A stretch of DNA of 64,000 bases from Phycisphaerales bacterium (GTDB lineage: Bacteria; Planctomycetota; Phycisphaerae; Phycisphaerales; UBA1924): positions 1 through 64,000 of the forward strand of contig JAFIFZ010000060.1 in assembly GCA_020831775.1 (NCBI GenBank). Direction: 5' to 3'. Positions 1 through 64,000 of the stretch are shown here, in pieces (position 1 is the stretch's first letter; every line of letters begins with the position of its first letter). Position numbers and translations under genes: made by a program. The notes beneath the pieces are model-generated. The model saw nothing but the letters and a program-made list of their open reading frames with translations, was not told where the DNA came from and searched no databases.

Positions 1-344
<344 letters not shown>

Positions 345-412
345 GCCCTTCGCCACCTCCCGGAAGCCTCTCAGGAGCGGTCCAGCGGCCTCCCAGCAGC
401 GTCACAAGATTC

Positions 413-443
413 GCCCCCGTCGCTTTGTGCGGCGGGGGCTTTT
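413..443 (+). terminator. Rho-independent terminator
   Basis: An 11-bp GC-rich stem (GCCCCCGTCGC pairing with GCGGCGGGGGC, one wobble) with a short TTTG-type loop is followed by TTTT. It closes the transcript of the partial upstream gene and separates it from the rRNA operon. Confidence 0.75.
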
Positions 444-481
444 CATTTGGCGGGAAGCGTCGCTGGCGATCGGGAGTTGGT

Positions 482-517
482 GGGGGAAGCGGGGGAAGCG
501 GGGGAAGCGGGGGGAGC
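482..517 (+). repeat. GGGGGAAGC tandem repeat
   Basis: Three perfect 9-bp units (482-490, 491-499, 500-508) and a fourth degenerate unit lie in the spacer between the first terminator and the rRNA promoter region. The four G-runs could form a quadruplex. No gene overlaps it. Confidence 0.7.
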
Positions 518-672
518 AAGGCTGATTCGGGGAGGGCCTTGGGGCGTGATTTTTTAAGCGGAAATGCGCCGGAGGCTTGACCCTGCGGCGGTGACGGTTA
601 GCATCCCGCCGCCTCATGAGTGAGGCCCGCCGGGTCCGCCCGGCAGGCCGGGTGAAAGCCCGGTCGGGAACC

Positions 673-701
673 TTGACAACCGGAAGTTGACGAGAGCATT
701 T
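673..701 (+). promoter_or_regulatory. Candidate rRNA promoter
   Basis: A perfect TTGACA at 673-678 lies about 180 bases upstream of the mature 23S start. The expected -10 position (about 695-701) holds only a poor match (GCATTT), so the -35 is the main evidence. The 345-672 stretch upstream holds a terminator, a 9-bp repeat and GC-rich hairpins but no gene. Confidence 0.45.
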
Positions 702-841
702 CACCCCCGCTGCGTGCGGGCGCCGGCAGAGCCGCCGGGCCGCACTTCGGTCTACCGAGACCGGGTCTTTCGGGCGGGGGTGAGTATGCCGAGTCTCTCA
801 AGCGTGGCGATACTGGCGTTTGGGACATCGATCGGAGGCTT

Positions 842-856
842 CGGCGTCCGGTGGGT

Positions 857-867
<11 letters not shown>
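842..867 (+). other. 5-prime arm of the 23S processing stem
   Basis: Bases 842-867 can pair with 3592-3617 across the whole 23S gene: 23 of 26 positions are Watson-Crick, with one wobble and two mismatches. The inner 11 bp are helix 1 of mature 23S rRNA and the outer part is the precursor stalk expected to be cut by RNase III. Confidence 0.75.
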
Positions 868-3602
<2,735 letters not shown>

Positions 3603-3747
3603 CCCCACCAGGCGCCGCGCCTGCCGGAACTCCGGCAACGCACGGTGATCTAACGCCGGGGTCGCTACGATTGAAATGACTTTGCATACGCTCTCGTCAA
3701 CGTCCGGCGTCAATCGCCGGTCGCCCTACCGGGCGTCCGGACGGTTT

Positions 3748-3853
3748 GTCGGTGATCAGAGGTCACGGGAAACACCTGTTCCCATCCCGAACACAGCAGT
3801 TAAGCCGTGGCCGCCGATGATACTGCATTGCGGGAAAGTAGGTCATCGCCGAC
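3748..3853 (+). rRNA. rrf: 5S ribosomal RNA
   Basis: The terminal stem (GTCGGTGAT at the start, ATCGCCGAC at the end) encloses the typical 5S core with CCCATCCCGAACAC. Length is about 106-110 nt. It follows 23S after a 145-base spacer without tRNA and is followed at once by a terminator. The ends may extend by one or two T bases. Confidence 0.93.
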
Positions 3854-3857
3854 TTTT

Positions 3858-3893
3858 GGGCCCTCCAAGGGAAATCTTGGTGGGCCCTTTTCG
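3858..3893 (+). terminator. rRNA operon terminator
   Basis: GGGCCCTCCAAG pairs with CTTGGTGGGCCC around a GGAAAT loop, followed by TTTTCGTTTT. It lies directly behind 5S rRNA. Confidence 0.85.
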
Positions 3894-3935
3894 TTTTGCT
3901 CACCATTCCTCAGCCGCCGATTCGCCCGCACGCGT

Positions 3936-3941
3936 TACCCT
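3936..3941 (+). promoter_or_regulatory. -10 element, leaderless start
   Basis: TACCCT ends 5 bases before ATG 3947. No Shine-Dalgarno sequence would fit, so transcription and translation probably start together. This also fixes the start of the gene. Confidence 0.45.
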
Positions 3942-3946
3942 GGGGC

Positions 3947-4384
3947 ATGCTGAAGCCGAACGCCCAATCCTTCACCGTCAACGCCGCGCTCGTCATCGCA
4001 GTGATCGCGCTGATGGGTCACATTCTCAACCGCTTCTATTTCCCTTCGGTGTTCAGTCAAACCCGCACGCTGAGTGTTGTTCATCCAGACGGCGTTCCGG
4101 CAATATTCATTACCGGTGAGTTTCCGGACAACCCGTCGATCTTTTTCAAGAACGCCTCAGGGAAGCTAGCTCTCGACCTCTCGGTTTCGCCGCTCGGCGT
4201 CCCGGTCGTCGGTCTCCACAACGAGCAGCACGGCACAAGACTCAGGCTCTGGCTCCCGTCGGACGACGGCGTTCCGCAGATCGTCGTGACCGCAGCCGAC
4301 GGCACGACCTCCACCCTCCGGCTCGACGCCCAGCTCTTTGAGGCGCTGTCGGCCCTGCCCCAGACGCCATCGCAGGGCCCGTAG
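3947..4384 (+). CDS. Single-pass membrane protein of unknown function
   Basis: 145 residues. A short N-terminus is followed by one hydrophobic segment (about residues 10-24) and a roughly 115-residue domain rich in beta-type hydrophobic alternation, probably outside the cytoplasm. An in-frame ATG at 3896 exists, but the one at 3947 has a -10 hexamer at leaderless spacing and gives a normal anchor sequence. No known family recognised. It lies alone between the rRNA operon and another unknown gene. Confidence 0.7.
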   Translation: MLKPNAQSFTVNAALVIAVIALMGHILNRFYFPSVFSQTRTLSVVHPDGVPAIFITGEFPDNPSIFFKNASGKLALDLSVSPLGVPVVGLHNEQHGTRLRLWLPSDDGVPQIVVTAADGTTSTLRLDAQLFEALSALPQTPSQGP

Positions 4385-4478
4385 CTTCGGGCGAAAGACA
4401 ATCCGGATCCGGGTCGGAACCAGGGTCGCCCCGACCCATCCGCTGTCGCCGGCTCGAACCGTCACCGATCGGCCCGTG

Positions 4479-4484
4479 TACACT
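4479..4484 (+). promoter_or_regulatory. -10 element upstream of 4532 gene
   Basis: TACACT at 4479-4484 would give a leader of about 40 bases that contains the GGAGG site just before ATG 4532. No clear -35 is seen. Confidence 0.4.
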
Positions 4485-4531
4485 CGCATCGCCGCACCGA
4501 TCCCCCGCGGCGAACACGGAGGCGATCCACG

Positions 4532-5242
4532 ATGACCCAGAAATCCGCCCAGGCACTCCTCTACGAAGGCGGCGCCGACGCACTCGTCCGCTACGAGCAG
4601 ACCACCGAACGCGTCACCCTTCTCCCCGCAGAGGCCGGACGCCTCGAGCCGGGACGCCGCCTCCGCATCCTCTGGGGGCAGGACATGCTCAAGGATGTCA
4701 TCGACGGGCGGTACCGCGCCGTCGTCTGCGGCGTCAACGACGAGGACAACGCCCACGGCATCGTCGCCCAGATCGTCAACCTCGTCACCACCAGCCAGTG
4801 GTCGGTCAACTCCGTCACCAGCTACGCCAAGGTCTTCCAGGACGCCGTCAGCGTCCACGCGGCCCACGACAAGGAGCCGTACGTCCTCAAGTACGACCTC
4901 GACTCATTGCTGGTGCTCGCGCTGCTCCGCCCCAAGGGTCGCGACCACTTCACCCTCGCCGATCTCAGCCGCGGGTTCAAAACCGTCTGCAAGATGATCC
5001 ACGGGCGTGTCGACCGCCAGCCGATCGCGACGGTCTCGTTCCTCGGCGCCCGCTCCAACCGCCTGGTCGGCGAGGACGGCACCGAGCCCAGCTTCGAGGC
5101 CGTGCTCAGCACCATGTACGAGACCGGCTTCCGAGGCGATGTCTACCCGAGCCCCCAGCTCTGGAACTACGGCGACATCGGCGTCTTCCCCACCTACCCC
5201 TTCCCCGAAGGGCTGGAGCGCATGCGCGAGGGAAGCAGCTAA
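4532..5242 (+). CDS. Conserved-looking protein of unknown function
   Basis: 236 residues, soluble, with mixed alpha/beta composition and no signal or membrane segment. A GGAGG site lies 9 bases before the ATG. I recognise no catalytic motif. Segments such as NDEDNAHGIVAQIVN and YGDIGVFPTYPFPEG have the density of Gly, Asp and aromatic residues expected of a conserved family, and G+C-rich third positions support a real gene. It converges with nadE (34-base gap). Confidence 0.8.
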   Translation: MTQKSAQALLYEGGADALVRYEQTTERVTLLPAEAGRLEPGRRLRILWGQDMLKDVIDGRYRAVVCGVNDEDNAHGIVAQIVNLVTTSQWSVNSVTSYAKVFQDAVSVHAAHDKEPYVLKYDLDSLLVLALLRPKGRDHFTLADLSRGFKTVCKMIHGRVDRQPIATVSFLGARSNRLVGEDGTEPSFEAVLSTMYETGFRGDVYPSPQLWNYGDIGVFPTYPFPEGLERMREGSS

Positions 5243-5276
5243 AGCGCCGGCGGTCCCCGCTTCGCACCGAGCCTGA

Positions 5277-7040
5277 TCACCCCGCGTGCCAGCCCCGCGC
5301 GATCGGCATCCTTCTGCCGGTGCCGAAGGCCACCGATGTGATCTTCAGGCCGATGGCGAGCTGCTTGCGCTTGTACTCGTTGATGTCGATCATGCGCAGC
5401 ACACGCGTGACGGTCTTCTCGTCGAAGCCGGTCTCTCGCGTGATGGTCGTCGCCGACTGGCGTTCCTCGACGAAGCGCCGGACGATCTCGTCGAGCGTGG
5501 CGTAGTCGGGCAGCGTGTCGGCGTCTTTCTGGCCTGGCGCGAGCTCGGCGCTGGGGGGCTTGTCGATCGTGCCTCGGGGGATCGGGGCGGCTGAAAAGCC
5601 GCAGGCCTCGTGGTGCTCGTTCATCCATTCGGCGAGGCGGTAGACGAGGCGTTTGGAGACATCCGAGAGCACCGCCAGCCCGCCGTTCATGTCGCCGTAG
5701 AGCGTGCAGTAGCCGACGGCCAGCTCGCTCTTGTTCCCGGTAGTCAGGACGAGGGCGCCGGTGCGGTTGCTGATTGCCATGACGACGACGCCGCGCAGGC
5801 GCGACTGCGTGTTCTCTTCGGCCACATCGGGCAGCGTCTCGCCGAGGCGGCGCTCGCCGAGGGACTCGAAAGCGGGGTCGATCGCGCCCTTTATCGCCCG
5901 CATCGGCCCGGACTCGCTGTCGCCGATCGGCACGGTCACCAGCTCGATGCCGAGGCGTTCGGCGAGCTCCCTCGCGTCGCTCTTGCTGTGCTCGCTGGAG
6001 TAGGGGCCGGGCATCGAGACGCCGAGGACCTTGTCCGGACCGAGGGCGGCGGCCGCGATCGCCGCGACGACCGCCGAATCGATCCCGCCCGAAACGCCGA
6101 GCACGACGCGCTCGAACCCGGTCTTACGGCAATAGTCCCGCACGCCCATCGTCAGCGCCTTGAAGACCAATTCCTCGGCGCTCGCTTCGATCCGCGGGTC
6201 CTCTGGGCCGTTGCTTGATCGCCCGGCGGCCGGATCGATGTCGGCGATCAGCAGGTGCTCTTCAAACCCCGGTGCCGCGGCCACCAGTTTTCCATCGGGC
6301 CCGAAGACGCAGGCGTGCCCGTCGAACAGCAGCTCGTCGTTGCCCCCGACCTGGTTGACGGAGGCGACAAAGACGCCGCGGCGTTTGGCGTGCCCGATCA
6401 GGATGTCGCGGTGCCTGCGCCCCTTGCCGAGCACAAACGGGCTGGCCGATGGGCTGACGACGATCTGCGCGCCGGCCTCGACAAGGTCGCCGACGGGGTC
6501 GGGCTCGCGCGTGTAGTGCTCGGCGAAGCCGGCGTCCTCGCCCTTCCAGAGGTCCTCGCAGACGCTCAGGCCGACGCGCACGCCGGCGACCTCGATCACC
6601 ACCGGCGTCTCGCCCGGCGTGAAGTAGCGGTCCTCGTCGAACACGTCGTAGGTGGGGAGGAGGCGTTTGTCGTAGCGGGCGACGGTCTCGCCGTCGCGGA
6701 AGGCAAGCAGCGCGTTGGCCGTGCCGCCCCCGGGCATCGGCAGCGGGCAGCCGATGATCGCGGTGATCCCGTCGGTCTCGGAGGCGAGCTTTTCCGCTTC
6801 GCGGCGGCAGGCCTCGACAAACCCTTCATGCTGCAGGAGGTCCTTGGGCGGGTAGCCGCAGATCGCGAGCTCGGGGAAGACGACGAGATCCGCGCCGCGC
6901 TCGCGTGCTTCGGCGATGCGTTCGGCGATCAGCGCGGCGTTTTTGCCGAGGTCGCCGACGGTCGGGTTGATCTGTGCCAGTGCAATCCGCAAGGGACGAT
7001 CATAGGGATCGGTCCGGACCGCCCACGCATCGGCGGTCAC
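5277..7040 (-). CDS. nadE: Glutamine-dependent NAD+ synthetase
   Basis: 587 residues, the usual length for the two-domain enzyme. It amidates nicotinate adenine dinucleotide to NAD+ with ATP, using ammonia released from glutamine. The N-terminal carbon-nitrogen hydrolase domain (about 17-275) shows the Glu57, Lys125, Cys161 triad in FPELAICGYPP, YDKRLLP and VCEDLW. The C-terminal synthetase domain carries the PP-loop SGGIDS near 317-322. The GTG start overlaps the TGA of the upstream gene (GTGA, 7037-7040), implying translational coupling. A TTG 16 codons later is an alternative start. It is the last gene of a three-gene operon. Confidence 0.95.
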   Translation of the reverse strand: MTADAWAVRTDPYDRPLRIALAQINPTVGDLGKNAALIAERIAEARERGADLVVFPELAICGYPPKDLLQHEGFVEACRREAEKLASETDGITAIIGCPLPMPGGGTANALLAFRDGETVARYDKRLLPTYDVFDEDRYFTPGETPVVIEVAGVRVGLSVCEDLWKGEDAGFAEHYTREPDPVGDLVEAGAQIVVSPSASPFVLGKGRRHRDILIGHAKRRGVFVASVNQVGGNDELLFDGHACVFGPDGKLVAAAPGFEEHLLIADIDPAAGRSSNGPEDPRIEASAEELVFKALTMGVRDYCRKTGFERVVLGVSGGIDSAVVAAIAAAALGPDKVLGVSMPGPYSSEHSKSDARELAERLGIELVTVPIGDSESGPMRAIKGAIDPAFESLGERRLGETLPDVAEENTQSRLRGVVVMAISNRTGALVLTTGNKSELAVGYCTLYGDMNGGLAVLSDVSKRLVYRLAEWMNEHHEACGFSAAPIPRGTIDKPPSAELAPGQKDADTLPDYATLDEIVRRFVEERQSATTITRETGFDEKTVTRVLRMIDINEYKRKQLAIGLKITSVAFGTGRRMPIARGWHAG

Positions 7041-8239
7041 GCCCGTGGTTCGGACCCGCGGGTCGTTTGGTCGGGCTGTCTGTCGGGTTGTCTATCGGGT
7101 GGGGGGTCGTGCGTTTCGTCGACCCTGATGCGCTCGCCCGACTCGGGGTCGACATCGAGCCCGCCCTTGCGTTCCTGTTCGAGGCGAGCGAGCTTGGCGG
7201 GGTTCAGCCTGGCGACGCCCGCGACCGTGCCGATGATCCACGCGACCGTCTCGCTGGCGGTGACCACGACCGCGACTGCGGCGAACCGCTCCGGATCCGC
7301 GATCCCCAGGAGCGCGACGGTCCCGATCGTCCCCGCCTCGCGCACGCCCAACGCCCCGGCCGGGCTGCCCGCCCCCAGCAGGAAGTACGCCACGCCCGAG
7401 AGCGTCGCCTGCTCCCAGGTCAGGGGCACGCCGAGCATCGCCGCGGCGAGCTTGAACCGGGCCGTGTGCACCGCGACATCGCAGAGGCGAAGCGCGATGT
7501 TCGTCAGCAGCGCCCGCGGGTCGGCGAGCATCACGATCCCCGTGTGCATCTTGGCGTAGGTGTCGGTCCGCACCGCCTTGGAGAGCGGCTTGATGCGCAT
7601 CAGGTCGATCATGCGCCGGAAGCGATCCAGCCCCTCGCCGAACGAGAACAGCCCCGCGAGTTTCCAGATCACCAGCGTCGAGAGGCCGATGCCGACCACA
7701 GCCGTCAGGATCCACCAGACATCGATCCCGCGCCGCCACACGCTCGCCCCGAGCAAGGGCAGCAGCACCGCCAGCATCATCACGCCGACCGCGCCGAACC
7801 ACGACCCGATCGTGAAAAACGGCACCCCGTCGCGCCGGTTGTGCACCGCCGTCCGGAACAGCAGGCTGAGCTTGAAGGGCAGATACGACAGCAGGCTGGC
7901 GATCGCGTTGACCGCCTGCACATCGATCAGCGGGAGCCGTTTCACCGGGCGGATCGCCGCCCAGAAGATCATCCCGTTGAACCCGAGCGTCAGCACGCCC
8001 AGCAGCACCATCGCGCCGACCTGGTGCCAGCTCGCCCGCCCGAGTTCCTCGAAGGCGTCGCGGTTTTCCTCGGCAAACGCCAGGCGCAGCGTCCACGCGA
8101 GCAGGAGCATCCCGATCACAAAGCCGATCGTCTGGACGACGAGCTTCCGCCGCGTCATGCCCCGGCCGGAGGGTTCTTTCGCCTTCGACGCCCGCTTGCT
8201 CGCTTTGGCCTGCCCGCTCGCTCTAGAAGAATCGCTCAT
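7037..8239 (-). CDS. Flippase-like integral membrane protein (LPG synthase TM-region family)
   Basis: 400 residues. After a basic, disordered N-terminus (about 1-30) there are seven to eight hydrophobic segments. The layout and the motif GSPAGALGVREAG near the C-terminal half resemble the lysylphosphatidylglycerol-synthase membrane region (UPF0104/YbhN-type), which is linked to lipid or polyprenol handling. The last 40 residues are charged and repetitive (DRQPDRQPDQ). ATG 8239 overlaps the TGA of the upstream gene (ATGA), which settles the start although the frame is open further upstream. Beside a GT-C-like protein it may act in glycolipid transport; that is inference. Confidence 0.75.
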   Translation of the reverse strand: MSDSSRASGQAKASKRASKAKEPSGRGMTRRKLVVQTIGFVIGMLLLAWTLRLAFAEENRDAFEELGRASWHQVGAMVLLGVLTLGFNGMIFWAAIRPVKRLPLIDVQAVNAIASLLSYLPFKLSLLFRTAVHNRRDGVPFFTIGSWFGAVGVMMLAVLLPLLGASVWRRGIDVWWILTAVVGIGLSTLVIWKLAGLFSFGEGLDRFRRMIDLMRIKPLSKAVRTDTYAKMHTGIVMLADPRALLTNIALRLCDVAVHTARFKLAAAMLGVPLTWEQATLSGVAYFLLGAGSPAGALGVREAGTIGTVALLGIADPERFAAVAVVVTASETVAWIIGTVAGVARLNPAKLARLEQERKGGLDVDPESGERIRVDETHDPPPDRQPDRQPDQTTRGSEPRA

Positions 8240-10461
8240 GGTTCCCGGCCTTCGCCGGAACGGCCGAGGTCGATGAGCAGGCGCATGGGTTGGCCCGCTG
8301 GGGTTGTCCACACCCGCAGCGGCGGGGGAGTGTGCTCCAGCAGGCTTTCGATCGTGGCGAGCGTCACGGCCGGATCGTACCAGCCGTCGCGCTCGCTCAG
8401 GCGGTACACCTCGCCGGGGTTGACCAGCACGAACCGGACACCGATCGCCCGCAGCCCGGCCACCCACGCCGCGGGATCATCGGGCGATTTACGAACGAGC
8501 TCTCCCAAAGGCGAGGCGTCCCAGGTCGTGTGGTACAGCACGGGAGGGCGGAAGTACAGGGGCGTCGCGTCGCCGAGCAGGTAGACCGTCTCGCCATCGG
8601 GGAGCGTGAGGTTCACAAACGCTTCGGGCGAGAGTTGAAGGCGGGCCTCACGCCGCTCGGCCGGCGGGAGCAACGCCCATTCATCCCGCAGCGATTCGCC
8701 CGTGAACATTCCGACACCGGCAAGCAGCATCGCGTTGGGCTCGCCCCCGCGCTGGCGGGCAAAGTTCCAGACCGAGACCCCCGCCTGCACGAGCACGATC
8801 GCCGCGGCGATCCAGATCGCTCCCAGTGGCACAGGCCGCTGCCTTGTGTCTTCCCGCGATGAACCACTGGCGGGCAAGCCGCCAACGCCACGCGCAATTG
8901 CAACCACCACGAGCCCGAGCCCGAGCCCAACCCCAGCCGGCACAACCAGCGGCAGCAGAAACCTCGATTGCAGGTGTGTCGCAAACATCCACAGCACCAG
9001 CGACACCAGCACACCCGCCCCGAGCATCACGCCCCAGATGCGAAATTCCCGGCGCGCCAGCAGCAGAACGATCGCAAAGACCAGCACCGGCGCCGCCAGC
9101 CCCCATTGCGTGTGCGTGAATCCGCGCGAGGCGTCCCCGATCGGCGACGCCAGCATCAGCACACGGTCAATCAAGCCCCCATCGAACGAGTGCCCCGCGG
9201 CGTACCGCGCCACCTGCTCCTCGCTCCAGTGGGCACGCCCGAAAACCCCAGAAAACTGCGGAAAAACAGGGTTCCCGCCCGCGATCGCGTTGCGCACCAG
9301 CCATGGCGCCAGCGTGATCGTTCCCGCGATCGCGCCTGCCCCGCACGCGATCCAGCGCCCGCGACCGCCCGTCAGTCCCAGCAAACAAGCCGCGGCAACC
9401 GGCGCCGCAAACAGCATCGCAGTCGGCTTGCACCCGCAGGCAAACCCGACCATCGCGCCGACGAGCGCCCCGCGCACGCCCGCCCCAAGCCCGCGATCGA
9501 CGCACGCCAGCATCGCACCGGCGAAGAACGCGACCACCCCCATCTCGTTGTACGACATCGAGCCCGTCACGATCACCCAGGGCGTCGAGAGCACAAACGC
9601 CCCGCCGATCATCCCCGCAGCCGACGCGACCCGTTCATCCATTCCGCGATCGACCCCGACCCGGCGCACGACCCGCCAGACCAGCGCCGCCCCGAGCAGC
9701 GCGAACCACGCGTGCAGCATCTGCGTCGAGATCGCCCGCCACCCGTCGCCGGCCGCGAGTCCGAGCCCTTCGGCGGGCGCCGCGCTCATCACGCCGAGCT
9801 GCGCGTACGCCGCTTCGAGGTACCCAGGCAGGTACGAGTAAACATTGTGCTCGTAAGGGCGCACCGCCCCATCGCGGATCCACTCGTTGGGCAGTTGCAG
9901 GTGATAGCTCAGCGTGTCGTACCCGCCGAACTCGGTGTCCCAGAGCCACCCCGGCGGGCTCGCCGAAGCGACAAGCAAAAGCGCCGTCCCCGGCAGCAGC
10001 AGCAGGCTCCATCCGCTCGGCCGCACGCGCTCGCCCCGCCCGGTCCAAACCGACCACACCAGCCCCGCCAGCCCGACGAACACCAGCCCCCAGGCAACCA
10101 CCGCTCCCATCAGCCCGAGCATCGCAAAGAGATGCCACAGGCTCAGCATCAGCCCCGGCCCGACCGCCGCCCCGATCCACCAGCGCTCGCTCCCGCGCCA
10201 CAGCCCCGAGCACGCCAGCCCCAGCCCGGCAGCGCCGAGCATCCAGACCGAGGCCAGCAGCACCGGCCCCCAAGCGTCGAGCACGCCCACGAGCGCCAAA
10301 AACGGCGCAACGGGCCCGCCCACCCCGAGCCCGATCGAGCCAAGCGCCATCACCAGCACAACCAGCCCGACCGCCCACGCCGGCAGCACCCAACGGCTCG
10401 GCGACGCATCGGCATCGGACGGCTTGCGCTCGCGGGCTGCTCTCGTGGGGGTGGGGGGCAT
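8236..10461 (-). CDS. Polytopic membrane protein, probable GT-C-type glycosyltransferase
   Basis: 741 residues with about a dozen hydrophobic helices and a C-terminal soluble domain. The segment around residues 190-220 (YDTLSYHLQLPNEW, then HNVYSYLPG) resembles the first periplasmic loop of ArnT/PMT-like enzymes that transfer sugars from polyprenyl-phosphate donors. The donor-binding Asp or Glu cannot be assigned with certainty. ATG 10461 has a TAGACT box 8 bases upstream. First gene of an operon with the flippase-like gene and nadE. A GGCGGGCAAGCCGCC palindrome related to a dispersed repeat lies inside the gene (8864-8890), encoding GVGGLPASG. Confidence 0.7.
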   Translation of the reverse strand: MPPTPTRAARERKPSDADASPSRWVLPAWAVGLVVLVMALGSIGLGVGGPVAPFLALVGVLDAWGPVLLASVWMLGAAGLGLACSGLWRGSERWWIGAAVGPGLMLSLWHLFAMLGLMGAVVAWGLVFVGLAGLVWSVWTGRGERVRPSGWSLLLLPGTALLLVASASPPGWLWDTEFGGYDTLSYHLQLPNEWIRDGAVRPYEHNVYSYLPGYLEAAYAQLGVMSAAPAEGLGLAAGDGWRAISTQMLHAWFALLGAALVWRVVRRVGVDRGMDERVASAAGMIGGAFVLSTPWVIVTGSMSYNEMGVVAFFAGAMLACVDRGLGAGVRGALVGAMVGFACGCKPTAMLFAAPVAAACLLGLTGGRGRWIACGAGAIAGTITLAPWLVRNAIAGGNPVFPQFSGVFGRAHWSEEQVARYAAGHSFDGGLIDRVLMLASPIGDASRGFTHTQWGLAAPVLVFAIVLLLARREFRIWGVMLGAGVLVSLVLWMFATHLQSRFLLPLVVPAGVGLGLGLVVVAIARGVGGLPASGSSREDTRQRPVPLGAIWIAAAIVLVQAGVSVWNFARQRGGEPNAMLLAGVGMFTGESLRDEWALLPPAERREARLQLSPEAFVNLTLPDGETVYLLGDATPLYFRPPVLYHTTWDASPLGELVRKSPDDPAAWVAGLRAIGVRFVLVNPGEVYRLSERDGWYDPAVTLATIESLLEHTPPPLRVWTTPAGQPMRLLIDLGRSGEGREP

Positions 10462-10469
10462 CGGGCGAG

Positions 10470-10475
10470 AGTCTA
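10470..10475 (-). promoter_or_regulatory. -10 element, leaderless start
   Basis: Minus-strand TAGACT is separated by 8 bases from ATG 10461. No Shine-Dalgarno site lies between them. Confidence 0.45.
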
Positions 10476-10647
10476 ACCCCCGCCTCAAGGCGAGGGTCCG
10501 CGAACGCTCGCCCGCTCCCCGATCCGCGTCCGATCACGCATGCTCGCGGCAACCTGTTCCGGCGGTAGGGGCGGGCCGAAGGGTCAAACGGCCCCCAGCG
10601 CGAACCCGCTTTCGCGTCGCAAGCCCGACGCGGCCGATCCTGCCCCC

Positions 10648-11358
10648 ATGGCACGACGCTTCAATCCACGCAGCGAGCCCCGCAACGGGGATGACCGGAT
10701 CGGCAGTCGGCGTCGCGCCGATCGCTACCCGATGTGCGCCGCAATGTGCTCGCTCGGGCAGGTCGTCGACCTCTCCGCGTCGGGCATGCGGGTCCGCTGC
10801 CCGGGCCAGAGCCCCGTTTACATCGGCCAACCCTTCTGGTTCGGCATCTCCGCCGGAGACAAGTATCTCCGCGTCCAGGGCGAGCCGATCTGGATCCGGC
10901 GCACCGGCCTCTTCGGCAACGCCTGCGAGATCGGCGTCCGCTTCGTCGGCGTCGACTCCAAGACCCGCGCGATGATCGCCGACCTCGCCCGCTACGGCTT
11001 CGTGCCCGACCGGAGCGAGCCCGCCCCGGCAACGGCGCACACCGAAGCCTTCGAGCCCGACGCGATCCCCGAGGGCGCAGAGCGAGTCGGTTCTGACAAC
11101 GCCGCCAACAACGCGGCGCAGGTCGAGGTCGAGGTCCCGGACCTCTACGAGATGTTCGAACTCCCCCGCTCCGCGACCGGTGACGACATCCGCGCCGCCT
11201 ACCGGCGCCTCGCCCGTGACCTGCACCCCGACAGCAACCCCTCGGCCGACGCCGCCGAGCAGTTCGCCGAGCTCACCAAGGCCTACCAGCTTCTGAAGGA
11301 CCCCGGCCTGCGCCGGCGCTACGACGAGCTGCTGCTCGCCTCACGCCACGCGGCCTGA
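10648..11358 (+). CDS. PilZ domain fused to a DnaJ-type J domain
   Basis: 236 residues. The N-terminal half (about 12-125) has the PilZ c-di-GMP signature: an RxxxR motif in RRRADRYP, then DLSASGMRV matching (D/N)xSxxG. The C-terminal 65 residues form a J domain: DLYEMFELPRSATGDDIRAAYRRLARDLHPDSN contains the HPD loop that stimulates DnaK ATPase, followed by helix III and the RRRYDELL end. The middle is acidic and Ala/Asn-rich. No Gly/Phe or zinc region is present, so this is not DnaJ. The design suggests c-di-GMP control of Hsp70 recruitment, which is inference. The start at 10648 was chosen over upstream starts because the PilZ domain begins there. Confidence 0.82.
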   Translation: MARRFNPRSEPRNGDDRIGSRRRADRYPMCAAMCSLGQVVDLSASGMRVRCPGQSPVYIGQPFWFGISAGDKYLRVQGEPIWIRRTGLFGNACEIGVRFVGVDSKTRAMIADLARYGFVPDRSEPAPATAHTEAFEPDAIPEGAERVGSDNAANNAAQVEVEVPDLYEMFELPRSATGDDIRAAYRRLARDLHPDSNPSADAAEQFAELTKAYQLLKDPGLRRRYDELLLASRHAA

Positions 11359-11396
11359 AACGCCGAGCCCCCCGCCCGACGCCCGCTCCCGGCGCG

Positions 11397-11402
11397 TACC
11401 AT
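11397..11402 (+). promoter_or_regulatory. -10 element, leaderless start
   Basis: TACCAT ends 8 bases before ATG 11411, with no Shine-Dalgarno sequence between. Confidence 0.45.
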
Positions 11403-11410
11403 CGCTTCTG

Positions 11411-11896
11411 ATGGCGGAGTTGCGACCGAACTCGATCCCTACCGACGACGATCCGCCGATCGACATCGCAGACCCCCTCTGCGCCGTCTTCCGGCGCAAG
11501 CTCAAGGCCGAGGGCGCCAAGTACACCCCCGAGCGGGCCCAGATCCTCGACGCGATCATCCGCCTCGACGGCATGTTCGAGGCCGAGACCCTCCAGGAAC
11601 ACCTCAAAGACCGCGGCCAGCGCGTCTCCAAGGCCACCGTCTACCGCACCATCAAGCTCCTCCAGGAGGCCGGCATCATCCAGCGCGTCCTCTTCGAGGA
11701 CGAGCAGGCCCACTACCAACTCGTCTACGGCCGACGCCCCAGCGACCTGCTCATCCGCGTCGACACCGGCGAGGTCATCCCGATCCAGGTCCCCGAGCTC
11801 CAGCAGATCCGAGACCGCCTCGCCAAAGAGCACGGCCTGAAGATCCAGAGCCACCGCCTCCAGGTCTTCGCCGTGGGCGAGGGGACCAAGGGCTGA
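11411..11896 (+). CDS. Fur-family transcriptional regulator with degenerate metal site
   Basis: 161 residues. The winged-helix domain (about 20-100) is typical: YTPERAQILDAI, AETLQEHL, and the recognition helix VSKATVYRTIKLLQEAGII. The dimerisation domain keeps the fold (VDTGEVIPIQ, EHGLKIQSHRLQVF). Where Fur proteins have the HHDH-L-C regulatory metal site, this one reads RRPSDLLIRVD, and there are no CxxC structural zinc pairs. It therefore belongs to the family, but its response to Fe, Zn, Mn or peroxide cannot be assigned and may be metal-independent. Regulon unknown. Confidence 0.85.
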   Translation: MAELRPNSIPTDDDPPIDIADPLCAVFRRKLKAEGAKYTPERAQILDAIIRLDGMFEAETLQEHLKDRGQRVSKATVYRTIKLLQEAGIIQRVLFEDEQAHYQLVYGRRPSDLLIRVDTGEVIPIQVPELQQIRDRLAKEHGLKIQSHRLQVFAVGEGTKG

Positions 11897-11912
11897 CCTG
11901 AGGGGAACGACG

Positions 11913-12119
11913 ATGAATCTTCGATTGCCCGAGGATCTCCAAAGGGACTTGAAAGCGTTCGCGCACGCTACGGGTCAGGACGAAGCCGCGATTGTTGAGG
12001 CGGCGATCCGGCGGTATCTCGTGATCGAGCAATTCCGTCAACTTCGCAGAGCAACACTCCCAATCGCCGAGAAGGCGGGCATCCGCACCGACGAGGATGT
12101 GTTTCGACTCATCTCGTAG
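11913..12119 (+). CDS. Ribbon-helix-helix (CopG-like) protein, orphan antitoxin-like
   Basis: 68 residues: beta-strand MNLRLPEDLQRDLKAFA, then the helix pair of an RHH fold (GQDEAAIVEAAIRRYL), then a C-terminal arm (AEKAGIRTDEDVFRLIS) like those that bind PIN-type toxins. GAGGGGAA lies 6 bases before the ATG. In VapBC-type modules the toxin gene follows directly; here the next gene is an exbD on the opposite strand after 7 bases, so the toxin is missing or elsewhere. Confidence 0.75.
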   Translation: MNLRLPEDLQRDLKAFAHATGQDEAAIVEAAIRRYLVIEQFRQLRRATLPIAEKAGIRTDEDVFRLIS

Positions 12120-12126
12120 CGTGCGT

Positions 12127-12573
12127 TCAACGCAGCTCCACCCGCTCCAGCCCCGCCTCGGCGCACAGGTCTCGGGCGATCACCACATGCTCGTACAGCA
12201 CGCCCTCGTCCGGGGCGATCACGATCGTCGCCTCCGAGCCCTCGATCTCCGAGGCGAGCCGGCGCAGCGCCGGGCCGAGTTCGTCCAGCGTCATCGTTCC
12301 GAGCCCCAGCCCCTCGGCGATCGGCACGCCCCCCTCGCCGACGCGCAGGTGCAGCACCAGCCGGGGGGTGGGCAGCGAGAACATGCCGTCCGCCTCGCCC
12401 GGCGCCTCGCGGGCGAGCGCCGCTCGCAGCAGACGCTCGGGGCCGACGATGACCGCCGCGGCCATGAAGAAGATCAGGATCACCAGCACCACATCGACCA
12501 TCGGCGTCATGCTCGGGCCGTGGTGCAGCTCGTAGGTGTGCTTCGCGTCGCGACGCTTGAGCGGGCGGGACAT
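12127..12573 (-). CDS. exbD: ExbD/TolR-type biopolymer transport protein (second copy)
   Basis: 148 residues. A short cytoplasmic N-terminus leads to one transmembrane helix starting MTPMVDVVLVILIFFM, which contains the conserved proton-carrying Asp, and then a periplasmic domain of about 100 residues. It is the third gene of an ExbB-ExbD-ExbD operon, 2 bases after the preceding exbD. Such motors use the proton gradient to drive TonB- or Tol-dependent work at the outer membrane; no TonB is encoded here. Two different ExbD subunits may form heterodimers (inference). Confidence 0.85.
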   Translation of the reverse strand: MSRPLKRRDAKHTYELHHGPSMTPMVDVVLVILIFFMAAAVIVGPERLLRAALAREAPGEADGMFSLPTPRLVLHLRVGEGGVPIAEGLGLGTMTLDELGPALRRLASEIEGSEATIVIAPDEGVLYEHVVIARDLCAEAGLERVELR

Positions 12574-12575
12574 CG

Positions 12576-12995
12576 CTAACGCCCCTCCGTCGCCAGGCTC
12601 ACCGCCGCCACCCCCGCCTCGCGGCAGGCGTCCAGCACAGGCTTCACCTGCGAGTACGGCAGCGACTTGTCGGCGCGCACGCGCACCGGCCGGTTCGGAG
12701 AAAGGGCCATCGTCTCGCGCAGCATCGACGCAAGCCCCTGAACATCCAGCTCGACGCCCTGCGAGAGCACACGCACCCCGTCCTCACGGCGCACGACATG
12801 GATCAGCACCGGGTCGGCCGGCTCAGGCAAGGCCGCGGTCTGGGCGAACGGCAGGTCGACCGGTTCGAGCCGGTCGGTCGCGAGCTGGCCGACGATCAGG
12901 AAGAAGATGATCAGCACCATCACCACATCGATCATCGGGGTGAGGTTGATCTTGCCCGCCTCGGCCGGTTTGGGGAACGAGCGCAGACGCATCAC
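12576..12995 (-). CDS. exbD: ExbD/TolR-type biopolymer transport protein (first copy)
   Basis: 139 residues. The helix beginning NLTPMIDVVMVLIIFFL carries the conserved Asp; the periplasmic part ends AGVAAVSLATEG, typical of the family. The GTG start at 12995 overlaps the exbB stop (GTGA, 12992-12995). The next codon, ATG 12992, is an alternative. It is translationally coupled to exbB. Confidence 0.87.
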   Translation of the reverse strand: MMRLRSFPKPAEAGKINLTPMIDVVMVLIIFFLIVGQLATDRLEPVDLPFAQTAALPEPADPVLIHVVRREDGVRVLSQGVELDVQGLASMLRETMALSPNRPVRVRADKSLPYSQVKPVLDACREAGVAAVSLATEGR

Positions 12996-13771
12996 TTCCG
13001 CTCCCGATCCCGCTCCCCGCCGGGCCCGGCTTTGGATCCGGGCTCGGGCTCCGGCTCATCGCTCGCGGGCAGGTGCTCGATCACCGAGCCAGCTAGGACC
13101 AGCGCCCGCGTCGCGACCTTGTCCACCCCCGACCGCCAAAGCCCGAAGACCAGGAGGCACGGGATCGCAAGGACCAGGCCCAGCAGCGTGTGAAAGAGCG
13201 CCTTGGAGATGCCGATCGAGAGCGCGCCCGGGTCCGCCTGGCCGCCCGTATCGCCGAGCGCCGTAAACGCCAGGATCATCCCCCACACCGTCCCGGCAAG
13301 GCCCACCAGGGGCGCGAGGTTGCCGATGACGTTGAGGGGTTCAAGACGCCGGAAGAGCCTCGCGGTCTGCTCGCTGGCGGCCAGCTCGGCCGCCTCGCGC
13401 ATGCCCGCTCGTGTCCGGCGGGGGTGGTCCAGCGCCGCCCGGACCGCGTGCCCCAGCAGGGAGCGGTCTTTACGAACAAACGAACGCAGGTCGTCGATCC
13501 GGCCCGACTCGGTCATCTCCACGATCCGGTTCACCGACCGCCGCGGCAGGATCTTCGACGCCCGCAGGTCGATCACGCAGCGCACGATCAACGCCACCGC
13601 GACGAACGAACCGACCACCAGCGCGATCGTGAAGATGTCGAACGACTGGCGGAAGAGGGGCCAGAGGCCGGTGGCGATCTCGCCGTCGGCGCCGTGCGCC
13701 GCCGCGCTTGCGGACGCGACAGCAAGGGCCGGGGCGAAAATCGGTGTGCGGTTGTGCTTCCGTTCTGGCAT
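12992..13771 (-). CDS. exbB: ExbB/TolQ/MotA-type proton channel subunit
   Basis: 259 residues. A probable N-terminal signal or extra helix (about 10-28) is followed by the family pattern: a first helix (FTIALVVGSFVAVALIV), a cytoplasmic loop, and two close helices (NVIGNLAPLVGLAGTVWGMILAF and FHTLLGLVLAIPCLLVFGLW). The Pro-Leu-Leu-Gly-Leu-x-Gly-Thr core is recognisable as APLVGLAGTVWG. Pentameric channel for proton-driven energy transfer with the two ExbD proteins downstream. The extended N-terminus resembles the long ExbB of many planctomycetes. Confidence 0.9.
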   Translation of the reverse strand: MPERKHNRTPIFAPALAVASASAAAHGADGEIATGLWPLFRQSFDIFTIALVVGSFVAVALIVRCVIDLRASKILPRRSVNRIVEMTESGRIDDLRSFVRKDRSLLGHAVRAALDHPRRTRAGMREAAELAASEQTARLFRRLEPLNVIGNLAPLVGLAGTVWGMILAFTALGDTGGQADPGALSIGISKALFHTLLGLVLAIPCLLVFGLWRSGVDKVATRALVLAGSVIEHLPASDEPEPEPGSKAGPGGERDRERK

Positions 13772-13778
13772 CGGTCAG

Positions 13779-13784
13779 ATGGTA
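13779..13784 (-). promoter_or_regulatory. -10 element, leaderless start of exbB operon
   Basis: Minus-strand TACCAT is 7 bases before ATG 13771, so the exbB operon has its own start despite following tsaE by only 39 bases. Confidence 0.45.
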
Positions 13785-13810
13785 AGGGGCCCGCGTCGGA
13801 GGCGGGGCGT

Positions 13811-14485
13811 TCAGTCGCTCAGATCGAGATCGCGCTCTTCGATCGGGCGGCTGACGCTGTACCCCCCCGAAAACCACCGGTGCAGATCCACCATCCGGGC
13901 CTGCTCATCGGCGAAGGGCCAGGACGGCGTTTCGGCGCTCACCGGCCGCCCCGTCACAGGGCAGACGGTGTCGTCGCGGATGAGCACCGCCGCCTCCGGC
14001 CGCTCGCCCCACGACGCGGGCGCATCGATCTCGATTCGGCGGGACGACTCGCCGGTGGGGGTGATGCGGATCGTGGCGGCCTCCTTGGGCAGCGCCTCAT
14101 CGACGCGCTCGGCCCACTCGATCAGCACGATCTCATCGCCTTTGAGCGTGTCCCAGCCCGTTGACTCCAGGTCTTCGGCGCTGGCGAGGCGGTAGGCGTC
14201 GATGTGCACGATCACGCTCGCGCGGGGCTCGGCTGCGGCGTCGGGTTGATCAGACGCGGGGATCGGATACTCGTTCATCAGCACATAGGTCGGGCTGGAG
14301 ACCAGCCCGGGCTCGACGCCGAGCGCCACGGCGAGGTGACGCACCAGCGTCGTCTTGCCAGCGCCCAGCTGCCCCGACAGCCGAACGATGTCGCCGGGGC
14401 GCAGCAGGCGGGCGAGGCGACGCGCGACCGACGCCGTCGCGTCGAGGCCGGTCGCTTCTTTCGCCATGGTCCAGCGCACATGCAT
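13811..14485 (-). CDS. tsaE: TsaE, tRNA t6A synthesis ATPase, with YacG-like C-terminal extension
   Basis: 224 residues, about 70 more than usual TsaE. The first 150 carry the Walker A GQLGAGKTTLVRH (about 38-50), the switch SSPTYVLMNEY, and HIDAYRLASAEDLESTGWD with LIEWAERV, all diagnostic. TsaE drives t6A37 formation on ANN-decoding tRNAs with TsaB and TsaD. The extra C-terminus (about 172-224), CPVTGRPV then PFADEQARMVDLHRW, follows the YacG gyrase-inhibitor pattern (CPxCGKxV, then PFCSxRCxxIDLxxW), but three of the four zinc cysteines are replaced. The start is uncertain between ATG 14485 and ATG 14467. Confidence 0.9.
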   Translation of the reverse strand: MHVRWTMAKEATGLDATASVARRLARLLRPGDIVRLSGQLGAGKTTLVRHLAVALGVEPGLVSSPTYVLMNEYPIPASDQPDAAAEPRASVIVHIDAYRLASAEDLESTGWDTLKGDEIVLIEWAERVDEALPKEAATIRITPTGESSRRIEIDAPASWGERPEAAVLIRDDTVCPVTGRPVSAETPSWPFADEQARMVDLHRWFSGGYSVSRPIEERDLDLSD

Positions 14486-14549
14486 TGTTCGTCTCTGCCG
14501 GGTTCTGGCCTGGCCGCGTTGGGTGCGGCAAGGTTGTTAGCCAAAATGG

Positions 14550-14789
14550 CTAGGCCTGCGAGTCCGTGTTTGGAAGGTCATTCAAGAGTTTGATGCCCAC
14601 AGCATTGCCGACGATGACCATGCACTGAGACCCAGGACAATCGGTCTGTAACTCGTTGGAGTCCTGAGAGATGATGGTCCACTTCTTCTCTCGTAGTTCT
14701 TCGCACAGGGAACGAATGAGGCTGGCACTCGGAGATCGAATCGTTGTGGCGCCATTCGCCTGTTTGAAGTTAATATCAAAATCGGGCAT
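14550..14789 (-). CDS. Small protein of unknown function, atypical composition
   Basis: 79 residues with clearly lower G+C than its neighbours. A GGAGCA site lies 6 bases before the ATG. The sequence suggests a small alpha/beta fold (MPDFDINFKQANGATTIRS, a helix LIRSLCEELREKKW, then TIISQDSNELQTDC). Two cysteines near residues 51-56. No family recognised. The composition suggests horizontal acquisition, or an effector, immunity or phage-type gene; this is not provable here. Confidence 0.6.
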   Translation of the reverse strand: MPDFDINFKQANGATTIRSPSASLIRSLCEELREKKWTIISQDSNELQTDCPGSQCMVIVGNAVGIKLLNDLPNTDSQA

Positions 14790-14868
14790 CTTGTGCTCCT
14801 ATGTGGCCGGTGGCTTGCTGGCGATAATCTACTTCATTGAACGATAGCCAGTTCGCAATTCCTCGTAC

Positions 14869-15747
14869 TCAATGGTCCCACCCCATCTCGCCCGCGTCGA
14901 TCTTCTCGCCCGAATCGACGATCTCGCACCTGGGCGATCCCTCCGCGGCCTCGCCGATCTCGATCAGGCCCTCGGGCGCCTCGCGTCCTGGGGCGATGGC
15001 GACGAGCAGTTCGTAGTCCTCGCCGTCGCCCGCGGCGTTCCGCCACGAGGTCACGCCGTCGCGTCTGGGGATCCTCTCGGCGTCGATCACCAGGCGCACG
15101 CCCGAGGCCTTGGCGAGCCTCGCCCCGTCGCGTCCGAGGCCGTCGGAGAGATCGATCATCGCGTGCAGATCCCTGCCCAGCGTGTCGCAGAGTTTCGTGC
15201 CCAGGGCGACCCGCGGCTCGAACAGCAGGTGGTGCTCGGACTGCAGCGACCCGCCCAGCGACCCGCTGACGAACAGCCGATCGCCGGGTTTCGCGCCCGA
15301 TCGCAGCACCGGCCCGCGGTCGGGGTGCGCCTCGCCCCCGATCGTGACCGTCAGCAGCAACTCGCCGGGCCCCGAGCCGATGTCGCCCCCGATCAGCGGG
15401 CACCCCCAGCGCGAGGCCCAGTAGGCCATGCGGTCGAACAGTTCGTCGGCCTCGGGGTAGTCCTTGGGCAGCATCGCGGTCGCCAAGGCCCAGCGCGGCT
15501 CCCCGCCCATCGCGGCGATGTCGCTCACACTCCGGGCGACCGCCTTGCGGGCGACCCTGTCGACGGGAGTCCCGGGCTTGTAGTGCACGCCCCCGAGGAG
15601 TTGGTCGACCGTCAGCAGGAGCAGGCCGCCACCCGGCTGTCGCAGCACGGCGCAGTCGTCGCCCGGGCCGACGACGAGGTCTGGCGAGGCGCCGGCGAGG
15701 CCTTCAGACCGCCGGTAGATGTGTTCGAGCAGTTCGGACTCGCGCAT
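14869..15747 (-). CDS. thiL: Thiamine-monophosphate kinase
   Basis: 292 residues, slightly shorter than average. It phosphorylates thiamine monophosphate to the cofactor thiamine diphosphate. Motifs: GPGDDCAVL (about 27-35), the DQLLGGVHY segment corresponding to the usual DMLVEGVHF, SVSDIAAMGG, GGDIGSGPGELLLTVTIGG, and DLSDGLGRDGARLA. A small 12-bp tandem repeat lies just upstream and supplies GAGG-like sequence before the ATG. Only speA lies upstream on the same strand (67-base gap). Confidence 0.93.
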   Translation of the reverse strand: MRESELLEHIYRRSEGLAGASPDLVVGPGDDCAVLRQPGGGLLLLTVDQLLGGVHYKPGTPVDRVARKAVARSVSDIAAMGGEPRWALATAMLPKDYPEADELFDRMAYWASRWGCPLIGGDIGSGPGELLLTVTIGGEAHPDRGPVLRSGAKPGDRLFVSGSLGGSLQSEHHLLFEPRVALGTKLCDTLGRDLHAMIDLSDGLGRDGARLAKASGVRLVIDAERIPRRDGVTSWRNAAGDGEDYELLVAIAPGREAPEGLIEIGEAAEGSPRCEIVDSGEKIDAGEMGWDH

Positions 15748-15752
15748 GAGCC

Positions 15753-15788
15753 GCCTCTTTCCCGGCCTCTATCCCAGCCTCTATCCCG
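15753..15788. repeat. 12-bp tandem repeat upstream of thiL
   Basis: Three units at 15753-15764, 15765-15776 and 15777-15788 with consensus CCTCTATCCCRG. Read on the minus strand each provides GGGATAGAGG next to the thiL start, so unit number could affect ribosome binding. Confidence 0.65.
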
Positions 15789-15814
15789 GCATCTCACGGG
15801 CGAGCCGGCGGGGG

Positions 15815-17779
15815 TCACTCTTCGAGGTAGGTGTACCCCGAGAGGCCGGCCTCGTAGAACCGCAGCAGCGACTGGCCCTCGGCGACGGTCAGCAGGCGTC
15901 GCTTCTGCGCCCGCTCGACATCCAGGCGCAGGCGTTCGAGCAGTTTGTTGGGCTCGAACTCGACATACGAGAGGACATCGCGGACCGAATCGCCCGGGAC
16001 GACCTCGTCGATCGAGGGCTCGCCGTCCTCGTCGAGGGAGACATGCACGACATGGGCGTCGCCGAAGAGGTTGTGCAGGTCGCCGAGGACCTCCTGGTAC
16101 GCGCCGACGAGGAAGAAGGCGATGTAGTAGACCTCGCCGTCCTTGAGCCGGTGCAGATCGAGCGATCGCTTGGTCCCGTGGGGGCTGGCGAAGCGGTCGA
16201 TCTTGCCGTCAGAGTCGCAGGTGATGTCCGCAAGGATCGCCGAGCGGTCCGGGCGCTCGTTGAGGCGGTGGATCGGCATGACCGGGAAGACCTGGTCGAT
16301 CGCCCACGCGTCGGGCATGGACTGGAAGACGCTGAAATTGCAGAAGTAGAGGTCGCTGAGGCGTTCGGGCAGGTGGGCGAGTTCGGCGGGCAGTTCGTCC
16401 TCGTGCTCGGCGGCGGACCGCTTGAGGATCTCGCGCCCGATCTCGAAGTAGAGGCGGTCGGCCGCGGACCGCATCCGCAGGCTGAGGTAGCCGAGGTTGA
16501 ACAGGCTCATCGCCTCGGCGTGGGCTTGCTCGGCGTCGTGGTAGACGGTCATGTAGTGGCCGGCGTCGAGGCTCTCCCACGCGTCGACCAGGTCGAGCAC
16601 GGGCTGCGGCTCGTCGTCTTCCTGCTTCAGGTCGGCGCGGATCTGCACCATGTCCGGGTCGCCCGGCAGGCGCCCTACGCCCAGCACATCGGTGATGAAG
16701 ACGCTTGAGTGGGCGACCATCGCACGCCCAGACTCGCTGAGGATGCGGGGGTGGGGCACATTCTCGGCGTCGCAGGCGGCCTTGATCCTCCAGACGATGT
16801 CGGTGGCGTACTCCTCCAGCGTGTAGTTCATGCTGGACTCGGTGGGCGAGCTGCTGCCGTCGTAGTCGACCCCGAGCCCGCCCCCGACATCGATCGTGTC
16901 CAGCCCCGCGCCGAGGCGCCGGAGCTCGACATAGAGGTAGGCGAGCTCCGCCACGGCGTTCTTGAACCGGCGGATCTCGTTGATCTGGCTGCCCACATGG
17001 AAGTGGATCATCTTCAGGCAGTCGGCCATGCCGCGGGACTTGAGCTCCTCGACCGCCTTGAGAAGCTCGGTGGGCGAGAGGCCGAACTTGGATCGGACGC
17101 CGGTCGAGGCGGCCCATCGCCCGCTGCCGCCCGAGGCGGTGGGCTTGATCCGCACACCGATGTTGGGGCGGACGGCGTACTTCTCAGAGATGCGGAGGAT
17201 CCGCATCAGGTCGCTGTACTGCTCAACGACGGGGATGATGTTCCGCCCGAGCTTGTGGGCCAGGACGACGGTCTGGATGTACTCATCGTCCTTGAAGCCG
17301 TTGCAGACGATCGGCATCTCCGGCGCGTCGGCGGTGAGGCCCAGGACGGCCCAGAGCTCCGCCTTGCTGCCCGCTTCGAGCCCGAAGCCGAATTTCTTGC
17401 CCGCGTCGCGGACCTCCTCGCAGACGACCCGGTGCTGGTTGACCTTGATCGGGTAGACGCAGGAGTACTCGCCCTTGTACCCGTTTTCCTCGATCGCCCT
17501 GTCGAAGGCGGCGCGGATCGAGCCCAGCCGGTCGTGCAGCAGGTCGGTAAACCGGACAAGCAGGGGCGTGTAGTACCCGCGTTCAGACATCGACTCGACG
17601 AGCTCGGGCAGGTCGATCTCGCGTCCGGGGGTGCGGTCGGGGCGGACGGCGACGGTCCCGCGCTCGGTCACGGCGAAGTAGCCGTTGCCCCAGGCGTTGA
17701 TGCCGTAGAGCTCGGCCGCGTCTTCGGGGGTGAAGGAGGCGTCGGCGTTCACGCGTGAAGGGGTGTGTGCTGTTGACAT
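15815..17779 (-). CDS. speA: Biosynthetic arginine decarboxylase
   Basis: 654 residues, normal length for SpeA. PLP enzyme converting arginine to agmatine for polyamine synthesis. Fold type III barrel with the PLP lysine in CVYPIKVNQHRVV (Lys112 with this start); GLEAGSKAEL, HFHVGSQI and TIDVGGGLGVDYDG are family signatures. The C-terminal half has the substrate-site Cys region NFSVFQSMPDAWAIDQVFPVMPI. The ATG at 17779 is preferred over TTG 17785 because a -10 box sits 5 bases before it. Confidence 0.96.
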   Translation of the reverse strand: MSTAHTPSRVNADASFTPEDAAELYGINAWGNGYFAVTERGTVAVRPDRTPGREIDLPELVESMSERGYYTPLLVRFTDLLHDRLGSIRAAFDRAIEENGYKGEYSCVYPIKVNQHRVVCEEVRDAGKKFGFGLEAGSKAELWAVLGLTADAPEMPIVCNGFKDDEYIQTVVLAHKLGRNIIPVVEQYSDLMRILRISEKYAVRPNIGVRIKPTASGGSGRWAASTGVRSKFGLSPTELLKAVEELKSRGMADCLKMIHFHVGSQINEIRRFKNAVAELAYLYVELRRLGAGLDTIDVGGGLGVDYDGSSSPTESSMNYTLEEYATDIVWRIKAACDAENVPHPRILSESGRAMVAHSSVFITDVLGVGRLPGDPDMVQIRADLKQEDDEPQPVLDLVDAWESLDAGHYMTVYHDAEQAHAEAMSLFNLGYLSLRMRSAADRLYFEIGREILKRSAAEHEDELPAELAHLPERLSDLYFCNFSVFQSMPDAWAIDQVFPVMPIHRLNERPDRSAILADITCDSDGKIDRFASPHGTKRSLDLHRLKDGEVYYIAFFLVGAYQEVLGDLHNLFGDAHVVHVSLDEDGEPSIDEVVPGDSVRDVLSYVEFEPNKLLERLRLDVERAQKRRLLTVAEGQSLLRFYEAGLSGYTYLEE

Positions 17780-17784
17780 GGCCA

Positions 17785-17790
17785 ACGATA
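17785..17790 (-). promoter_or_regulatory. -10 element, leaderless start of speA
   Basis: Minus-strand TATCGT is 5 bases before ATG 17779; no Shine-Dalgarno sequence fits. Confidence 0.45.
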
Positions 17791-17872
17791 TGACGGCAGG
17801 GGCGGTTCAAGGGCCCCGTTCCGGCCGGTATCGGGCCGATCATCGCGGATTTGCGCGCGCCGGCGGGGGATG

Positions 17873-18733
17873 TCAGGCCCCGGCGCCGACGCCGACCTCG
17901 TCGAGCACCCGCTCGGCGTACTGGTTCATCGCGTCGCGGAGCTGTTCGAACGACTCAAGCACATAGAGGATCGGCTGGTAGTGGTCGATCTCGAAGGGGG
18001 TGTCGCAGACGCGTTCGAGGTTGAAGGGGCGTCGGTCGACATTGGGGCTGCTGAGGGAGTGGGTGCTCTCGCCGATCGAGCTCATGAGCCCCGAGCCGTA
18101 GATCTTCAGGCGGTTGTCCTCGTGGATCAGCCCGAACTCGACGGTGAACCAGAAGAGGCGGGCGAGGCGTTCGACATGGACGGGGTCGTTGGCGTGCAGG
18201 GCCGCCTTGCCATAGGTCTGCAGGAAGTCCGCAAAGACCGGGTCGGCGTGGAGCGGCACATGGCCGAAGACATCGTGGAAGATGTCCGGCTCGGGCAGGT
18301 AGTCCAGCTCGTCTGGCGGGCGGATCGTGATCGTGGTGGGGAACTGCCTCGTCGAGAGGCAGGCGAAGAAGGCCTTGGCGGGCAGGTATCCCGGCACGGC
18401 GCGGCTCTTCCACCCCGTCGTCCGCGCCAGCACCTCGTTGACATCCTCAAGCCGCGGCATCGCGTCGGCCTTGAGGCCGAAGGCGTCGAACCCGGCGAGG
18501 AAGACATTGGACGCCTGCTGGCGCATCGAGCCGATGCGGTTCTCGAAGAGCTTGCGCCACACCTCGTGGTTCTCGGGCGTGTACCGCTCGTACTGCTGCG
18601 GGATGAAGAACTTTTCGGGGTCGATCTGGTCGGCGGGAAGGTTGGCCGCAGCGTCGGCCGCGGCCTGGGCCTCGGTGGCCTCGCTCCCGACGATGATCTT
18701 GTTGAACCGGAGCATCTTGTCGCTGTGGCTCAT
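17873..18733 (-). CDS. phhA: Phenylalanine 4-monooxygenase
   Basis: 286 residues, the normal bacterial length. Non-haem iron, pterin-dependent enzyme that converts phenylalanine to tyrosine. The iron facial triad is His153 and His158 in PDIFHDVFGHVPLH and Glu199 in FWFTVEFGL. Conserved GYLPAKAFF and YGSGLMSSIGES are present. It is transcribed from a TATACT box with a short leader and a strong GGGAGG site. No pterin-recycling (phhB) gene is adjacent. Weaker alternative: a close aromatic amino acid hydroxylase, but the motifs favour the phenylalanine enzyme. Confidence 0.94.
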   Translation of the reverse strand: MSHSDKMLRFNKIIVGSEATEAQAAADAAANLPADQIDPEKFFIPQQYERYTPENHEVWRKLFENRIGSMRQQASNVFLAGFDAFGLKADAMPRLEDVNEVLARTTGWKSRAVPGYLPAKAFFACLSTRQFPTTITIRPPDELDYLPEPDIFHDVFGHVPLHADPVFADFLQTYGKAALHANDPVHVERLARLFWFTVEFGLIHEDNRLKIYGSGLMSSIGESTHSLSSPNVDRRPFNLERVCDTPFEIDHYQPILYVLESFEQLRDAMNQYAERVLDEVGVGAGA

Positions 18734-18762
18734 CGATGACCTCCCTTGAAGGTTTCAATTGG

Positions 18763-18768
18763 AGTATA
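18763..18768 (-). promoter_or_regulatory. -10 element of phhA
   Basis: Minus-strand TATACT gives a start near 18756 and a leader of about 23 bases containing GGGAGG. Confidence 0.5.
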
Positions 18769-18796
18769 TGGGGCGTGTCCGGTGCGTGCAGCATCG

Positions 18797-20086
18797 TCAG
18801 CCCCGAGCGAAGCAGGCCCACGCCGTCGACTCGTCGATCGCCTGCGCAGGGGCGATCGCGTCGGACTCGGGCATGCCGGGGCGACGGCGCAGCGTCGCCG
18901 CGCCGATCGAGTCTTGCGGGTCGGGGCGGACGATCGGCGCGTCCGAGCCGAACAGCAGCGTCCGCCCCGGCTCCAGCCCCGCGCCCAGTAGGTCCGCTAA
19001 CGGCAGCACTCGGTGCAGACGGTGGGGGAGCAGGCGCCTGAGCGCCTCGATGTCCGTCAGCAGGTGGCAAGGCTGCACGGAGCAGACAACGCCGAGGCGG
19101 GCGAAGCGGGGGATGTCCGCCGCGTCGATCAGCTCGGCGTGCTCGATCCGGAAGCCCGGCGTTTGCGGGCGCAGCTCCTCGATCGCGTCGAGCACGGCGC
19201 GCACGGCCCCGTCGCCGATCGCGTGCGTCGCCAAGGGCAGGCCGATCGCGTCGCTGGTGCGTATCGACTCGTAGATGCGCCGCGTGCTCGCGACGGCCAT
19301 CCCCCGGGGATGCTCTGGGATCGGGTCGGCGTAGTCGGCGAGCATGAGCGCCGTGCGCCCGTTGAGCGTGCCGTCGGCGAAGAGCTTCGTGCCCGCCAGG
19401 CGGAGGCGTCCGGCGGTCGCGGCGCGGTCGATCCGGTCGCCGAAGCGTTCGAGGGTTGTGCGCACATCGTCGATCGGCGCAAAGAGGCGGACATCGACGC
19501 CGATCCTGTCCAGCTCGCCCGTCTCGTGCAGGTCGAGCAGGGCGTCGATCGCGTCGGGTTGGCTGAGCAGGTCGTGCACCTCGGCGAAGCCCATTGACGC
19601 GAACTTCTCCAGAGCCGCGACGATGTCGCGCCGGATCTGCTCGGGGCCCGGCTCGGGCACGACCGACCAGACGAGCTTGGCGGCCTTCTCGTACACCACG
19701 CCCGTTGGATCGCCCGCGGGATTTCGATCGACGAGACCGCCCTCGGGGTCGGCCGCGTGCTTATCGATGCCGGCCGCACGCAGCGGCGCATCGGTCGCGA
19801 CGAGCGCGTGGTGGTCGAAGAGCCAGAGCACGCACTCCCGGCCGCCAGAGGCACGAAGCATCTCCTGCTGTGTCGGCCACCGCCGCTCGCTGAGCCCTTC
19901 GACGCGCAGCCCGTGCCCGAGCGCCCACGCGTCGCCTTCGAGCGTCGAGGCGTGCCTCTCGAGCGCGTCGAGCAGCTCGCCGATCGACGCGCAGCGCGAC
20001 AGATCGAGCATCGACATCGAGCGCCCGTAGGGCGCGATGTGGGCGTGCGCTTCGCGCAGCGGGGCGGTCGGTTGCGACGCGTTCAC
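18797..20086 (-). CDS. Amidohydrolase family protein (YtcJ-like), barrel only
   Basis: 429 residues. The N-terminus LREAHAHIAPYG corresponds to the HxH metal motif that follows the first beta-sandwich in YtcJ-type amidohydrolases, and FRIEHAELI and LATHAIGDGAV match their later metal-site strands. Usual members have about 530-570 residues. Here the N-terminal sandwich is absent and the chain stops at DESTAWACFARG, before the C-terminal part that completes the sandwich. The GTG start overlaps the previous stop (GTGA, 20083-20086), so it is a complete gene rather than a broken one. Substrate unknown. Confidence 0.8.
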   Translation of the reverse strand: MNASQPTAPLREAHAHIAPYGRSMSMLDLSRCASIGELLDALERHASTLEGDAWALGHGLRVEGLSERRWPTQQEMLRASGGRECVLWLFDHHALVATDAPLRAAGIDKHAADPEGGLVDRNPAGDPTGVVYEKAAKLVWSVVPEPGPEQIRRDIVAALEKFASMGFAEVHDLLSQPDAIDALLDLHETGELDRIGVDVRLFAPIDDVRTTLERFGDRIDRAATAGRLRLAGTKLFADGTLNGRTALMLADYADPIPEHPRGMAVASTRRIYESIRTSDAIGLPLATHAIGDGAVRAVLDAIEELRPQTPGFRIEHAELIDAADIPRFARLGVVCSVQPCHLLTDIEALRRLLPHRLHRVLPLADLLGAGLEPGRTLLFGSDAPIVRPDPQDSIGAATLRRRPGMPESDAIAPAQAIDESTAWACFARG

Positions 20087-20718
20087 GCCTTCGCCTCCTC
20101 GATGAGGCGCTGCACGCTCGCCTCGGCGTGCTCGGGCGAGAGGTCGAGGTCGCCGCAGTGGCAGCGGACGACGCCGATGCGGACGCGGATGTCCAGCCCG
20201 TCGGGGTCGATGCCGACGGCAACCGGTTCGTCCTCGTCGGTGTCGGCTCTTGCGCGGCAGATCGTCGAGAGCAGGCCCCGATCGGCGTTGAGCAACTTGA
20301 GCAGGCGGAACTCGATGCCGGAGAGGGGGTTGGCCAGGTCGAGTTCGTCGGCGTCGATGACCTCGCCTTCCCACTTGGCCGCGTCGATGCGGAACAGCGC
20401 CGGCGTCCTGGTCCGCCACTGGAGGTGGTAGGCGATGAATCGATCGAGCCACTCGCCGACGCCGGGCGGAGGATGTTCGGGGTCGATCGGCTCCGGCGTC
20501 ACCAGGAGGTGGAGGGCGTCGTCTCGCTCGTCGGGGATGTGCAGGGCGGCCTGCTCGGCGTCGCGGAGGCTGTCTGGCAGGTCCGCGATGAGCCGGTTGA
20601 CGGGCGGAGCGATTACGGTGCGCAGAGAAAACGCCGCATCATCCACCACGAGCGTTCCCTCTCGGGACCGCCTGATCTGGTGGAGGACGCGGCGTGACGG
20701 TGCGTGCTGATGTGTCAC
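20083..20718 (-). CDS. Protein of unknown function, coupled to amidohydrolase
   Basis: 211 residues starting at GTG 20718. No membrane segment. A conserved-looking centre (GIEFRLLKLLNADRGLLSTICRA) and a Cys-x-Cys near the end (VRCHCGDLDLSPEHAEAS) are the only notable features. Its stop overlaps the amidohydrolase start by GTGA, so the two are probably translated together and functionally linked. The frame continues open upstream through the histone-like gene, but that extension is an artefact of the repeats. Start moderately certain. Confidence 0.65.
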   Translation of the reverse strand: MTHQHAPSRRVLHQIRRSREGTLVVDDAAFSLRTVIAPPVNRLIADLPDSLRDAEQAALHIPDERDDALHLLVTPEPIDPEHPPPGVGEWLDRFIAYHLQWRTRTPALFRIDAAKWEGEVIDADELDLANPLSGIEFRLLKLLNADRGLLSTICRARADTDEDEPVAVGIDPDGLDIRVRIGVVRCHCGDLDLSPEHAEASVQRLIEEAKA

Positions 20719-20764
20719 GCGTCCATTGTGCGCCGGTCGGGAGCTTCCCGCCAGCGGAGCCGGG

Positions 20765-21079
20765 TCAGATGACGGGCTTCTTGCGGACGGCGCGCTTGCG
20801 GGCGGCCTTCTTGCGGGTGGCCTTCTTCCGAGTCGCCTTCTTGCGAGTGGCCTTCTTCCGCGTGGCCTTCTTGCGGGTCGCCTTCTTGCGAGTGGCCTTC
20901 TTCCTGGTGGCCTTCTTCCGAGTCGCCTTCTTGCGGGTGGCCTTCTTGCCGGCCTTCTTGCGTGCCGCATTCTTGCGAGTGGCCTTCTTGCGGATGGCCT
21001 TCTTCGCGACCTTCTTGCGGGCCGCTTTCTTGCGGGTGGCCTTCTTGCGGCTGGCTTTCTTAGCCGTTCTCTTCGCCAT
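20765..21079 (-). CDS. Histone-H1-like Lys/Ala/Arg repeat protein
   Basis: 104 residues, almost entirely a repeat of the pentad KKATR (with AARKK variants); start MAKRTAKKASRKK, end RKKPVI. It has no acidic residues and no fold beyond a basic, disordered or induced-helical chain, as in AlgP, HctB or eukaryotic H1 tails. Likely role: DNA binding and nucleoid compaction. A Shine-Dalgarno AGGAG lies 9 bases before the ATG, within 20 bases of a perfect 12-bp palindrome. The repeated 15-bp DNA unit makes the length prone to slippage. Confidence 0.88.
   Translation of the reverse strand: MAKRTAKKASRKKATRKKAARKKVAKKAIRKKATRKNAARKKAGKKATRKKATRKKATRKKATRKKATRKKATRKKATRKKATRKKATRKKAARKRAVRKKPVI
20800..20985. 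repeat. 15-bp tandem repeat coding KKATR
   Basis: The DNA consensus of the unit is KTCGCCTTCTTGCGRGTGGCC-like on the plus strand, with 15-bp period, repeated about a dozen times with synonymous variation (CGGGTG, CGAGTG, CGCGTG). The synonymous changes show selection on the peptide rather than very recent DNA amplification. Confidence 0.7.
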
Positions 21080-21092
21080 GTCTTTGTACTCC

Positions 21093-21104
21093 TGATTCGA
21101 ATCA
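21093..21104. promoter_or_regulatory. 12-bp palindrome, possible operator of histone-like gene
   Basis: TGATTCGAATCA is a perfect palindrome overlapping the ribosome-binding region of the histone-like gene. It could be an operator or only a chance palindrome. Confidence 0.3.
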
Positions 21105-21513
21105 GTTCCGTTCGAGACAACGAACGACGCACGGCAACGCCGTCCGCGCTCGAACTATCGGAAGCATCACGAGCACATCTTGAGCATTCCTCGCGGAAGA
21201 TACAAGTGCTTGGATGCTTTGTTCTGTCTCGGGTACGACGCGCGCGGCCTCGCAGATGCAACAGAGCGATGTATTTCGGACGCTCCAACCTCTTCGTGAT
21301 CCGCGCGTTCAAGCAGCGCGCAACACCGATGCGCAACGCCATGAACATCATCAACTCGCGCCGTGATCACCGCCTGTCGGTAGTTCACTCGCGCTGCACG
21401 CAAACAGCGGCTTCCCGTCGACATCGCTGCATGTTCGCGACCAGTCCCAGCAAGATCGCGAAAGTTTGCGTGCGGAGATCATCACCTGATCCGGTTGTTC
21501 AGCCCGCGACGGC
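21105..21513. other. Intergenic region, no gene
   Basis: About 400 bases between the divergent histone-like and M16 genes with visibly lower G+C than the rest. Open frames here are short, without ribosome sites, and I reject them as genes. It contains several GATC-centred short palindromes and presumably both promoters, but only the M16 -10 is clear. Confidence 0.6.
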
Positions 21514-21519
21514 TAGACT
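21514..21519 (+). promoter_or_regulatory. -10 element of M16-like gene
   Basis: TAGACT, followed by a leader of about 42 bases with AGGAGCGG 9 bases before ATG 21568. The nearest -35-like TTGTTC (21495) is too close, so the -35 is unclear. Confidence 0.4.
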
Positions 21520-21567
21520 CAACACCGGCTGAACGACACCAACGACCGACCCAGGAGCGGACGCCAG

Positions 21568-22815
21568 ATGAGCGACATCAGGATCATCGAACTGGACTGC
21601 GGCGCACCCCTCGTTGTCGAGCGGATGCCCGGCGTGAAATCCGCAGCAATTTCTTGGCTTCTCCCCGCCGGATCGGTCTTCGAGCCTGTCGGTAAGCTCG
21701 GTCTGGGCGCGATGTGGGAGGAGCTTCTGCTCCGCGGCGCGGGTGATCGCGACTCCAGATCGTTCGCCGACGCGATGGATCGGCTGGGTGTGAACCGTTC
21801 CGTCGGCGGCCAGACCTACTACATGCAGCTCGGCGTGTCGATGATCGGCGATGGCCTGATCGAGGCGCTGCCCTTGGTCGTCGACATGGTCCGCAGGCCC
21901 CGCATGGAGGAGGCTTCGATCGAAGCGGCGCGCGAGCTGGCGCTCCAGGCGATCGAGTCGCTCAAGGACGATCCGAGGCAGCGAGCCGTGCTCGGCGCAC
22001 GCGCCCGCCACCGCCCCGAGCCCCTCAACCGCTCCGGAATGGGCACGCCCGAGACGCTGCAGGCGATCACACGCGACGATCTGATCGGTGAGTGGTCGCG
22101 TCTGGCGAGCCCTGTCGGTTCGATCATCGGCGTCGCGGGCGCCGTCGACGCCGACGAGATCGCCGCCACGCTCAACACGCTGCTGAAGGGCTGGCAAGGC
22201 GCCAACAAGGTCCCGTCGTTCGAGCCCGTGGGCGAGCGCGGGTACGCCCACGAGACCGACAACTCCAATCAGGTGCAGATCATCGTCTGCCACGACGGGC
22301 CGGCAGATCGCGACGAGAAGAGCCTCGCCGAGCGTGTCGTGCTCTCTGTGCTCTCCGGCGGGATGAGCGGGCGGCTGTTCAGCGAGGTTCGCGAGAAGCG
22401 GGGGCTCTGCTACGCCGTCAGCGCCGCCTTCGCGCCGGGGCGCGACTTCGGGGGCGTCAGCGCGTATGTCGGCACCACGCCCGAGCGGGCGCAGGAGGCG
22501 CTCGATGTCCTTCATGAGCAACTCACAGCGATCAACGGGCCCGGCGGCGTGAAGATCGACGAGAGCGAGTTCGAGCGGGCGCTCGTCGGCCTCCGCTCGC
22601 GGATCGTCTTCAGCGGGGAATCGACCCGGGCCCGAGCCGCCTCGATCGCCAGCGACATGCACAGTCTCGGACGCCCGCGTCCGCTTCGCGAACTCTCCGA
22701 GGCGATCGACGCGCTGACCCGCGACAAGGTCAACCGCTACCTCGACTCGCGCGAGGCGGGGCTGATCACGATCCAGACGCTCGGGCCCGAGGCCCTCAAG
22801 CCCCCGGCGAGCTGA
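21568..22815 (+). CDS. M16 peptidase-fold protein, probably catalytically inactive
   Basis: 415 residues, the usual size of a two-domain M16B subunit. The position of the zinc motif HxxEH (normally in GLAHLLEHMLFKG) reads GLGAMWEELLLRG around residues 45-57, so both histidines are missing. The C-terminal domain keeps the Arg/Tyr signature in VREKRGLCYAVSA and a GGMSGRLFSEV loop. That pattern is typical of the non-catalytic partner of two-subunit M16 peptidases, yet no catalytic partner is adjacent. It could be a chaperone-like or regulatory subunit. Confidence 0.85.
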   Translation: MSDIRIIELDCGAPLVVERMPGVKSAAISWLLPAGSVFEPVGKLGLGAMWEELLLRGAGDRDSRSFADAMDRLGVNRSVGGQTYYMQLGVSMIGDGLIEALPLVVDMVRRPRMEEASIEAARELALQAIESLKDDPRQRAVLGARARHRPEPLNRSGMGTPETLQAITRDDLIGEWSRLASPVGSIIGVAGAVDADEIAATLNTLLKGWQGANKVPSFEPVGERGYAHETDNSNQVQIIVCHDGPADRDEKSLAERVVLSVLSGGMSGRLFSEVREKRGLCYAVSAAFAPGRDFGGVSAYVGTTPERAQEALDVLHEQLTAINGPGGVKIDESEFERALVGLRSRIVFSGESTRARAASIASDMHSLGRPRPLRELSEAIDALTRDKVNRYLDSREAGLITIQTLGPEALKPPAS

Positions 22816-22876
22816 GCCCGCTCTGAGCCCGCCACGGAGCCGGGCCGGCGGCCCGTCCTGTTGGTGGGCAGGCAGG

Positions 22877-22882
22877 TACACT
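22877..22882 (+). promoter_or_regulatory. -10 element, leaderless start
   Basis: TACACT ends 8 bases before ATG 22891. Confidence 0.45.
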
Positions 22883-22890
22883 CCGGCCCG

Positions 22891-24639
22891 ATGTCGCACC
22901 GGCTCTCCAGAACAGTCTGGCAGTACTCGCTGCTCGCGATGGTGTTCGCGGGGCTCGGCCTGTTCCTGATCTACCCGATTCTGCTCACCGTCGAGAGCGC
23001 TTTCGCCTCCGATCCGACACGCGGCCTCCGCTGGACCGATCTTGGCGCGACCTTCACACTCGAACACATCGGCCTGGTCTTCGCCGATCCGAAGCTCGTC
23101 GAGGGCCTGAAGAACGCCTTGTACATGGCCGTGGGCACCACGGTGCTCTCGATCGCGCTGGCGTTGCCCTTGGCGGTGCTCGCGGCCCAGTACAGGTTCC
23201 CGGGCAAGGGGATCTTCTCGGCGTTGATCCTCGTGCCGTTGATCCTGCCCCCGTTCGTCGGGGCGCTGGGGTTCAAGGCGCTCTTCGGGCGTCAGGGCTC
23301 GTTCAACGCGGCGTTCGGGACCGAGCTCGACCTCCTCGCCGACGGGCGCCTGCTCGGCGTCATCATCGTGCAGGCCCTGCACCTGTACCCGATCATCTAC
23401 CTCAACGCGACGGCGGCCCTGGCCAACCTCGACCCCGCGCTCGACGAGGCGGCCGAGAACCTCGGCGCCGGCTGGTGGCGTCGGTTCTTCGGGATCACCA
23501 TGCCGCTGATCCGGCCGGGGCTGTTTGCGGGCGGGACGATCGTCTTCATCTGGTCGTTCACCGAGCTGGGCACGCCCCTGATGTTCGAGTACTACGCCGT
23601 CACGCCGGTGCAGATCTTCAGAGGCCTGCGCGAGGTCGAGACCTCGGCGCAGCCCTACGCGCTGACGGTGGTGCTGCTCTTCTTCGCCGTGGGGTTCTAC
23701 ATCGTCGGGCGCGTGCTCTTCGGGGGGCGCGCCCACGCGATGTACGCCAAGGCGTCGCGGGCCTCGGCCGAGGTTCGCCTCCGCGGGCCGGCGGCGTGGG
23801 CCGCCACCGGCGCGTTTACCTTCGTCATCGGCCTGGCCCTGCTCCCGCACATCGGCGTGATCCTCACATCCCTCGCCGCACCGGGGCAGTGGTACCGAAG
23901 CGCGGTGCCGACCGAGTTCACCTTCGTGCACTTCGATCAGGCGCTGGGTCACGGCGACAGCTTCAACGCCATCATGAACAGCCTGAAGCTCTCGGCCGCG
24001 GCCATGGTGCTCGCCATCTTCATCGGGCTGATCGTGGGCTACCTGATCGTGCGGACAAAGGTGCGCGGGCGCAATGTGCTCGACACGCTCTGCATGCTCC
24101 CCCTCGCGGTGCCCGGGCTGGTGATGGCTTTCGGCTATGTCGCGATGACGCTCCGCTGGCCCTTCGGGCGGGGCGATCCGCTCGAGGGCGCTTTCTCGGT
24201 CGTCGCGGCCGACCCGAACCCGTTCCCCCTGCTGATCATCGCCTACACGGTGCGCCGCCTGCCTTACATCGTGCGCTCAACGGTCGCGGGGCTGCAGCAG
24301 ACCTCGGGCGAACTCGAAGACGCGGCGGTCAACCTCGGCGCCAGCCGCACGCTGGCGATCCGAAAGATCGTCGTCCCGCTGATCATGGCGAACCTGATCG
24401 CGGGCGGGCTGCTGGTGTTCAGCTTCAGCATGCTGGAGGTCTCCGACTCGCTGATCCTCGCCCAGCAGGCGCAGCACTACCCGATCACCAAGGCGATCTA
24501 CGCCTTCACCGGGCGCCTCGGCGACGGGCCCTATATCGCAAGCGCGATGGGCGTCTGGGGCATGGCGCTCTTGACCGTCACGCTCGTGGGCGCGTCGGTG
24601 CTCCTGGGCAAGAAGCTCGGATCGATTTTCAGGGTGTAG
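22891..24639 (+). CDS. ABC transporter permease, two fused MetI domains (iron/FbpB-ThiP type)
   Basis: 582 residues with about twelve membrane helices in two tandem permease domains. Each has the EAA loop that docks the ATPase: LDEAAENLGAGWWRRFFGIT near residue 185 and LEDAAVNLGASRTLAIRKIV near 475. Fused double permeases of this length are typical of Fe(III), thiamine or phosphonate importers. Neither the binding protein nor the ATPase is nearby, so the substrate cannot be assigned. Last permease half ends close to the convergent FKBP gene. Confidence 0.88.
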   Translation: MSHRLSRTVWQYSLLAMVFAGLGLFLIYPILLTVESAFASDPTRGLRWTDLGATFTLEHIGLVFADPKLVEGLKNALYMAVGTTVLSIALALPLAVLAAQYRFPGKGIFSALILVPLILPPFVGALGFKALFGRQGSFNAAFGTELDLLADGRLLGVIIVQALHLYPIIYLNATAALANLDPALDEAAENLGAGWWRRFFGITMPLIRPGLFAGGTIVFIWSFTELGTPLMFEYYAVTPVQIFRGLREVETSAQPYALTVVLLFFAVGFYIVGRVLFGGRAHAMYAKASRASAEVRLRGPAAWAATGAFTFVIGLALLPHIGVILTSLAAPGQWYRSAVPTEFTFVHFDQALGHGDSFNAIMNSLKLSAAAMVLAIFIGLIVGYLIVRTKVRGRNVLDTLCMLPLAVPGLVMAFGYVAMTLRWPFGRGDPLEGAFSVVAADPNPFPLLIIAYTVRRLPYIVRSTVAGLQQTSGELEDAAVNLGASRTLAIRKIVVPLIMANLIAGGLLVFSFSMLEVSDSLILAQQAQHYPITKAIYAFTGRLGDGPYIASAMGVWGMALLTVTLVGASVLLGKKLGSIFRV

Positions 24640-24643
24640 GCGA

Positions 24644-25270
24644 TCAGCGAGGGACGGCGGTCGGGTCGCGCAGCACCTCAACGAGTTCGATCGTGAAGAT
24701 CAGGTCGGCCCTCGGCGGGATGCCGGCGCCGGGTTCGCTCTCGTCCGGCTTGCCGCCCTCGCCGTAGGCGACCTCCCACGGGACCTGCAAGCGCCGGATC
24801 TCGCCGACGCGCATCCCAGGGACGCCGATCTGCCATCCGCGGATGAGCCCGGTGATGGGCGAGCGGAGGCGTTGCTGGCTCTGGGCGGTGCTGTAGAAGA
24901 CCCTGCCCGCCCGGTCGTGCTCGGCGTCGTTGGGGAAGACGCCCAGAACCTCGGCGACGATCGTGTCCGGCAGGGAAGCGGGCTGCCCGTCGCCCTCGCG
25001 CAGCACCTCGATCACGACGCCGTCCATTGCCGCCCACCGACGCTGCACGCGAAGTCGCTCGCCGAACGGCCCCGTGCCGGATCGATCGCTCGGGCGCGCG
25101 TCCGCAGTGCCTTGGGGCATGATCGTGGCGCTGGGGGGCTTGCCTGCGCCGTGCTGGTCAGCCGGCGCGGCGGGCGATTCGCTTGGGGTTGTCTGGCATC
25201 CGCCAGCGAAAGCGGCGAGCAGCAAGGTCATTCCGATGACCGGCCCGATCCTACATCTACAGTTGCACAT
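24644..25270 (-). CDS. FKBP-type peptidyl-prolyl isomerase lipoprotein
   Basis: 208 residues. The N-terminus (MCNCRCRIGPVIGMTLLLAA) is a lipoprotein signal: Arg residues, a hydrophobic core, and AGGC with the lipidated Cys near residue 24. The C-terminal half carries the FKBP pattern GLIRGWQIGVPGMRVGEIRRLQVP, then AYGEGG, and IPPRADLIFTIELVEV. Starting at ATG 25270 keeps the basic n-region of the signal; ATG 25231 would lose it. The start codon overlaps that of pdxA on the other strand (CATG, 25268-25271). Predicted envelope folding helper. Confidence 0.85.
   Translation of the reverse strand: MCNCRCRIGPVIGMTLLLAAFAGGCQTTPSESPAAPADQHGAGKPPSATIMPQGTADARPSDRSGTGPFGERLRVQRRWAAMDGVVIEVLREGDGQPASLPDTIVAEVLGVFPNDAEHDRAGRVFYSTAQSQQRLRSPITGLIRGWQIGVPGMRVGEIRRLQVPWEVAYGEGGKPDESEPGAGIPPRADLIFTIELVEVLRDPTAVPR
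25258..25263 (+). promoter_or_regulatory. -10 element of pdxA inside the FKBP gene
   Basis: TACAGT ends 5 bases before ATG 25269 and lies within the first codons of the divergent FKBP gene. Confidence 0.5.
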
Positions 25271-26312
25271 GGCCGTAGAGCATACACCGAACGCCCTCCC
25301 CGTTGTGGCGGTCTCCTTGGGCGACCCGGGCGGGATCGGGCCGGAGGTGCTCGTCAGAGCACTGGCGGAGCCCAATATCCGAAAAGCGGCCAGGTTCCGC
25401 GTCTTCGGAGCCGCCAGAGCGATGGAGCGGGCCGCCGACCGCTGCGGCATTGAGCCGGACTGGTGGCGCGTCGACCGAAATTCCGACCTCCGCTCGACCA
25501 CCACCTCACACCCGGTCGTCGTCATCGACAGCGGGGGGGAGGGTCCCTTTGAGCACCGCGCGTGCAAGCGGGGGGGCGAGCTCTCCTTCCGCTTCGTCGA
25601 AGACGCCATCGCCGAAGCCAAACGCTCCGACGACGACCCCCTCAGGGCCGACGCGATTTGCACCGGTCCGATCAGCAAGCACGCGTGGTCGCTCGCCGGG
25701 CGAGGCAAGTACCCCGGGCACACAGAGCTGCTCGCGACGCGCTTCGGCGCCAAACGCGTCGGCATGTTCTTCGAGAGCCCGAAGCTCCGCGTCATCCTCG
25801 CAACCGCACACATCCCGCTGATGGAGCTGCGCAACGCCCTGACGATCGGCAGGGTCTTCGACGCGATCGACCTTGGCTACGAGGCCTGCCGAAGGTTCGG
25901 CATCGAGAACCCGCGCATCGCCGTCTGCGGGCTCAACCCCCACGCGGGCGAGGAGGGCCTGCTCGGCGACGAGGAGACAAGGCTCATCGAGCCTGCGATC
26001 AAGGTTGCCCAAGACCACGGCATCCAGGCCCGGGGCCCCTTCCCGGGCGACACGGTCTTCGGGCGCGCTGTGCGGGGCGAGTTCGACCTCGTCGTTGCGA
26101 TGTACCACGACCAGGGCCTGATCCCCGTCAAGCTGCTCGGCTGGGAACACGCGGTGAATGTCACCGTCGGCCTGCCGGTCATCCGCACCAGCCCGGACCA
26201 CGGCACCGCCTTCGACATCGCCGAGAAGGGCAAGGCCGACCCCGGGAGCATGATCGCGGCCCTGCGTCTGGCGGCCAAAGCCGCACGCTCGCCCCACCCC
26301 GCGGGCGCTTGA
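25269..26312 (+). CDS. pdxA: 4-hydroxythreonine-4-phosphate dehydrogenase
   Basis: 347 residues, normal length. NAD-dependent oxidation of 4-phosphohydroxy-threonine in the DXP-dependent pyridoxal phosphate pathway. Signatures: SLGDPGGIGPEV near the N-terminus; metal-binding histidines in YPGHTELLA, in MYHDQGLIPVKLLGW and in TSPDHGTAFDIA. The start codon shares its bases with that of the FKBP gene on the opposite strand. No other pdx gene is in the window. Confidence 0.96.
   Translation: MAVEHTPNALPVVAVSLGDPGGIGPEVLVRALAEPNIRKAARFRVFGAARAMERAADRCGIEPDWWRVDRNSDLRSTTTSHPVVVIDSGGEGPFEHRACKRGGELSFRFVEDAIAEAKRSDDDPLRADAICTGPISKHAWSLAGRGKYPGHTELLATRFGAKRVGMFFESPKLRVILATAHIPLMELRNALTIGRVFDAIDLGYEACRRFGIENPRIAVCGLNPHAGEEGLLGDEETRLIEPAIKVAQDHGIQARGPFPGDTVFGRAVRGEFDLVVAMYHDQGLIPVKLLGWEHAVNVTVGLPVIRTSPDHGTAFDIAEKGKADPGSMIAALRLAAKAARSPHPAGA
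25279..25284 (-). promoter_or_regulatory. -10 element of FKBP gene inside pdxA
   Basis: Minus-strand TATGCT is 8 bases before ATG 25270 and lies within codons 4-6 of pdxA. Confidence 0.5.
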
Positions 26313-26344
26313 TCCGCTTCCGCCGCGTACGGCACCGGATGCCC

Positions 26345-26350
26345 TAGCAT
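26345..26350 (+). promoter_or_regulatory. -10 element of MATE gene
   Basis: TAGCAT with a GC-rich leader of about 40 bases to ATG 26396. No convincing Shine-Dalgarno site in the leader. Confidence 0.35.
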
Positions 26351-26395
26351 CTCGGCCCCGCGGGGCGTTCTGGCGACGCCCGCGCCGAGCCCCCC

Positions 26396-27967
26396 ATGAC
26401 CTCCTCCGATCACGAGCCCCGTCTGCCTGCGCCCGAGCAGGGCGCTCCTGAGAGCGGCTCGCCCAACGAGATGGGCGGCCCCGGGCTCGGGGTCTCGCTC
26501 CGCGCGATCGAGGAGCGCCCGCTCGCCGAGATGGTGCGCATCGCGCTGCCCTCGGTCGTGACGATGACCAGCTACACGCTGATGCAGTTCATCGACACGC
26601 TGATGGTCAGCCGCATCACCCCCGCCGATCCGGTTTATGTCGCGGCGCAGGGCAACGGGGGAATGCTGGTTTGGCAGATGATCGCGGCGCTGCTCGGCGT
26701 CATCACCATCATCAACACCTATGTCAGCCAGCACCTCGGCGCGGGCAGGCCCGAGGCCGGGCCCAGGTACGCGTGGGCAGGGATGTACATGTCCGCCGCC
26801 TTCGGGCTGCTGATGCTCCCTTTCGCCCTGGCGATGCCCATGATCTTCGGCGCGTACGGGCACGAGGGCCAACTGCTGGAGCTGGAGGTCGAGTACGGAC
26901 GCATCGTCGCGATCGGGGGCGGCGTCGTGCTCGCAGGGCGCGCCCTGCACCACTTCTTCTTCGGGCTCCACAGGCCCGGCGTCGTCATGGTCGCCGCCAT
27001 CATCGGCAATGTCGTCAATGTCGTGATCAACTACGCCCTGATCTTCGGCCACTTCGGCATGCCCGAGATGGGTGTCGCCGGCGCCGCGGTCGGCACCGTG
27101 ATCGGCGGCATGTTCGAGCTGGGCATCCCGCTCTTGGTCTTCCTCGGGCCCAAGATGAACAAGGCCCTGGGCACCCGCGCCGCCTTCCGCTGCGGGTGGG
27201 CGCCCTTCAAGGACATCATCCGGCTCGGCTGGCCCGGCGGCCTCATGATGGCCAACGAGATGTTCTGCTGGGGCTACCTCATGACCAACCTGCTCGTGCG
27301 AGCCGGCGAGGCGGCGGGAGAAGATGGGGGCGTGCACAACGCCGCGGGGTGGATCGCCCTGCGCTACATGCACATGTCGTTCATGCCCGCCGTCGGCATG
27401 TCGATCGCCGTCACCGCGATGATCGGCAAGTGCATGGGCATGGGCCGCCCGGATCTGGCCGCAAAGCGTGCGTGGCTCGGCCTGGGCATCACCGTCGCGT
27501 ACATGGGCACGCTGGCGGTGGTCTTCGTCGTCTTCCGTGAACCCCTCGTCCGCGTCTTCGTCCCCGACGAGACACCCCAGGAACTGATCGACGAGATCGT
27601 CCGCGTCGGGGCGCTGGTGATGATCGCGGCGGCGGTCTTCCAGATCTTCGACGCGATCGCGATCGTCATGTCCGCCGCCCTCCGCGGGGCGGGCGACACC
27701 GTCTGGCCGGGGCTGGTGACCGTCGGCCTGTCTTGGGGCTGTCTGGTGCTGGGCGGGCACGCGATGATCGCGATCGTGCCGCATTGGGGCTCGGTCGGGC
27801 CCTGGATCGGAGCCGCGGCGTTCATCATCATCCTCGGCATCGTCCTCTTTGTACGGTTTTTAAAAGGAAGATGGCGAGAGATCGATGTCGTGGGCGGGTC
27901 CGAGGCCGGCGTGCCGGTCGGAGGCGCCCCCGGACCGGTGCTGGAGCACACCCCCGACGACCGCTAG
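26396..27967 (+). CDS. MATE-family multidrug/cation efflux transporter
   Basis: 523 residues. A charged 40-residue N-terminus precedes twelve hydrophobic helices in two six-helix halves. Typical segments: IALPSVVTMTSYTLMQFIDTLMVSRI in helix 1 and RLGWPGGLMMANEMFCW in helix 7, where MATE proteins repeat helix 1. The gap between halves carries an extra acidic loop (AGEAAGEDGG). Sodium- or proton-driven export is the family role; the substrate is unknown. A promoter for the next gene overlaps its stop codon. Confidence 0.9.
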   Translation: MTSSDHEPRLPAPEQGAPESGSPNEMGGPGLGVSLRAIEERPLAEMVRIALPSVVTMTSYTLMQFIDTLMVSRITPADPVYVAAQGNGGMLVWQMIAALLGVITIINTYVSQHLGAGRPEAGPRYAWAGMYMSAAFGLLMLPFALAMPMIFGAYGHEGQLLELEVEYGRIVAIGGGVVLAGRALHHFFFGLHRPGVVMVAAIIGNVVNVVINYALIFGHFGMPEMGVAGAAVGTVIGGMFELGIPLLVFLGPKMNKALGTRAAFRCGWAPFKDIIRLGWPGGLMMANEMFCWGYLMTNLLVRAGEAAGEDGGVHNAAGWIALRYMHMSFMPAVGMSIAVTAMIGKCMGMGRPDLAAKRAWLGLGITVAYMGTLAVVFVVFREPLVRVFVPDETPQELIDEIVRVGALVMIAAAVFQIFDAIAIVMSAALRGAGDTVWPGLVTVGLSWGCLVLGGHAMIAIVPHWGSVGPWIGAAAFIIILGIVLFVRFLKGRWREIDVVGGSEAGVPVGGAPGPVLEHTPDDR

Positions 27968-27970
27968 CAT
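27965..27970 (+). promoter_or_regulatory. -10 element overlapping the MATE stop
   Basis: TAGCAT includes the TAG stop of the MATE gene. The 70-base leader that follows holds a 6-bp hairpin (CCGTGC, loop GTGA, GCACGG) near 27995 and AGGAGCAGG before ATG 28045. Confidence 0.45.
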
Positions 27971-28044
27971 TGTGATTGCCGAAGAGGGAGCCGATCCGTG
28001 CGTGAGCACGGACCCAGGCCGGCGGAAAATCAGTAGGAGCAGGC

Positions 28045-28983
28045 ATGAGCAGCGATCCGATGGACATGGTGATCGGCGCGTCCGACGCCCCCTCGAGGGA
28101 CACGGAGGCCGCCAAGGGCTACCTCAACGCGGGCATCAATCTTTTCAAGGGCGGCGACAAGGTCGGCGCCTCGATCGAGCTGCGCAAGGCGGTCAACGCC
28201 GACCCGCAGCACCCAGACGCCCTCTTCCATCTGGCCTATGTCCTGGACCTCATGGGCGAGGAAGACGAGGCGATCGTGCTCTATGAGCGCGCCATCGAGC
28301 ACCAGCCCGCGCCCATCAACGCGTTGATTAACCTCGCCGTCCTCTACGAGGACCGGGGCGACTATGTCCGCGCCGAGCGCTGCCTGCGCCAGGTGCTCGA
28401 GACCAACCCCAACCACGCCCGCGCCCGCCTCTACATGAAGGATGTCCGCGCCAGCCGCGAGATGGTCGTCGAGGAAGACACCGACCGCGACCTGCTCAAG
28501 CGCAAGGCGCTGATGGACACCCCGGTCACGGACTTTGAGCTCTCCGTCCGCGCCCGTACCTGCCTGAAGAAGATGAACATCCGCTCCCTCGGCGATCTGC
28601 TGAAGATCACCGAAGCCGAGCTGATGAGCTACAAGAACTTCGGCGACTCCTCGCTGCAGGAGATCAAGAAGATGCTCGCGGCCAAGAACCTGCGCCTCGG
28701 CCAGGGGCGCGAGGATGTCCACCGCGCCGCCCGCCGCCAGATCATCGAGCAGCTCAAGGGCTCGGGCAAGGAGGTCGCGCTCAACAAGCCCGTGAGCGAC
28801 CTGATGCTCTCGGTCCGCGCACGGCGCGCCCTGCAGCTTCTGAACATCCAGACGCTCGGCGACCTCGCCAGCCACACCGAGGCCGAGCTCATGGGTGTCA
28901 AAAACTTCGGCTCCACCTCGCTCGTCGAGGTGAGAGAAAAGCTCGCCGAGCACGGCCTCGGCCTCCGCGAACTCGAGGCCTGA
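28045..28983 (+). CDS. TPR protein with two RNA polymerase alpha-CTD-like domains
   Basis: 312 residues. Residues about 22-125 form three TPR units (for example PDALFHLAYVLDLMGEEDEAIVLYERAI). Two repeats then follow, about 159-218 and 247-306, each matching the alpha-subunit C-terminal domain: DFELSVRARTCLKKMNIRSLGDLLKITEAEL with YKNFGDSSLQEIKKML, and DLMLSVRARRALQLLNIQTLGDLASHTEAEL with VKNFGSTSLVEVREKL. Alpha-CTD binds UP-element DNA and activators; TPRs bind proteins. Likely a DNA- or polymerase-associated regulator, not the alpha subunit itself. A strong terminator follows. Confidence 0.88.
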   Translation: MSSDPMDMVIGASDAPSRDTEAAKGYLNAGINLFKGGDKVGASIELRKAVNADPQHPDALFHLAYVLDLMGEEDEAIVLYERAIEHQPAPINALINLAVLYEDRGDYVRAERCLRQVLETNPNHARARLYMKDVRASREMVVEEDTDRDLLKRKALMDTPVTDFELSVRARTCLKKMNIRSLGDLLKITEAELMSYKNFGDSSLQEIKKMLAAKNLRLGQGREDVHRAARRQIIEQLKGSGKEVALNKPVSDLMLSVRARRALQLLNIQTLGDLASHTEAELMGVKNFGSTSLVEVREKLAEHGLGLRELEA

Positions 28984-29021
28984 GCGACCCCGCGACTCGG
29001 TCACAAACTTCGGACACGATC

Positions 29022-29056
29022 AAGGAACCCCGCGCTGTTTGCACGGGGTTCCTTTT
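29022..29056 (+). terminator. Rho-independent terminator
   Basis: AAGGAACCCCG pairs perfectly with CGGGGTTCCTT, followed by TTTT. Ends the TPR-alphaCTD transcript. Confidence 0.88.
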
Positions 29057-29104
29057 CTGTTTGCCATCCGCTCGCACAACGCACCCAAACCGCACGGAAT
29101 TCTC

Positions 29105-29133
29105 TTGTTCCCCGCACGAAGGCTCGATAATCT
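29105..29133 (+). promoter_or_regulatory. Promoter with leaderless small frame
   Basis: TTGTTC (29105-29110), a 17-base spacer, and TAATCT (29128-29133). An ATG follows 5 bases later. It probably serves the 29348 gene through a 200-base leader. Confidence 0.5.
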
Positions 29134-29138
29134 GGGGA

Positions 29139-29246
29139 ATGGCACACGGGAAATTCTCGTGTCGCGGCCGGGCACTCATGCCCGGGACAGTTCGGTCTGG
29201 GTGCCCGCCCGTGAATGCTTGGGCGGCGACCGCGATGGTTCTGTAA
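29139..29246 (+). CDS. Possible 35-codon leader peptide
   Basis: ATG at leaderless spacing from a good promoter opens a 35-codon frame (MAHGKFSCRGRALMPGTVRS and so on, ending TAMVL). It stops 101 bases before the next gene and is out of frame with it. No family; it could be a regulatory upstream frame or chance. Confidence 0.3.
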   Translation: MAHGKFSCRGRALMPGTVRSGCPPVNAWAATAMVL

Positions 29247-29298
29247 GCCCGTGTGCCACAGTGTGTTCCCGTCTCCGCCCCGGCAATGGGGTTTGTAC

Positions 29299-29317
29299 CG
29301 CCCGGTTTTTCCGGGCG
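29299..29317 (+). promoter_or_regulatory. Leader hairpin before 29348 gene
   Basis: CGCCCGG, loop TTTTT, CCGGGCG: a perfect 7-bp stem ending 30 bases before the ATG. The loop and position suggest an attenuator or ribosome-access structure. Confidence 0.35.
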
Positions 29318-29347
29318 CTTTCGGCCAGGCCGGCCGGGAGGCGGAAA

Positions 29348-30115
29348 ATGCACCAGAGACGGAACGACATTTTGGTTGTGCTGATGGTCATCGCGCTGGC
29401 GTGGGCCTTCTTCGCTTGGCTCATCGCCCCCGACTATGCGAGCAACATCTGGCCCTCTGTCGCGGCGCACCAGGCGGCCTCCGGCGCCGCGGTGCTCATC
29501 CTCCTCGCCTCGATGATCTACTGCTTCAAGATCGAGGACAAGATGACAGACAAGCTCGCGCAGGTCACCGGCGGGCGCTACTTCGAGAGCGACGGCCTCT
29601 GCTTCATGCCCCTCATCCGCGTCGTCAACCAGCGTTACGGCAACAAGACCCACCGCATCGCCGAGATCAGCCTCTACTACCAGAGCAGGTTCTCGGGGCC
29701 GTGCGACGCGGTCATCCACCTCCGACCACGGGTGCGCGCGTTCTGCTCGCACCGCGGCGGACGCGATGTCCACTTCGCGTTCCGCTGTCCGCCGGGAGGC
29801 TTCGGCGTCGTCCACCAGCCCGTCGCGGTCCACCCCGACCTCATGGGCGAGTCCGTCGAGGTCGAGGTCGCCGCCGTCACCAACTGGCCAAAGACGCACG
29901 GGCAGAAGCTCCGCTCGCACAAGGGCGAGCCCTGCGGCAGGTTCGATGTCGACTGGGTCCTGGCCTACCGCCAGAGCGAGCACGAACTCAACGGCGAGCT
30001 GGAGCTCCACAACCCCGCCGTCATCCACCTCGCCATGCCCGAAGGCGTCTCGCCGGTGATCCACAAGAACGAGTACCTCGCCGAGACTTTCGACGAGTAT
30101 GTCGCCACGACCTGA
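29348..30115 (+). CDS. Membrane protein of unknown function
   Basis: 255 residues. Two hydrophobic helices at the N-terminus (about 8-27 and 41-60) are followed by a 190-residue soluble domain containing the motif RFSGPCDAVIHLRPR and several Cys and His residues (FCSHRGGRDVHFAFRCPPG). GGGAGG precedes the ATG by 8 bases. No known family recognised. Upstream are a possible leader peptide and a hairpin, suggesting regulation in the 5-prime leader. Convergent with clpP across a bidirectional terminator. Confidence 0.75.
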   Translation: MHQRRNDILVVLMVIALAWAFFAWLIAPDYASNIWPSVAAHQAASGAAVLILLASMIYCFKIEDKMTDKLAQVTGGRYFESDGLCFMPLIRVVNQRYGNKTHRIAEISLYYQSRFSGPCDAVIHLRPRVRAFCSHRGGRDVHFAFRCPPGGFGVVHQPVAVHPDLMGESVEVEVAAVTNWPKTHGQKLRSHKGEPCGRFDVDWVLAYRQSEHELNGELELHNPAVIHLAMPEGVSPVIHKNEYLAETFDEYVATT

Positions 30116-30147
30116 ACGCCGGAACCGCGAGCGGGGAGGCAAAAGAA

Positions 30148-30180
30148 AACCCGGGGCCGCGAAGGCCCCGGGTTGATTTT
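30148..30180. terminator. Bidirectional terminator
   Basis: AACCCGGGGCC pairs perfectly with GGCCCCGGGTT. The plus side continues GATTTTGTT and the minus side reads TTTCTTTTGCC, so it can end both the 29348 gene and the clpP operon. Confidence 0.85.
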
Positions 30181-30199
30181 GTTCTCTGTTGAGAGGCGT

Positions 30200-30823
30200 T
30201 CAGTCCTCTTTCTTCTTCGACCCCGAGGCGGGCATGTTCGTCAGCACCTCGTCGATGAGGCCGTAGTCGAGCATCTCTTTCTCGTCGAGCCACTTGTTGC
30301 GGTCCAGGTCGGTGATGACCTGGTCGCGGGGCTTGGAGGCCTGGTTGGCGTAGATGTCGTAGATCCGCTCGCGGATGCGGAGCATCTCGCGGGCCTCGAT
30401 CTCCAGGTCGGTCGCCTGCCCCTCCATGATGCCGCCGATCAGCGGCTGGTGCATCAGGTTGCGGGAGTTGGCCAGCGCGTAGCGCTTCCCCTTGGTGCCG
30501 CAGCACGCGATGATCGAGCCCATGCTGGCGGCCTGCCCGATGATGTAGGTCGCCACATCCGGCTGGATGTAGTTCATCGTGTCGAGCATCGCCAGCCCGG
30601 CCGTCACCGAGCCGCCGGGGCTGTTGACATACAGGTGGATGTCCGCGTCCGGGTCCTCATTGGCGAGGAACAGGAGCTGCGCGACGACAAGGTTGGAGAT
30701 GTCGTCGGTCACCGGCCCGCCCAGAAAGACGATCCGGTCCTTCAGCAGGCGTGAATAGATGTCGTACGAGCGTTCGCCTCTGGCGGTCTGCTCAACGACG
30801 ATCGGGACAAGATACGAGGACAT
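30200..30823 (-). CDS. clpP: ATP-dependent Clp protease proteolytic subunit (second gene)
   Basis: 207 residues. Catalytic triad Ser100 in GQAASMGS, His125 in RNLMHQP, and Asp172 in ITDLDR; the handle helix and [14 protein letters not shown] are intact. The C-terminal tail is basic then acidic (SGSKKKED). It lies 54 bases after another clpP in the same direction. Paired ClpP paralogues in other bacteria form mixed tetradecamers; whether these do is unknown. No clpX or clpA is in the window. Confidence 0.95.
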
Positions 30824-30877
30824 GGCTGCGTTCCTCTTGTGGTGTTGCGGGTGTCGTCGGGGGCCGGGCTCGCCGAC

Positions 30878-31465
30878 TCAGCCCGCCTTCTGCTCAGTGT
30901 TGTGCCGGAGAACCTCGTCGACCAGGCCGTACGCCTTGGCCTCGTCGGCGCTGAAGTAGCGGTCGCGCTCAGCGTCCTTGGTGACCTCTTCGAGCGGCTT
31001 GCCGGTGTGCTCGGAGATGATCCGGGTCAGCTCCCGCTTCGCCTTGATGATCTGCTCGGCCTGGATCCGGATGTCCTCGGCAGGACCCGTGATCCCGCCG
31101 TAGGGCTGGTGGATCATCACCTTGGCGTGCGGCAGCGCGAACCGACGCCCGGCCGTCCCCGAGCAGAGCAAGAGCGCTGCGCCCGAGTACGCCCGGCCGA
31201 TGCAGTAGGTCGCAACCGGCGCGGAGAGAAACCGCATCGTGTCGTACAGGGCCAGCGTGTCGTCGACAGCGCCTCCCGGAGAGTTGATGTACAGCGCGAT
31301 CTCCTGACCGCGCTTCTGGTTCTCCAGATACAGCATCTGCATCATCACACGCGCCGCTGACGCGTGGTTGATCTCGCCGATCAGGAAGACGATCCGATTC
31401 TCGAGCAGAAGCTCGTCGATCGTCATCTCGCGCGTCCGCTGGTAGGTCACATTCGCCGCGGGCAT
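30878..31465 (-). CDS. clpP: ATP-dependent Clp protease proteolytic subunit (first gene)
   Basis: 195 residues. Triad Ser94 in IGRAYSGAALLL (Ala-Tyr-Ser-Gly in place of the usual Ala-Ala-Ser-Met), His119 in KVMIHQP, and Asp164 in TKDAERDRYFS; INSPGGAVDDTLALYDTM is conserved. GAGGAGCGG lies before the ATG, confirming this start rather than the open frame upstream. A -10-like TACCAT (minus strand, 31528-31533) would give a leader of about 60 bases. The divergence around Ser suggests a specialised partner of the second ClpP. Confidence 0.94.
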   Translation of the reverse strand: MPAANVTYQRTREMTIDELLLENRIVFLIGEINHASAARVMMQMLYLENQKRGQEIALYINSPGGAVDDTLALYDTMRFLSAPVATYCIGRAYSGAALLLCSGTAGRRFALPHAKVMIHQPYGGITGPAEDIRIQAEQIIKAKRELTRIISEHTGKPLEEVTKDAERDRYFSADEAKAYGLVDEVLRHNTEQKAG

Positions 31466-31527
31466 CGGCCGCTCCTCGCACTGATCCTTCAGGCTCCCCC
31501 GCCGGGAACGATCCCCGGGCCGGGCTC

Positions 31528-31533
31528 GATGGT
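31528..31533 (-). promoter_or_regulatory. -10 element of clpP operon
   Basis: Minus-strand TACCAT about 63 bases before the first clpP start, in the 266-base divergent gap. Confidence 0.35.
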
Positions 31534-31647
31534 AGCAGGGCCGCTCATCGGCGTTCGGGACCCGCGTCTTGCGGCAACCCCGATCCCCGGGATGAATCCC
31601 CGCGAGACCCGCTCCCAACTACCGATGGCGGCGTCGCCCGATTGTCC

Positions 31648-31653
31648 CTACCA
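31648..31653 (+). promoter_or_regulatory. -10 element of phosphoesterase gene
   Basis: TACCAT about 80 bases before the TTG start, on the plus side of the same divergent gap. Confidence 0.3.
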
Positions 31654-31731
31654 TGGCCGCTGGTCCGCCGCCCGGTCCACGGGGGTCAGAGCCGGCGCAC
31701 CGAATACCACCCGCCAAGGAGGCGTCAGACC

Positions 31732-32511
31732 TTGCCCACAGCCGTGATCAGCGATATCCACGGCAACGCCGAAGCGCTCCGCAGCGTCCTGAGCGATATC
31801 GACGCGCGGAGTGTCGGTCGCATCATCTGCCTGGGCGACATCATCGGCTACGGGCCCGAGCCGCTGGAGTGCGTCGATCTCGTCCGCCAACGCTGCGAGT
31901 GGAGCCTCATGGGCAACCACGACTTCGGCGTGCTCTACGAGCCGACAAACTTCAACCCCGGGGCCGAATCCGCCGCCTACTGGACCAGAGAGCAGTTCGA
32001 CGCCGAGCCCGACGAGGCCCTCCGGGCCGAACGCTACGACTTCCTCGGCCACCTCCGCGTCCGCGTCGTCGAGCCGGCCCCGGGCGGGGAATTCCCTGTT
32101 CTGGCGGTCCACGGCTCCCCCCGACGCCCCATCAACGAGTACATATTCCCAGACGACGCCATGACCTCCCCAGACAAGCTCGAATCCATCTTCGAGCGGG
32201 TCGACCGCCTCTGCCTCGTCGGGCACACCCACCAGCCCGGCGTCTTCACCGACGAGCCGGACTTCTATCCGCCCGCCGAATTGGGGGAGAACCGCGAGTA
32301 CCGCTTCGTCGACGGGGAGAAAGCCGTCATCAATGTCGGCTCCGTCGGCCAGCCCCGCGATCTGGATCCCCGCGCCAGCTACGCGATCCTCCACGAGGAC
32401 CGGGTCGAGTTCGTCAGGGTCGAGTACGACATCAAGAAAACCGCCGACCAGATCAAAGCCATCTCCGAGCTGCACGATTGGCTCGGCGAACGCCTCTACG
32501 AAGGCCGCTGA
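31732..32511 (+). CDS. Metallophosphoesterase (calcineurin-like)
   Basis: 260 residues. All five metal-site blocks appear in order: ISDIHGN, LGDIIGYGP, MGNHD, VHGSP and VGHTH, ending with VINVGSVGQPRD. This is the YfcE/MJ0936-like subgroup of small phosphodiesterases. The TTG start at 31732 is chosen because AAGGAGGCG lies 9 bases upstream; the open frame begins further upstream without a site. Substrate unknown. Confidence 0.88.
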   Translation: MPTAVISDIHGNAEALRSVLSDIDARSVGRIICLGDIIGYGPEPLECVDLVRQRCEWSLMGNHDFGVLYEPTNFNPGAESAAYWTREQFDAEPDEALRAERYDFLGHLRVRVVEPAPGGEFPVLAVHGSPRRPINEYIFPDDAMTSPDKLESIFERVDRLCLVGHTHQPGVFTDEPDFYPPAELGENREYRFVDGEKAVINVGSVGQPRDLDPRASYAILHEDRVEFVRVEYDIKKTADQIKAISELHDWLGERLYEGR

Positions 32512-32608
32512 CCGGCCGCACGCCCGCGAGGGCAGGACGCCGGTTCGGCCGGCGTCTATTGTGACCGTCCCGGCCGAACCGCCGGTTTCCGGGCGACCGT
32601 TTCCACCA

Positions 32609-34960
32609 ATGGCCAGAAGACGAAAGAACAAGCCGCTGCGGGTGTTTGTGCCGCTGGCCCTCTTGCTTGCCGCGATCGGCATCGCGGTCGCTGTGGCCAC
32701 AAACACCGGCCGCCACGGCCCCCGGACCGCCCAAGAGGAAGCCCAACAGGAGGCCGAGCGGGAAACCCCGCCGACCGCCCAGCAGCCCACGCCCGAACCC
32801 CGCGAGCGGACCGAAGACCCCGATCCAGAGCCCGTCCGCGAGGCGACCGACCCCGTCGGCGAAGAGATCCGGCGCGAGGCCGAGCGTGAGCCGGAGGCCC
32901 CCAGCCTCTCCCCCGCGCAGGCGGAGCTGCTCGAAGGCCTGCGGGCCAGGCGCGTCGGCGACCCGATGTTGGCCGACCACGAGTTCCGCTCCCTCGGATC
33001 GCTCGACCCCGCCTCGGACCTGCGCATGCGGGTCCGGTTCAGCCGCTACGGCTCGGGCGTCGCCGAACTCCACCTCAGCAACTACTTCGACTCTGTCGTC
33101 AACGGCGAGCCGATCATCGTGCAGCAGGAAGTCGACGACCTGCGCACCGGCCAGGGCGTCACCCCGTTCTCGCTCGACTTCATCTTCATCAACGGAAACC
33201 CCGTCGCCCTCCAGGCGATCCCCGAAGAGGTCCAGACCGACGAGGGCCCGATCGCCGGCGAGCGAAGCGTTTGGCAGCAGGACCCCTCCGACCCCGGACG
33301 CTTCACCGCCACCATCGAAAACGCCGAAGGCGATGCGATCGTCCGAATCGTCCGCCGGTACTCGATCCGCCCCGGCTCGTACACGCTGCGTCTGGAACAA
33401 ACGGTTGAGAACCTGACCGACCGCGGGCTCCGAGTCTCGCTCTCGGAGCTCGGGCCGGTCGAGCCGCCCCGCGTCACGGCCTACGCCGGCGACCAGCGCC
33501 GCCTGCGCTTCGGCTATGTCGAGGAGCAGCGTTCGCTGACAGAGGTCTGGCCCGACCGCACACTGATGCGGCGCGACAGCGCCGTCGGCTCGACGCGCCA
33601 AGACCGCTTCGAGGCCTCCCGCGTCCTCTGGCCCAACCGCGAGGCGCTGCGCGAGCAGTGGGGCCTCTCGTGGTACGCCGTCGTCAACCGGTACTTCGGC
33701 GTCGCTGTCCGTCCCTGGTTCGACCCCGACTCGCGCCCGAGCGACCTGCGCTTCCGCGAAGGTCAGGAGGTCACGCGGGGCGTGCTCTTCCTCGGCCCCG
33801 AGCGGCGCGACGCGGTGATCGTCCTGCGCACCCTGACGCCCGAGCGCCCGGTGCTCGCCGGCTCGTCGATCGACCTGGGCTACGCCGTCTACGCCGGCCC
33901 GCTGGAGCGCCGCACCATCGCCGCAGAGCCGGGGGCCGAGCGGCTCCGACTGACCAACCTGGTCGTGTACAACTTCGGCGGGATGTGCGGCTCGTGCACC
34001 TTCCAGTGGCTCACAGAGCCGCTGATGATCGTGCTCCGCACCGCCCACTCGCTCACGGGCGACTGGGCCCTGGCGATCATCGTCCTGGTCCTCATCGTCA
34101 GAACGATCCTCCACCCCGTCACCAAGTGGTCGCAGATCCGCGTCCAGCGCTTCGGCAAGCAGATGCAGGAGCTGGCGCCGAAGCAAAAGAAGCTCCAGGA
34201 ACGCTACGGCAACGACCGCAAGAAGCAGCAGCAGGAGATGGCACGCCTCTGGCGCGAAGAGGGCGTCAGCCCCGCCGGCATGCTCGGCTGCCTGCCCATG
34301 TTCCTCCAGAGCCCGATCTGGATCGCCCTCTACGCCAGCCTTTTCTTCGCCTTCGAGCTCCGCCACGAGCCCGCCTTCTTCGGCGTCTTCCAGGCAACCA
34401 CGGGGGGCAACTGGCGCTTCCTCGCCGACCTCGCCGAGCCCGACAGAGCCATCTACTTCGGCTCGGGCTTCATGGTCCCCTTCGTCGGGAACCTGATCGG
34501 CGAGATTAAGTCGATCAATGTCCTGCCGGTGCTGCTGGCGTTCGTCTTCTGGGCCCACCAGAAGTACCTGACCCCGCCCACCAGCGCGACCATGACCCCC
34601 GAGCAGGAAACGCAGATGAAGATCATGCGTTTCATGCTCATCTTCATGTTCCCGCTCATCATGTACAACGCCCCCTCCGGCCTCGCCCTCTACTTCATCG
34701 CCAACTCCTCCCTCGGCATCCTCGAAAACCGCTGGATCAAGCGCCACATGGACAAGCACGGCCTCCTCGACATCGAAAAGATGAAGGAGGAGCGCAAGCG
34801 CAAGGGACCGTCGTTCATCCAGCGCATCCAGGCCATGGCCGTAGAACGCCAGCAGATGCAGCAGGGCGGCGGCAAGCGCGACCCGCGCACCATGGCCGCA
34901 AAGCGTCAGGGCAAGGGCGCCTCAAAGCCCCCGCCCGCACGCTTCAAGAAGCGCAAGTGA
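32609..34960 (+). CDS. yidC: Membrane protein insertase YidC
   Basis: 783 residues, long for YidC. First helix (about 10-28), then a Pro/Glu-rich linker (30-75), a large periplasmic beta domain, and the conserved insertase core from about 450: FQWLTEPLMIVL, the helix with the hydrophilic-groove Arg in IIVLVLIVRTILHPVTKWSQ, two coiled cytoplasmic helices (MQELAPKQKKLQERYG), and GCLPMFLQSPIWIALY. The basic tail ends FKKRK. It inserts proteins into the inner membrane. mnmE follows after 7 bases, the classic yidC-mnmE order. Confidence 0.96.
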   Translation: MARRRKNKPLRVFVPLALLLAAIGIAVAVATNTGRHGPRTAQEEAQQEAERETPPTAQQPTPEPRERTEDPDPEPVREATDPVGEEIRREAEREPEAPSLSPAQAELLEGLRARRVGDPMLADHEFRSLGSLDPASDLRMRVRFSRYGSGVAELHLSNYFDSVVNGEPIIVQQEVDDLRTGQGVTPFSLDFIFINGNPVALQAIPEEVQTDEGPIAGERSVWQQDPSDPGRFTATIENAEGDAIVRIVRRYSIRPGSYTLRLEQTVENLTDRGLRVSLSELGPVEPPRVTAYAGDQRRLRFGYVEEQRSLTEVWPDRTLMRRDSAVGSTRQDRFEASRVLWPNREALREQWGLSWYAVVNRYFGVAVRPWFDPDSRPSDLRFREGQEVTRGVLFLGPERRDAVIVLRTLTPERPVLAGSSIDLGYAVYAGPLERRTIAAEPGAERLRLTNLVVYNFGGMCGSCTFQWLTEPLMIVLRTAHSLTGDWALAIIVLVLIVRTILHPVTKWSQIRVQRFGKQMQELAPKQKKLQERYGNDRKKQQQEMARLWREEGVSPAGMLGCLPMFLQSPIWIALYASLFFAFELRHEPAFFGVFQATTGGNWRFLADLAEPDRAIYFGSGFMVPFVGNLIGEIKSINVLPVLLAFVFWAHQKYLTPPTSATMTPEQETQMKIMRFMLIFMFPLIMYNAPSGLALYFIANSSLGILENRWIKRHMDKHGLLDIEKMKEERKRKGPSFIQRIQAMAVERQQMQQGGGKRDPRTMAAKRQGKGASKPPPARFKKRK

Positions 34961-34967
34961 GCCCCGA

Positions 34968-36341
34968 GTGGCGCTGGACGACACCATCGCCGCGATCGCC
35001 TCGCCCCCCGGCCGCTCGCCAAGGGCGATCCTCCGCGTCTCGGGCCCGCACACGCGATCGCTGCTCGGATCGATCCTCTCTCTGCCAGACAGAGCCGATG
35101 AGCCGCCGCAAACGCGTTGCGCCTTCGCAGCACGCCTGAAACTCCCCTCGCAGTCCGGCGCCGCGCTCTCGCTCCCGGTGCTCGTGCTCCGCTTCGTCGC
35201 GCCCAAGTCGTACACCGGCGAAGACGGCGCAGAGATCCTGCTCCCGGGCAACCCGCTCCTCGCCCAGCGCGTGCTCGACCTCATCGTCTCGCACGACGGC
35301 GTCCGTCGCGCCGGCCCCGGCGAGTTCAGCGCCCGCGCCTACCTCAACAACCGCCTCACGCTCGATGAGGCCGAAGGCGTCTCGCTGCTCATTGCCGCCG
35401 CCACAGATGAAGAGCGCGCTGCCGCCGCGAAGTGGATGAAGGGCGAGGCGGGCGACACCTGCCGCCGCTGGGGCGACGAACTCACCGAACTGCTCGCCCT
35501 CGTCGAGGCCGGCATCGACTTCACCGACCAAGAAGATGTCGTCGCGATCGAGCCCGCAGAACTCGCCTCGCGCGCCGGCGCACTCGCAAGCGAGATTCAA
35601 GCCGCCCTCGGCCCCGCCAGCGCCGCGACACAGACCACCGAACCGAAAGTCGCCCTCGTCGGCGCGCCAAGCGCCGGCAAGAGCACGCTCTTCAACGCCC
35701 TGCTCGGGCGCAGGCGAGCCGTCACCCACGAAGATCCGGGCACGACGCGCGATGTCCTCGCCGAGCCTCTGCCGCTCGATGAGTCCGACCCGGACGCCCC
35801 GCGGATCCTGCTGCTCGACCTGCCCGGCCTCGACGCCGATCCCGACTCCCCCTCCGCCCGTGCAGCCCAGGCCTCGGCCCGCGCCGCCCTCGACGATGCC
35901 GACCTGCTGCTCTGGTGCGACCCGACCGCCCGCTTCCAGACGCCACCCGCGGCAGGCCGCCCGACGATCCGCGTGCGCACCAAGGCCGACATGCCCGTGG
36001 CCCCGTCCATCGGCGCACCATCTCCAAGCGCCCCACCCCCGGACCTCGAACTCTCCGCCTTCGACCCCGCGGGCATCGCCTCCCTCAAGGCCCTGATCGC
36101 TGGCCGTTGCGAACGCGCCCCGGGCTCGGGGGATCTGGCGGTTTCCCGCCACCACCGGCGCACTCTCGCCGCCGCGGCCGGCCTCCTCTCCGGCCTCGCC
36201 TCGGAAGGCCCGGGCGCCGACCCCTCCGTCGCCGCCGAACGCCTGCGCACGGCCCTCGACCACCTCGGCGAACTTCTCGGACGCATCCCGCCAGACGAAG
36301 TGATCGGGCGCGTCTTCGCCCGCTTCTGCGTCGGCAAGTAA
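34968..36341 (+). CDS. mnmE: tRNA modification GTPase MnmE
   Basis: 457 residues. N-terminal formyl-THF-binding domain starting DDTIAAIASPPGRSPRAILRVSG with GPGEFSARAYLNNRLTLDEAE. The inserted G domain carries GAPSAGKSTLFNALL (P-loop), DPGTTRDV (G2), LLDLPGLD (G3) and TKAD (G4). The C-terminus FARFCVGK holds the essential Cys of the FCxGK motif. With MnmG it adds carboxymethylaminomethyl to wobble U34. GTG start 8 bases after yidC stop; MnmG is not in the window. Confidence 0.96.
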   Translation: MALDDTIAAIASPPGRSPRAILRVSGPHTRSLLGSILSLPDRADEPPQTRCAFAARLKLPSQSGAALSLPVLVLRFVAPKSYTGEDGAEILLPGNPLLAQRVLDLIVSHDGVRRAGPGEFSARAYLNNRLTLDEAEGVSLLIAAATDEERAAAAKWMKGEAGDTCRRWGDELTELLALVEAGIDFTDQEDVVAIEPAELASRAGALASEIQAALGPASAATQTTEPKVALVGAPSAGKSTLFNALLGRRRAVTHEDPGTTRDVLAEPLPLDESDPDAPRILLLDLPGLDADPDSPSARAAQASARAALDDADLLLWCDPTARFQTPPAAGRPTIRVRTKADMPVAPSIGAPSPSAPPPDLELSAFDPAGIASLKALIAGRCERAPGSGDLAVSRHHRRTLAAAAGLLSGLASEGPGADPSVAAERLRTALDHLGELLGRIPPDEVIGRVFARFCVGK

Positions 36342-36442
36342 CCCCGCACGACCGTCCCAGCCCGTCCCCGCCGCCCGCCTCGGCCGCTTCGCCCGCAACG
36401 CGGGGTTGATCCTCGATTCTCATCCGCCGATAGAGGGGGTGT

Positions 36443-36482
36443 TGGCCCGGGCCGGACGGAGGGAGCCGGCCCGGGCCATTTG
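36443..36482 (+). terminator. Strong hairpin, probable terminator
   Basis: A 13-bp perfect stem (TGGCCCGGGCCGG with CCGGCCCGGGCCA) with a GA-rich loop, then only ATTTG, so the U-tract is weak. It lies between mnmE and the next gene. Confidence 0.6.
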
Positions 36483-36515
36483 CCCCGACTTCCTTTGCGA
36501 CACGGAGAGATCAGC

Positions 36516-36989
36516 ATGCACCTCCGACTCGGCGATGTCCTTGTGCGCCAGGGCGTGATCACCGAAGCCCAGCGCGACACGATCCTCAGCGAGCAGAAGC
36601 GGGGCGGGCGCCCCTTCGGCGTCCTCGCCGAGACCCTCTTCGATGTCAGCCCCGACGCGATCGAGAAGGCGTGGGCGAGCCAGTACGCCGACCTCGCCGC
36701 CGCCGTCTCCAATCCCGAGCTCACGCCAGAGCCGGAAGTGCTCGGCCTGATCGACAACCGTCAGGCGTGGCAGTTCCGCGTGGTGCCCCTGAAGATGGAC
36801 GGGCCCGAGATGGTCTTCTGCACCTGCCAGGAGTCGCTGCCCCGGGCTTTGCGGTTCGTCGGGTGGCGCGTCGGCCTGCCCTGCTATTTCGTGCTGACGG
36901 ATCCGAAATCGCTCGGCAAGCTCCTCGAGACCCACTACCCCCTCGCCGGGATGCGGGCCGACGAGGTCTTCGCCAAGCTGTCGGCCTGA
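36516..36989 (+). CDS. Standalone MshEN/GspE-N-like protein
   Basis: 157 residues. The N-terminal 70 residues match the MshEN pattern found ahead of type II/IV pilus ATPases: LRLGDVLVRQGVITEAQRDTI, LSEQKRGGRPFGVLAETLFDVSPDAIEKA. In MshE-type proteins this block binds c-di-GMP. The remaining 85 residues resemble the next part of GspE-N (VLGLIDNRQAWQFRVVPLKMDGPEM) but the ATPase is absent. GGAGAG precedes the ATG. Possible receptor or adaptor for c-di-GMP. Confidence 0.75.
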   Translation: MHLRLGDVLVRQGVITEAQRDTILSEQKRGGRPFGVLAETLFDVSPDAIEKAWASQYADLAAAVSNPELTPEPEVLGLIDNRQAWQFRVVPLKMDGPEMVFCTCQESLPRALRFVGWRVGLPCYFVLTDPKSLGKLLETHYPLAGMRADEVFAKLSA

Positions 36990-36992
36990 GGA

Positions 36993-37045
36993 GGGGCGTG
37001 GGGGGTTGGTGTGGGGGTTGGGTGTGGGGTGTCGGGCGGGCCGGG
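36993..37045 (+). repeat. G-rich tract upstream of rimO
   Basis: Six runs of three or more G separated by TT, TGT or CGT, ending just before the TAACAT -10 box of rimO. It can form a quadruplex on the non-template strand. Confidence 0.6.
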
Positions 37046-37048
37046 CGC

Positions 37049-37054
37049 TAACAT
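37049..37054 (+). promoter_or_regulatory. -10 element, leaderless start of rimO
   Basis: TAACAT ends 9 bases before ATG 37064. Confidence 0.45.
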
Positions 37055-37063
37055 TCCCTTCCG

Positions 37064-38776
37064 ATGCCCACAGACCCCCACAGCACTGTCCCCGACGCCG
37101 GGGCGGACGAGATCCGCACGGTCTCGTTCGTCAGCCTCGGCTGTCCCAAAAACCTCGTCGATAGCGAGAAGATGCTCGGCGTCCTCGCCCAGGAAGGCAT
37201 CGCCCCCGTCGGCAACACCGGCGGAGGCGATGAACGATGGGACGACGCCGCCAATGTCGAGGGCCGCTCCAGCAGCGAGCACGGCGATGGCGGCACCTCC
37301 GAAGGCCCACGCCCCGACAGCCCGCCCCCCTTCGAAGACGCCGACGCGGTGGTCGTCAACACCTGCGGCTTCCTCGAAGCCTCCAAGCAGGAATCCCTCA
37401 GCGTCATCCGCCAGGCGATCGAGGCCAAGAAGCAAGGACGCGTCAAGCGTGTCGTTGTCGCGGGCTGCCTCGTGCAGCGCCACCGCGCCAAGATGTTCGA
37501 CTGGGCGCCCGGCATCGACGCGATGGTCGGCGTCTTTGATCGCGACAAGATCCTCGAGGCCGTGCGCGGCGAACGCCCGGGCCGCGAGCAGATCGGCGAC
37601 GAGGCGCCGAAGTACTGGATCGCCGGCAACGCGCTCCAGGCCGCCAAGGAGCGGGGGATGCAGACCGCCTCCCTCACCGTCCACGGCAAGGACGGCAAGG
37701 GCCTGGGCTACTTCGAGGACGACTCGGCCCGCCTCCGCCTGACGCCGCGCCACTACGCCTACCTGCGCATCAGCGAAGGGTGCAACCAGGCCTGTGCCTT
37801 CTGCACCATCCCGTCGATCCGGGGCAAGATGCGCTCCAAGGGCTCCGAACGCATCATCGAAGAGGCCCGCGAGCTCGTCCGCGACGGCGCGTTCGAGCTC
37901 AACCTCATCGGGCAGGACACCACCAGCTACGGCGACGACATCGGCGCCGGCCTTGCCTCCGGCCAGGGTCTTCCCACGCTGCTCCGAGGGATCTGCGACG
38001 CCGTGCAGCAGGAGGCGGGCAAGGGCTGGGTCCGCCTGATGTACGCCTACCCGAGCAACTTCTCCGACGAGATCATCGACGCGATCGCCGACATCGCCAA
38101 GGGCGGGATCCTGCTGCCCTACATCGACATCCCGCTCCAGCACGCCAGCGAGTCGATGCTCGACGCGATGCGCCGCCATGTCTCGGCGGTGCAGCAGCGC
38201 GAGCTGATGCACAAGCTCCGCGAGCGCGTGCCGGGCATGGCGATCCGCACGACCTTCATCAGCGGCTTCCCGGGCGAGACCGAGGAAGACCACGAGCAGC
38301 TCCTCGATTTCATCGAGGAGATCGGCTTCGACGCCGTCGGCGTCTTCGAGTACTCGGCCGAGCCGGGCACGCCCGCCGCACGCATGGAGGCCGACAATTC
38401 GCTCGCGGTCGACCCCGAGACCAAGGCGAGGCGCAAGGGCGAGATCATGGCCCTGCAGCAGGAGATCGCCTTCGAGCAGGCGGCCTACATCGCCGACCAG
38501 TTCGACGAAAGCGACCCCGAGAACACCGGCTGCCGCTTCGATGTCCTGATCGACCGGCCCGCACGCGGGCGCGAGGCCGAAGACGGCCTGTGCGTCTACG
38601 AAGGCCGCGCCTACCACCAGGCCCCGCAGATCGACGCGGTGACCTTCGTCGTGGCCAAAGAAGACCTCAGCCCGGGCGAGCTCGTCCGCTGCACCATCGT
38701 CGACAGCGACGGCTACGACCTGATCGCCAGGCCGAGTGCCGAGCTGGAACGGCGCATGAGTCTGAGTTTGCTGTAG
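37064..38776 (+). CDS. rimO: Ribosomal protein S12 methylthiotransferase RimO
   Basis: 570 residues against about 440-480 usually. Radical SAM enzyme that methylthiolates Asp of S12. The N-terminal 4Fe-4S domain has VSLGCPKNLVDSEKML and VVVNTCGFLEASKQES; the radical SAM cluster is GCNQACAFCTIPSIRG; FISGFPGETEEDHEQL follows; the C-terminal TRAM part ends GYDLIARP. Extra length includes a polar, Gly/Ser-rich insert at about residues 50-92, between the first and second cluster cysteines, where other RimO proteins have about a dozen residues. Confidence 0.94.
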   Translation: MPTDPHSTVPDAGADEIRTVSFVSLGCPKNLVDSEKMLGVLAQEGIAPVGNTGGGDERWDDAANVEGRSSSEHGDGGTSEGPRPDSPPPFEDADAVVVNTCGFLEASKQESLSVIRQAIEAKKQGRVKRVVVAGCLVQRHRAKMFDWAPGIDAMVGVFDRDKILEAVRGERPGREQIGDEAPKYWIAGNALQAAKERGMQTASLTVHGKDGKGLGYFEDDSARLRLTPRHYAYLRISEGCNQACAFCTIPSIRGKMRSKGSERIIEEARELVRDGAFELNLIGQDTTSYGDDIGAGLASGQGLPTLLRGICDAVQQEAGKGWVRLMYAYPSNFSDEIIDAIADIAKGGILLPYIDIPLQHASESMLDAMRRHVSAVQQRELMHKLRERVPGMAIRTTFISGFPGETEEDHEQLLDFIEEIGFDAVGVFEYSAEPGTPAARMEADNSLAVDPETKARRKGEIMALQQEIAFEQAAYIADQFDESDPENTGCRFDVLIDRPARGREAEDGLCVYEGRAYHQAPQIDAVTFVVAKEDLSPGELVRCTIVDSDGYDLIARPSAELERRMSLSLL

Positions 38777-38794
38777 GGCGCGGGGAGCGGGGCG

Positions 38795-38816
38795 CAGGGC
38801 GCTGGGTGGCCCGGCT
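38795..38816. repeat. Outer inverted repeat, left arm
   Basis: CAGGGCGC and GGGTGGCCCGGCT recur inverted at 39928-39956 with a small spacing difference. Together with the inner arms they bracket the unknown gene 38933-39700. Confidence 0.55.
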
Positions 38817-38841
38817 CGCTGACCTGAGCCACCACCGATCT

Positions 38842-38886
38842 CCGCGACCTGGACGCCGACCTCTGAGCGCAGCGAAGAGTCGGGTC
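38842..38886. repeat. 45-bp inverted repeat, left arm
   Basis: 44 of 45 bases match the reverse complement of 39759-39803 (40 consecutive identical bases from 38847). It begins CCGCGACCTGGACGCCGACC and ends AGTCGGGTC. It lies just upstream of the unknown gene's promoter. Confidence 0.9.
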
Positions 38887-38932
38887 CTATTTGTTATGCT
38901 CCCGCCCAAACCCTCAGCCAAAGGGGCGAAGC

Positions 38933-39700
38933 ATGGCAGACCTATTCCGACTCGCCTGGATGGTCCTCGACGAGCTGGCCGCGAGCAAGCCGTCCACACC
39001 CGAAGGCATGACCACCGTCGTCGAACGCCTCGCGTCTCAGCGTGGCGGGAAGGTCTGGTCCAAGTGCGACCGCATCGACTGGGCCGCGGGCCAGCAACTC
39101 TGGGACAGGTGGTTCGCCGACCTGCTCTCGGCACACGCGCTCCCGCCCGAGACCGAGCTGCTCTACTTCGAGGTCCCCTCGGAGATCAACCCCGCGATGA
39201 CCTCCGTGTCGGCCTACGCCGAGTTCGACGGGGCGGCGCTTGACGACGAACTCGACAAGGAAGACCGCGAGAGCCTGGCGCAGATGCGGGCCGAAGCCGC
39301 GGCGGAGCTCCGGGAGAACGCCGCCTCGCTCCCCGCCTGCCTCGCCGACCTGCCGAAGACCGAAGCGATCGCCAGCCGCGTCGGCCTGCACGACGACGCC
39401 CGCATCTGGCCCATCGACGAGGAGGGATACACGATTGAGGCAGGGCTGCACGAGTTGCCGCAGCTTCAGGAGGCGCTGCAGCTGGCGGGGTGGGACCTCG
39501 AAGAAGGCGACGAACGCCTCGAACCCGGCGTCTACGCGATCAGCCTCGCCTACGCGTGGCTGCTGGTCCGCAACGGGCTGGGCGCGGGGATGCAGAGCGA
39601 GCGGGGGCTGACGGTCCTCGTCGGCTGGCTCGGCGGCGACTACGCCCCGGTCGGGCAGCTGACGAAGCAAGGGTGGGGGGAGATACCGGAGCTCGGGTAG
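38933..39700 (+). CDS. Unknown protein enclosed by inverted repeats
   Basis: 255 residues, soluble, acidic. AAGGGGCG lies 6 bases before the ATG and a TTATGCT box sits at 38894-38900. Sequence features: an all-helical N-terminus (LFRLAWMVLDELAASKPSTP), a middle with an acidic coiled segment (DDELDKEDRESLAQMRAEAAAELREN), and a C-terminus with WLGGDYAPVGQLTKQGWGEIPEL. I recognise no family. Its base composition is like its neighbours, and exact 40-bp inverted repeats on both sides suggest that the gene and its flanks were inverted or moved as a unit. Confidence 0.7.
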   Translation: MADLFRLAWMVLDELAASKPSTPEGMTTVVERLASQRGGKVWSKCDRIDWAAGQQLWDRWFADLLSAHALPPETELLYFEVPSEINPAMTSVSAYAEFDGAALDDELDKEDRESLAQMRAEAAAELRENAASLPACLADLPKTEAIASRVGLHDDARIWPIDEEGYTIEAGLHELPQLQEALQLAGWDLEEGDERLEPGVYAISLAYAWLLVRNGLGAGMQSERGLTVLVGWLGGDYAPVGQLTKQGWGEIPELG

Positions 39701-39758
39701 TCGGCGGTCGTGATTGATGCGAGCGGGGCTGCTGCGATTGCGGCGTCTTAGCACCTCC

Positions 39759-39803
39759 GACCCGACTCTTCGCTGCGCTCAGAGGTCGGCGTCCAGGTTG
39801 CGG
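39759..39803. repeat. 45-bp inverted repeat, right arm
   Basis: Reverse complement of 38842-38886 with one mismatch. The rest of the 39701-40004 gap holds further GC hairpins, the outer right arm (39928-39956) and a GATCAGGCGAGCAGAGGTCGG segment related to the dispersed palindromic family; no gene is seen. Confidence 0.9.
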
Positions 39804-39993
39804 CCATCGCTGCCAGCGCTTCCGCCCGGGCGGGACGCCCGCGCCCGCTTTGCGGGCGAGAGGGTTGAGGGGCGAGCGGTCGATCAGGCGAGCAGAGGTC
39901 GGTAGAGGCGGAAGACCTCGCTCGGGGAGCCGGGCCACCCGGCACCCCGCGCCCTGTTCCCCCTGTTTCCAGCCGTTCCGCCTTCCCGGCCGA

Positions 39994-39999
39994 TATCCT
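39994..39999 (+). promoter_or_regulatory. -10 element, leaderless start of ftsW
   Basis: TATCCT ends 5 bases before GTG 40005. Confidence 0.5.
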
Positions 40000-40004
40000 C
40001 GGCT

Positions 40005-41312
40005 GTGCTCAGGCCATGGCAGGTCATCATCGCGTGTTCGCTGGCGTTGCTCTGTATCGGGCTGGTCATGGTCAGTTCGGCCGCGATGAGCCTCGGGGGG
40101 AGCCCCGTCACGGCCCAGTCGATCATCTTCTCGCGCGTCGGGCTGTACGCCGGGATCTCCGTGGCGCTGCTCGGCGTCGTCGCCCTCCTGCCGGTCCGAC
40201 GCATCATGCTCTGGATCTCGGGGGAATCTGCGGCTCTCCCGTGCCACCGACCTCTTCCAGAGGTCGGTGCCGTTGGGTGCTCGCCGCGACTGGGTGTGTC
40301 TGAGGCACCGGCCTCGCCGAGCCGAGGTCGGTGGCACGGAGGCTCAGGTCTCCCCCTGCTCCTCATCGGAACGCTCTTGCTCCTCTCGGCCGTCGCGACC
40401 GTCTACATCCCCGGCATCGCCGCCCCGAAAAACAACTCGCACCGCTGGATCGAGATCCCGATCTCCGGTTCGCGCCCGATCAGCGTCCAGCCCAGCGAGA
40501 TCGCCAAGTGGGGGATGGTCTTCCTGCTGGCGGTCGTGCTGACCCGGCGCTGGGCCATGATGGGCCGGTTCTTTGTCGGGGCCCTGCCGATGCTCGCCGC
40601 CCTCGGGGCGGTCGTGCTGCTGGTGGGCATCGAGGACTTCGGCACCGCCGCCCTGATCGCCTGTGTCGGGGGCGTGCTGCTCCTGGCGGGGGGGATGCGG
40701 ATCTGGCAGGCGGGCCTGCTCGCGCCGATCGGCATCGGCGCCCTGGCCTACCTCGTCATCAAGGAGCCCTACCGCGTCCGGCGCCTGACCACCTTCGTCG
40801 ACCCCTTCCACGACCCCCAGGGCGCCGGCTACCACATGATCCAGTCGATGACCACCATCGCCGGGGGCGGCCCCTTCGGGCGGGGGCTGGGCAACGGGCT
40901 GCAGAAGTTCGGCTACCTACCCGAGCAGACGACCGACTTCCTCTTTGCCGTGCTGTGTGAGGAGATGGGTCTGGCCGGCGCGGCACTCGTGATCAGCCTC
41001 TACCTGGGCATCCTCGGGGCGTCGATGCTCATCCTGCTGCGTGAGAAGACGCTGGTCTGCCGCCTCGCGGTGATCGGCGTCGCGGCGACCCTCGGCGTCC
41101 AGGCCGTGATCAACATCGCCGTCGTGACCGGCTGGGCGCCCACCAAGGGCATCCCGCTCCCGCTCATCAGCGCCGGCGGAACGGGCTGGCTGATGACCTC
41201 GTTCTCGCTCGGCGCGATCATCTCGATCGGCCGGAGCCAGGAAAAGCTCGCCGCTGCCGAAGCCGAGCCTGAATGGGACGATGAGATCGAACTTGCCCCG
41301 GAGCCGGCGTGA
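40005..41312 (+). CDS. ftsW: Lipid II polymerase / cell division protein FtsW
   Basis: 435 residues, SEDS family with about ten helices. Family signatures: HRWIEIPISGSRPISVQPSEIAKW, the polymerase-site region TTIAGGGPFGRGLGNGLQKFGYLPEQTTDFLFAVLCEEMG, and the C-terminal GIPLPLISAGGTGWL. murG follows by GTGA overlap, as in dcw clusters, favouring FtsW over RodA. Residues about 77-114 (PCHRPLPEVGAVGCSPRLGV to SPSRGRWHGGSG) are not native: they are encoded by a palindromic element between TCTCCC direct repeats, and removing 114 bp restores the smooth helix GESAALPLLLIG. Confidence 0.94.
   Translation: MLRPWQVIIACSLALLCIGLVMVSSAAMSLGGSPVTAQSIIFSRVGLYAGISVALLGVVALLPVRRIMLWISGESAALPCHRPLPEVGAVGCSPRLGVSEAPASPSRGRWHGGSGLPLLLIGTLLLLSAVATVYIPGIAAPKNNSHRWIEIPISGSRPISVQPSEIAKWGMVFLLAVVLTRRWAMMGRFFVGALPMLAALGAVVLLVGIEDFGTAALIACVGGVLLLAGGMRIWQAGLLAPIGIGALAYLVIKEPYRVRRLTTFVDPFHDPQGAGYHMIQSMTTIAGGGPFGRGLGNGLQKFGYLPEQTTDFLFAVLCEEMGLAGAALVISLYLGILGASMLILLREKTLVCRLAVIGVAATLGVQAVINIAVVTGWAPTKGIPLPLISAGGTGWLMTSFSLGAIISIGRSQEKLAAAEAEPEWDDEIELAPEPA
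40235..40354. mobile_element. Palindromic element inserted in frame in ftsW
   Basis: The element (40239-40339) has 16-bp perfect terminal inverted repeats CCGTGCCACCGACCTC / GAGGTCGGTGGCACGG. Each half is itself a hairpin: CACCGACCTCT-TCC-AGAGGTCGGTG on the left, CACCGGCCTCG with CGAGGTCGGTG on the right. TCTCCC occurs at 40235-40240 and 40349-40354, 114 bases apart, consistent with a target duplication. The 114 bases are exactly 38 codons, so the frame is kept. No transposase; non-autonomous. Confidence 0.75.
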
Positions 41313-42415
41313 GCGCCAGGCACACGGTCATCTTCGCCGGGGGCGGCACCGGCGGGCACTTGTACCCGGCCCTCGCCGTCAGTGAAGCCCTCGAAGCCCA
41401 GCATCCCGGCAAGGCCGACGCGCTCTTCCTCTGCTCGAACCGGCCCCTCGACGCGACGCTCCTTGAAAAGGCGGGCGTCGAGTTTGTGGCCCTGCCCGCG
41501 GCGCCCTTCGGCATTCGCCCCGGGGCGTTGCTGCGCTTTGCCCGGTCGTGGCCGTTCTCGGTCGCGGTGGTTCGCCAGGTGATCGTCGAACGCAAAGGGC
41601 CGGTGGTGATGGTCGCGGTTGGCGGGTTTGTCGCTGCGCCCGCGGCTTGGACCGCCAAGCGCCTCCGCATCCCCTTGCTCATGCTCAACCTCGACGCCTC
41701 GCCGGGCCGGGCGAACCGGATGATCGAGCGCTTCGCTGATGCGAAGCTCACCACCACGCCGCTGGACCGCAAGGGGTTCACCACCATCCCACCGATCGTC
41801 CGCACAGAAGCGATCGCGCCCGGCCCGCCAGCGTTGTGCCGCGAAAGGCTCGGCCTCGACCCCGGCCGCAGGACATTGCTGGTGGTGGGGGGCAGCCAGG
41901 GGGCGAAGTCGCTCAACGCGTTCGTCGCGGCGTTCGTCCGCGAGCACGCCGACGCGCTCGAAGGCTGGCAGATCCTCCACCAGTCCGGCGACCGGGGCGA
42001 CGAGGGCGCCGCCGAAGCGATGCGGGAAGCGGGCGTCGCGGGAGAAGTGCGGGCGTACCTCGACGAGATCGGCGCCGCGTGGGGTGCGGCGGACCTGGCC
42101 CTCAGCCGCGCCGGGGCCGGGGGCGTCGCCGAGGCATGGGCCAACGCTGTGCCGACCCTCTTCGCCCCGTACCCCTACCACAAAGACCAGCACCAGGCCC
42201 TCAATGCCAGGCGCCTTGCCGACGCGGGCGCAGCGGTGGTCGCCGAGGACCGGGTCGAGCCTGGGCAGAACCTCCAGAGCCTCGGCGAACCGCTGCTCAG
42301 GCTGCTGACCGACGACGCGGCCCGAGACGCGATGCGACAAGCCGCCAAAGAGCTGGGCCCGGCCGACGGCGCTTCGAAGGTGGCCGAAGCCGTGGGCGTG
42401 CGGCTCGGGCTGTAA
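41309..42415 (+). CDS. murG: UDP-GlcNAc:lipid I N-acetylglucosaminyltransferase
   Basis: 368 residues, GT28 family. It converts lipid I to lipid II at the inner face of the membrane. G-loop GGGTGGHLYPALAVSEAL at residues 11-28, second G-loop VVGGSQGAKSLN, and the UDP-GlcNAc-binding LALSRAGAGGVAEAWA followed by PYPYHKDQHQALNARRLAD. GTG start overlaps the ftsW stop (GTGA). It supplies the substrate that FtsW polymerises. Confidence 0.96.
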   Translation: MSARHTVIFAGGGTGGHLYPALAVSEALEAQHPGKADALFLCSNRPLDATLLEKAGVEFVALPAAPFGIRPGALLRFARSWPFSVAVVRQVIVERKGPVVMVAVGGFVAAPAAWTAKRLRIPLLMLNLDASPGRANRMIERFADAKLTTTPLDRKGFTTIPPIVRTEAIAPGPPALCRERLGLDPGRRTLLVVGGSQGAKSLNAFVAAFVREHADALEGWQILHQSGDRGDEGAAEAMREAGVAGEVRAYLDEIGAAWGAADLALSRAGAGGVAEAWANAVPTLFAPYPYHKDQHQALNARRLADAGAAVVAEDRVEPGQNLQSLGEPLLRLLTDDAARDAMRQAAKELGPADGASKVAEAVGVRLGL

Positions 42416-42504
42416 GGGTTCTCGGACCCCGCTTCGGTGACCAAGTTATCGGGTTTCCACCCCGATCAAGCTGGCGCATGGGTCGTGCCCGCCGGATCTC
42501 GGTG

Positions 42505-42510
42505 TAGACT
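42505..42510 (+). promoter_or_regulatory. -10 element, leaderless start
   Basis: TAGACT ends 6 bases before ATG 42517. Confidence 0.5.
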
Positions 42511-42516
42511 TGGGGT

Positions 42517-43119
42517 ATGACCCGACCCGGGGACCAGGACGGTCTTGTCCGGTGCGTGGTCTGGCGGCCCGAGGGTCGTCAGGTCCCGCCGGATCTGGTG
42601 ACGGCGCTCTCGCGTCGGGATCTGGCGATGCGCGAGGTCGACGATCGTTATCGGGCGCTTGCGGCCTGGATCGCGGCGGAGGCCGAAGCCGGCGAGCGGG
42701 GTTTCGGTGTGCTGATCCTTGTTGAGCCAGAGGCCTTGGAAGGCGTCGGCGGCCTCGTGCGCGCTGGTGACCGGTTCCTCATGCGTCGGGCCGTCTGGGT
42801 GTACGACGCGCCGGAAGGTGAGACCAAGTTCCGCCTTCGGGCCGTGCGCTCGGTTGAGGTCGAGGCGTGGGTGGAGCAGGAAGCCGGGCCGGTGTCGGAG
42901 GAGGTCCGAGAAGCGACGCCGGTTGTGCCTTCGCCGACCTGGGGGCCGAAGCTGCGGCTTGCGGGAGAGGGCGACGGCGTCGTCCAGCCGGCGCCCGCAT
43001 CGTCCGATCATTCTGAAGATGAGGACGCGACGAACGACGCGGGTGTGTTGAGCGAAGAAGAGTTGGAGATGCTCCTCGCCGAGGAGCCGCCCCAGCGGCC
43101 CGCGAGAGGCTCGGGCTGA
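42517..43119 (+). CDS. Unknown protein with FliM/FliN-like terminal peptide
   Basis: 200 residues. The N-terminal 125 residues form a compact mixed domain (VRCVVWRPEGRQVPPDLVTA, GFGVLILVEPEALEGVGGLV). The last third is acidic and disordered and ends with LSEEELEMLLAEEP, resembling the LSQ-E-ID-LL peptide at the start of FliM and FliN. The resemblance is short and may be chance. It lies 61 bases before the GGDEF gene in the same direction, so a link to signalling is possible. Confidence 0.7.
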   Translation: MTRPGDQDGLVRCVVWRPEGRQVPPDLVTALSRRDLAMREVDDRYRALAAWIAAEAEAGERGFGVLILVEPEALEGVGGLVRAGDRFLMRRAVWVYDAPEGETKFRLRAVRSVEVEAWVEQEAGPVSEEVREATPVVPSPTWGPKLRLAGEGDGVVQPAPASSDHSEDEDATNDAGVLSEEELEMLLAEEPPQRPARGSG

Positions 43120-43180
43120 GGCTCGGGCCGAGGCTTGGGCAGGAGCGGGGTTGAGAGAGAACTCCGATGGCAGGACGCCG

Positions 43181-44584
43181 ATGCAGAACCAGAACCCATC
43201 CCGAGTGATCGTGCTGGGGCCGACGGGCCCGCAGATGACGCTGCGCTCCGACGCGGAGCGCGAAGTGGTGCGTGCCGAGTCGCCTCTGGATGTCGTGGGC
43301 GAGATCGCCGGAGCCGCGGCGGGCGGGGACGGAGCGGAGACGGTCGTCGTGGTCGCGGCGTTGACGCCCGGGCTCGCCAATGGCGAGCTTGAGCGATGGA
43401 GCGCCGCGGTGCGCGAGGCGTCGCCCGGGGTTCGGATCGTGCGTTTTGGTGTCGGCGATCCGGAGACTTCCGTGTTCTTCGATGCGGAGGTCGGGGCGGG
43501 GGACGAGCTTGAGCGGTTTATTCGGGATGGGGATGTTCCGGCGGAAGTTGCTGAAGAAGAGATTCCCGCAGAACCCACATCCCACACCCCACACCCCACA
43601 ACCCCGGATTCAAGCGAGCCCGAGGGCGACACAGAAGACGTTGAAGAGCGCGGCTCGGCGCTTCGCGCAAGCGTGGAAGACACTCGCGGGCAAGCCGCCA
43701 GTGCCACAGGTGTTGAGCATCTTGGCGGGCGAGCCGTCGGCGCCACAGGGGCGGGCGGCAGTTCGGGCGATGGGGTGCTGGTCGAGGCGATGCTCCGCGG
43801 GGCGGATGTGCTCGATACGGCGTTGCTCATGATGCGCGAGCGGCTCGGGGTTTCGCGTGTCGAGCTCCGCCCGCTGGGCTACGGCGGCGTCGAGGTCCGC
43901 TGGCGCGAGCAGGTCTTCGGCGAGCTGCACGCGCCGGGCGCCGATCCGGTGCTGCTGTCAGAACAGGCGGGATGGCTCGCGGGGTGGCTGCGCCTGTCAC
44001 GCCAGCAGCACGAGCTGCGCGAGGCGGCCTTTACCGATTCGCTGACGGGCGCGTACAACCGGCGTTACTTCGATCGGTTCCTCCCCGCGGCGATCGAGTC
44101 GGCCCGCAAGAACCGGCGTGCAGTCACGCTGCTGGTCTTCGATGTCGACGAGTTCAAGACCTACAACGACCGCTACGGCCACTCGGCGGGCGATGAGATC
44201 CTGATCGAGATGGTCCGCCTGATGCGGAGCGTGATCCGTCCGGAAGACAAGGTCTGCCGCATCGGCGGGGACGAGTTCGCGGTGATCTTCCACGAGCCCG
44301 AGGGCCCGCGTCAGCCGGGCAGCCGCCCGCCCGAGACGGTGTTCGATATCTCGCGCCGGTTCCAGCAGCAGATCGCGGCGCACCGGTTCCCCAAGCTGGC
44401 GGAGGAAGCGCCGGGACGGCTGACGATCTCGGGCGGCCTGGCGAGCTACCCGTGGGACGGGATGACGGCCGAGGCCCTGCTGCAGCAGGCCGACGCGCTG
44501 GCGCTCAAGTCCAAGCGTTCGGGCAAGAACGCGATCGCGCTCGGCCCCGGGGCTGAGCGTGTGTGCATGCCCGAGCAGCAATAG
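43181..44584 (+). CDS. Diguanylate cyclase (GGDEF domain)
   Basis: 467 residues. The N-terminal 125 residues look like a degenerate receiver-type domain. Residues 130-200 are a low-complexity linker (HTPHPTTP, then two copies of a palindromic repeat). The catalytic domain spans about 285-460: DSLTGAYNRRYFDRFL, DVDEFKTYNDRYGHSAGDEIL, RIGGDEFAVIF with intact GGDEF at 362-366, and an inhibitory I-site RPED at 353-356. Makes c-di-GMP with feedback inhibition. The ATG at 43181 was chosen over an upstream TTG; its ribosome site is weak. Confidence 0.9.
   Translation: MQNQNPSRVIVLGPTGPQMTLRSDAEREVVRAESPLDVVGEIAGAAAGGDGAETVVVVAALTPGLANGELERWSAAVREASPGVRIVRFGVGDPETSVFFDAEVGAGDELERFIRDGDVPAEVAEEEIPAEPTSHTPHPTTPDSSEPEGDTEDVEERGSALRASVEDTRGQAASATGVEHLGGRAVGATGAGGSSGDGVLVEAMLRGADVLDTALLMMRERLGVSRVELRPLGYGGVEVRWREQVFGELHAPGADPVLLSEQAGWLAGWLRLSRQQHELREAAFTDSLTGAYNRRYFDRFLPAAIESARKNRRAVTLLVFDVDEFKTYNDRYGHSAGDEILIEMVRLMRSVIRPEDKVCRIGGDEFAVIFHEPEGPRQPGSRPPETVFDISRRFQQQIAAHRFPKLAEEAPGRLTISGGLASYPWDGMTAEALLQQADALALKSKRSGKNAIALGPGAERVCMPEQQ
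43681..43710. repeat. Dispersed palindromic repeat B, copy 1 in GGDEF gene
   Basis: CGCGGGCAAGCCGCCAGTGC then CACAGG. In frame within the linker. Same family as 43722-43750 and, inverted, 50968-50999. Confidence 0.7.
43722..43750. repeat. Dispersed palindromic repeat B, copy 2 in GGDEF gene
   Basis: TTGGCGGGCGAGCCGTCGGC then GCCACAGG. Direct repeat of copy 1 at a 41-base distance; core is the hairpin GGCGG-GCGAG-CCGYC. Confidence 0.7.
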
Positions 44585-44660
44585 ACGCTCGCTGCGCCCC
44601 GCGCTCCCCTCTGCCATACCATTTACCGGACGACAGAGACGCCCAAAGAGGAGCGCAACA

Positions 44661-45167
44661 ATGGTCTGCAATATGAAAACGGTGCTCGGTTCGGCGGCGG
44701 GATTGCTGGTCATGGCGGCCCTCTCGGGTTGCGCGACGCAAAAGTCACCGACCCCTTGGGAGTCGGCGTTCAGCCCGATGTCCGAAGTTGGGACCGACGC
44801 GACCGATCAGGTCACCATCCGCCAGGTCGACTACGAGCGTGCGGAGAGCAACCCGCGTCTGCCGGGGCACGAAATCATCGGACGCTCGGCCTTCCGTGAC
44901 GAGCGATCGGCCGCGGGCGATCTGTCGGCGGGCTCGCGCCTGGGCGACTTCGCTCGTTCGGTCGGCGCTTCGATGGTCGTCGTCGGCGAGCGTTCTGCGG
45001 GGCAGGAGGAGCGGGTGCGCTACATCCGGACCGCGGGCGTGGGCGTTGACACGGGCGACGCGATCTCGCGGGGCACACCCCCGGCCCGCCAGACGGGCTC
45101 TGAGCCCGTGCCGGTGCTCGTGGATGTCTACGACTACATCGCCGTGTTTTATCGGCGTGTGGACTGA
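44661..45167 (+). CDS. Lipoprotein of unknown function
   Basis: 168 residues. Signal MVCNMKTVLGSAAGLLVMAA with lipobox LSGC at about residues 21-24. The mature part has no recognised domain; it contains RSVGASMVVVGERSAG and ends VYDYIAVFYRRVD, which could be strands of a small periplasmic domain. GAGGAGC 7 bases upstream fixes ATG 44661. It lies 76 bases behind the GGDEF gene and may be cotranscribed. Confidence 0.75.
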   Translation: MVCNMKTVLGSAAGLLVMAALSGCATQKSPTPWESAFSPMSEVGTDATDQVTIRQVDYERAESNPRLPGHEIIGRSAFRDERSAAGDLSAGSRLGDFARSVGASMVVVGERSAGQEERVRYIRTAGVGVDTGDAISRGTPPARQTGSEPVPVLVDVYDYIAVFYRRVD

Positions 45168-45321
45168 CCGGCCCTGCGCACAGTCTTCGCGCGAGGTTGA
45201 CGCGTAGGCGTGCATCCCGCGTTTGCCTTGGCGGTAGAGTTGGAGCGGATCGAGATTCGGTCCGCGTGAGTCGAGACCCCCACCCTGCCGCGCGTCCTCG
45301 CTGGCGTGCGGCACTCCCTGA

Positions 45322-45358
45322 AGCCCCGGGGAAGCCGCATCCCCCGGGGCTCTTTTTC
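45322..45358 (+). terminator. Rho-independent terminator
   Basis: AGCCCCGGGG pairs perfectly with CCCCGGGGCT around a 10-base loop, followed by CTTTTTCT. It lies 155 bases after the lipoprotein gene and faces the convergent MFS gene. Confidence 0.87.
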
Positions 45359-45400
45359 TGCGCGCAGTTTGGGCGATAGGTCTGTCGGAGGTTCGTTGAT

Positions 45401-46849
45401 CTACTCGACGCGGCTGGGCGGGGGGACCTCGGCTGGGCGGCGCCCTCGCTTGGCCTGGTCGCCCATCTTGCGCGACATCACGGTGAAGCCGATCGCGCCT
45501 GCGAGGGTCAGCACGACCGTCGCGAGGAAGGCGATCACCGCGAGCCTCGGGTCGATGGCGATGGCGAGTTCGTAGATGCCCACGGCGAGGAAGGGCGCGA
45601 TGATGCCGCGGACGCCGTTGAGCGTCCCGTGCACGCCCATGTACTGCGACTCCATGCCTCGGGGCGCAAAGTCGAGGTGACCGAGGTTCCATGCGAGGAC
45701 GCCCCCCGCGTAGCCGACGCCCTTGAAGATCGAGGCGAGGACGAGCAGCGGCAGGCTGCCCATCGCGACCGCCAGCGCGCAGCAGGCGTGCGCCCCGACG
45801 AACGCCCACGAGTGGATCGCCCGGAAGCGGATCACATGCACGCGGTCGAGCAGGCGGGCCCAGATCGGGATCATGAAGGGCATCATCGCCAGCGGGATCG
45901 AAGCGACGATCGCGATGCCCCCGAGGTATTCGAGGTTGAAGCGGTCGCGGGCGGCGATGGTCAGGATCGGGGCGAGCATGAGGTTGCCCAGCCCCAGAAG
46001 GAACATCCAGGTCATGAAGCTCGCGTAGCGTCGGTCGGCGCGCAGCACATTGACGACGCTCATCGGGCTGAAGGTGGGGGCCTCGCGCCCGGAGAAGGCG
46101 AGCTCGGCGTTGCGGAGCGAGCGGTGCCCGCGCACGCGGATCTGCGACCACGCGTACACGCCGTAGAGCGAGATCACCGCCCCGACGAGGAAGAAGAGTC
46201 GGTCGGCCTCGGGGAAGATGTTCATGGCCTTGCCCAGCCCGAGTCCGAGGAGGCTGAGCATGGTGACCTGGACGGTGGCGAGCTTGCCGGTAACGCGGGC
46301 GCGCACTCTGGGCGCGTAGTTGGCGCCCCAGATCGTCGAGCGGATGGTGATGAAGCCCGCCCAGCAGAGTCGGCCGGCGATCACGGCGATCGTCAGCAGC
46401 AGCAGGCCCGAGGGCGTGCGCGGGGCCAGAGCGATCGCCGCGACGATCAGCACCATCGCGATCTGCACGCCGTTGATGAATCGGACCTTGTCCGCCCCGT
46501 TGCTGATGCGGACCCAGATGAAGCTGGCGATGTTCGCGGCGGCGGTCGAGGCGGCGAGGATGGCGACCGCCATGTTCAGGACGCGGTCGGAAACGACCCC
46601 CTCGTACGCGTTTTTGACCAGCACGCCGATGACGCCGCTGTCGACGACCACCAGCAGGAAGGGCAGGGCGAAGGCGGCCCGGAGCTCCATCGCGTAGTTG
46701 CGCCGGGAGAAGACCGGGATGCGGGAGGGGTGGAACGAGAGCAGGGCCTTGAGGGGCAGGCCGATCGCCCGGGTGTGGGCGGGGGCCCTCCCGGCGGGGG
46801 TGGGTTGCTCGGTCTCGGGCACGGTTGGAGCGTTGGCGGGCGCCGACAC
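45401..46849 (-). CDS. Major facilitator superfamily transporter
   Basis: 482 residues with about 12 hydrophobic helices after a 50-residue polar N-terminus. MFS-like features: a long central cytoplasmic loop after helix 6 (RVRGHRSLRNAELAFSGREA) and internal two-fold hydrophobic layout; the canonical loop 2-3 motif is weak. GTG start at 46849. The substrate cannot be assigned. Divergent from lepA, with its N-terminal codons in the lepA upstream region. Confidence 0.75.
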   Translation of the reverse strand: MSAPANAPTVPETEQPTPAGRAPAHTRAIGLPLKALLSFHPSRIPVFSRRNYAMELRAAFALPFLLVVVDSGVIGVLVKNAYEGVVSDRVLNMAVAILAASTAAANIASFIWVRISNGADKVRFINGVQIAMVLIVAAIALAPRTPSGLLLLTIAVIAGRLCWAGFITIRSTIWGANYAPRVRARVTGKLATVQVTMLSLLGLGLGKAMNIFPEADRLFFLVGAVISLYGVYAWSQIRVRGHRSLRNAELAFSGREAPTFSPMSVVNVLRADRRYASFMTWMFLLGLGNLMLAPILTIAARDRFNLEYLGGIAIVASIPLAMMPFMIPIWARLLDRVHVIRFRAIHSWAFVGAHACCALAVAMGSLPLLVLASIFKGVGYAGGVLAWNLGHLDFAPRGMESQYMGVHGTLNGVRGIIAPFLAVGIYELAIAIDPRLAVIAFLATVVLTLAGAIGFTVMSRKMGDQAKRGRRPAEVPPPSRVE

Positions 46850-46947
46850 AGAAGCAAGCGTCGCGGCGGCGGGCGGGGCAAGTCGGCCCGGGAAGACCGG
46901 CCCTACCAGAAGCCCGTCCGTGCGCCCGTGACCGGGTCCCGGTGCGA

Positions 46948-46953
46948 ATAGAA
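46948..46953 (+). promoter_or_regulatory. -10 element of lepA
   Basis: TAGAAT with a leader of about 70 bases before GTG 47026. Confidence 0.4.
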
Positions 46954-47025
46954 TCTCATCGGAGCATTCTCTTCGGGCCGGGGCCCCCCGCGGGGTCCGC
47001 CCGCCTTCACACGAGACAGGACACC

Positions 47026-48837
47026 GTGCAGATCCGTAATTTTTCGATCATCGCCCACATCGACCACGGCAAGAGCACCCTCGCAGACAGGCTGCTCCAG
47101 GCGACCCACGCGCTGAGCGATCGCGAGGCCCGCGAGCAGTTCCTCGACGGAATGGACCTCGAGCGCGAGCGAGGGATCACCATCAAGGCCTCGGCGGTCA
47201 CCGTCAAACACATCCACAACGGCGAGGAGTTCATGATGAACTTCATCGACACGCCGGGGCATGTGGACTTCGGCTACGAGGTCAGCCGCGCCCTCAAGGC
47301 GTGCGAGGGTGCGCTGCTCGTCGTCGACGCCAGCCAGGGCGTTGAGGCCCAGACGGTCGTCAACGCCTACCTCGCCATCGCGCAGGACCTGGAGATCATC
47401 CCCGTCCTGAACAAGATCGACCTGCCCGGCGCGAGGCCCGAGGAGGTCGCCGAGGAGCTCGAGCAGGTCCTCGGCTTCGCGGCCGAAGAGTGCCTGGCGG
47501 TGTCGGCCAAGACGGGCCAGGGGATCCCCGAACTGCTCTCGGCGATCTGCGACCGCCTGCCCCCGCCCCGAAAGCCGGTGACGACCAAGACGCGGGCGCT
47601 GATCTTCGACGCGGTGTACGACGACTACCGGGGCGTGGTGATCTACGCCCGTGTGTTCGACGGGCGCCTGAAGGTCGGCGACAAGATCCGCATGATGGGC
47701 CTGGACCGCATGCACACCATCACCGAGCTGGGCAAGTACACGCCCAAGCAAGTGAAGGTGAAAGAGGTCGGCCCGGGCGAGACCTGCTACATCGTCGCGG
47801 CGATGAAAACGCTGGGTGATGTGCGCGTCGGCGACACGATCACGCTGGAGCAAGACCCGGCGGAGGAGGCGCTCTCGGGGTACGAGCCGCCCCGCCAGAT
47901 GGTCTTCTGCGACTTCTACCCCGCCACCAGCGACAAGAAGGGCAACGACTTCGAGCAGCTCCGCGAGGCGGTCGAGAAGCTGAGCCTCAACGATGCGAGC
48001 TTCACCTTCGCCCCGGTGCACTCTGAGGCCCTGGGCTTCGGCTTCCGCTGCGGGTTTCTGGGCCTGCTGCACATGGACATCGTGCAGGAGCGGCTGGAGC
48101 GAGAGGGCGATGTCGAGGTGGTGCAGACGGCGCCGACGGTCAGCTACAAGGTCGACATGCGCGGCAAGGGCGGCGGCATCGAGGAGATCGAGGTGCACAA
48201 CCCCGCCGACCTGCCTGACGCCAGCACGATCGTCGCGATCAAGGAGCCGGTCTGCCGCGTCGAGATCATGGTGCCCAAGCAGTACATCGGCGATGTGATG
48301 AAGATCTGCATGGACCGGCGCGGGATCTACCGCAACCAGACCTATGTCTCTGAGACGCGCGAGATCCTCACCTTCGAGATCCCCCTCGCCGAGCTCATGT
48401 ACGACTTCTACGACAAGCTCAAGGGCATGACCGCCGGCTACGGCACGATGGACTACGAGGTCATCGAGTTCCGCACCGACACACTCGTCAAGGTCGACAT
48501 CCTCGTCAACGGCGAGCCGGTCGAGGCCCTCAGCCTCATCACCCACCGCGACAAGGCCGAGCTGCGGGGTCGACACCTCTTGGTGCGTCTGCGCCAGCAG
48601 ATCCCCAGGCACCAGTTCGAGATCCCCCTCCAGGCCGCGATCGGCGGGAAGATCATCGCCCGCGAGACCATCAAGGGCTTCCGCAAGGATGTGACGGCCA
48701 AGTGCTACGGCGGCGATGTGACGCGCAAGCGGAAGCTGCTGGAGAAGCAGAAGAAGGGCAAGGACCGGATGAAGTCCGTCGGCTCTGTGAACATCCCGCA
48801 GGAGGCGTTTATGGCGGTGCTTGATACGGGGGAGTGA
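47026..48837 (+). CDS. lepA: Elongation factor 4 (back-translocase LepA)
   Basis: 603 residues, normal length. GTPase motifs: IIAHIDHGKSTLADRLL (P-loop), RERGITIKA, FIDTPGHVDF, and NKIDLPGA. The C-terminal LepA-specific domain is present: RHLLVRLRQQIPRHQFEIP, then FRKDVTAKCYGGDVTRKRKLLEKQKKGKDRMK. Ribosome-associated GTPase that remodels stalled or mistranslocated ribosomes. GTG start preceded by GACAGGA. Confidence 0.97.
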   Translation: MQIRNFSIIAHIDHGKSTLADRLLQATHALSDREAREQFLDGMDLERERGITIKASAVTVKHIHNGEEFMMNFIDTPGHVDFGYEVSRALKACEGALLVVDASQGVEAQTVVNAYLAIAQDLEIIPVLNKIDLPGARPEEVAEELEQVLGFAAEECLAVSAKTGQGIPELLSAICDRLPPPRKPVTTKTRALIFDAVYDDYRGVVIYARVFDGRLKVGDKIRMMGLDRMHTITELGKYTPKQVKVKEVGPGETCYIVAAMKTLGDVRVGDTITLEQDPAEEALSGYEPPRQMVFCDFYPATSDKKGNDFEQLREAVEKLSLNDASFTFAPVHSEALGFGFRCGFLGLLHMDIVQERLEREGDVEVVQTAPTVSYKVDMRGKGGGIEEIEVHNPADLPDASTIVAIKEPVCRVEIMVPKQYIGDVMKICMDRRGIYRNQTYVSETREILTFEIPLAELMYDFYDKLKGMTAGYGTMDYEVIEFRTDTLVKVDILVNGEPVEALSLITHRDKAELRGRHLLVRLRQQIPRHQFEIPLQAAIGGKIIARETIKGFRKDVTAKCYGGDVTRKRKLLEKQKKGKDRMKSVGSVNIPQEAFMAVLDTGE

Positions 48838-48866
48838 CGGCCCGCAAACAGATCTTGGCCCCCGCC

Positions 48867-49529
48867 TCAGTGCTGCGCCCGTGAGGGCCTGCCGAACCAG
48901 CGCAGCCTGAAGTTGCCCTTCTCCATCGCGATGTCCATGGCGGTGAAGCGGAGCTCGGCGGTGCCCGGGCCGTCGACCTGGAGGCGGTAGATGCGCGTGC
49001 CGTCAACATCGCCGATGCGTGTCCAGTGGACGCCGGGCGTCTGCTCGCCCGCCGGCATGGCGTCGAAGAGGGCCCGGATGTCGCGCTCGTGGCGTTTGAG
49101 CATGCGGTATGCATCGCGGGGGTTGCGCCCGCGCTGGATAAACTCGTCGGCGGTCACCTTGCTGAGCACCTGGTCGGTGAAGAGCTCGATGTCGTTGTCG
49201 CGCATCATGGTGTTGTAGATGTGGATCATCAGGTGGCGGGCCGAGCGGGCGCGAAGCTCGATCACGCCGTCGCCCCGGTCCACGCGGAGCTGGTCGGGCG
49301 GGATGTTCGTCGGGTCGACTTCCATCCGACCTTCGCGGCCGGTGAACGCCGTCTGGCTCCGCGCCCCCGGCAGCCCCGCCAAGGGCGGGTTCCAGCGGAC
49401 GATCCGCTCCTCGGGCTGGCACCCGCCCACAAGGAGCAACGCCGGCGCAAACAGCAGGGCCGCGATCCCAAACAACCGGACCGGGCGGGGGCGTGAGTCG
49501 TTGAGCGGGGTTGTGCTGCGCCGGGCCAT
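48867..49529 (-). CDS. Lipoprotein of unknown function
   Basis: 220 residues. Signal with Arg-rich n-region, core LFGIAALLFAPALLLVGGC, lipidated Cys near residue 33. The mature part includes HLMIHIYNTMMRDNDIELFTDQVLSK and ends with a beta-rich segment (WTRIGDVDGTRIYRLQVDG). No family recognised. The start is set by a TATCCT box 5 bases upstream. Divergent from the 49592 gene. Confidence 0.75.
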   Translation of the reverse strand: MARRSTTPLNDSRPRPVRLFGIAALLFAPALLLVGGCQPEERIVRWNPPLAGLPGARSQTAFTGREGRMEVDPTNIPPDQLRVDRGDGVIELRARSARHLMIHIYNTMMRDNDIELFTDQVLSKVTADEFIQRGRNPRDAYRMLKRHERDIRALFDAMPAGEQTPGVHWTRIGDVDGTRIYRLQVDGPGTAELRFTAMDIAMEKGNFRLRWFGRPSRAQH

Positions 49530-49534
49530 GCGCG

Positions 49535-49540
49535 AGGATA
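49535..49540 (-). promoter_or_regulatory. -10 element, leaderless start
   Basis: Minus-strand TATCCT is 5 bases before ATG 49529. Confidence 0.45.
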
Positions 49541-49591
49541 CGCTGCAAAGGGGCGCCCTGTTGCCCCAGACCCAAGGGGGCAGATCCTGAT

Positions 49592-50290
49592 ATGGCAGAT
49601 TCCGATCAAAACCCGTCAAAGCCCGGAGGCAGTGCCGGACCCGGCTCGCAGCCGAAGGTCCCCCCGTCCACCACGCGGCCTCCGTCGAAGTCGTCGGGCG
49701 GCAAGGCTCCGAAGAAGAAGTCGGAGGCGGGCAAGTGGGCCGAGCGGTTCTTTGCATTCCAGCGTTGGGTCGTCAAGCGGTTTTGGAGCATCATCGTCCT
49801 GACGATCGCCTCGCAGTTCGGCGGGTACATCGGGCACACGCAGTTCGGCATCGACAGGGTCCACGGGCGGATCTTCACCATCGCGGTGCTGATCGCGTTG
49901 GGAGTGATCTTCTACTGGCTCGCCCCGCGACGGGCGAGGTTCATGCTCAACCTGTGCTTCCTGCTCTTGGTCGGGGCGGGGATCCTCGTCGGGTTGCCGC
50001 TCTTGGTGCAGTTCATCCGCCTGGGCAGCATCGGCGAGGCGTGGCGCTCGATCGAGGGGGCGATGCTCACCGGCCTCGGTCTGGACTGGCTCAAGGCGGG
50101 CGTGGTGCTGCTGATCCTGCTGATCGGCGGCAGGTTGGTTGGCACGCAGCTGCGCTCTCAGTCCAGAAGCCGCGGGGGCTTCAAGCCTCTGAAGGAATCG
50201 CAGCGTGCGTCGACGCCGCCGGGCCAGCGCCCGCCGTCGTCGACACCGGGGCCGGGCAGCCCGCCCAAGGGGCCGGGCGGCAACGCCTGA
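49592..50290 (+). CDS. Four-helix membrane protein of unknown function
   Basis: 232 residues. A 60-residue polar, Pro/Ser/Lys-rich N-terminus is followed by hydrophobic helices at about 68-85, 94-112, 120-140 and 160-180, then a Pro/Gly/Ser-rich C-terminal tail. No motif recognised. Convergent with the DinB-like gene, with a 1-base gap. Confidence 0.7.
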   Translation: MADSDQNPSKPGGSAGPGSQPKVPPSTTRPPSKSSGGKAPKKKSEAGKWAERFFAFQRWVVKRFWSIIVLTIASQFGGYIGHTQFGIDRVHGRIFTIAVLIALGVIFYWLAPRRARFMLNLCFLLLVGAGILVGLPLLVQFIRLGSIGEAWRSIEGAMLTGLGLDWLKAGVVLLILLIGGRLVGTQLRSQSRSRGGFKPLKESQRASTPPGQRPPSSTPGPGSPPKGPGGNA

Positions 50291-50291
50291 C

Positions 50292-50942
50292 TCACTCGGC
50301 CGGGTGGCACCCGCACGACGGCCCGCACGCCTTGCCCTTGGGCCTGTCGTTGCACACCTCGGGCTCGCCGAGCATGTGCCGGATCTTCTTGTTGAGGAAC
50401 CATGCGTGGCGTTCGAGGTGCCACGCCGAGTAGCGCACGATATCGAGGATCGAGCGTTCCCCGTGCTCGACATGCATGCCCGTCCGCAGCCACTGGGCGT
50501 CCTCGAGCGATGAGAGCAGCTCGCTGTGCCAGATGCGCAGCGTGTAGATCAGGGCGACATACCCGCCGATCGGGCTGGCGTGCTTGGCGTACAGCCCCGC
50601 GTCGATGAACGCGTTCTCGTCCCACGCCTGCAGCATCGGCCTGTCTTCGGCGAGGATCTTGCGGACGCGGTGGGCGTTGGAAAGTTCGTCGTCGGCGAGG
50701 TGCCCGACCAGCACGCGGCAGGGCCAGTTCCCCACGCCCGCATCGGGCAGGAAAGCCGTGTCGGCCAGCTCGTCGTCGAGGGTGAAGAGGCGCTGGTCGA
50801 AGTTGGCGACGCCGTAGCGGTAGCGGGCGACCAGCTCCTCGTTCGAGAGCGAGGCGATGGCGTCCTTCTCGGCCTGACCCGGGGGCTCGGGCATCCCGCG
50901 GACGGTCGGCACGGCGGAGGGTCGGCTATGGGTGTCGCTCAT
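50292..50942 (-). CDS. DinB-superfamily protein with Cys-rich tail
   Basis: 216 residues. A four-helix DinB-like pattern: WPCRVLVGHLADDELSNAHRVRKILAEDRPMLQAWDENAF, later IVRYSAWHLERHAWFLNKKI. The histidines (in GHLADDE and the last helix WHLERH) fit the DinB metal triad. The C-terminus CGPSCGCHPAE adds a likely metal-binding cluster. Members often act as thiol-dependent or nickel/zinc enzymes; the reaction here is unknown. Confidence 0.78.
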   Translation of the reverse strand: MSDTHSRPSAVPTVRGMPEPPGQAEKDAIASLSNEELVARYRYGVANFDQRLFTLDDELADTAFLPDAGVGNWPCRVLVGHLADDELSNAHRVRKILAEDRPMLQAWDENAFIDAGLYAKHASPIGGYVALIYTLRIWHSELLSSLEDAQWLRTGMHVEHGERSILDIVRYSAWHLERHAWFLNKKIRHMLGEPEVCNDRPKGKACGPSCGCHPAE

Positions 50943-50967
50943 GTCTTGGCCTTCCGAATCTTAAGGA

Positions 50968-50999
50968 CCTGTGGTGCCGGCGGCTCGCCCGCCAGTGTT
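50968..50999. repeat. Dispersed palindromic repeat B, intergenic copy
   Basis: CCTGTGGTGCCGGCGGCTCG then CCCGCCAGTGTT: the inverse orientation of the two copies in the GGDEF gene. It lies in the 109-base gap between the divergent DinB-like and thioesterase genes. Confidence 0.7.
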
Positions 51000-51039
51000 T
51001 CGGCAGCACGCCTCGCCCCGCCCCGCTCCCATCGCCGCA

Positions 51040-51045
51040 TACGCT
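51040..51045 (+). promoter_or_regulatory. -10 element, leaderless start
   Basis: TACGCT ends 6 bases before ATG 51052. Confidence 0.45.
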
Positions 51046-51051
51046 GACGGT

Positions 51052-51501
51052 ATGCCCACGCCACCGAGCCAGCGCCCCGCCGGCGCACCGGCCCCATCAA
51101 ACTCCCCGCCCGACGCGTCCGGAAAAGAACGCACACTCGCCCTCCGCGTGGTCACCATGCCCCGCGAGACCAACCAGTACGGCACCATCTTCGGGGGCGT
51201 CGTCCTGAGCTATATCGACCAGGCCGGCTTCGTCGAAGCCCGGCGCCACGGCCTGCACCGCTGGGTCACCGCCTCGATCGACCGCGTCGACTTCCAGGCC
51301 CCCGTCATGCTCGGCGACATCGTGAGCTTCTGGACGACCGTCAGCCGCTTCGGCACCAAGAGCGTGACCGTCTGCGTCCAGGTCGAGGCCGAACGCTTCG
51401 GCTCGATGGAGAGCGTCCCCGTGACGACCGCGACCATCACCATGGTCGCCGTCGACGAGTCGGGCAAGCCCATCCCCTTCCGCTCTGAGCCCACGGGCTG
51501 A
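51052..51501 (+). CDS. Hotdog-fold acyl-CoA thioesterase (YciA-like)
   Basis: 149 residues. After a disordered N-terminus (1-30) it shows the hotdog pattern TMPRETNQYGTIFGGVVLSYIDQAG with the catalytic-type Asn, Gly-Gly and Asp positions, then RVDFQAPVMLGDIVSFWTTV and SVPVTTATITMVAVDESGKP. Family members hydrolyse acyl-CoAs. It is followed by purN after 18 bases. Chain-length preference unknown. Confidence 0.88.
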   Translation: MPTPPSQRPAGAPAPSNSPPDASGKERTLALRVVTMPRETNQYGTIFGGVVLSYIDQAGFVEARRHGLHRWVTASIDRVDFQAPVMLGDIVSFWTTVSRFGTKSVTVCVQVEAERFGSMESVPVTTATITMVAVDESGKPIPFRSEPTG

Positions 51502-51519
51502 TGCTGTGAGGTTTCCCCG

Positions 51520-52116
51520 GTGACAGCCAGCCAAGCACAACCGAAGCGCGACCCCGCCAACCTCTGCGTGATGATCTCCGGCGGCGGGCGCTCGCTCATG
51601 AACCTCGCCGACCGCATCGACGACGCCCGGCTCAACGCCCGCATCGCGCTGGTCATCGCCTCGCGCCCCTGCCCGGGCGCCGACAAGGCCCGCGAGCGGG
51701 GCCTGCCCGTGAGGATCGTCGAAGGGCGCATCCCCGCAAGCCGCCTCGAGTCGCTGTTGGACGACGCCGGCGCCGACCTCGTCGTGCTTGCCGGCTACCT
51801 GCAGCTCGTCGAGATCCCCGAGCGGTACAGGGGCAAGGTGCTGAACATCCATCCGGCGCTGCTGCCCAGCCACGGCGGGCCGGGCATGTACGGCCTCCGC
51901 GTGCACGAAGCCGTGCTCGCCTCGGGCGATCGCGAATCGGGCTGCACCGTGCACCTCTGCGACGCGGAGTACGACCGGGGCCCGATCCTCGTGCAGAAGC
52001 GTTGCCCCGTGCTGCCCGGCGACACGCCCGAGACTTTGGCCGCACGCGTCTTCGAGCTCGAGAAGGACGCCCTGCCCGAGGGCATCGAGCGGCTGCTCTC
52101 GGGCGAACGCCCGTAG
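51520..52116 (+). CDS. purN: Phosphoribosylglycinamide formyltransferase
   Basis: 198 residues. Transfers formyl from 10-formyl-THF to GAR in purine synthesis. ISGGGRSLMNLADRI replaces the usual SGxGSN phosphate loop; the catalytic block reads LNIHPALLPSHGGPGMYG with the essential Asn-x-His, and Asp lies in EYDRGPILVQKRC. GTG start in a GGTTTCCCCGGTG context without a strong ribosome site. Weaker alternative: a close formyltransferase paralogue, but spacing of the motifs fits PurN. Confidence 0.92.
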   Translation: MTASQAQPKRDPANLCVMISGGGRSLMNLADRIDDARLNARIALVIASRPCPGADKARERGLPVRIVEGRIPASRLESLLDDAGADLVVLAGYLQLVEIPERYRGKVLNIHPALLPSHGGPGMYGLRVHEAVLASGDRESGCTVHLCDAEYDRGPILVQKRCPVLPGDTPETLAARVFELEKDALPEGIERLLSGERP

Positions 52117-52127
52117 GCCGCCGTTCG

Positions 52128-52133
52128 TAAGGT
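52128..52133 (+). promoter_or_regulatory. -10 element, leaderless start
   Basis: TAAGGT ends 5 bases before ATG 52139. Confidence 0.35.
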
Positions 52134-52138
52134 GTCAG

Positions 52139-53698
52139 ATGCCTTCGATGCCCCAGAGGACCATGCCCGTGCACGCCAGACGCCTCATCAGATCGATGCT
52201 CGCCGCGGCTGTCGTTGCGGCGGGGCTGTTCGCGCTCCCGCCCGCGCTCGCGCAGCAGGACGGGCGTCCGGCGACCCCGCGCGAGCTGCACGAGCGCCGC
52301 CAGGAGGCCCAGGAGATCCAGCGCCGCGCGAAGGAGGCGTTCTCCGAACGCGACTTCGAGCGGGCCGAACGCCTCTTCCGTCGCCAGGCCGAGCTCGATA
52401 CCGCCGGGTTCGTGCCCCGCTACAACCTCGCGGTCACCCTCGCCTCGCTCGGGCGGCCCGACGAGGGCGCCGAGATGCTCGCCGAGGCGATCGGGCGCGG
52501 GTTCCTCGACCGGCGCCAGCTCGAGGGCGACCCCTCACTCGGCGCGATCCGCGAGACCGAGCTCTACGCCGAGATCGTCGAGAATTGGGACCGCATCATC
52601 GAGGCCCACGCCGAGGGCGTCGAGCAGCACCTCCGCCGCAAGTACCGGCCCGGCTACACCGTCAAGCGCGACGACGACCTGCGCATCATCATCGCCAGCG
52701 CCTTCCACCCCATCGCGACAGAGCAGGCGGTCGAGGAGATGCGCCGCCTCGCCGACTGGGGCGTGCGCGAGATCTTCACCGACCTCGCAGAAGACGACAA
52801 CGATCCGTTCGTCGCGGTGGTCCTCCCGACCGAGCGCGACTTTGCGATCTGGGCGATGGAGCGCTACGGGCCCCAGGCGGTGGCCGGCGAGTTCCAGCGT
52901 ATCGGCGGGGCGTACAGCAACGACGAGAAGAAGCTCGTCTCGATGGACATCGGTTCGACCTTCCGCCACGAGTTTTTCCATGTGCTGCATTGGCGCAGCA
53001 ACGACCGCCTCGGCCAGCGCCACCCCGTCTGGATCCAGGAGGGGCTCTGCTCGTTGGTTGAAGACATCGACGAGGGGCCCGGCGGGACGATCACGCCCAC
53101 GCCGAGCTGGCGGACCAACATCCTCAAGCGTCGTTTGAGCGCCGCGGGACTTCCGACGATCGCGGAGCTGGCGAACATGCCTCGCCAGCACTTCACGGGT
53201 CGCGCTCCCCTGGCCAACTACGCCCACGCCCGCGCGATCTTCCTGTACCTGCACGAGCGTGGCGAGCTCGGCGCGTTCTACGCCGATTACATCGACAGAT
53301 ACGACGAAGACCGCAGCGGCGTCGCCTCGATCGAGCGCGTCCTGGACGCCGACATCGAACAGATCGACCGCGACTTCAAGAACTGGCTGCGCACGCTCCC
53401 GGATGTCGCGGAGGTGCGCGACGGGCGCATCCGGGGTCTGCAGGCCTCGATCGGCGTCGAGGTCGACCCCGGCGAGGGCGAGGGCCCGGTCGTGGGGCGC
53501 TCGGTCTCACGCCAGGCGCGGAACGCGGGCCTGCGCCCGCGCGATGTGATCGTCTCGATCGACGGCTCGCCGACGCGCGACCTCTCCGAGTTCGTCCGCC
53601 GCCTGGGCGACTACCACCCCGGCCGCCGCATCTCGCTGGGCGTCCGCCGGCGCGACGAGATGATGGAGCTCCCGGTCGTGCTGTCTCCAGCGCGCTGA
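52139..53698 (+). CDS. Secreted HExxH metalloprotease-like protein with PDZ domain
   Basis: 519 residues. A signal peptide (RRLIRSMLAAAVVAAGLFAL, cleavage near ALAQ at 37-40) is followed by a TPR-like helical region (60-125), then a gluzincin-type domain with STFRHEFFHVLHW: zinc ligands His277 and His281, catalytic Glu278, third ligand probably Glu301 in WIQEGLCSLVE. The last 95 residues are a PDZ domain (VVGRSVSRQARNAGLRPRDV with IVSIDGSP). Probably a periplasmic or exported protease. Confidence 0.85.
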   Translation: MPSMPQRTMPVHARRLIRSMLAAAVVAAGLFALPPALAQQDGRPATPRELHERRQEAQEIQRRAKEAFSERDFERAERLFRRQAELDTAGFVPRYNLAVTLASLGRPDEGAEMLAEAIGRGFLDRRQLEGDPSLGAIRETELYAEIVENWDRIIEAHAEGVEQHLRRKYRPGYTVKRDDDLRIIIASAFHPIATEQAVEEMRRLADWGVREIFTDLAEDDNDPFVAVVLPTERDFAIWAMERYGPQAVAGEFQRIGGAYSNDEKKLVSMDIGSTFRHEFFHVLHWRSNDRLGQRHPVWIQEGLCSLVEDIDEGPGGTITPTPSWRTNILKRRLSAAGLPTIAELANMPRQHFTGRAPLANYAHARAIFLYLHERGELGAFYADYIDRYDEDRSGVASIERVLDADIEQIDRDFKNWLRTLPDVAEVRDGRIRGLQASIGVEVDPGEGEGPVVGRSVSRQARNAGLRPRDVIVSIDGSPTRDLSEFVRRLGDYHPGRRISLGVRRRDEMMELPVVLSPAR

Positions 53699-53742
53699 TC
53701 AAGCTTTCTGAAGCGTGCCACCCATATCCATCGAAGCTCGCG

Positions 53743-54241
53743 CCGTGCCACCGACCTCGGCTCGGCGAGGTCGGTGCTCTCCAGGCAACATCCACCCGAA
53801 GACATCCCCGATCCACTGCCTTCTCTACTCCCATCTACACCCGCTCTGGCTCACCTGATCGCCTGTTCACCTGCTCACCTCTCCAAGCTCTCCCGCTCCG
53901 AAGGAGCGGACGAACCTTGCCACGGGCGCGGCGAGGCGAAGCCGAGCAAGCCCGTGGAAATCGATCCAAAGCAACTCCGCCCTGAATGGGCGGAGGAAGG
54001 GTGCGATCCATCTGCGCTTGGAGGCTCGGGTCGAGCGTGAGATCGATTCCGTCGCCCCTTCAGGGCTCGTCTGTACGCGCGGCTGTCCACGGGTTCCGCT
54101 TCGCTCGATGCTGCGCATCGCGCGGGCGCTCCACCCGTGGCAACGATCCGGCGCTCCTTCGGAGCTCGCACTGTCAGCGAAGTCTCCGAACGCTGTCAAC
54201 CATGTCCCCGAACCGAACACAAAGCAGAGGTCGGTGGCACG
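53743..54241. mobile_element. Nested inverted-repeat element, no coding capacity
   Basis: The 586-base gap 53699-54284 contains no gene. Outer 15-bp perfect inverted repeats CGTGCCACCGACCTC lie at 53744-53758 and 54227-54241; the left one is a complete hairpin copy of the right half of the ftsW element (33 of 35 bases match). Inside is a second inverted pair, 53895-53926 and 54134-54165 (GCTCCGAAGGAGC, then TTGCCACGGG). Looks like stacked non-autonomous elements. Confidence 0.7.
53895..54165. repeat. Inner 271-bp inverted-repeat unit
   Basis: Imperfect 32-bp terminal repeats with GCTCC-GAA-GGAGC hairpins at both ends and CCACGGG blocks repeated internally (53917-53926, about 53961-53967, 54087-54093, 54134-54143). 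No reading frame with a ribosome site. Confidence 0.6.
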
Positions 54242-54284
54242 AAACCCAGAACCTCGCACTCCGAATTGACCGCAATAGTGCCGC

Positions 54285-55703
54285 TCACCCAACCGGATAC
54301 AACCCCGCAAACTCGCGCCAATAAGTCGGAAAGGTCTTGTCCACGCAGACCGGGTCGGCGATCGAAACCCGCGGCCTGCGCAGCCCGACCAACGCGAGCG
54401 CCATCGCCATCCGGTGGTCCCGGTAAGTGTCAAACACAACGGGCGCAACCCCCGTCGAGCAATCGATCCCCCCCTCGGGCGGGGTGATGGTCATCGCGTC
54501 CGGATCGCCCGCAACATCCGCGTCGATCCGCACGCCGACCTTGCCGAGCTCGGTCTGCAACGCGGCGATGCGGTCGCACTCCTTGTCGCGCAGCGTTCGC
54601 ACGCCCCGCAGCACGCTCGGACCCGACGCGAAGGCGCAGGCGACCGCAAGAGAGACCGCCGCGTCGGGCATGTCGGCCATGTCGGCCATGATCCCGCGGA
54701 GCGTCTCGGGCCCGCGGCAGTACAGCCCGCCCCCGGACCGCTCCACCTCCGCCCCCATCCGACGCAACACCAGCGGGTACTGCGCATCGCCCTGCATCGA
54801 GCCGTCAGTCAGCCCGACCACGCCGACCCGCGCACCGGGCAGGATCGCCCCGGCCGTCCACGCGTAGGTCGCCCCGCTCGCGTCCGGCTCGATCTGCAGA
54901 GAGAAGTGGGGCGGGGGCCCGGGCGCCACACGGATCACCCGCATGTCCGCCGAGGTCCGCGTCGTCACGCCCAAGCGGCAGAGCAGCTCCAGCGTCATTG
55001 TCAGGTACGACGCGCTCGTCGCCGGGGCGTCCAGCCGCATCGTCAACCCTTGGGCGAGCCAGGGCGAGACCAAGAGCAGCGCCGAGAGGTACTGGCTCGA
55101 CTTGGTCTGCCCGAAACGCACCTCGCTCCCGCAAAGCCCAGGCCCCGGCGGCTCGATCCGGATCGGCGGATAGCCCTCCGCCAGTGGGTACGAAACATGA
55201 GCCCCCATCGCGGAGAGCGCCTCGCCGAGCTCACCGATCGGACGCTGGCGCATCCGCTCGTTGCCGTCGATGGTGACCGGCCCGTCGGCGAGCAACGCCG
55301 CGGCCGCCAGAAACCGCGTCGCCGTCCCCGCGTTGTTCAGGTTCAGCGTGACCCCGTCGGCCCCGATGCGAAAGCGGCCGCCGACGCCGTGCACGATCAG
55401 GTCCGCCTCGGCGTCGCGCGGGCCGTCGAACTCGATGCGGGCCCCGAGGGTTTCCAAGGCGGCGATCATCCGTTCGGTGTCGTCGGCGCCCAAGAGCGGG
55501 CGTTCGATCCGCGACGAGCCCTCGCAAAGGGCCGCCAGCAGCAGGGCACGGTTAGTCAGGCTTTTGGAGCCGGGCGGACGCATCACCGCGTCGACCCAGC
55601 CCGGTTCGGCGATCGGCTCGATCGGCAGCGGGTCGGCCAGCCCGGCGAGCGGACCCGATGGGCTTCCCGTTCGTCCCTCCTGCGGCGGACGCTCGTCGCT
55701 CAC
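54285..55703 (-). CDS. aroA: 3-phosphoshikimate 1-carboxyvinyltransferase (EPSP synthase)
   Basis: 472 residues, including a 30-residue polar N-terminal extension. Two-domain inside-out barrel with RPPGSKSLTNRALLLAAL, LNNAGTATRFLAAAAL, RPIGELGEAL, TSASYLTMTLELL and the C-terminal DTYRDHRMAMALALVGL followed by DPVCVDKTFPTYW. It joins shikimate-3-phosphate and PEP in the shikimate pathway. GTG start overlaps the groES stop (GTGA, 55700-55703). Confidence 0.96.
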   Translation of the reverse strand: MSDERPPQEGRTGSPSGPLAGLADPLPIEPIAEPGWVDAVMRPPGSKSLTNRALLLAALCEGSSRIERPLLGADDTERMIAALETLGARIEFDGPRDAEADLIVHGVGGRFRIGADGVTLNLNNAGTATRFLAAAALLADGPVTIDGNERMRQRPIGELGEALSAMGAHVSYPLAEGYPPIRIEPPGPGLCGSEVRFGQTKSSQYLSALLLVSPWLAQGLTMRLDAPATSASYLTMTLELLCRLGVTTRTSADMRVIRVAPGPPPHFSLQIEPDASGATYAWTAGAILPGARVGVVGLTDGSMQGDAQYPLVLRRMGAEVERSGGGLYCRGPETLRGIMADMADMPDAAVSLAVACAFASGPSVLRGVRTLRDKECDRIAALQTELGKVGVRIDADVAGDPDAMTITPPEGGIDCSTGVAPVVFDTYRDHRMAMALALVGLRRPRVSIADPVCVDKTFPTYWREFAGLYPVG

Positions 55704-56041
55704 CCGCCGCCCCCCGCGCCGTCCCGCCTGAACACCGCGACCACATCCTCGACCGGGATCACATAGAGGCGGTTATCGCCCTCTAGGTCGACCGGGATCG
55801 CGTGCTTGGGGTTGAAGAGGATCCGGTCGTACTGGCGGATGGGGTAGTCCTCGTCGCGCTCGACCTGGGCGCTGATCGCCACGATCCGCCCCGTCAGCGT
55901 CGGGATCTCGATCTTGTCGGGCAGGTGGATGCCCGTCTTGGTCTGCTTCTTGTCCTCGTCCTTGCGGATGAGCACGCGCGAGCCAATCGGCTCGACCGTT
56001 TCGAGCGCGGGGAGGTCGTTCTTGGGCTTCTTTGCCGCCAT
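55700..56041 (-). CDS. groES: GroES-type co-chaperonin
   Basis: 113 residues. IEPIGSRVLIRKDEDKKQTK-like start (VEPIGSRVLIRKDED), a mobile-loop equivalent (KTGIHLPDKIEIPTLTGRIVA), and YDRILFNPKHAIPVDLEGDNRLYVIPVEDVVAV match the Cpn10 beta-barrel. A 10-residue basic N-terminus is extra. No groEL is beside it; it is coupled instead to aroA. It may be a second, specialised Cpn10. Confidence 0.85.
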   Translation of the reverse strand: MAAKKPKNDLPALETVEPIGSRVLIRKDEDKKQTKTGIHLPDKIEIPTLTGRIVAISAQVERDEDYPIRQYDRILFNPKHAIPVDLEGDNRLYVIPVEDVVAVFRRDGAGGGG

Positions 56042-56047
56042 AGCGCC

Positions 56048-56053
56048 ACTGTA
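56048..56053 (-). promoter_or_regulatory. -10 element, leaderless start of groES-aroA
   Basis: Minus-strand TACAGT is 6 bases before ATG 56041. Confidence 0.45.
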
Positions 56054-56126
56054 GCTGATCCGATTCACAGAAGAGGGCGGGCGATCGGCGGCGGAGCGGA
56101 CGCCCGCCCCACACCCCCAACCCCTA

Positions 56127-56132
56127 TATCCT
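56127..56132 (+). promoter_or_regulatory. -10 element of apt
   Basis: TATCCT in TATATCCT, with a leader of about 20 bases containing GAGGAG before ATG 56160. Confidence 0.45.
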
Positions 56133-56159
56133 CTTCCCGCCCCAGAGGAGCCTCGCCCC

Positions 56160-56675
56160 ATGAACCTGAGCGACTTCATCCGCGATGTGCCGGACTTCCC
56201 CAAGCCCGGGATCCTGTTCAAGGACTTCACGCCGTTGCTGGCCGATCCGCGGGCGTTGGCGATGGCGGTCGAGCGGATGGCCAATCCGTTCCGGGGGCGG
56301 GGGATCGACCTGGTGATCGGGGCCGAGAGCCGCGGGTTCATCTTCGGCACCGCGATCGCCCAGTGTCTCTCGGCGGGGTTTGTGCCGATCCGCAAGCCGG
56401 GGAAGCTGCCGCGCTCGGTGCACGGGGTGGATTACGCGCTGGAGTACGGGTCCGACCGGCTGGAGATCCACTCCGACGCCCTGGGCCCGGGGCAGAAGGT
56501 GCTGCTTGTGGACGACCTGCTGGCGACGGGGGGGACGATGAGCGCCTGCTGCGAGCTGGTGGGCAAGTGCGGGGCCGATATTGCGGGGATCGTGGTGCTG
56601 ATCGAGCTGCCCGCCCTGGGCGGCCGCGCGAGACTGGACCGCTACGCCCAAACCCACGCGGTGATTCAGGCCTAA
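56160..56675 (+). CDS. apt: Adenine phosphoribosyltransferase
   Basis: 171 residues. Salvages adenine to AMP using PRPP. DFPKPGILFKDFTPLLADP is diagnostic for APRT; the PRPP loop is VLLVDDLLATGGTMSACCEL; GAESRGFIFGTAIA is the base-binding region. GAGGAG 9 bases before the ATG. Divergent from groES-aroA across a 118-base gap. Confidence 0.97.
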   Translation: MNLSDFIRDVPDFPKPGILFKDFTPLLADPRALAMAVERMANPFRGRGIDLVIGAESRGFIFGTAIAQCLSAGFVPIRKPGKLPRSVHGVDYALEYGSDRLEIHSDALGPGQKVLLVDDLLATGGTMSACCELVGKCGADIAGIVVLIELPALGGRARLDRYAQTHAVIQA

Positions 56676-56805
56676 GCGAGCCTTCGGCCCGCCAGAGGGT
56701 CGAACAGGAGAGCAGGCGATCAGGCGAGGGAAGCGGAGCAGGTGAAGCTGGCCGCAGGCGAGCACCCCACGCCCCACGCCCCACGCCCGACTCCCCACAC
56801 CCCTC

Positions 56806-56844
56806 CACACAAAAACAACCACCCCCGGCCGAAGCCGGGGGTGG
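56806..56844 (-). terminator. Terminator of the PEP-CTERM gene
   Basis: CCACCCCCGGC pairs with GCCGGGGGTGG around CGAA. On the minus strand it is followed by TTGTTTTTGTG, so it ends the gene at 56877-57596. The stretch between apt and it (56676-56805) holds CGCCCCAC tandem copies and a GATCAGGCGAGG segment related to other dispersed repeats. Confidence 0.82.
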
Positions 56845-56876
56845 TGTTGACTTGCGTCAGATGTCGTCAGACCCGA

Positions 56877-57596
56877 TTACGCACGGCGGCGACGGGCGGC
56901 GACCAGACCACCGAGACCCAGGAGGGCCATCGAGGCGGGCGCGGGGACGACGGTCAACATGTTGCCGAAGCCGTCACGATCTTGCTCGAAGGTGAAGTCA
57001 TCGGCCTGAACGGCGTTCATGTCGGCGTAGGTGCGGGTGCGAGTGAACTCCGCATCGAAGCTCATCATGCCACCGGCATAGGTCGCATCGAAGGTGTAGA
57101 TCATGAAGCCATCGTTCATGTTCAGACCAGCGAAGGCCTGGGGACGGAACTGCGACGGGACGAACGCGGTCGGCTGGGCGACGAAGTCAACAGCGAAGCC
57201 GACACGGCCGGGGCTGTTGCGGCCATCGACGACTTCGAGGCGCTCGGTGTCACCACTGGTGGCGACGGGGCCGAAGAAGCCGTTGACATCGCCGGAAGTG
57301 CCGACGGGGCCATCGGAGATGTCGTTCTGGAGCACCTCGTTGCGACCGCGACCATCGGTCGTCTCGGTCAGGTCCCAGGAGCCGACGTTGTCGCCGGAGA
57401 TCCAGTTCCGCGACCAGGCGAACCCGGCGCTGGAGGGGGAGGTGGCGATCAACGACACGCGGATGACGTCGCCGACTTCGGCGTCGGTCAGGCCGCCAGC
57501 ACCGGTCAGGTTCTCACCGACCATGCTGTAGGTGACCTGGGCATTCGCGACAGCGGCCATACCGGCCACACCAAGAATCAGAGCGATCTTCTTCAT
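56877..57596 (-). CDS. PEP-CTERM-type secreted protein
   Basis: 239 residues. Signal MKKIALILGVAGMAAVANAQ. The mature part is a beta-rich domain without Cys (VTYSMVGENLTGAGG, FDATYAGGMMSFDAEF). The C-terminus is an exosortase signal: VPAPASMALLGLGGLVAARR then RRA, that is a Pro motif, a hydrophobic helix and an Arg cluster. Probably sorted to the cell surface or exopolysaccharide by an exosortase that is not in this window. A promoter (-35 GTGCAA on plus, 57694-57699) and GAGGAG precede it. Confidence 0.88.
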   Translation of the reverse strand: MKKIALILGVAGMAAVANAQVTYSMVGENLTGAGGLTDAEVGDVIRVSLIATSPSSAGFAWSRNWISGDNVGSWDLTETTDGRGRNEVLQNDISDGPVGTSGDVNGFFGPVATSGDTERLEVVDGRNSPGRVGFAVDFVAQPTAFVPSQFRPQAFAGLNMNDGFMIYTFDATYAGGMMSFDAEFTRTRTYADMNAVQADDFTFEQDRDGFGNMLTVVPAPASMALLGLGGLVAARRRRA

Positions 57597-57670
57597 TTCT
57601 GCATCTCCTCACTGGAACGCAACTGTGGAACAATCACGGGCGTTGGCAGCCCGCTGGCTGCACTGACACA

Positions 57671-57699
57671 AGAGTAAGCCAAGATCTTGAGTCGTGCAA
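57671..57699 (-). promoter_or_regulatory. Promoter of PEP-CTERM gene
   Basis: Minus strand: TTGCAC (57699-57694), 17-base spacer, TACTCT (57676-57671). Predicted leader about 67 bases with GAGGAG before ATG 57596. Confidence 0.6.
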
Positions 57700-58318
57700 C
57701 CCGTTTTGAAGCAACAAGCCCGGAAAATGCTGTGAAGCCCCCTTTGACCCGCCTCCAACCCCCTCCAGAGGCCCCCAAAGCGGCATTTGGAGAGTTATAG
57801 GACGATGTAGCCCCTAAGCGAAAATCCCCGGATTCAATGGGGTCGCCCCAAAACACTCCCCTAAAATGGTGTCCGTGGCGTTCCGTTGCCCGCCGGGAAG
57901 GCGGAAGAAGGGCGGCCGAGTCGCTCGCCAGGCTCTGTTTTCGGCGCCCCGCAAGCCCTGTCCGGCCGTCTCCGGATACTTGGCGGCGCGTCGCGACCTT
58001 CGCGGCCTGCGGCAGGCCAGCTCGCCAGGGCTCGCCGGCAGACTGGCTATACATGCCGACTGGCTATAGATAAGGTCAGGCGGTCCCGCCGTCCGACGCC
58101 ACGCCGCGGTTGTGTGCTCGGGGCGATGCTGGGGGCCGATAGGCACAGCCCAGGATCGACGGGTGCTCCATGGAGGGGTGGTGGCCCCGGCTCTGCTGGC
58201 TGCGCGGGCTGATAACCCTACAAAGATAGGTGTTTTTGCCCTCGGGTCTTGTAGGGAGGGCGTGCAAGGGCTACCTTTGCCGCTGTCGGGAGCGGGCGAT
58301 GAATGACCGCCTGACCGC
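57700..58318. other. Intergenic region between divergent PEP-CTERM genes
   Basis: No convincing gene. It contains several GC palindromes (for example GGCCTGCGGCAGGCC near 58004-58018), an 11-bp direct repeat GACTGGCTATA at about 58042 and 58058 whose TATA parts could be -10 boxes for the downstream gene, and a possible stem near 58216-58282. Confidence 0.5.
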
Positions 58319-58320
58319 AC

Positions 58321-58337
58321 GAGAGAGAGAGAGAGAG
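58321..58337 (+). repeat. (GA) microsatellite as ribosome-binding region
   Basis: Eight and a half GA units end one base before ATG 58339 and provide the only purine-rich site. Confidence 0.8.
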
Positions 58338-58338
58338 C

Positions 58339-58989
58339 ATGAACAAGCAGATTTGTATCGCAGCATTGGCGATCGCCGCCGCCGCGGGTTCGTCCTTGGG
58401 CTCCCAGATCCCCTTCCATGTGTATAACGCCCCCGGCCCGCTGCCTGGACTGTCGTTGTGGGTTGAGGTGCAGGAAGTTTCGGCGTCGACCGTCGCCTTC
58501 ACCTTCGGCAACGCCTCGACCAACGGCGCGATCTCGACCAAGATCTACTTCGAGACGCCCCGCGATGGCTCGGTGCTGTTCGACGGCTCGGGCGGGATCT
58601 CCGCCCAGAGCGCTGGCGTCAGCTTCGAGAACGGCGGCAGCGGCCCCGAGAATCCTCCCGGCGGCAGCGGGGTCAACTGGAACGGCACCGACAGCCACTA
58701 CTTCCGCACCAAGCAGGGTGGCGTCAGCAACGGCATCGGCGCCGGCCAGTGGCTCACCATCGAGCTCGGTCTGGCCCAGGGCGTCTCGTACGCCGACATT
58801 CTGGCCGATCTGACCTCGGGCAACTTCCGGATTGCCCAGCATGTGCAGAGCATTCAGCCCGACGGCATCAGCGTCGGTGTGATCACCGAAGGCGGCAACG
58901 GGTCGGAGATCACGCTCATCCCCCTCCCGACCGGCGCCGGCCTGGCCGGGCTCGGCCTCGGGCTGGTGGCCCTCCGCCGTCGTCGCTGA
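58339..58989 (+). CDS. PEP-CTERM-type secreted protein
   Basis: 216 residues. Signal MNKQICIAALAIAAAAGSSLG. The mature domain is Gly/Ser-rich and beta-type (VEVQEVSASTVAFTFGNAST, IYFETPRDGSVLFDGSGG). It ends IPLPTGAGLAGLGLGLVALR then RRR, an exosortase-type tail with PLP instead of PEP. Start set by the GA-rich site. A terminator follows directly. Function unknown; probably surface-attached. Confidence 0.86.
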   Translation: MNKQICIAALAIAAAAGSSLGSQIPFHVYNAPGPLPGLSLWVEVQEVSASTVAFTFGNASTNGAISTKIYFETPRDGSVLFDGSGGISAQSAGVSFENGGSGPENPPGGSGVNWNGTDSHYFRTKQGGVSNGIGAGQWLTIELGLAQGVSYADILADLTSGNFRIAQHVQSIQPDGISVGVITEGGNGSEITLIPLPTGAGLAGLGLGLVALRRRR

Positions 58990-59020
58990 GGCGGCAAGTC
59001 GGTATCAGAGTGAGTTCATG

Positions 59021-59058
59021 CAGGGCGTCGGCGAAGGCTGACGCCCTGTTTGCGTTTT
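59021..59058 (+). terminator. Rho-independent terminator
   Basis: CAGGGCGTC pairs with GACGCCCTG, followed by TTTGCGTTTT. Confidence 0.78.
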
Positions 59059-59133
59059 GAAAGGGCCATGGGGTCTTGGAGTGAGGGCCTGAATGTTCGT
59101 AAAAGATTACCCGGTGATTGCTGGAAATTACTC

Positions 59134-59162
59134 TTGTGCCGACGAGATTTGTGGTGTAGTCT
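59134..59162 (+). promoter_or_regulatory. Promoter of third PEP-CTERM gene
   Basis: TTGTGC, 17-base spacer, TAGTCT. Leader about 70 bases with GGGAGG before ATG 59242; the leader contains the hairpin CGCCGGCGTTCGGCG. Confidence 0.6.
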
Positions 59163-59241
59163 TCTCGCAAGGTCCTATCAGGTGAGTCGCCGGCGTTCGG
59201 CGTCGCGACCTGGTCGGCCTCCTTGAACGGGAGGATTGAAC

Positions 59242-60069
59242 ATGAGGAAGAAGACAGCATGTGCCGGTGTGGCGTGTGCGGCAGGTGTCGTCGCGTTTCT
59301 TGGTGCCGCGCTTCCGGCGGTTGCTTCGACGGTGTATATCAACGATCCGAGTGTGACCGTCTCTGGAGCGTCCACGGTTTCGAACCAGATCTTCAGAAAT
59401 TCTGAGGGCGGAGCCGCGCCATCCACATGGGACATGTCGATGAACGGCGGCTCAATGCTGCAAAACGGTCTTCAGCACAACCTTGGCAATGTGAGTAATC
59501 TAAACAACAATCTTCTGCACTTCTCTTTGCAGAACATCCCCGGTCAGGGCCTCGTCTACGGGATCACCACGCCGACACCTCCTCAGCCTGGGCCGGCGCT
59601 TTCCGGGGAGCTTGGCTGGGGACCCTTCGCTGCAATCGACACCACTGGCTTCGACGGAGCAGCGGCTGCCGTCAACAGTGTGTCCTATGTGAACGCTGCT
59701 TACAACAGCCTTCGGCTTGAGGCGTCTGTCCGCGAGTCCAGTGATTCGCTGGCGATCCAGGGGCTGACATTCTCAATTTTCGGCAACGACTACACAAGCG
59801 GCTTCATCGATCCGACGCTGGTCGGTGGCGCCAATCCGCTTGAGGTCATCCAGCGGATCGTTGTCGATGGGGTCATGGGCTTCAATCTGAACAACGAAGC
59901 TTGGACGCTCACCGCTTCGATCTTGGCCAACTCCGTCTCCCTCGAGTCTGACTCGGTCAGGTTCAGAGTCTTCCAGGAGCAGGTCGCGTTCGTCGTCATC
60001 CCGCTTCCCGGCGCAGCAGGTCTCGGGGCCCTCGGCCTCGGCCTCGTCGCGATCCGTCGCCGCCGCTGA
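59242..60069 (+). CDS. PEP-CTERM-type secreted protein
   Basis: 275 residues. Signal MRKKTACAGVACAAGVVAFL, cleavage near AVAS. The mature part is Asn/Ser/Gly-rich (MNGGSMLQNGLQHNLGNVSN), lower in G+C than the housekeeping genes. It ends VIPLPGAAGLGALGLGLVAI followed by RRRR. The GGGAGG 7 bases upstream selects this ATG. Flanked by its own promoter and terminator, so a monocistronic gene beside a related one. Confidence 0.87.
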   Translation: MRKKTACAGVACAAGVVAFLGAALPAVASTVYINDPSVTVSGASTVSNQIFRNSEGGAAPSTWDMSMNGGSMLQNGLQHNLGNVSNLNNNLLHFSLQNIPGQGLVYGITTPTPPQPGPALSGELGWGPFAAIDTTGFDGAAAAVNSVSYVNAAYNSLRLEASVRESSDSLAIQGLTFSIFGNDYTSGFIDPTLVGGANPLEVIQRIVVDGVMGFNLNNEAWTLTASILANSVSLESDSVRFRVFQEQVAFVVIPLPGAAGLGALGLGLVAIRRRR

Positions 60070-60107
60070 TGCGTCGGGCCTGAGCCCGATAGCTCCAAGC
60101 ACGATCA

Positions 60108-60136
60108 CCGCCGCGGGCCTTCCCGCGGCGGTTTTT
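60108..60136 (+). terminator. Rho-independent terminator
   Basis: CCGCCGCGGG, loop CCTT, CCCGCGGCGG, then TTTTT: a perfect 10-bp stem. Confidence 0.92.
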
Positions 60137-60155
60137 CATTGCCCCCAGATCCCGT

Positions 60156-60161
60156 TAGACT
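60156..60161 (+). promoter_or_regulatory. -10 element, leaderless start
   Basis: TAGACT ends 6 bases before ATG 60168 and only 20 bases after the preceding terminator. Confidence 0.5.
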
Positions 60162-60167
60162 CCGCTC

Positions 60168-60869
60168 ATGGACAAACCGCCCAGCACCGCCGAGCAACCG
60201 CGTTCCGCCCGATCGCATGACGCACCGCCCGTCGGGCTCCCGGCCGAGGCCGAACGGCGCGCGATGCAGGCGATCTGGTGGTGGCGGGGCACTGGGCTCG
60301 GATTGCTGGTCCTCGTGGCGATCGACATCGTTGTCGAGTTCGGCCCCGGCCGCCTGCTCGCGGTTGACATCTTGAACGGGCTTGCAGTCTTTGCAGGGCT
60401 CGGCGGGATCTTTTACACACAGATCCGCTGGGCGCTGACCTTCCGGCGTGAGGGGCTGGTCCCCGGTTGGCTGGTGGGGCTCTGGATCTCTGCTGTGGTG
60501 GCCGTGCCGCTGCTGTGGGTCGGGGCGCGCATCGCGGGCGGGCAGGGCGATGAGGCCGCGATCGGCCCCGTGAGCTGGGTTGCGTTGATCTTCTCCGCGA
60601 TCGGCGCCGGCCTGCTCGTCATGGCGGCGGTCGATTTCAGCGTCGCGGCCCGAACCGGCTCGCCCCTGCTCCGGCTCCGCCACCGCCCGTTGGTCATGGG
60701 CCTGCTGCTGATTTTGCTCTGGATGCTGGAGATCTACGGCGTCATCGGCTTCGACCGCGCCCAATCCTACAGCTTCATCGTGGTGATGGTCGCGCCCTGG
60801 CTCTTGCACCTGAACAACGCGGACGCGCAGCCGGCGCCAGCCGTCACGCCGCGATCCGCTGCGGTCTGA
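60168..60869 (+). CDS. Membrane protein of unknown function
   Basis: 233 residues with six hydrophobic segments after a 35-residue polar N-terminus (AIWWWRGTGLGLLVLVAIDI is the first). No motif recognised. The last 26 bases overlap the 3-prime end of the convergent SpoIIE-type phosphatase gene. Confidence 0.72.
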   Translation: MDKPPSTAEQPRSARSHDAPPVGLPAEAERRAMQAIWWWRGTGLGLLVLVAIDIVVEFGPGRLLAVDILNGLAVFAGLGGIFYTQIRWALTFRREGLVPGWLVGLWISAVVAVPLLWVGARIAGGQGDEAAIGPVSWVALIFSAIGAGLLVMAAVDFSVAARTGSPLLRLRHRPLVMGLLLILLWMLEIYGVIGFDRAQSYSFIVVMVAPWLLHLNNADAQPAPAVTPRSAAV

Positions 60870-62112
60870 CCGCCTCCGCCGGGTCGCGCCTTGCGATCAG
60901 CAGCGCCGTCAGGTCGTCGTGCTGGTGCAGCGAGCCGGCCTGGCAGTCCAGGAGAGAGGCGAGCGACTGCATCGCGTCGGCGAGGGCCTCGCCCCGCTTG
61001 GGGCGCAGCAGCTTTGTGAACGCATCGAAGTGCCGCTTGCCGGACTTGGCCCGTGAGCCCCCGGCGGGGTCGGGGAAGGCCGTCTCGAACCCGTCTGAGT
61101 ACAGCAAAAGCGCCTCGTCGACGCCGAGCGTGAACTCGACCTGCTCGAACTCCGCCTCTTCGAACACGCCCAGCAATGGCCCGGGCGCCTCGATCTCGCG
61201 GGTGTCTTCACGCCCGACGATCCAGGGCGAGGGGTGCCCCGCGCCGCACATCCGCACCCGCCCGTTGGTCGGGTCGAGCAAGCCGTAGATCCCCGTCGCG
61301 AAGCGCGGCGTCTCGGTCGCCTGCTCGCACAACGCCTTGTTGATGCGGTGCATGACGCTCGCGGGCTCGACGGGGACGCTCCTGTCGCCCTGCTGTTCGG
61401 CGCGGTGGAGGTTCTGGAAGATGATCATGGTCAGCAGGGCCGCCGGCACGCCGTGCCCGACCGCGTCGGCGATGAAGAACGAGACGCACTTCTCGCCGAT
61501 CTGGTGGATGTCGAAGATGTCGCCGCTGACGTAGCTCGCGGGGCGGAACAGGGCCGCGGCCTCGCACCCCGGGATACTCGGCAGCTCGCGGGGCAGCATC
61601 TCGCGCTGGATGGCGGCGGCCATGTCCATTTCCTGGTGCCAGCGGCTGATCTCGCCGAGCAGTCCGCCGCGCGCCTCCTTCGCCCGCTCCATCGTCTTGT
61701 GCAGACAGCCGAGGGCGGGCTGGCGCCGGACCAGCGCGTGCAGCAGCGAGGCGAGCTTCGCCGCCCCCGCGTCCCAGCGTTCTACTGGCAGCCCCCGCGA
61801 CTCGAAGACGCGGTCGATCTCGCCATGCGTGGGCGTCAGCACGACCGCGGGGATGAGTCGCTCGCGGAGGCGGTCGGCGATGCGGGTCGCCCGCTCGAGG
61901 GGCACGCCGGCGTCGAGCACGATGAGCGTCGGGTCGCCGCAGGCCATCGGTTCGTCGTCTGGGGGGAAGAGCAGGTCGTCGAGGTCGACGGCGGTGGGGC
62001 GGGGCGCTTCTTTTGCGGGCCACGCGTCGAGCAGGGGGCCGATCCATCGCGCAAGAAGCCCGGCCTCGTTCAGGCCGGCGCTGTCGGTCGCGGCGTAGAG
62101 CAGTCGCTGCAT
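60844..62112 (-). CDS. SpoIIE/RsbU-type PP2C serine phosphatase
   Basis: 422 residues. The first 130 residues resemble a degenerate receiver domain (PTLIVLDAGVPLERATRIAD, AVVLTPTHGEIDRVF). A coiled linker (ISRWHQEMDMAAAIQREMLP) leads to the phosphatase domain with metal Asp residues in SGDIFDIHQIG and FFIADAVGHGVPAALL, then CGAGHPSPWI and LLLYSDGFETA. Such enzymes dephosphorylate anti-sigma-antagonist proteins in partner-switching systems. No STAS or anti-sigma gene is adjacent. Confidence 0.9.
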   Translation of the reverse strand: MQRLLYAATDSAGLNEAGLLARWIGPLLDAWPAKEAPRPTAVDLDDLLFPPDDEPMACGDPTLIVLDAGVPLERATRIADRLRERLIPAVVLTPTHGEIDRVFESRGLPVERWDAGAAKLASLLHALVRRQPALGCLHKTMERAKEARGGLLGEISRWHQEMDMAAAIQREMLPRELPSIPGCEAAALFRPASYVSGDIFDIHQIGEKCVSFFIADAVGHGVPAALLTMIIFQNLHRAEQQGDRSVPVEPASVMHRINKALCEQATETPRFATGIYGLLDPTNGRVRMCGAGHPSPWIVGREDTREIEAPGPLLGVFEEAEFEQVEFTLGVDEALLLYSDGFETAFPDPAGGSRAKSGKRHFDAFTKLLRPKRGEALADAMQSLASLLDCQAGSLHQHDDLTALLIARRDPAEAVRPQRIAA

Positions 62113-62305
62113 CTTGCTGAGCCCCGTGCAGCCCGAGCGGCGGGCGGCTTTGGGCCAAGATCGGCCGCAGGGGCGCGGGGCTTTGTGCGGACAGGGCTTG
62201 CGGGTCCGGCATGCCGGTGAAGGTGTGCCGGTCCCGCGGGGTCGTCGGGTTGGCGGAGGCGGGCGAGGGGCTGCGGCCCGATAAAGCCGGCGGCTCGCCG
62301 TCCAC

Positions 62306-62896
62306 TCAGCTCGCGTCGCGGATGAGCCGCTGGCGGTCGAGCTTGATCACATCGCGCATGCGTCGGAGCTCGGGCTCGAAGGTTTTCAGGGTGCCGCCGC
62401 GCAGCTCGATGACGAACTGGGCCGGGCCGCGGCTGTGGTACTTCTTCAGCCGCTCCTCGTAGTCCGCTTGCGTCTCGTCGGGCCGGCGAGGGTCCTCGAC
62501 CTCCATCTCGTAGGTCGAAAGCACCTGGCCGAATGTGTCGAGGAAGATGATGTCGATGTCGACGAGGCAGTCGCGCATGACAAACGCGGCCTGCTGGGGG
62601 CGGGGGAAGACAAAGAGCATGCCGCCGTTCTCGGCGATCTCGGCGCGTCCGCTCAGGCCCTTGATCCGCTTCTCGTCGTCGTCAGCGATTTCCAGGCGGA
62701 AGCGGCGTCCGCGGATCTCGACGGTTTCTCGGCGTACGCCGTCGTCCTCGTCGGCCCTGGTCTCGCCGGATTGGGTTGTCGAGGCGTTGCTGTTGCCGCA
62801 GGAGACGAGGGTCGCCTGCGATGTCGCAAGGAGTGCGCAGAGCAGGACCCCGGTGATCGTCCAGGGTGTCTTGTTGTTCACGCGTCCAGCAGCCAT
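62306..62896 (-). CDS. DUF192 lipoprotein
   Basis: 196 residues. Signal (TITGVLLCALLATSQATLVSC) with lipidated Cys near residue 33. The DUF192 domain follows: FRLEIADDDEKRIKGLSGRAEIAENGGMLFVF, then AAFVMRDCLVDIDIIFLD and AQFVIELRGGTL. A domain of this kind is common in planctomycetes and archaea; function unknown. GGAGGA precedes the ATG. It overlaps the 3-prime end of gluQRS by 19 bases and is probably coupled to it. Confidence 0.87.
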   Translation of the reverse strand: MAAGRVNNKTPWTITGVLLCALLATSQATLVSCGNSNASTTQSGETRADEDDGVRRETVEIRGRRFRLEIADDDEKRIKGLSGRAEIAENGGMLFVFPRPQQAAFVMRDCLVDIDIIFLDTFGQVLSTYEMEVEDPRRPDETQADYEERLKKYHSRGPAQFVIELRGGTLKTFEPELRRMRDVIKLDRQRLIRDAS

Positions 62897-63867
62897 CGTT
62901 CATCCTCCGGCGTGAAGGTGATATCGGCGATAGGGAGTTTACACCGCCCGTCCCCGCCCCAGATCGCGAGAAACCCGGCAGCCGTGATCGCTTCGCGACG
63001 CCCGAACCGCTCGGGGTCGGCCCAGGAGGCGAAGAGGCCGATGAGGCGTTCGGGCGGCACGCCCCGCCTGCGGTATTCGGCCAGGCGGGTGTCGCCGTGG
63101 CGCTTGGCCAGGCGCTTACCGTCGGGCCCGCGGACGAGGGCGGTGTGGGTGTAGCAGGGGATCGATGCTTCCAGGCCCAGGGCCCGGTAGAGCAGGATCT
63201 GTCGTGCGGCCGAGTCGAGCAGGTCGCTCCCCCGCATCACTTGCGTCACGCCGTGGCTCGCGTCGTCGACCACGACGGCGAGCTGGTAGCTCGGTTGGGC
63301 GCGTTTGGTCCAGACGACGAAGTCGCCGACGCTCTGCGAGGGGTCGATCGACTGCGGGCCCTGCGCGAGGTCGGTGAAGGCGACGGCGCCCTCGTGGACC
63401 GCCAGGCGCCAGTTGACATCTTCGCGCTCGAACGCGCTGGGGCGATCGGCGGGGCGGAGCGAGGCGGGGAAGCGGGTTTCGTGCACGCCTTCCTGCGGCG
63501 CCGAAGCCGCGGCTTCGATCTCGCCCCGCGAAAGCTCGCAGGGGTAGACCTGGCCGCGGTTTGCCAGCGTTCGCATCGCCTCGCGGTACGGCTCCAGGTC
63601 GTCTGACTGGACGATCGGCCCTTCGTCGTAGTCCAGGCCGAGCCAGCGGAGGATGTCGATGGTCTCGTCGATCGCGCCGGGCTTGACGCGGGGGGTGTCG
63701 AGGTCCTCGATGCGGAGGAGGATCGTCCAGCCCCCGGCGCGTGCCGCGGCCCAGTTGAGCAGGAAGGTCAGGGCGTTGCCCAGGTGCAGGGCGCCGGTGG
63801 GGGAGGGGGCCAGGCGGGTGCGCGGGGGCCGGGAATCGGCTGGAATTGGCTCGCTTGATCGCGTCAC
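62878..63867 (-). CDS. gluQRS: Glutamyl-Q tRNA(Asp) synthetase
   Basis: 329 residues, a GluRS catalytic domain without the anticodon-binding part. RLAPSPTGALHLGNALTFL is the HIGH-type motif; KRLAKRHGD is the KMSKS equivalent. It attaches Glu to queuosine of tRNA-Asp. The usual CxC...YxxxC zinc module is reduced to YPCELSRGEI, with a single Cys, as in zinc-free variants. GTG start with a -10 box 8 bases upstream. Confidence 0.9.
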   Translation of the reverse strand: MTRSSEPIPADSRPPRTRLAPSPTGALHLGNALTFLLNWAAARAGGWTILLRIEDLDTPRVKPGAIDETIDILRWLGLDYDEGPIVQSDDLEPYREAMRTLANRGQVYPCELSRGEIEAAASAPQEGVHETRFPASLRPADRPSAFEREDVNWRLAVHEGAVAFTDLAQGPQSIDPSQSVGDFVVWTKRAQPSYQLAVVVDDASHGVTQVMRGSDLLDSAARQILLYRALGLEASIPCYTHTALVRGPDGKRLAKRHGDTRLAEYRRRGVPPERLIGLFASWADPERFGRREAITAAGFLAIWGGDGRCKLPIADITFTPEDERWLLDA

Positions 63868-63875
63868 TCCCAGCG

Positions 63876-63881
63876 ACGATA
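63876..63881 (-). promoter_or_regulatory. -10 element, leaderless start of gluQRS
   Basis: Minus-strand TATCGT is 8 bases before GTG 63867. Confidence 0.45.
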
Positions 63882-63984
63882 CACTCTCGGACCCGAATCG
63901 GCGGCGGCCCGGCGGCGTAGAGCACGCCCGACCGGTCCCGCGGCCACGATCCGTTCGCCGCAGAAACGGCGCAGGAGGTCAGGC

Positions 63985-64000
63985 GTGACCCAGAAGCTCA
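63985..64000 (+). CDS. Start of a gene cut by the window edge
   Basis: AGGAGGT (63973-63979), a 5-base spacer and GTG 63985, reading Met-Thr-Gln-Lys-Leu. The strong ribosome site makes a real start likely. The product cannot be identified. Confidence 0.5.

Follow-up and report, generated by a model that had tools for sequence, protein, structure and literature searches.

Divergent pdxA and FKBP lipoprotein genes with overlapping start codons and putative leaderless promoters in a Phycisphaerales genome

The analysed window, a 64,000-nucleotide stretch of a Phycisphaerales genome, contains two divergent genes, pdxA and a gene for an FKBP-type lipoprotein, whose start codons meet in a single CATG (Table 1). 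The coding sequences on opposite strands overlap by 2 bp at their 5' ends, and this overlap is kept in the three compared genomes of the genus. The arrangement is real, locally conserved and unusually compact. Judged from sequence, it most likely represents two leaderless genes with overlapping promoters, a new combination of ordinary parts; that such genes were compacted down to a 2-bp start-codon overlap would probably suffice as an explanation of the whole locus. The initial annotation had already described the two ATGs as overlapping in one CATG, and the coordinates match this description exactly. It had also located each -10 box within the opposite gene, which agrees with the positions of the putative boxes TACAGT, in FKBP codons, and TATGCT, in pdxA codons.

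Table 1. Features of the pdxA/FKBP locus (positions in the window)
Feature	Position	Strand	Remarks
Start-codon overlap CATG	25268-25271	both	2 bp common to two divergent ATGs
pdxA, 4-hydroxythreonine-4-phosphate dehydrogenase, 347 aa	25269..26312	+	ATG 25269-25271
FKBP-type peptidyl-prolyl isomerase lipoprotein, 208 aa	24644..25270	-	ATG 25270-25268
TACAGT, putative pdxA -10 box	25258-25263	+	5 nt before ATG; within FKBP codons 3-5
TATGCT, putative FKBP -10 box	25284-25279	-	8 nt before ATG; within pdxA codons 4-6
71-bp invariant block	25246-25316		spans the two boxes and, for each gene, the start and the initial transcribed region
Permease gene upstream of pdxA	22861-24639	+	convergent to FKBP gene

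Gene identities and start codons

The product of pdxA matches the PdxA family TIGR00557 with 345.5 bits (cut-off 290) and PF04166 with 317 bits, and its closest named relatives are mostly from Phycisphaerales and Phycisphaerae MAGs of the Planctomycetota. The lipoprotein matches PF00254 (FKBP_C) with 56.5 bits (cut-off 21). Its gene is squeezed at both ends, as 4 nt separate its stop codon from that of the convergent permease gene (both stops within 24637-24646) and the 5' end overlaps pdxA. Folding of the mRNA 5' ends gave no signal for either gene (z 0.77 and -0.26). In PdxA, the conserved motif VAVSLGDPGG starts 12 residues after the ATG at 25269. An in-frame ATG further upstream, at 25236, was rejected as the pdxA start, the codon being AAG in both congeners.

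Read from 25270, the FKBP protein carries a predicted lipoprotein signal peptide of 24 residues, MCNCRCRIGPVIGMTLLLAAFAGG, which has two Arg ahead of its hydrophobic core and precedes the lipobox Cys. The reading frame and the lipobox are retained in the congeners at 88% identity. A simple gene caller placed the start at 25026, an artefact of the variable linker of FKBP. A spacer list of 82 gene pairs, in which the shortest spacer is 14 nt, therefore lacks the pdxA/FKBP pair at its true spacing.

The initial annotation had itself raised the possibility that the FKBP protein starts at the internal ATG 25231. The gene would then have a short leader, the two genes would be 37 nt apart and only pdxA would be leaderless. 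This ATG is kept in both congeners, and a TAGGAT upstream of it (25249-25244, minus strand) could act as its -10. However, TAGGAT is the nearest TANNNT and lies 16 nt away, off the peak observed in this genome. Moreover, the protein would begin with MTLLLAAFAGGC, and its lipobox Cys would be preceded by 11 residues that include neither Arg nor Lys, whereas in most relatives the divergent FKBP lipoprotein has about 17-30 residues ahead of the Cys, basic ones among them. The stretch 25232-25270 has an uninterrupted reading frame, in phase with the gene, in the congeners. We consider the internal start unlikely.

Leaderless-type boxes and their conservation

Composition statistics were obtained from about 770 kb of the 3.55-Mb genome, with 539 called genes. 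In this sample, 13.5% of near-start ATGs have a TANNNT hexamer 5-9 nt upstream, compared with about 0.2% of internal ATGs. The most frequent gap is 6 nt, and a Shine-Dalgarno peak coexists with the TANNNT peak. A genome-wide TANNNT peak before starts has been used as the criterion for calling genes leaderless (PMC3160421), and the boxes of pdxA and FKBP, at gaps of 5 and 8 nt, both lie in the enriched range. TACAGT scores near the median of the leaderless-type boxes and TATGCT exceeds about a quarter of them. No Shine-Dalgarno motif was found before either start. A box and a Shine-Dalgarno motif occur together in 1 of 532 genes, under a start-choosing rule that scores each signal. The 95 aligned genes with a leaderless-type box show no -35 signature, and for this reason the lack of any match in a sigma-70 promoter scan of the locus is expected. 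Leaderless-type boxes precede 98 of the 532 called genes in the sample, roughly a fifth. Planctomycetes have been listed as a phylum poor in Shine-Dalgarno genes, in which the nucleotide bias upstream of genes suggests leaderless mRNA and/or a role of ribosomal protein S1 (PMC5397173). The signature described here adds sequence evidence for common leaderless transcription in Phycisphaerales, on which we found sparse literature.

Relatives allow the two genes to be considered separately. Outside the genus, 104 pdxA loci were compared, the majority belonging to its family and the others to its order. Of these, 84 have a TANNNT at a gap of 5-9 nt before an in-frame start (control gaps: 2, 2 and 6), and pdxA is therefore very probably leaderless across the order. 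The case for a leaderless FKBP gene would rest on its box, the conservation of this box, and the divergent FKBP genes of eight relatives that have their own TANNNT at a gap of 5-8 nt (L084, L101, L104, L105, L106, L107, L109 and L110). As the gap of 8 nt in the window falls within the peak and off its mode of 6, the FKBP transcript may start 1-2 nt upstream of the ATG. The proposal that both genes are leaderless thus appears sound as far as sequence can tell, each gene having a leaderless-type box at the right distance, with boxes and CATG conserved in the genus.

The genus is represented by three genomes, that of the window and two congeners (G001 and G002). The CATG and both -10 boxes, whose conservation the initial annotation had left to be checked in relatives, are identical in all three. 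In the alignment of the two genes, no invariant run is longer than the 71-bp block around CATG and boxes; the genomes themselves are 91-95% identical. When variable sites were shuffled within gene and codon position, the probability was 0.00045 for invariance of this block, 0.061 for a run of this length anywhere in the pair and 0.037 for invariance of the 27-nt core alone; with only three genomes in the genus, these values rest on few substitutions. As the initial annotation had noted, each -10 has to fit the codons of the opposite gene, and some of the codons that hold its bases are uncommon: where a box base falls on a synonymous or partly synonymous position, the codon is His CAT, Cys TGT or Arg AGA. 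In this genome, CAT accounts for 14% of His codons and TGT for 7% of Cys codons, and AGR makes up 9% of the codons for Arg. The joint frequency of CAT, TGT and AGA is 0.0009 relative to all codons and 0.005 relative to early codons, an argument formed post hoc. Invariance and uncommon codons in the three genomes are supportive of functional boxes, not decisive. Outside both boxes, pdxA codon 3 (25275-25277) is GTA, which accounts for about 1% of Val codons and is fixed in the three genomes.

Promoter geometry, origin and regulation

In the proposed mechanism, RNA polymerase would read a TANNNT -10 without an evident -35 on either strand. The plus-strand complex would open around 25258-25271 and pdxA mRNA would start at or next to A25269; the minus-strand complex would open around 25284-25268 and FKBP mRNA would start at, or 1-2 nt before, A25270. 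Both mRNAs would begin at or almost at the AUG and be translated as leaderless messages. The bases of each box would be held within the codons of the opposite gene, partly by means of codons uncommon in the genome. The boxes are 15 bp apart, and the predicted start sites pass each other by about 2 bp. Each polymerase would thus cover the start of the other gene and, on departing, traverse the other promoter and transcribe through its -10. With the promoters directed towards each other over the overlapping start, one polymerase at a time could be accommodated, and simultaneous occupancy of both looks impossible. Such exclusive occupancy follows from the size of the polymerase footprint.

About 18 of the loci sampled from relatives also have a divergent FKBP gene upstream of pdxA. 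At those loci that allow both starts to be assigned, the two genes are mostly 40-180 nt apart, and at one locus the distance exceeds 500 nt; among the sampled relatives, a spacer of -2 occurs only in the genus of the window. In some genera, pdxA is divergent to a tandem array of two or three FKBP-like genes or domains (L084, L104-L107). The simplest reading is that an existing divergent pair was compacted, and promoters that need only TANNNT would have made such compaction easy. Other relatives have a different organization: at five loci (L067, L070, L073, L074 and L081), pdxA follows the permease gene on the same strand after a few dozen nt, with no box and no FKBP gene between them. These loci, together with a sole terminator-like match between permease and pdxA that is near shuffle expectation, could indicate that pdxA mRNA in the window arises mainly by readthrough from the permease gene and that the proximal box is minor. 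However, 630 nt of antisense FKBP gene intervene in the window, and pdxA keeps its box here at gap 5, as it has one in the 84 loci counted above. The initial annotation had named pdxA transcripts from far upstream as evidence against its reading; the order-wide proximal box speaks against them, and for readthrough a slim chance is left.

Compaction of two leaderless genes, as preferred here, appears to be specific to this locus. Only 2 of 396 called ATG starts have an opposite-strand box at the equivalent place. Of the CATGs in about 770 kb, 384 have at least 100 open codons in both directions, and this one alone among them has both boxes. The pattern TANNNT-N4-8-CATG-N4-8-ANNNTA occurs three times in the whole genome (G000) and 0-10 times per genome in 30 relatives, overall with no excess over the reversed control. 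At 22 pattern loci that were inspected, coding in both directions is clear only in the window and its congener and marginal at one further locus (L191). A recurring genomic device was rejected, since across the genome the double motif is no more frequent than expected by chance; this frequency points to a locus-specific compaction, and the lack of enrichment gives no sign of selection on the overlap itself.

These counts also bear on the idea that the overlap is a regulatory device, in which mutual exclusion of polymerases would produce reciprocal expression of PdxA and the FKBP lipoprotein. The geometry argues against double occupancy, the genus has conserved the block, and strongly activated bidirectional promoters of E. 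coli can repress their partner (PMC12825309). However, at the E. coli bidirectional promoters examined in that study, basal activity did not reach a level at which competition would matter, and a regulatory role should therefore not be assumed. Measurable competition between the polymerases, which the initial annotation had taken as necessary, goes beyond what the sequence shows. In addition, the two products have no known functional link, relatives hold the pair with ordinary spacers, and the double motif is not recurrent. We regard regulation by the overlap as very improbable. Equally doubtful is its strongest form, namely that the face-to-face double leaderless promoter works as a minimal reciprocal switch, independent of any factor, for a B6 biosynthesis enzyme and an envelope foldase, with the overlap itself under selection.

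Comparison with known systems

A search of the open-licence literature brought up no description of divergent leaderless genes whose start codons overlap. The separate parts of the arrangement resemble known systems. As in the TA-led leaderless genes of Actinobacteria and Deinococcus-Thermus (PMC3160421), a TANNNT stands about 10-12 bp upstream of the pdxA and FKBP starts; weak middle positions of the box in high-GC genomes and coexistence with Shine-Dalgarno genes are further common traits. Terms for Planctomycetes gave no match in the text of that study. What sets the locus apart from the TA-led genes is the divergent orientation of its two leaderless-type genes and the overlap of their start codons.

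The bidirectional promoters of E. coli (PMC12825309) are similar in that start sites on opposite strands lie inside one polymerase footprint and occupancy is exclusive. They have one symmetric -10, however, which their start sites flank or fall inside, and the two sites are commonly separated by 18, 10 or 23 bp. The pdxA/FKBP locus has two distinct -10 boxes on either side of start sites that are predicted to cross, and each polymerase would traverse the other promoter; the locus is thus not a symmetric bidirectional promoter. It may offer a minimal natural test case for polymerase competition without a common -10.

Divergent overlapping gene pairs, a strongly under-represented class, likewise have overlapping 5' ends on opposite strands (PMC2174442, PMC2716372). 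A survey of 58 prokaryotes listed 331 divergent overlaps, 274 of them of at least 5 nt (PMC2174442). The initial annotation was therefore wrong to call the arrangement the tightest possible one for divergent genes. The surveys, however, cover coding overlaps only, whereas leaderless-type promoters would explain here why an upstream region is dispensable. If the promoter is TANNNT only and there is no leader, the locus would illustrate the degree of compression open to opposite genes, with zero intergenic DNA and the promoter bases written into the codons of the opposite gene.
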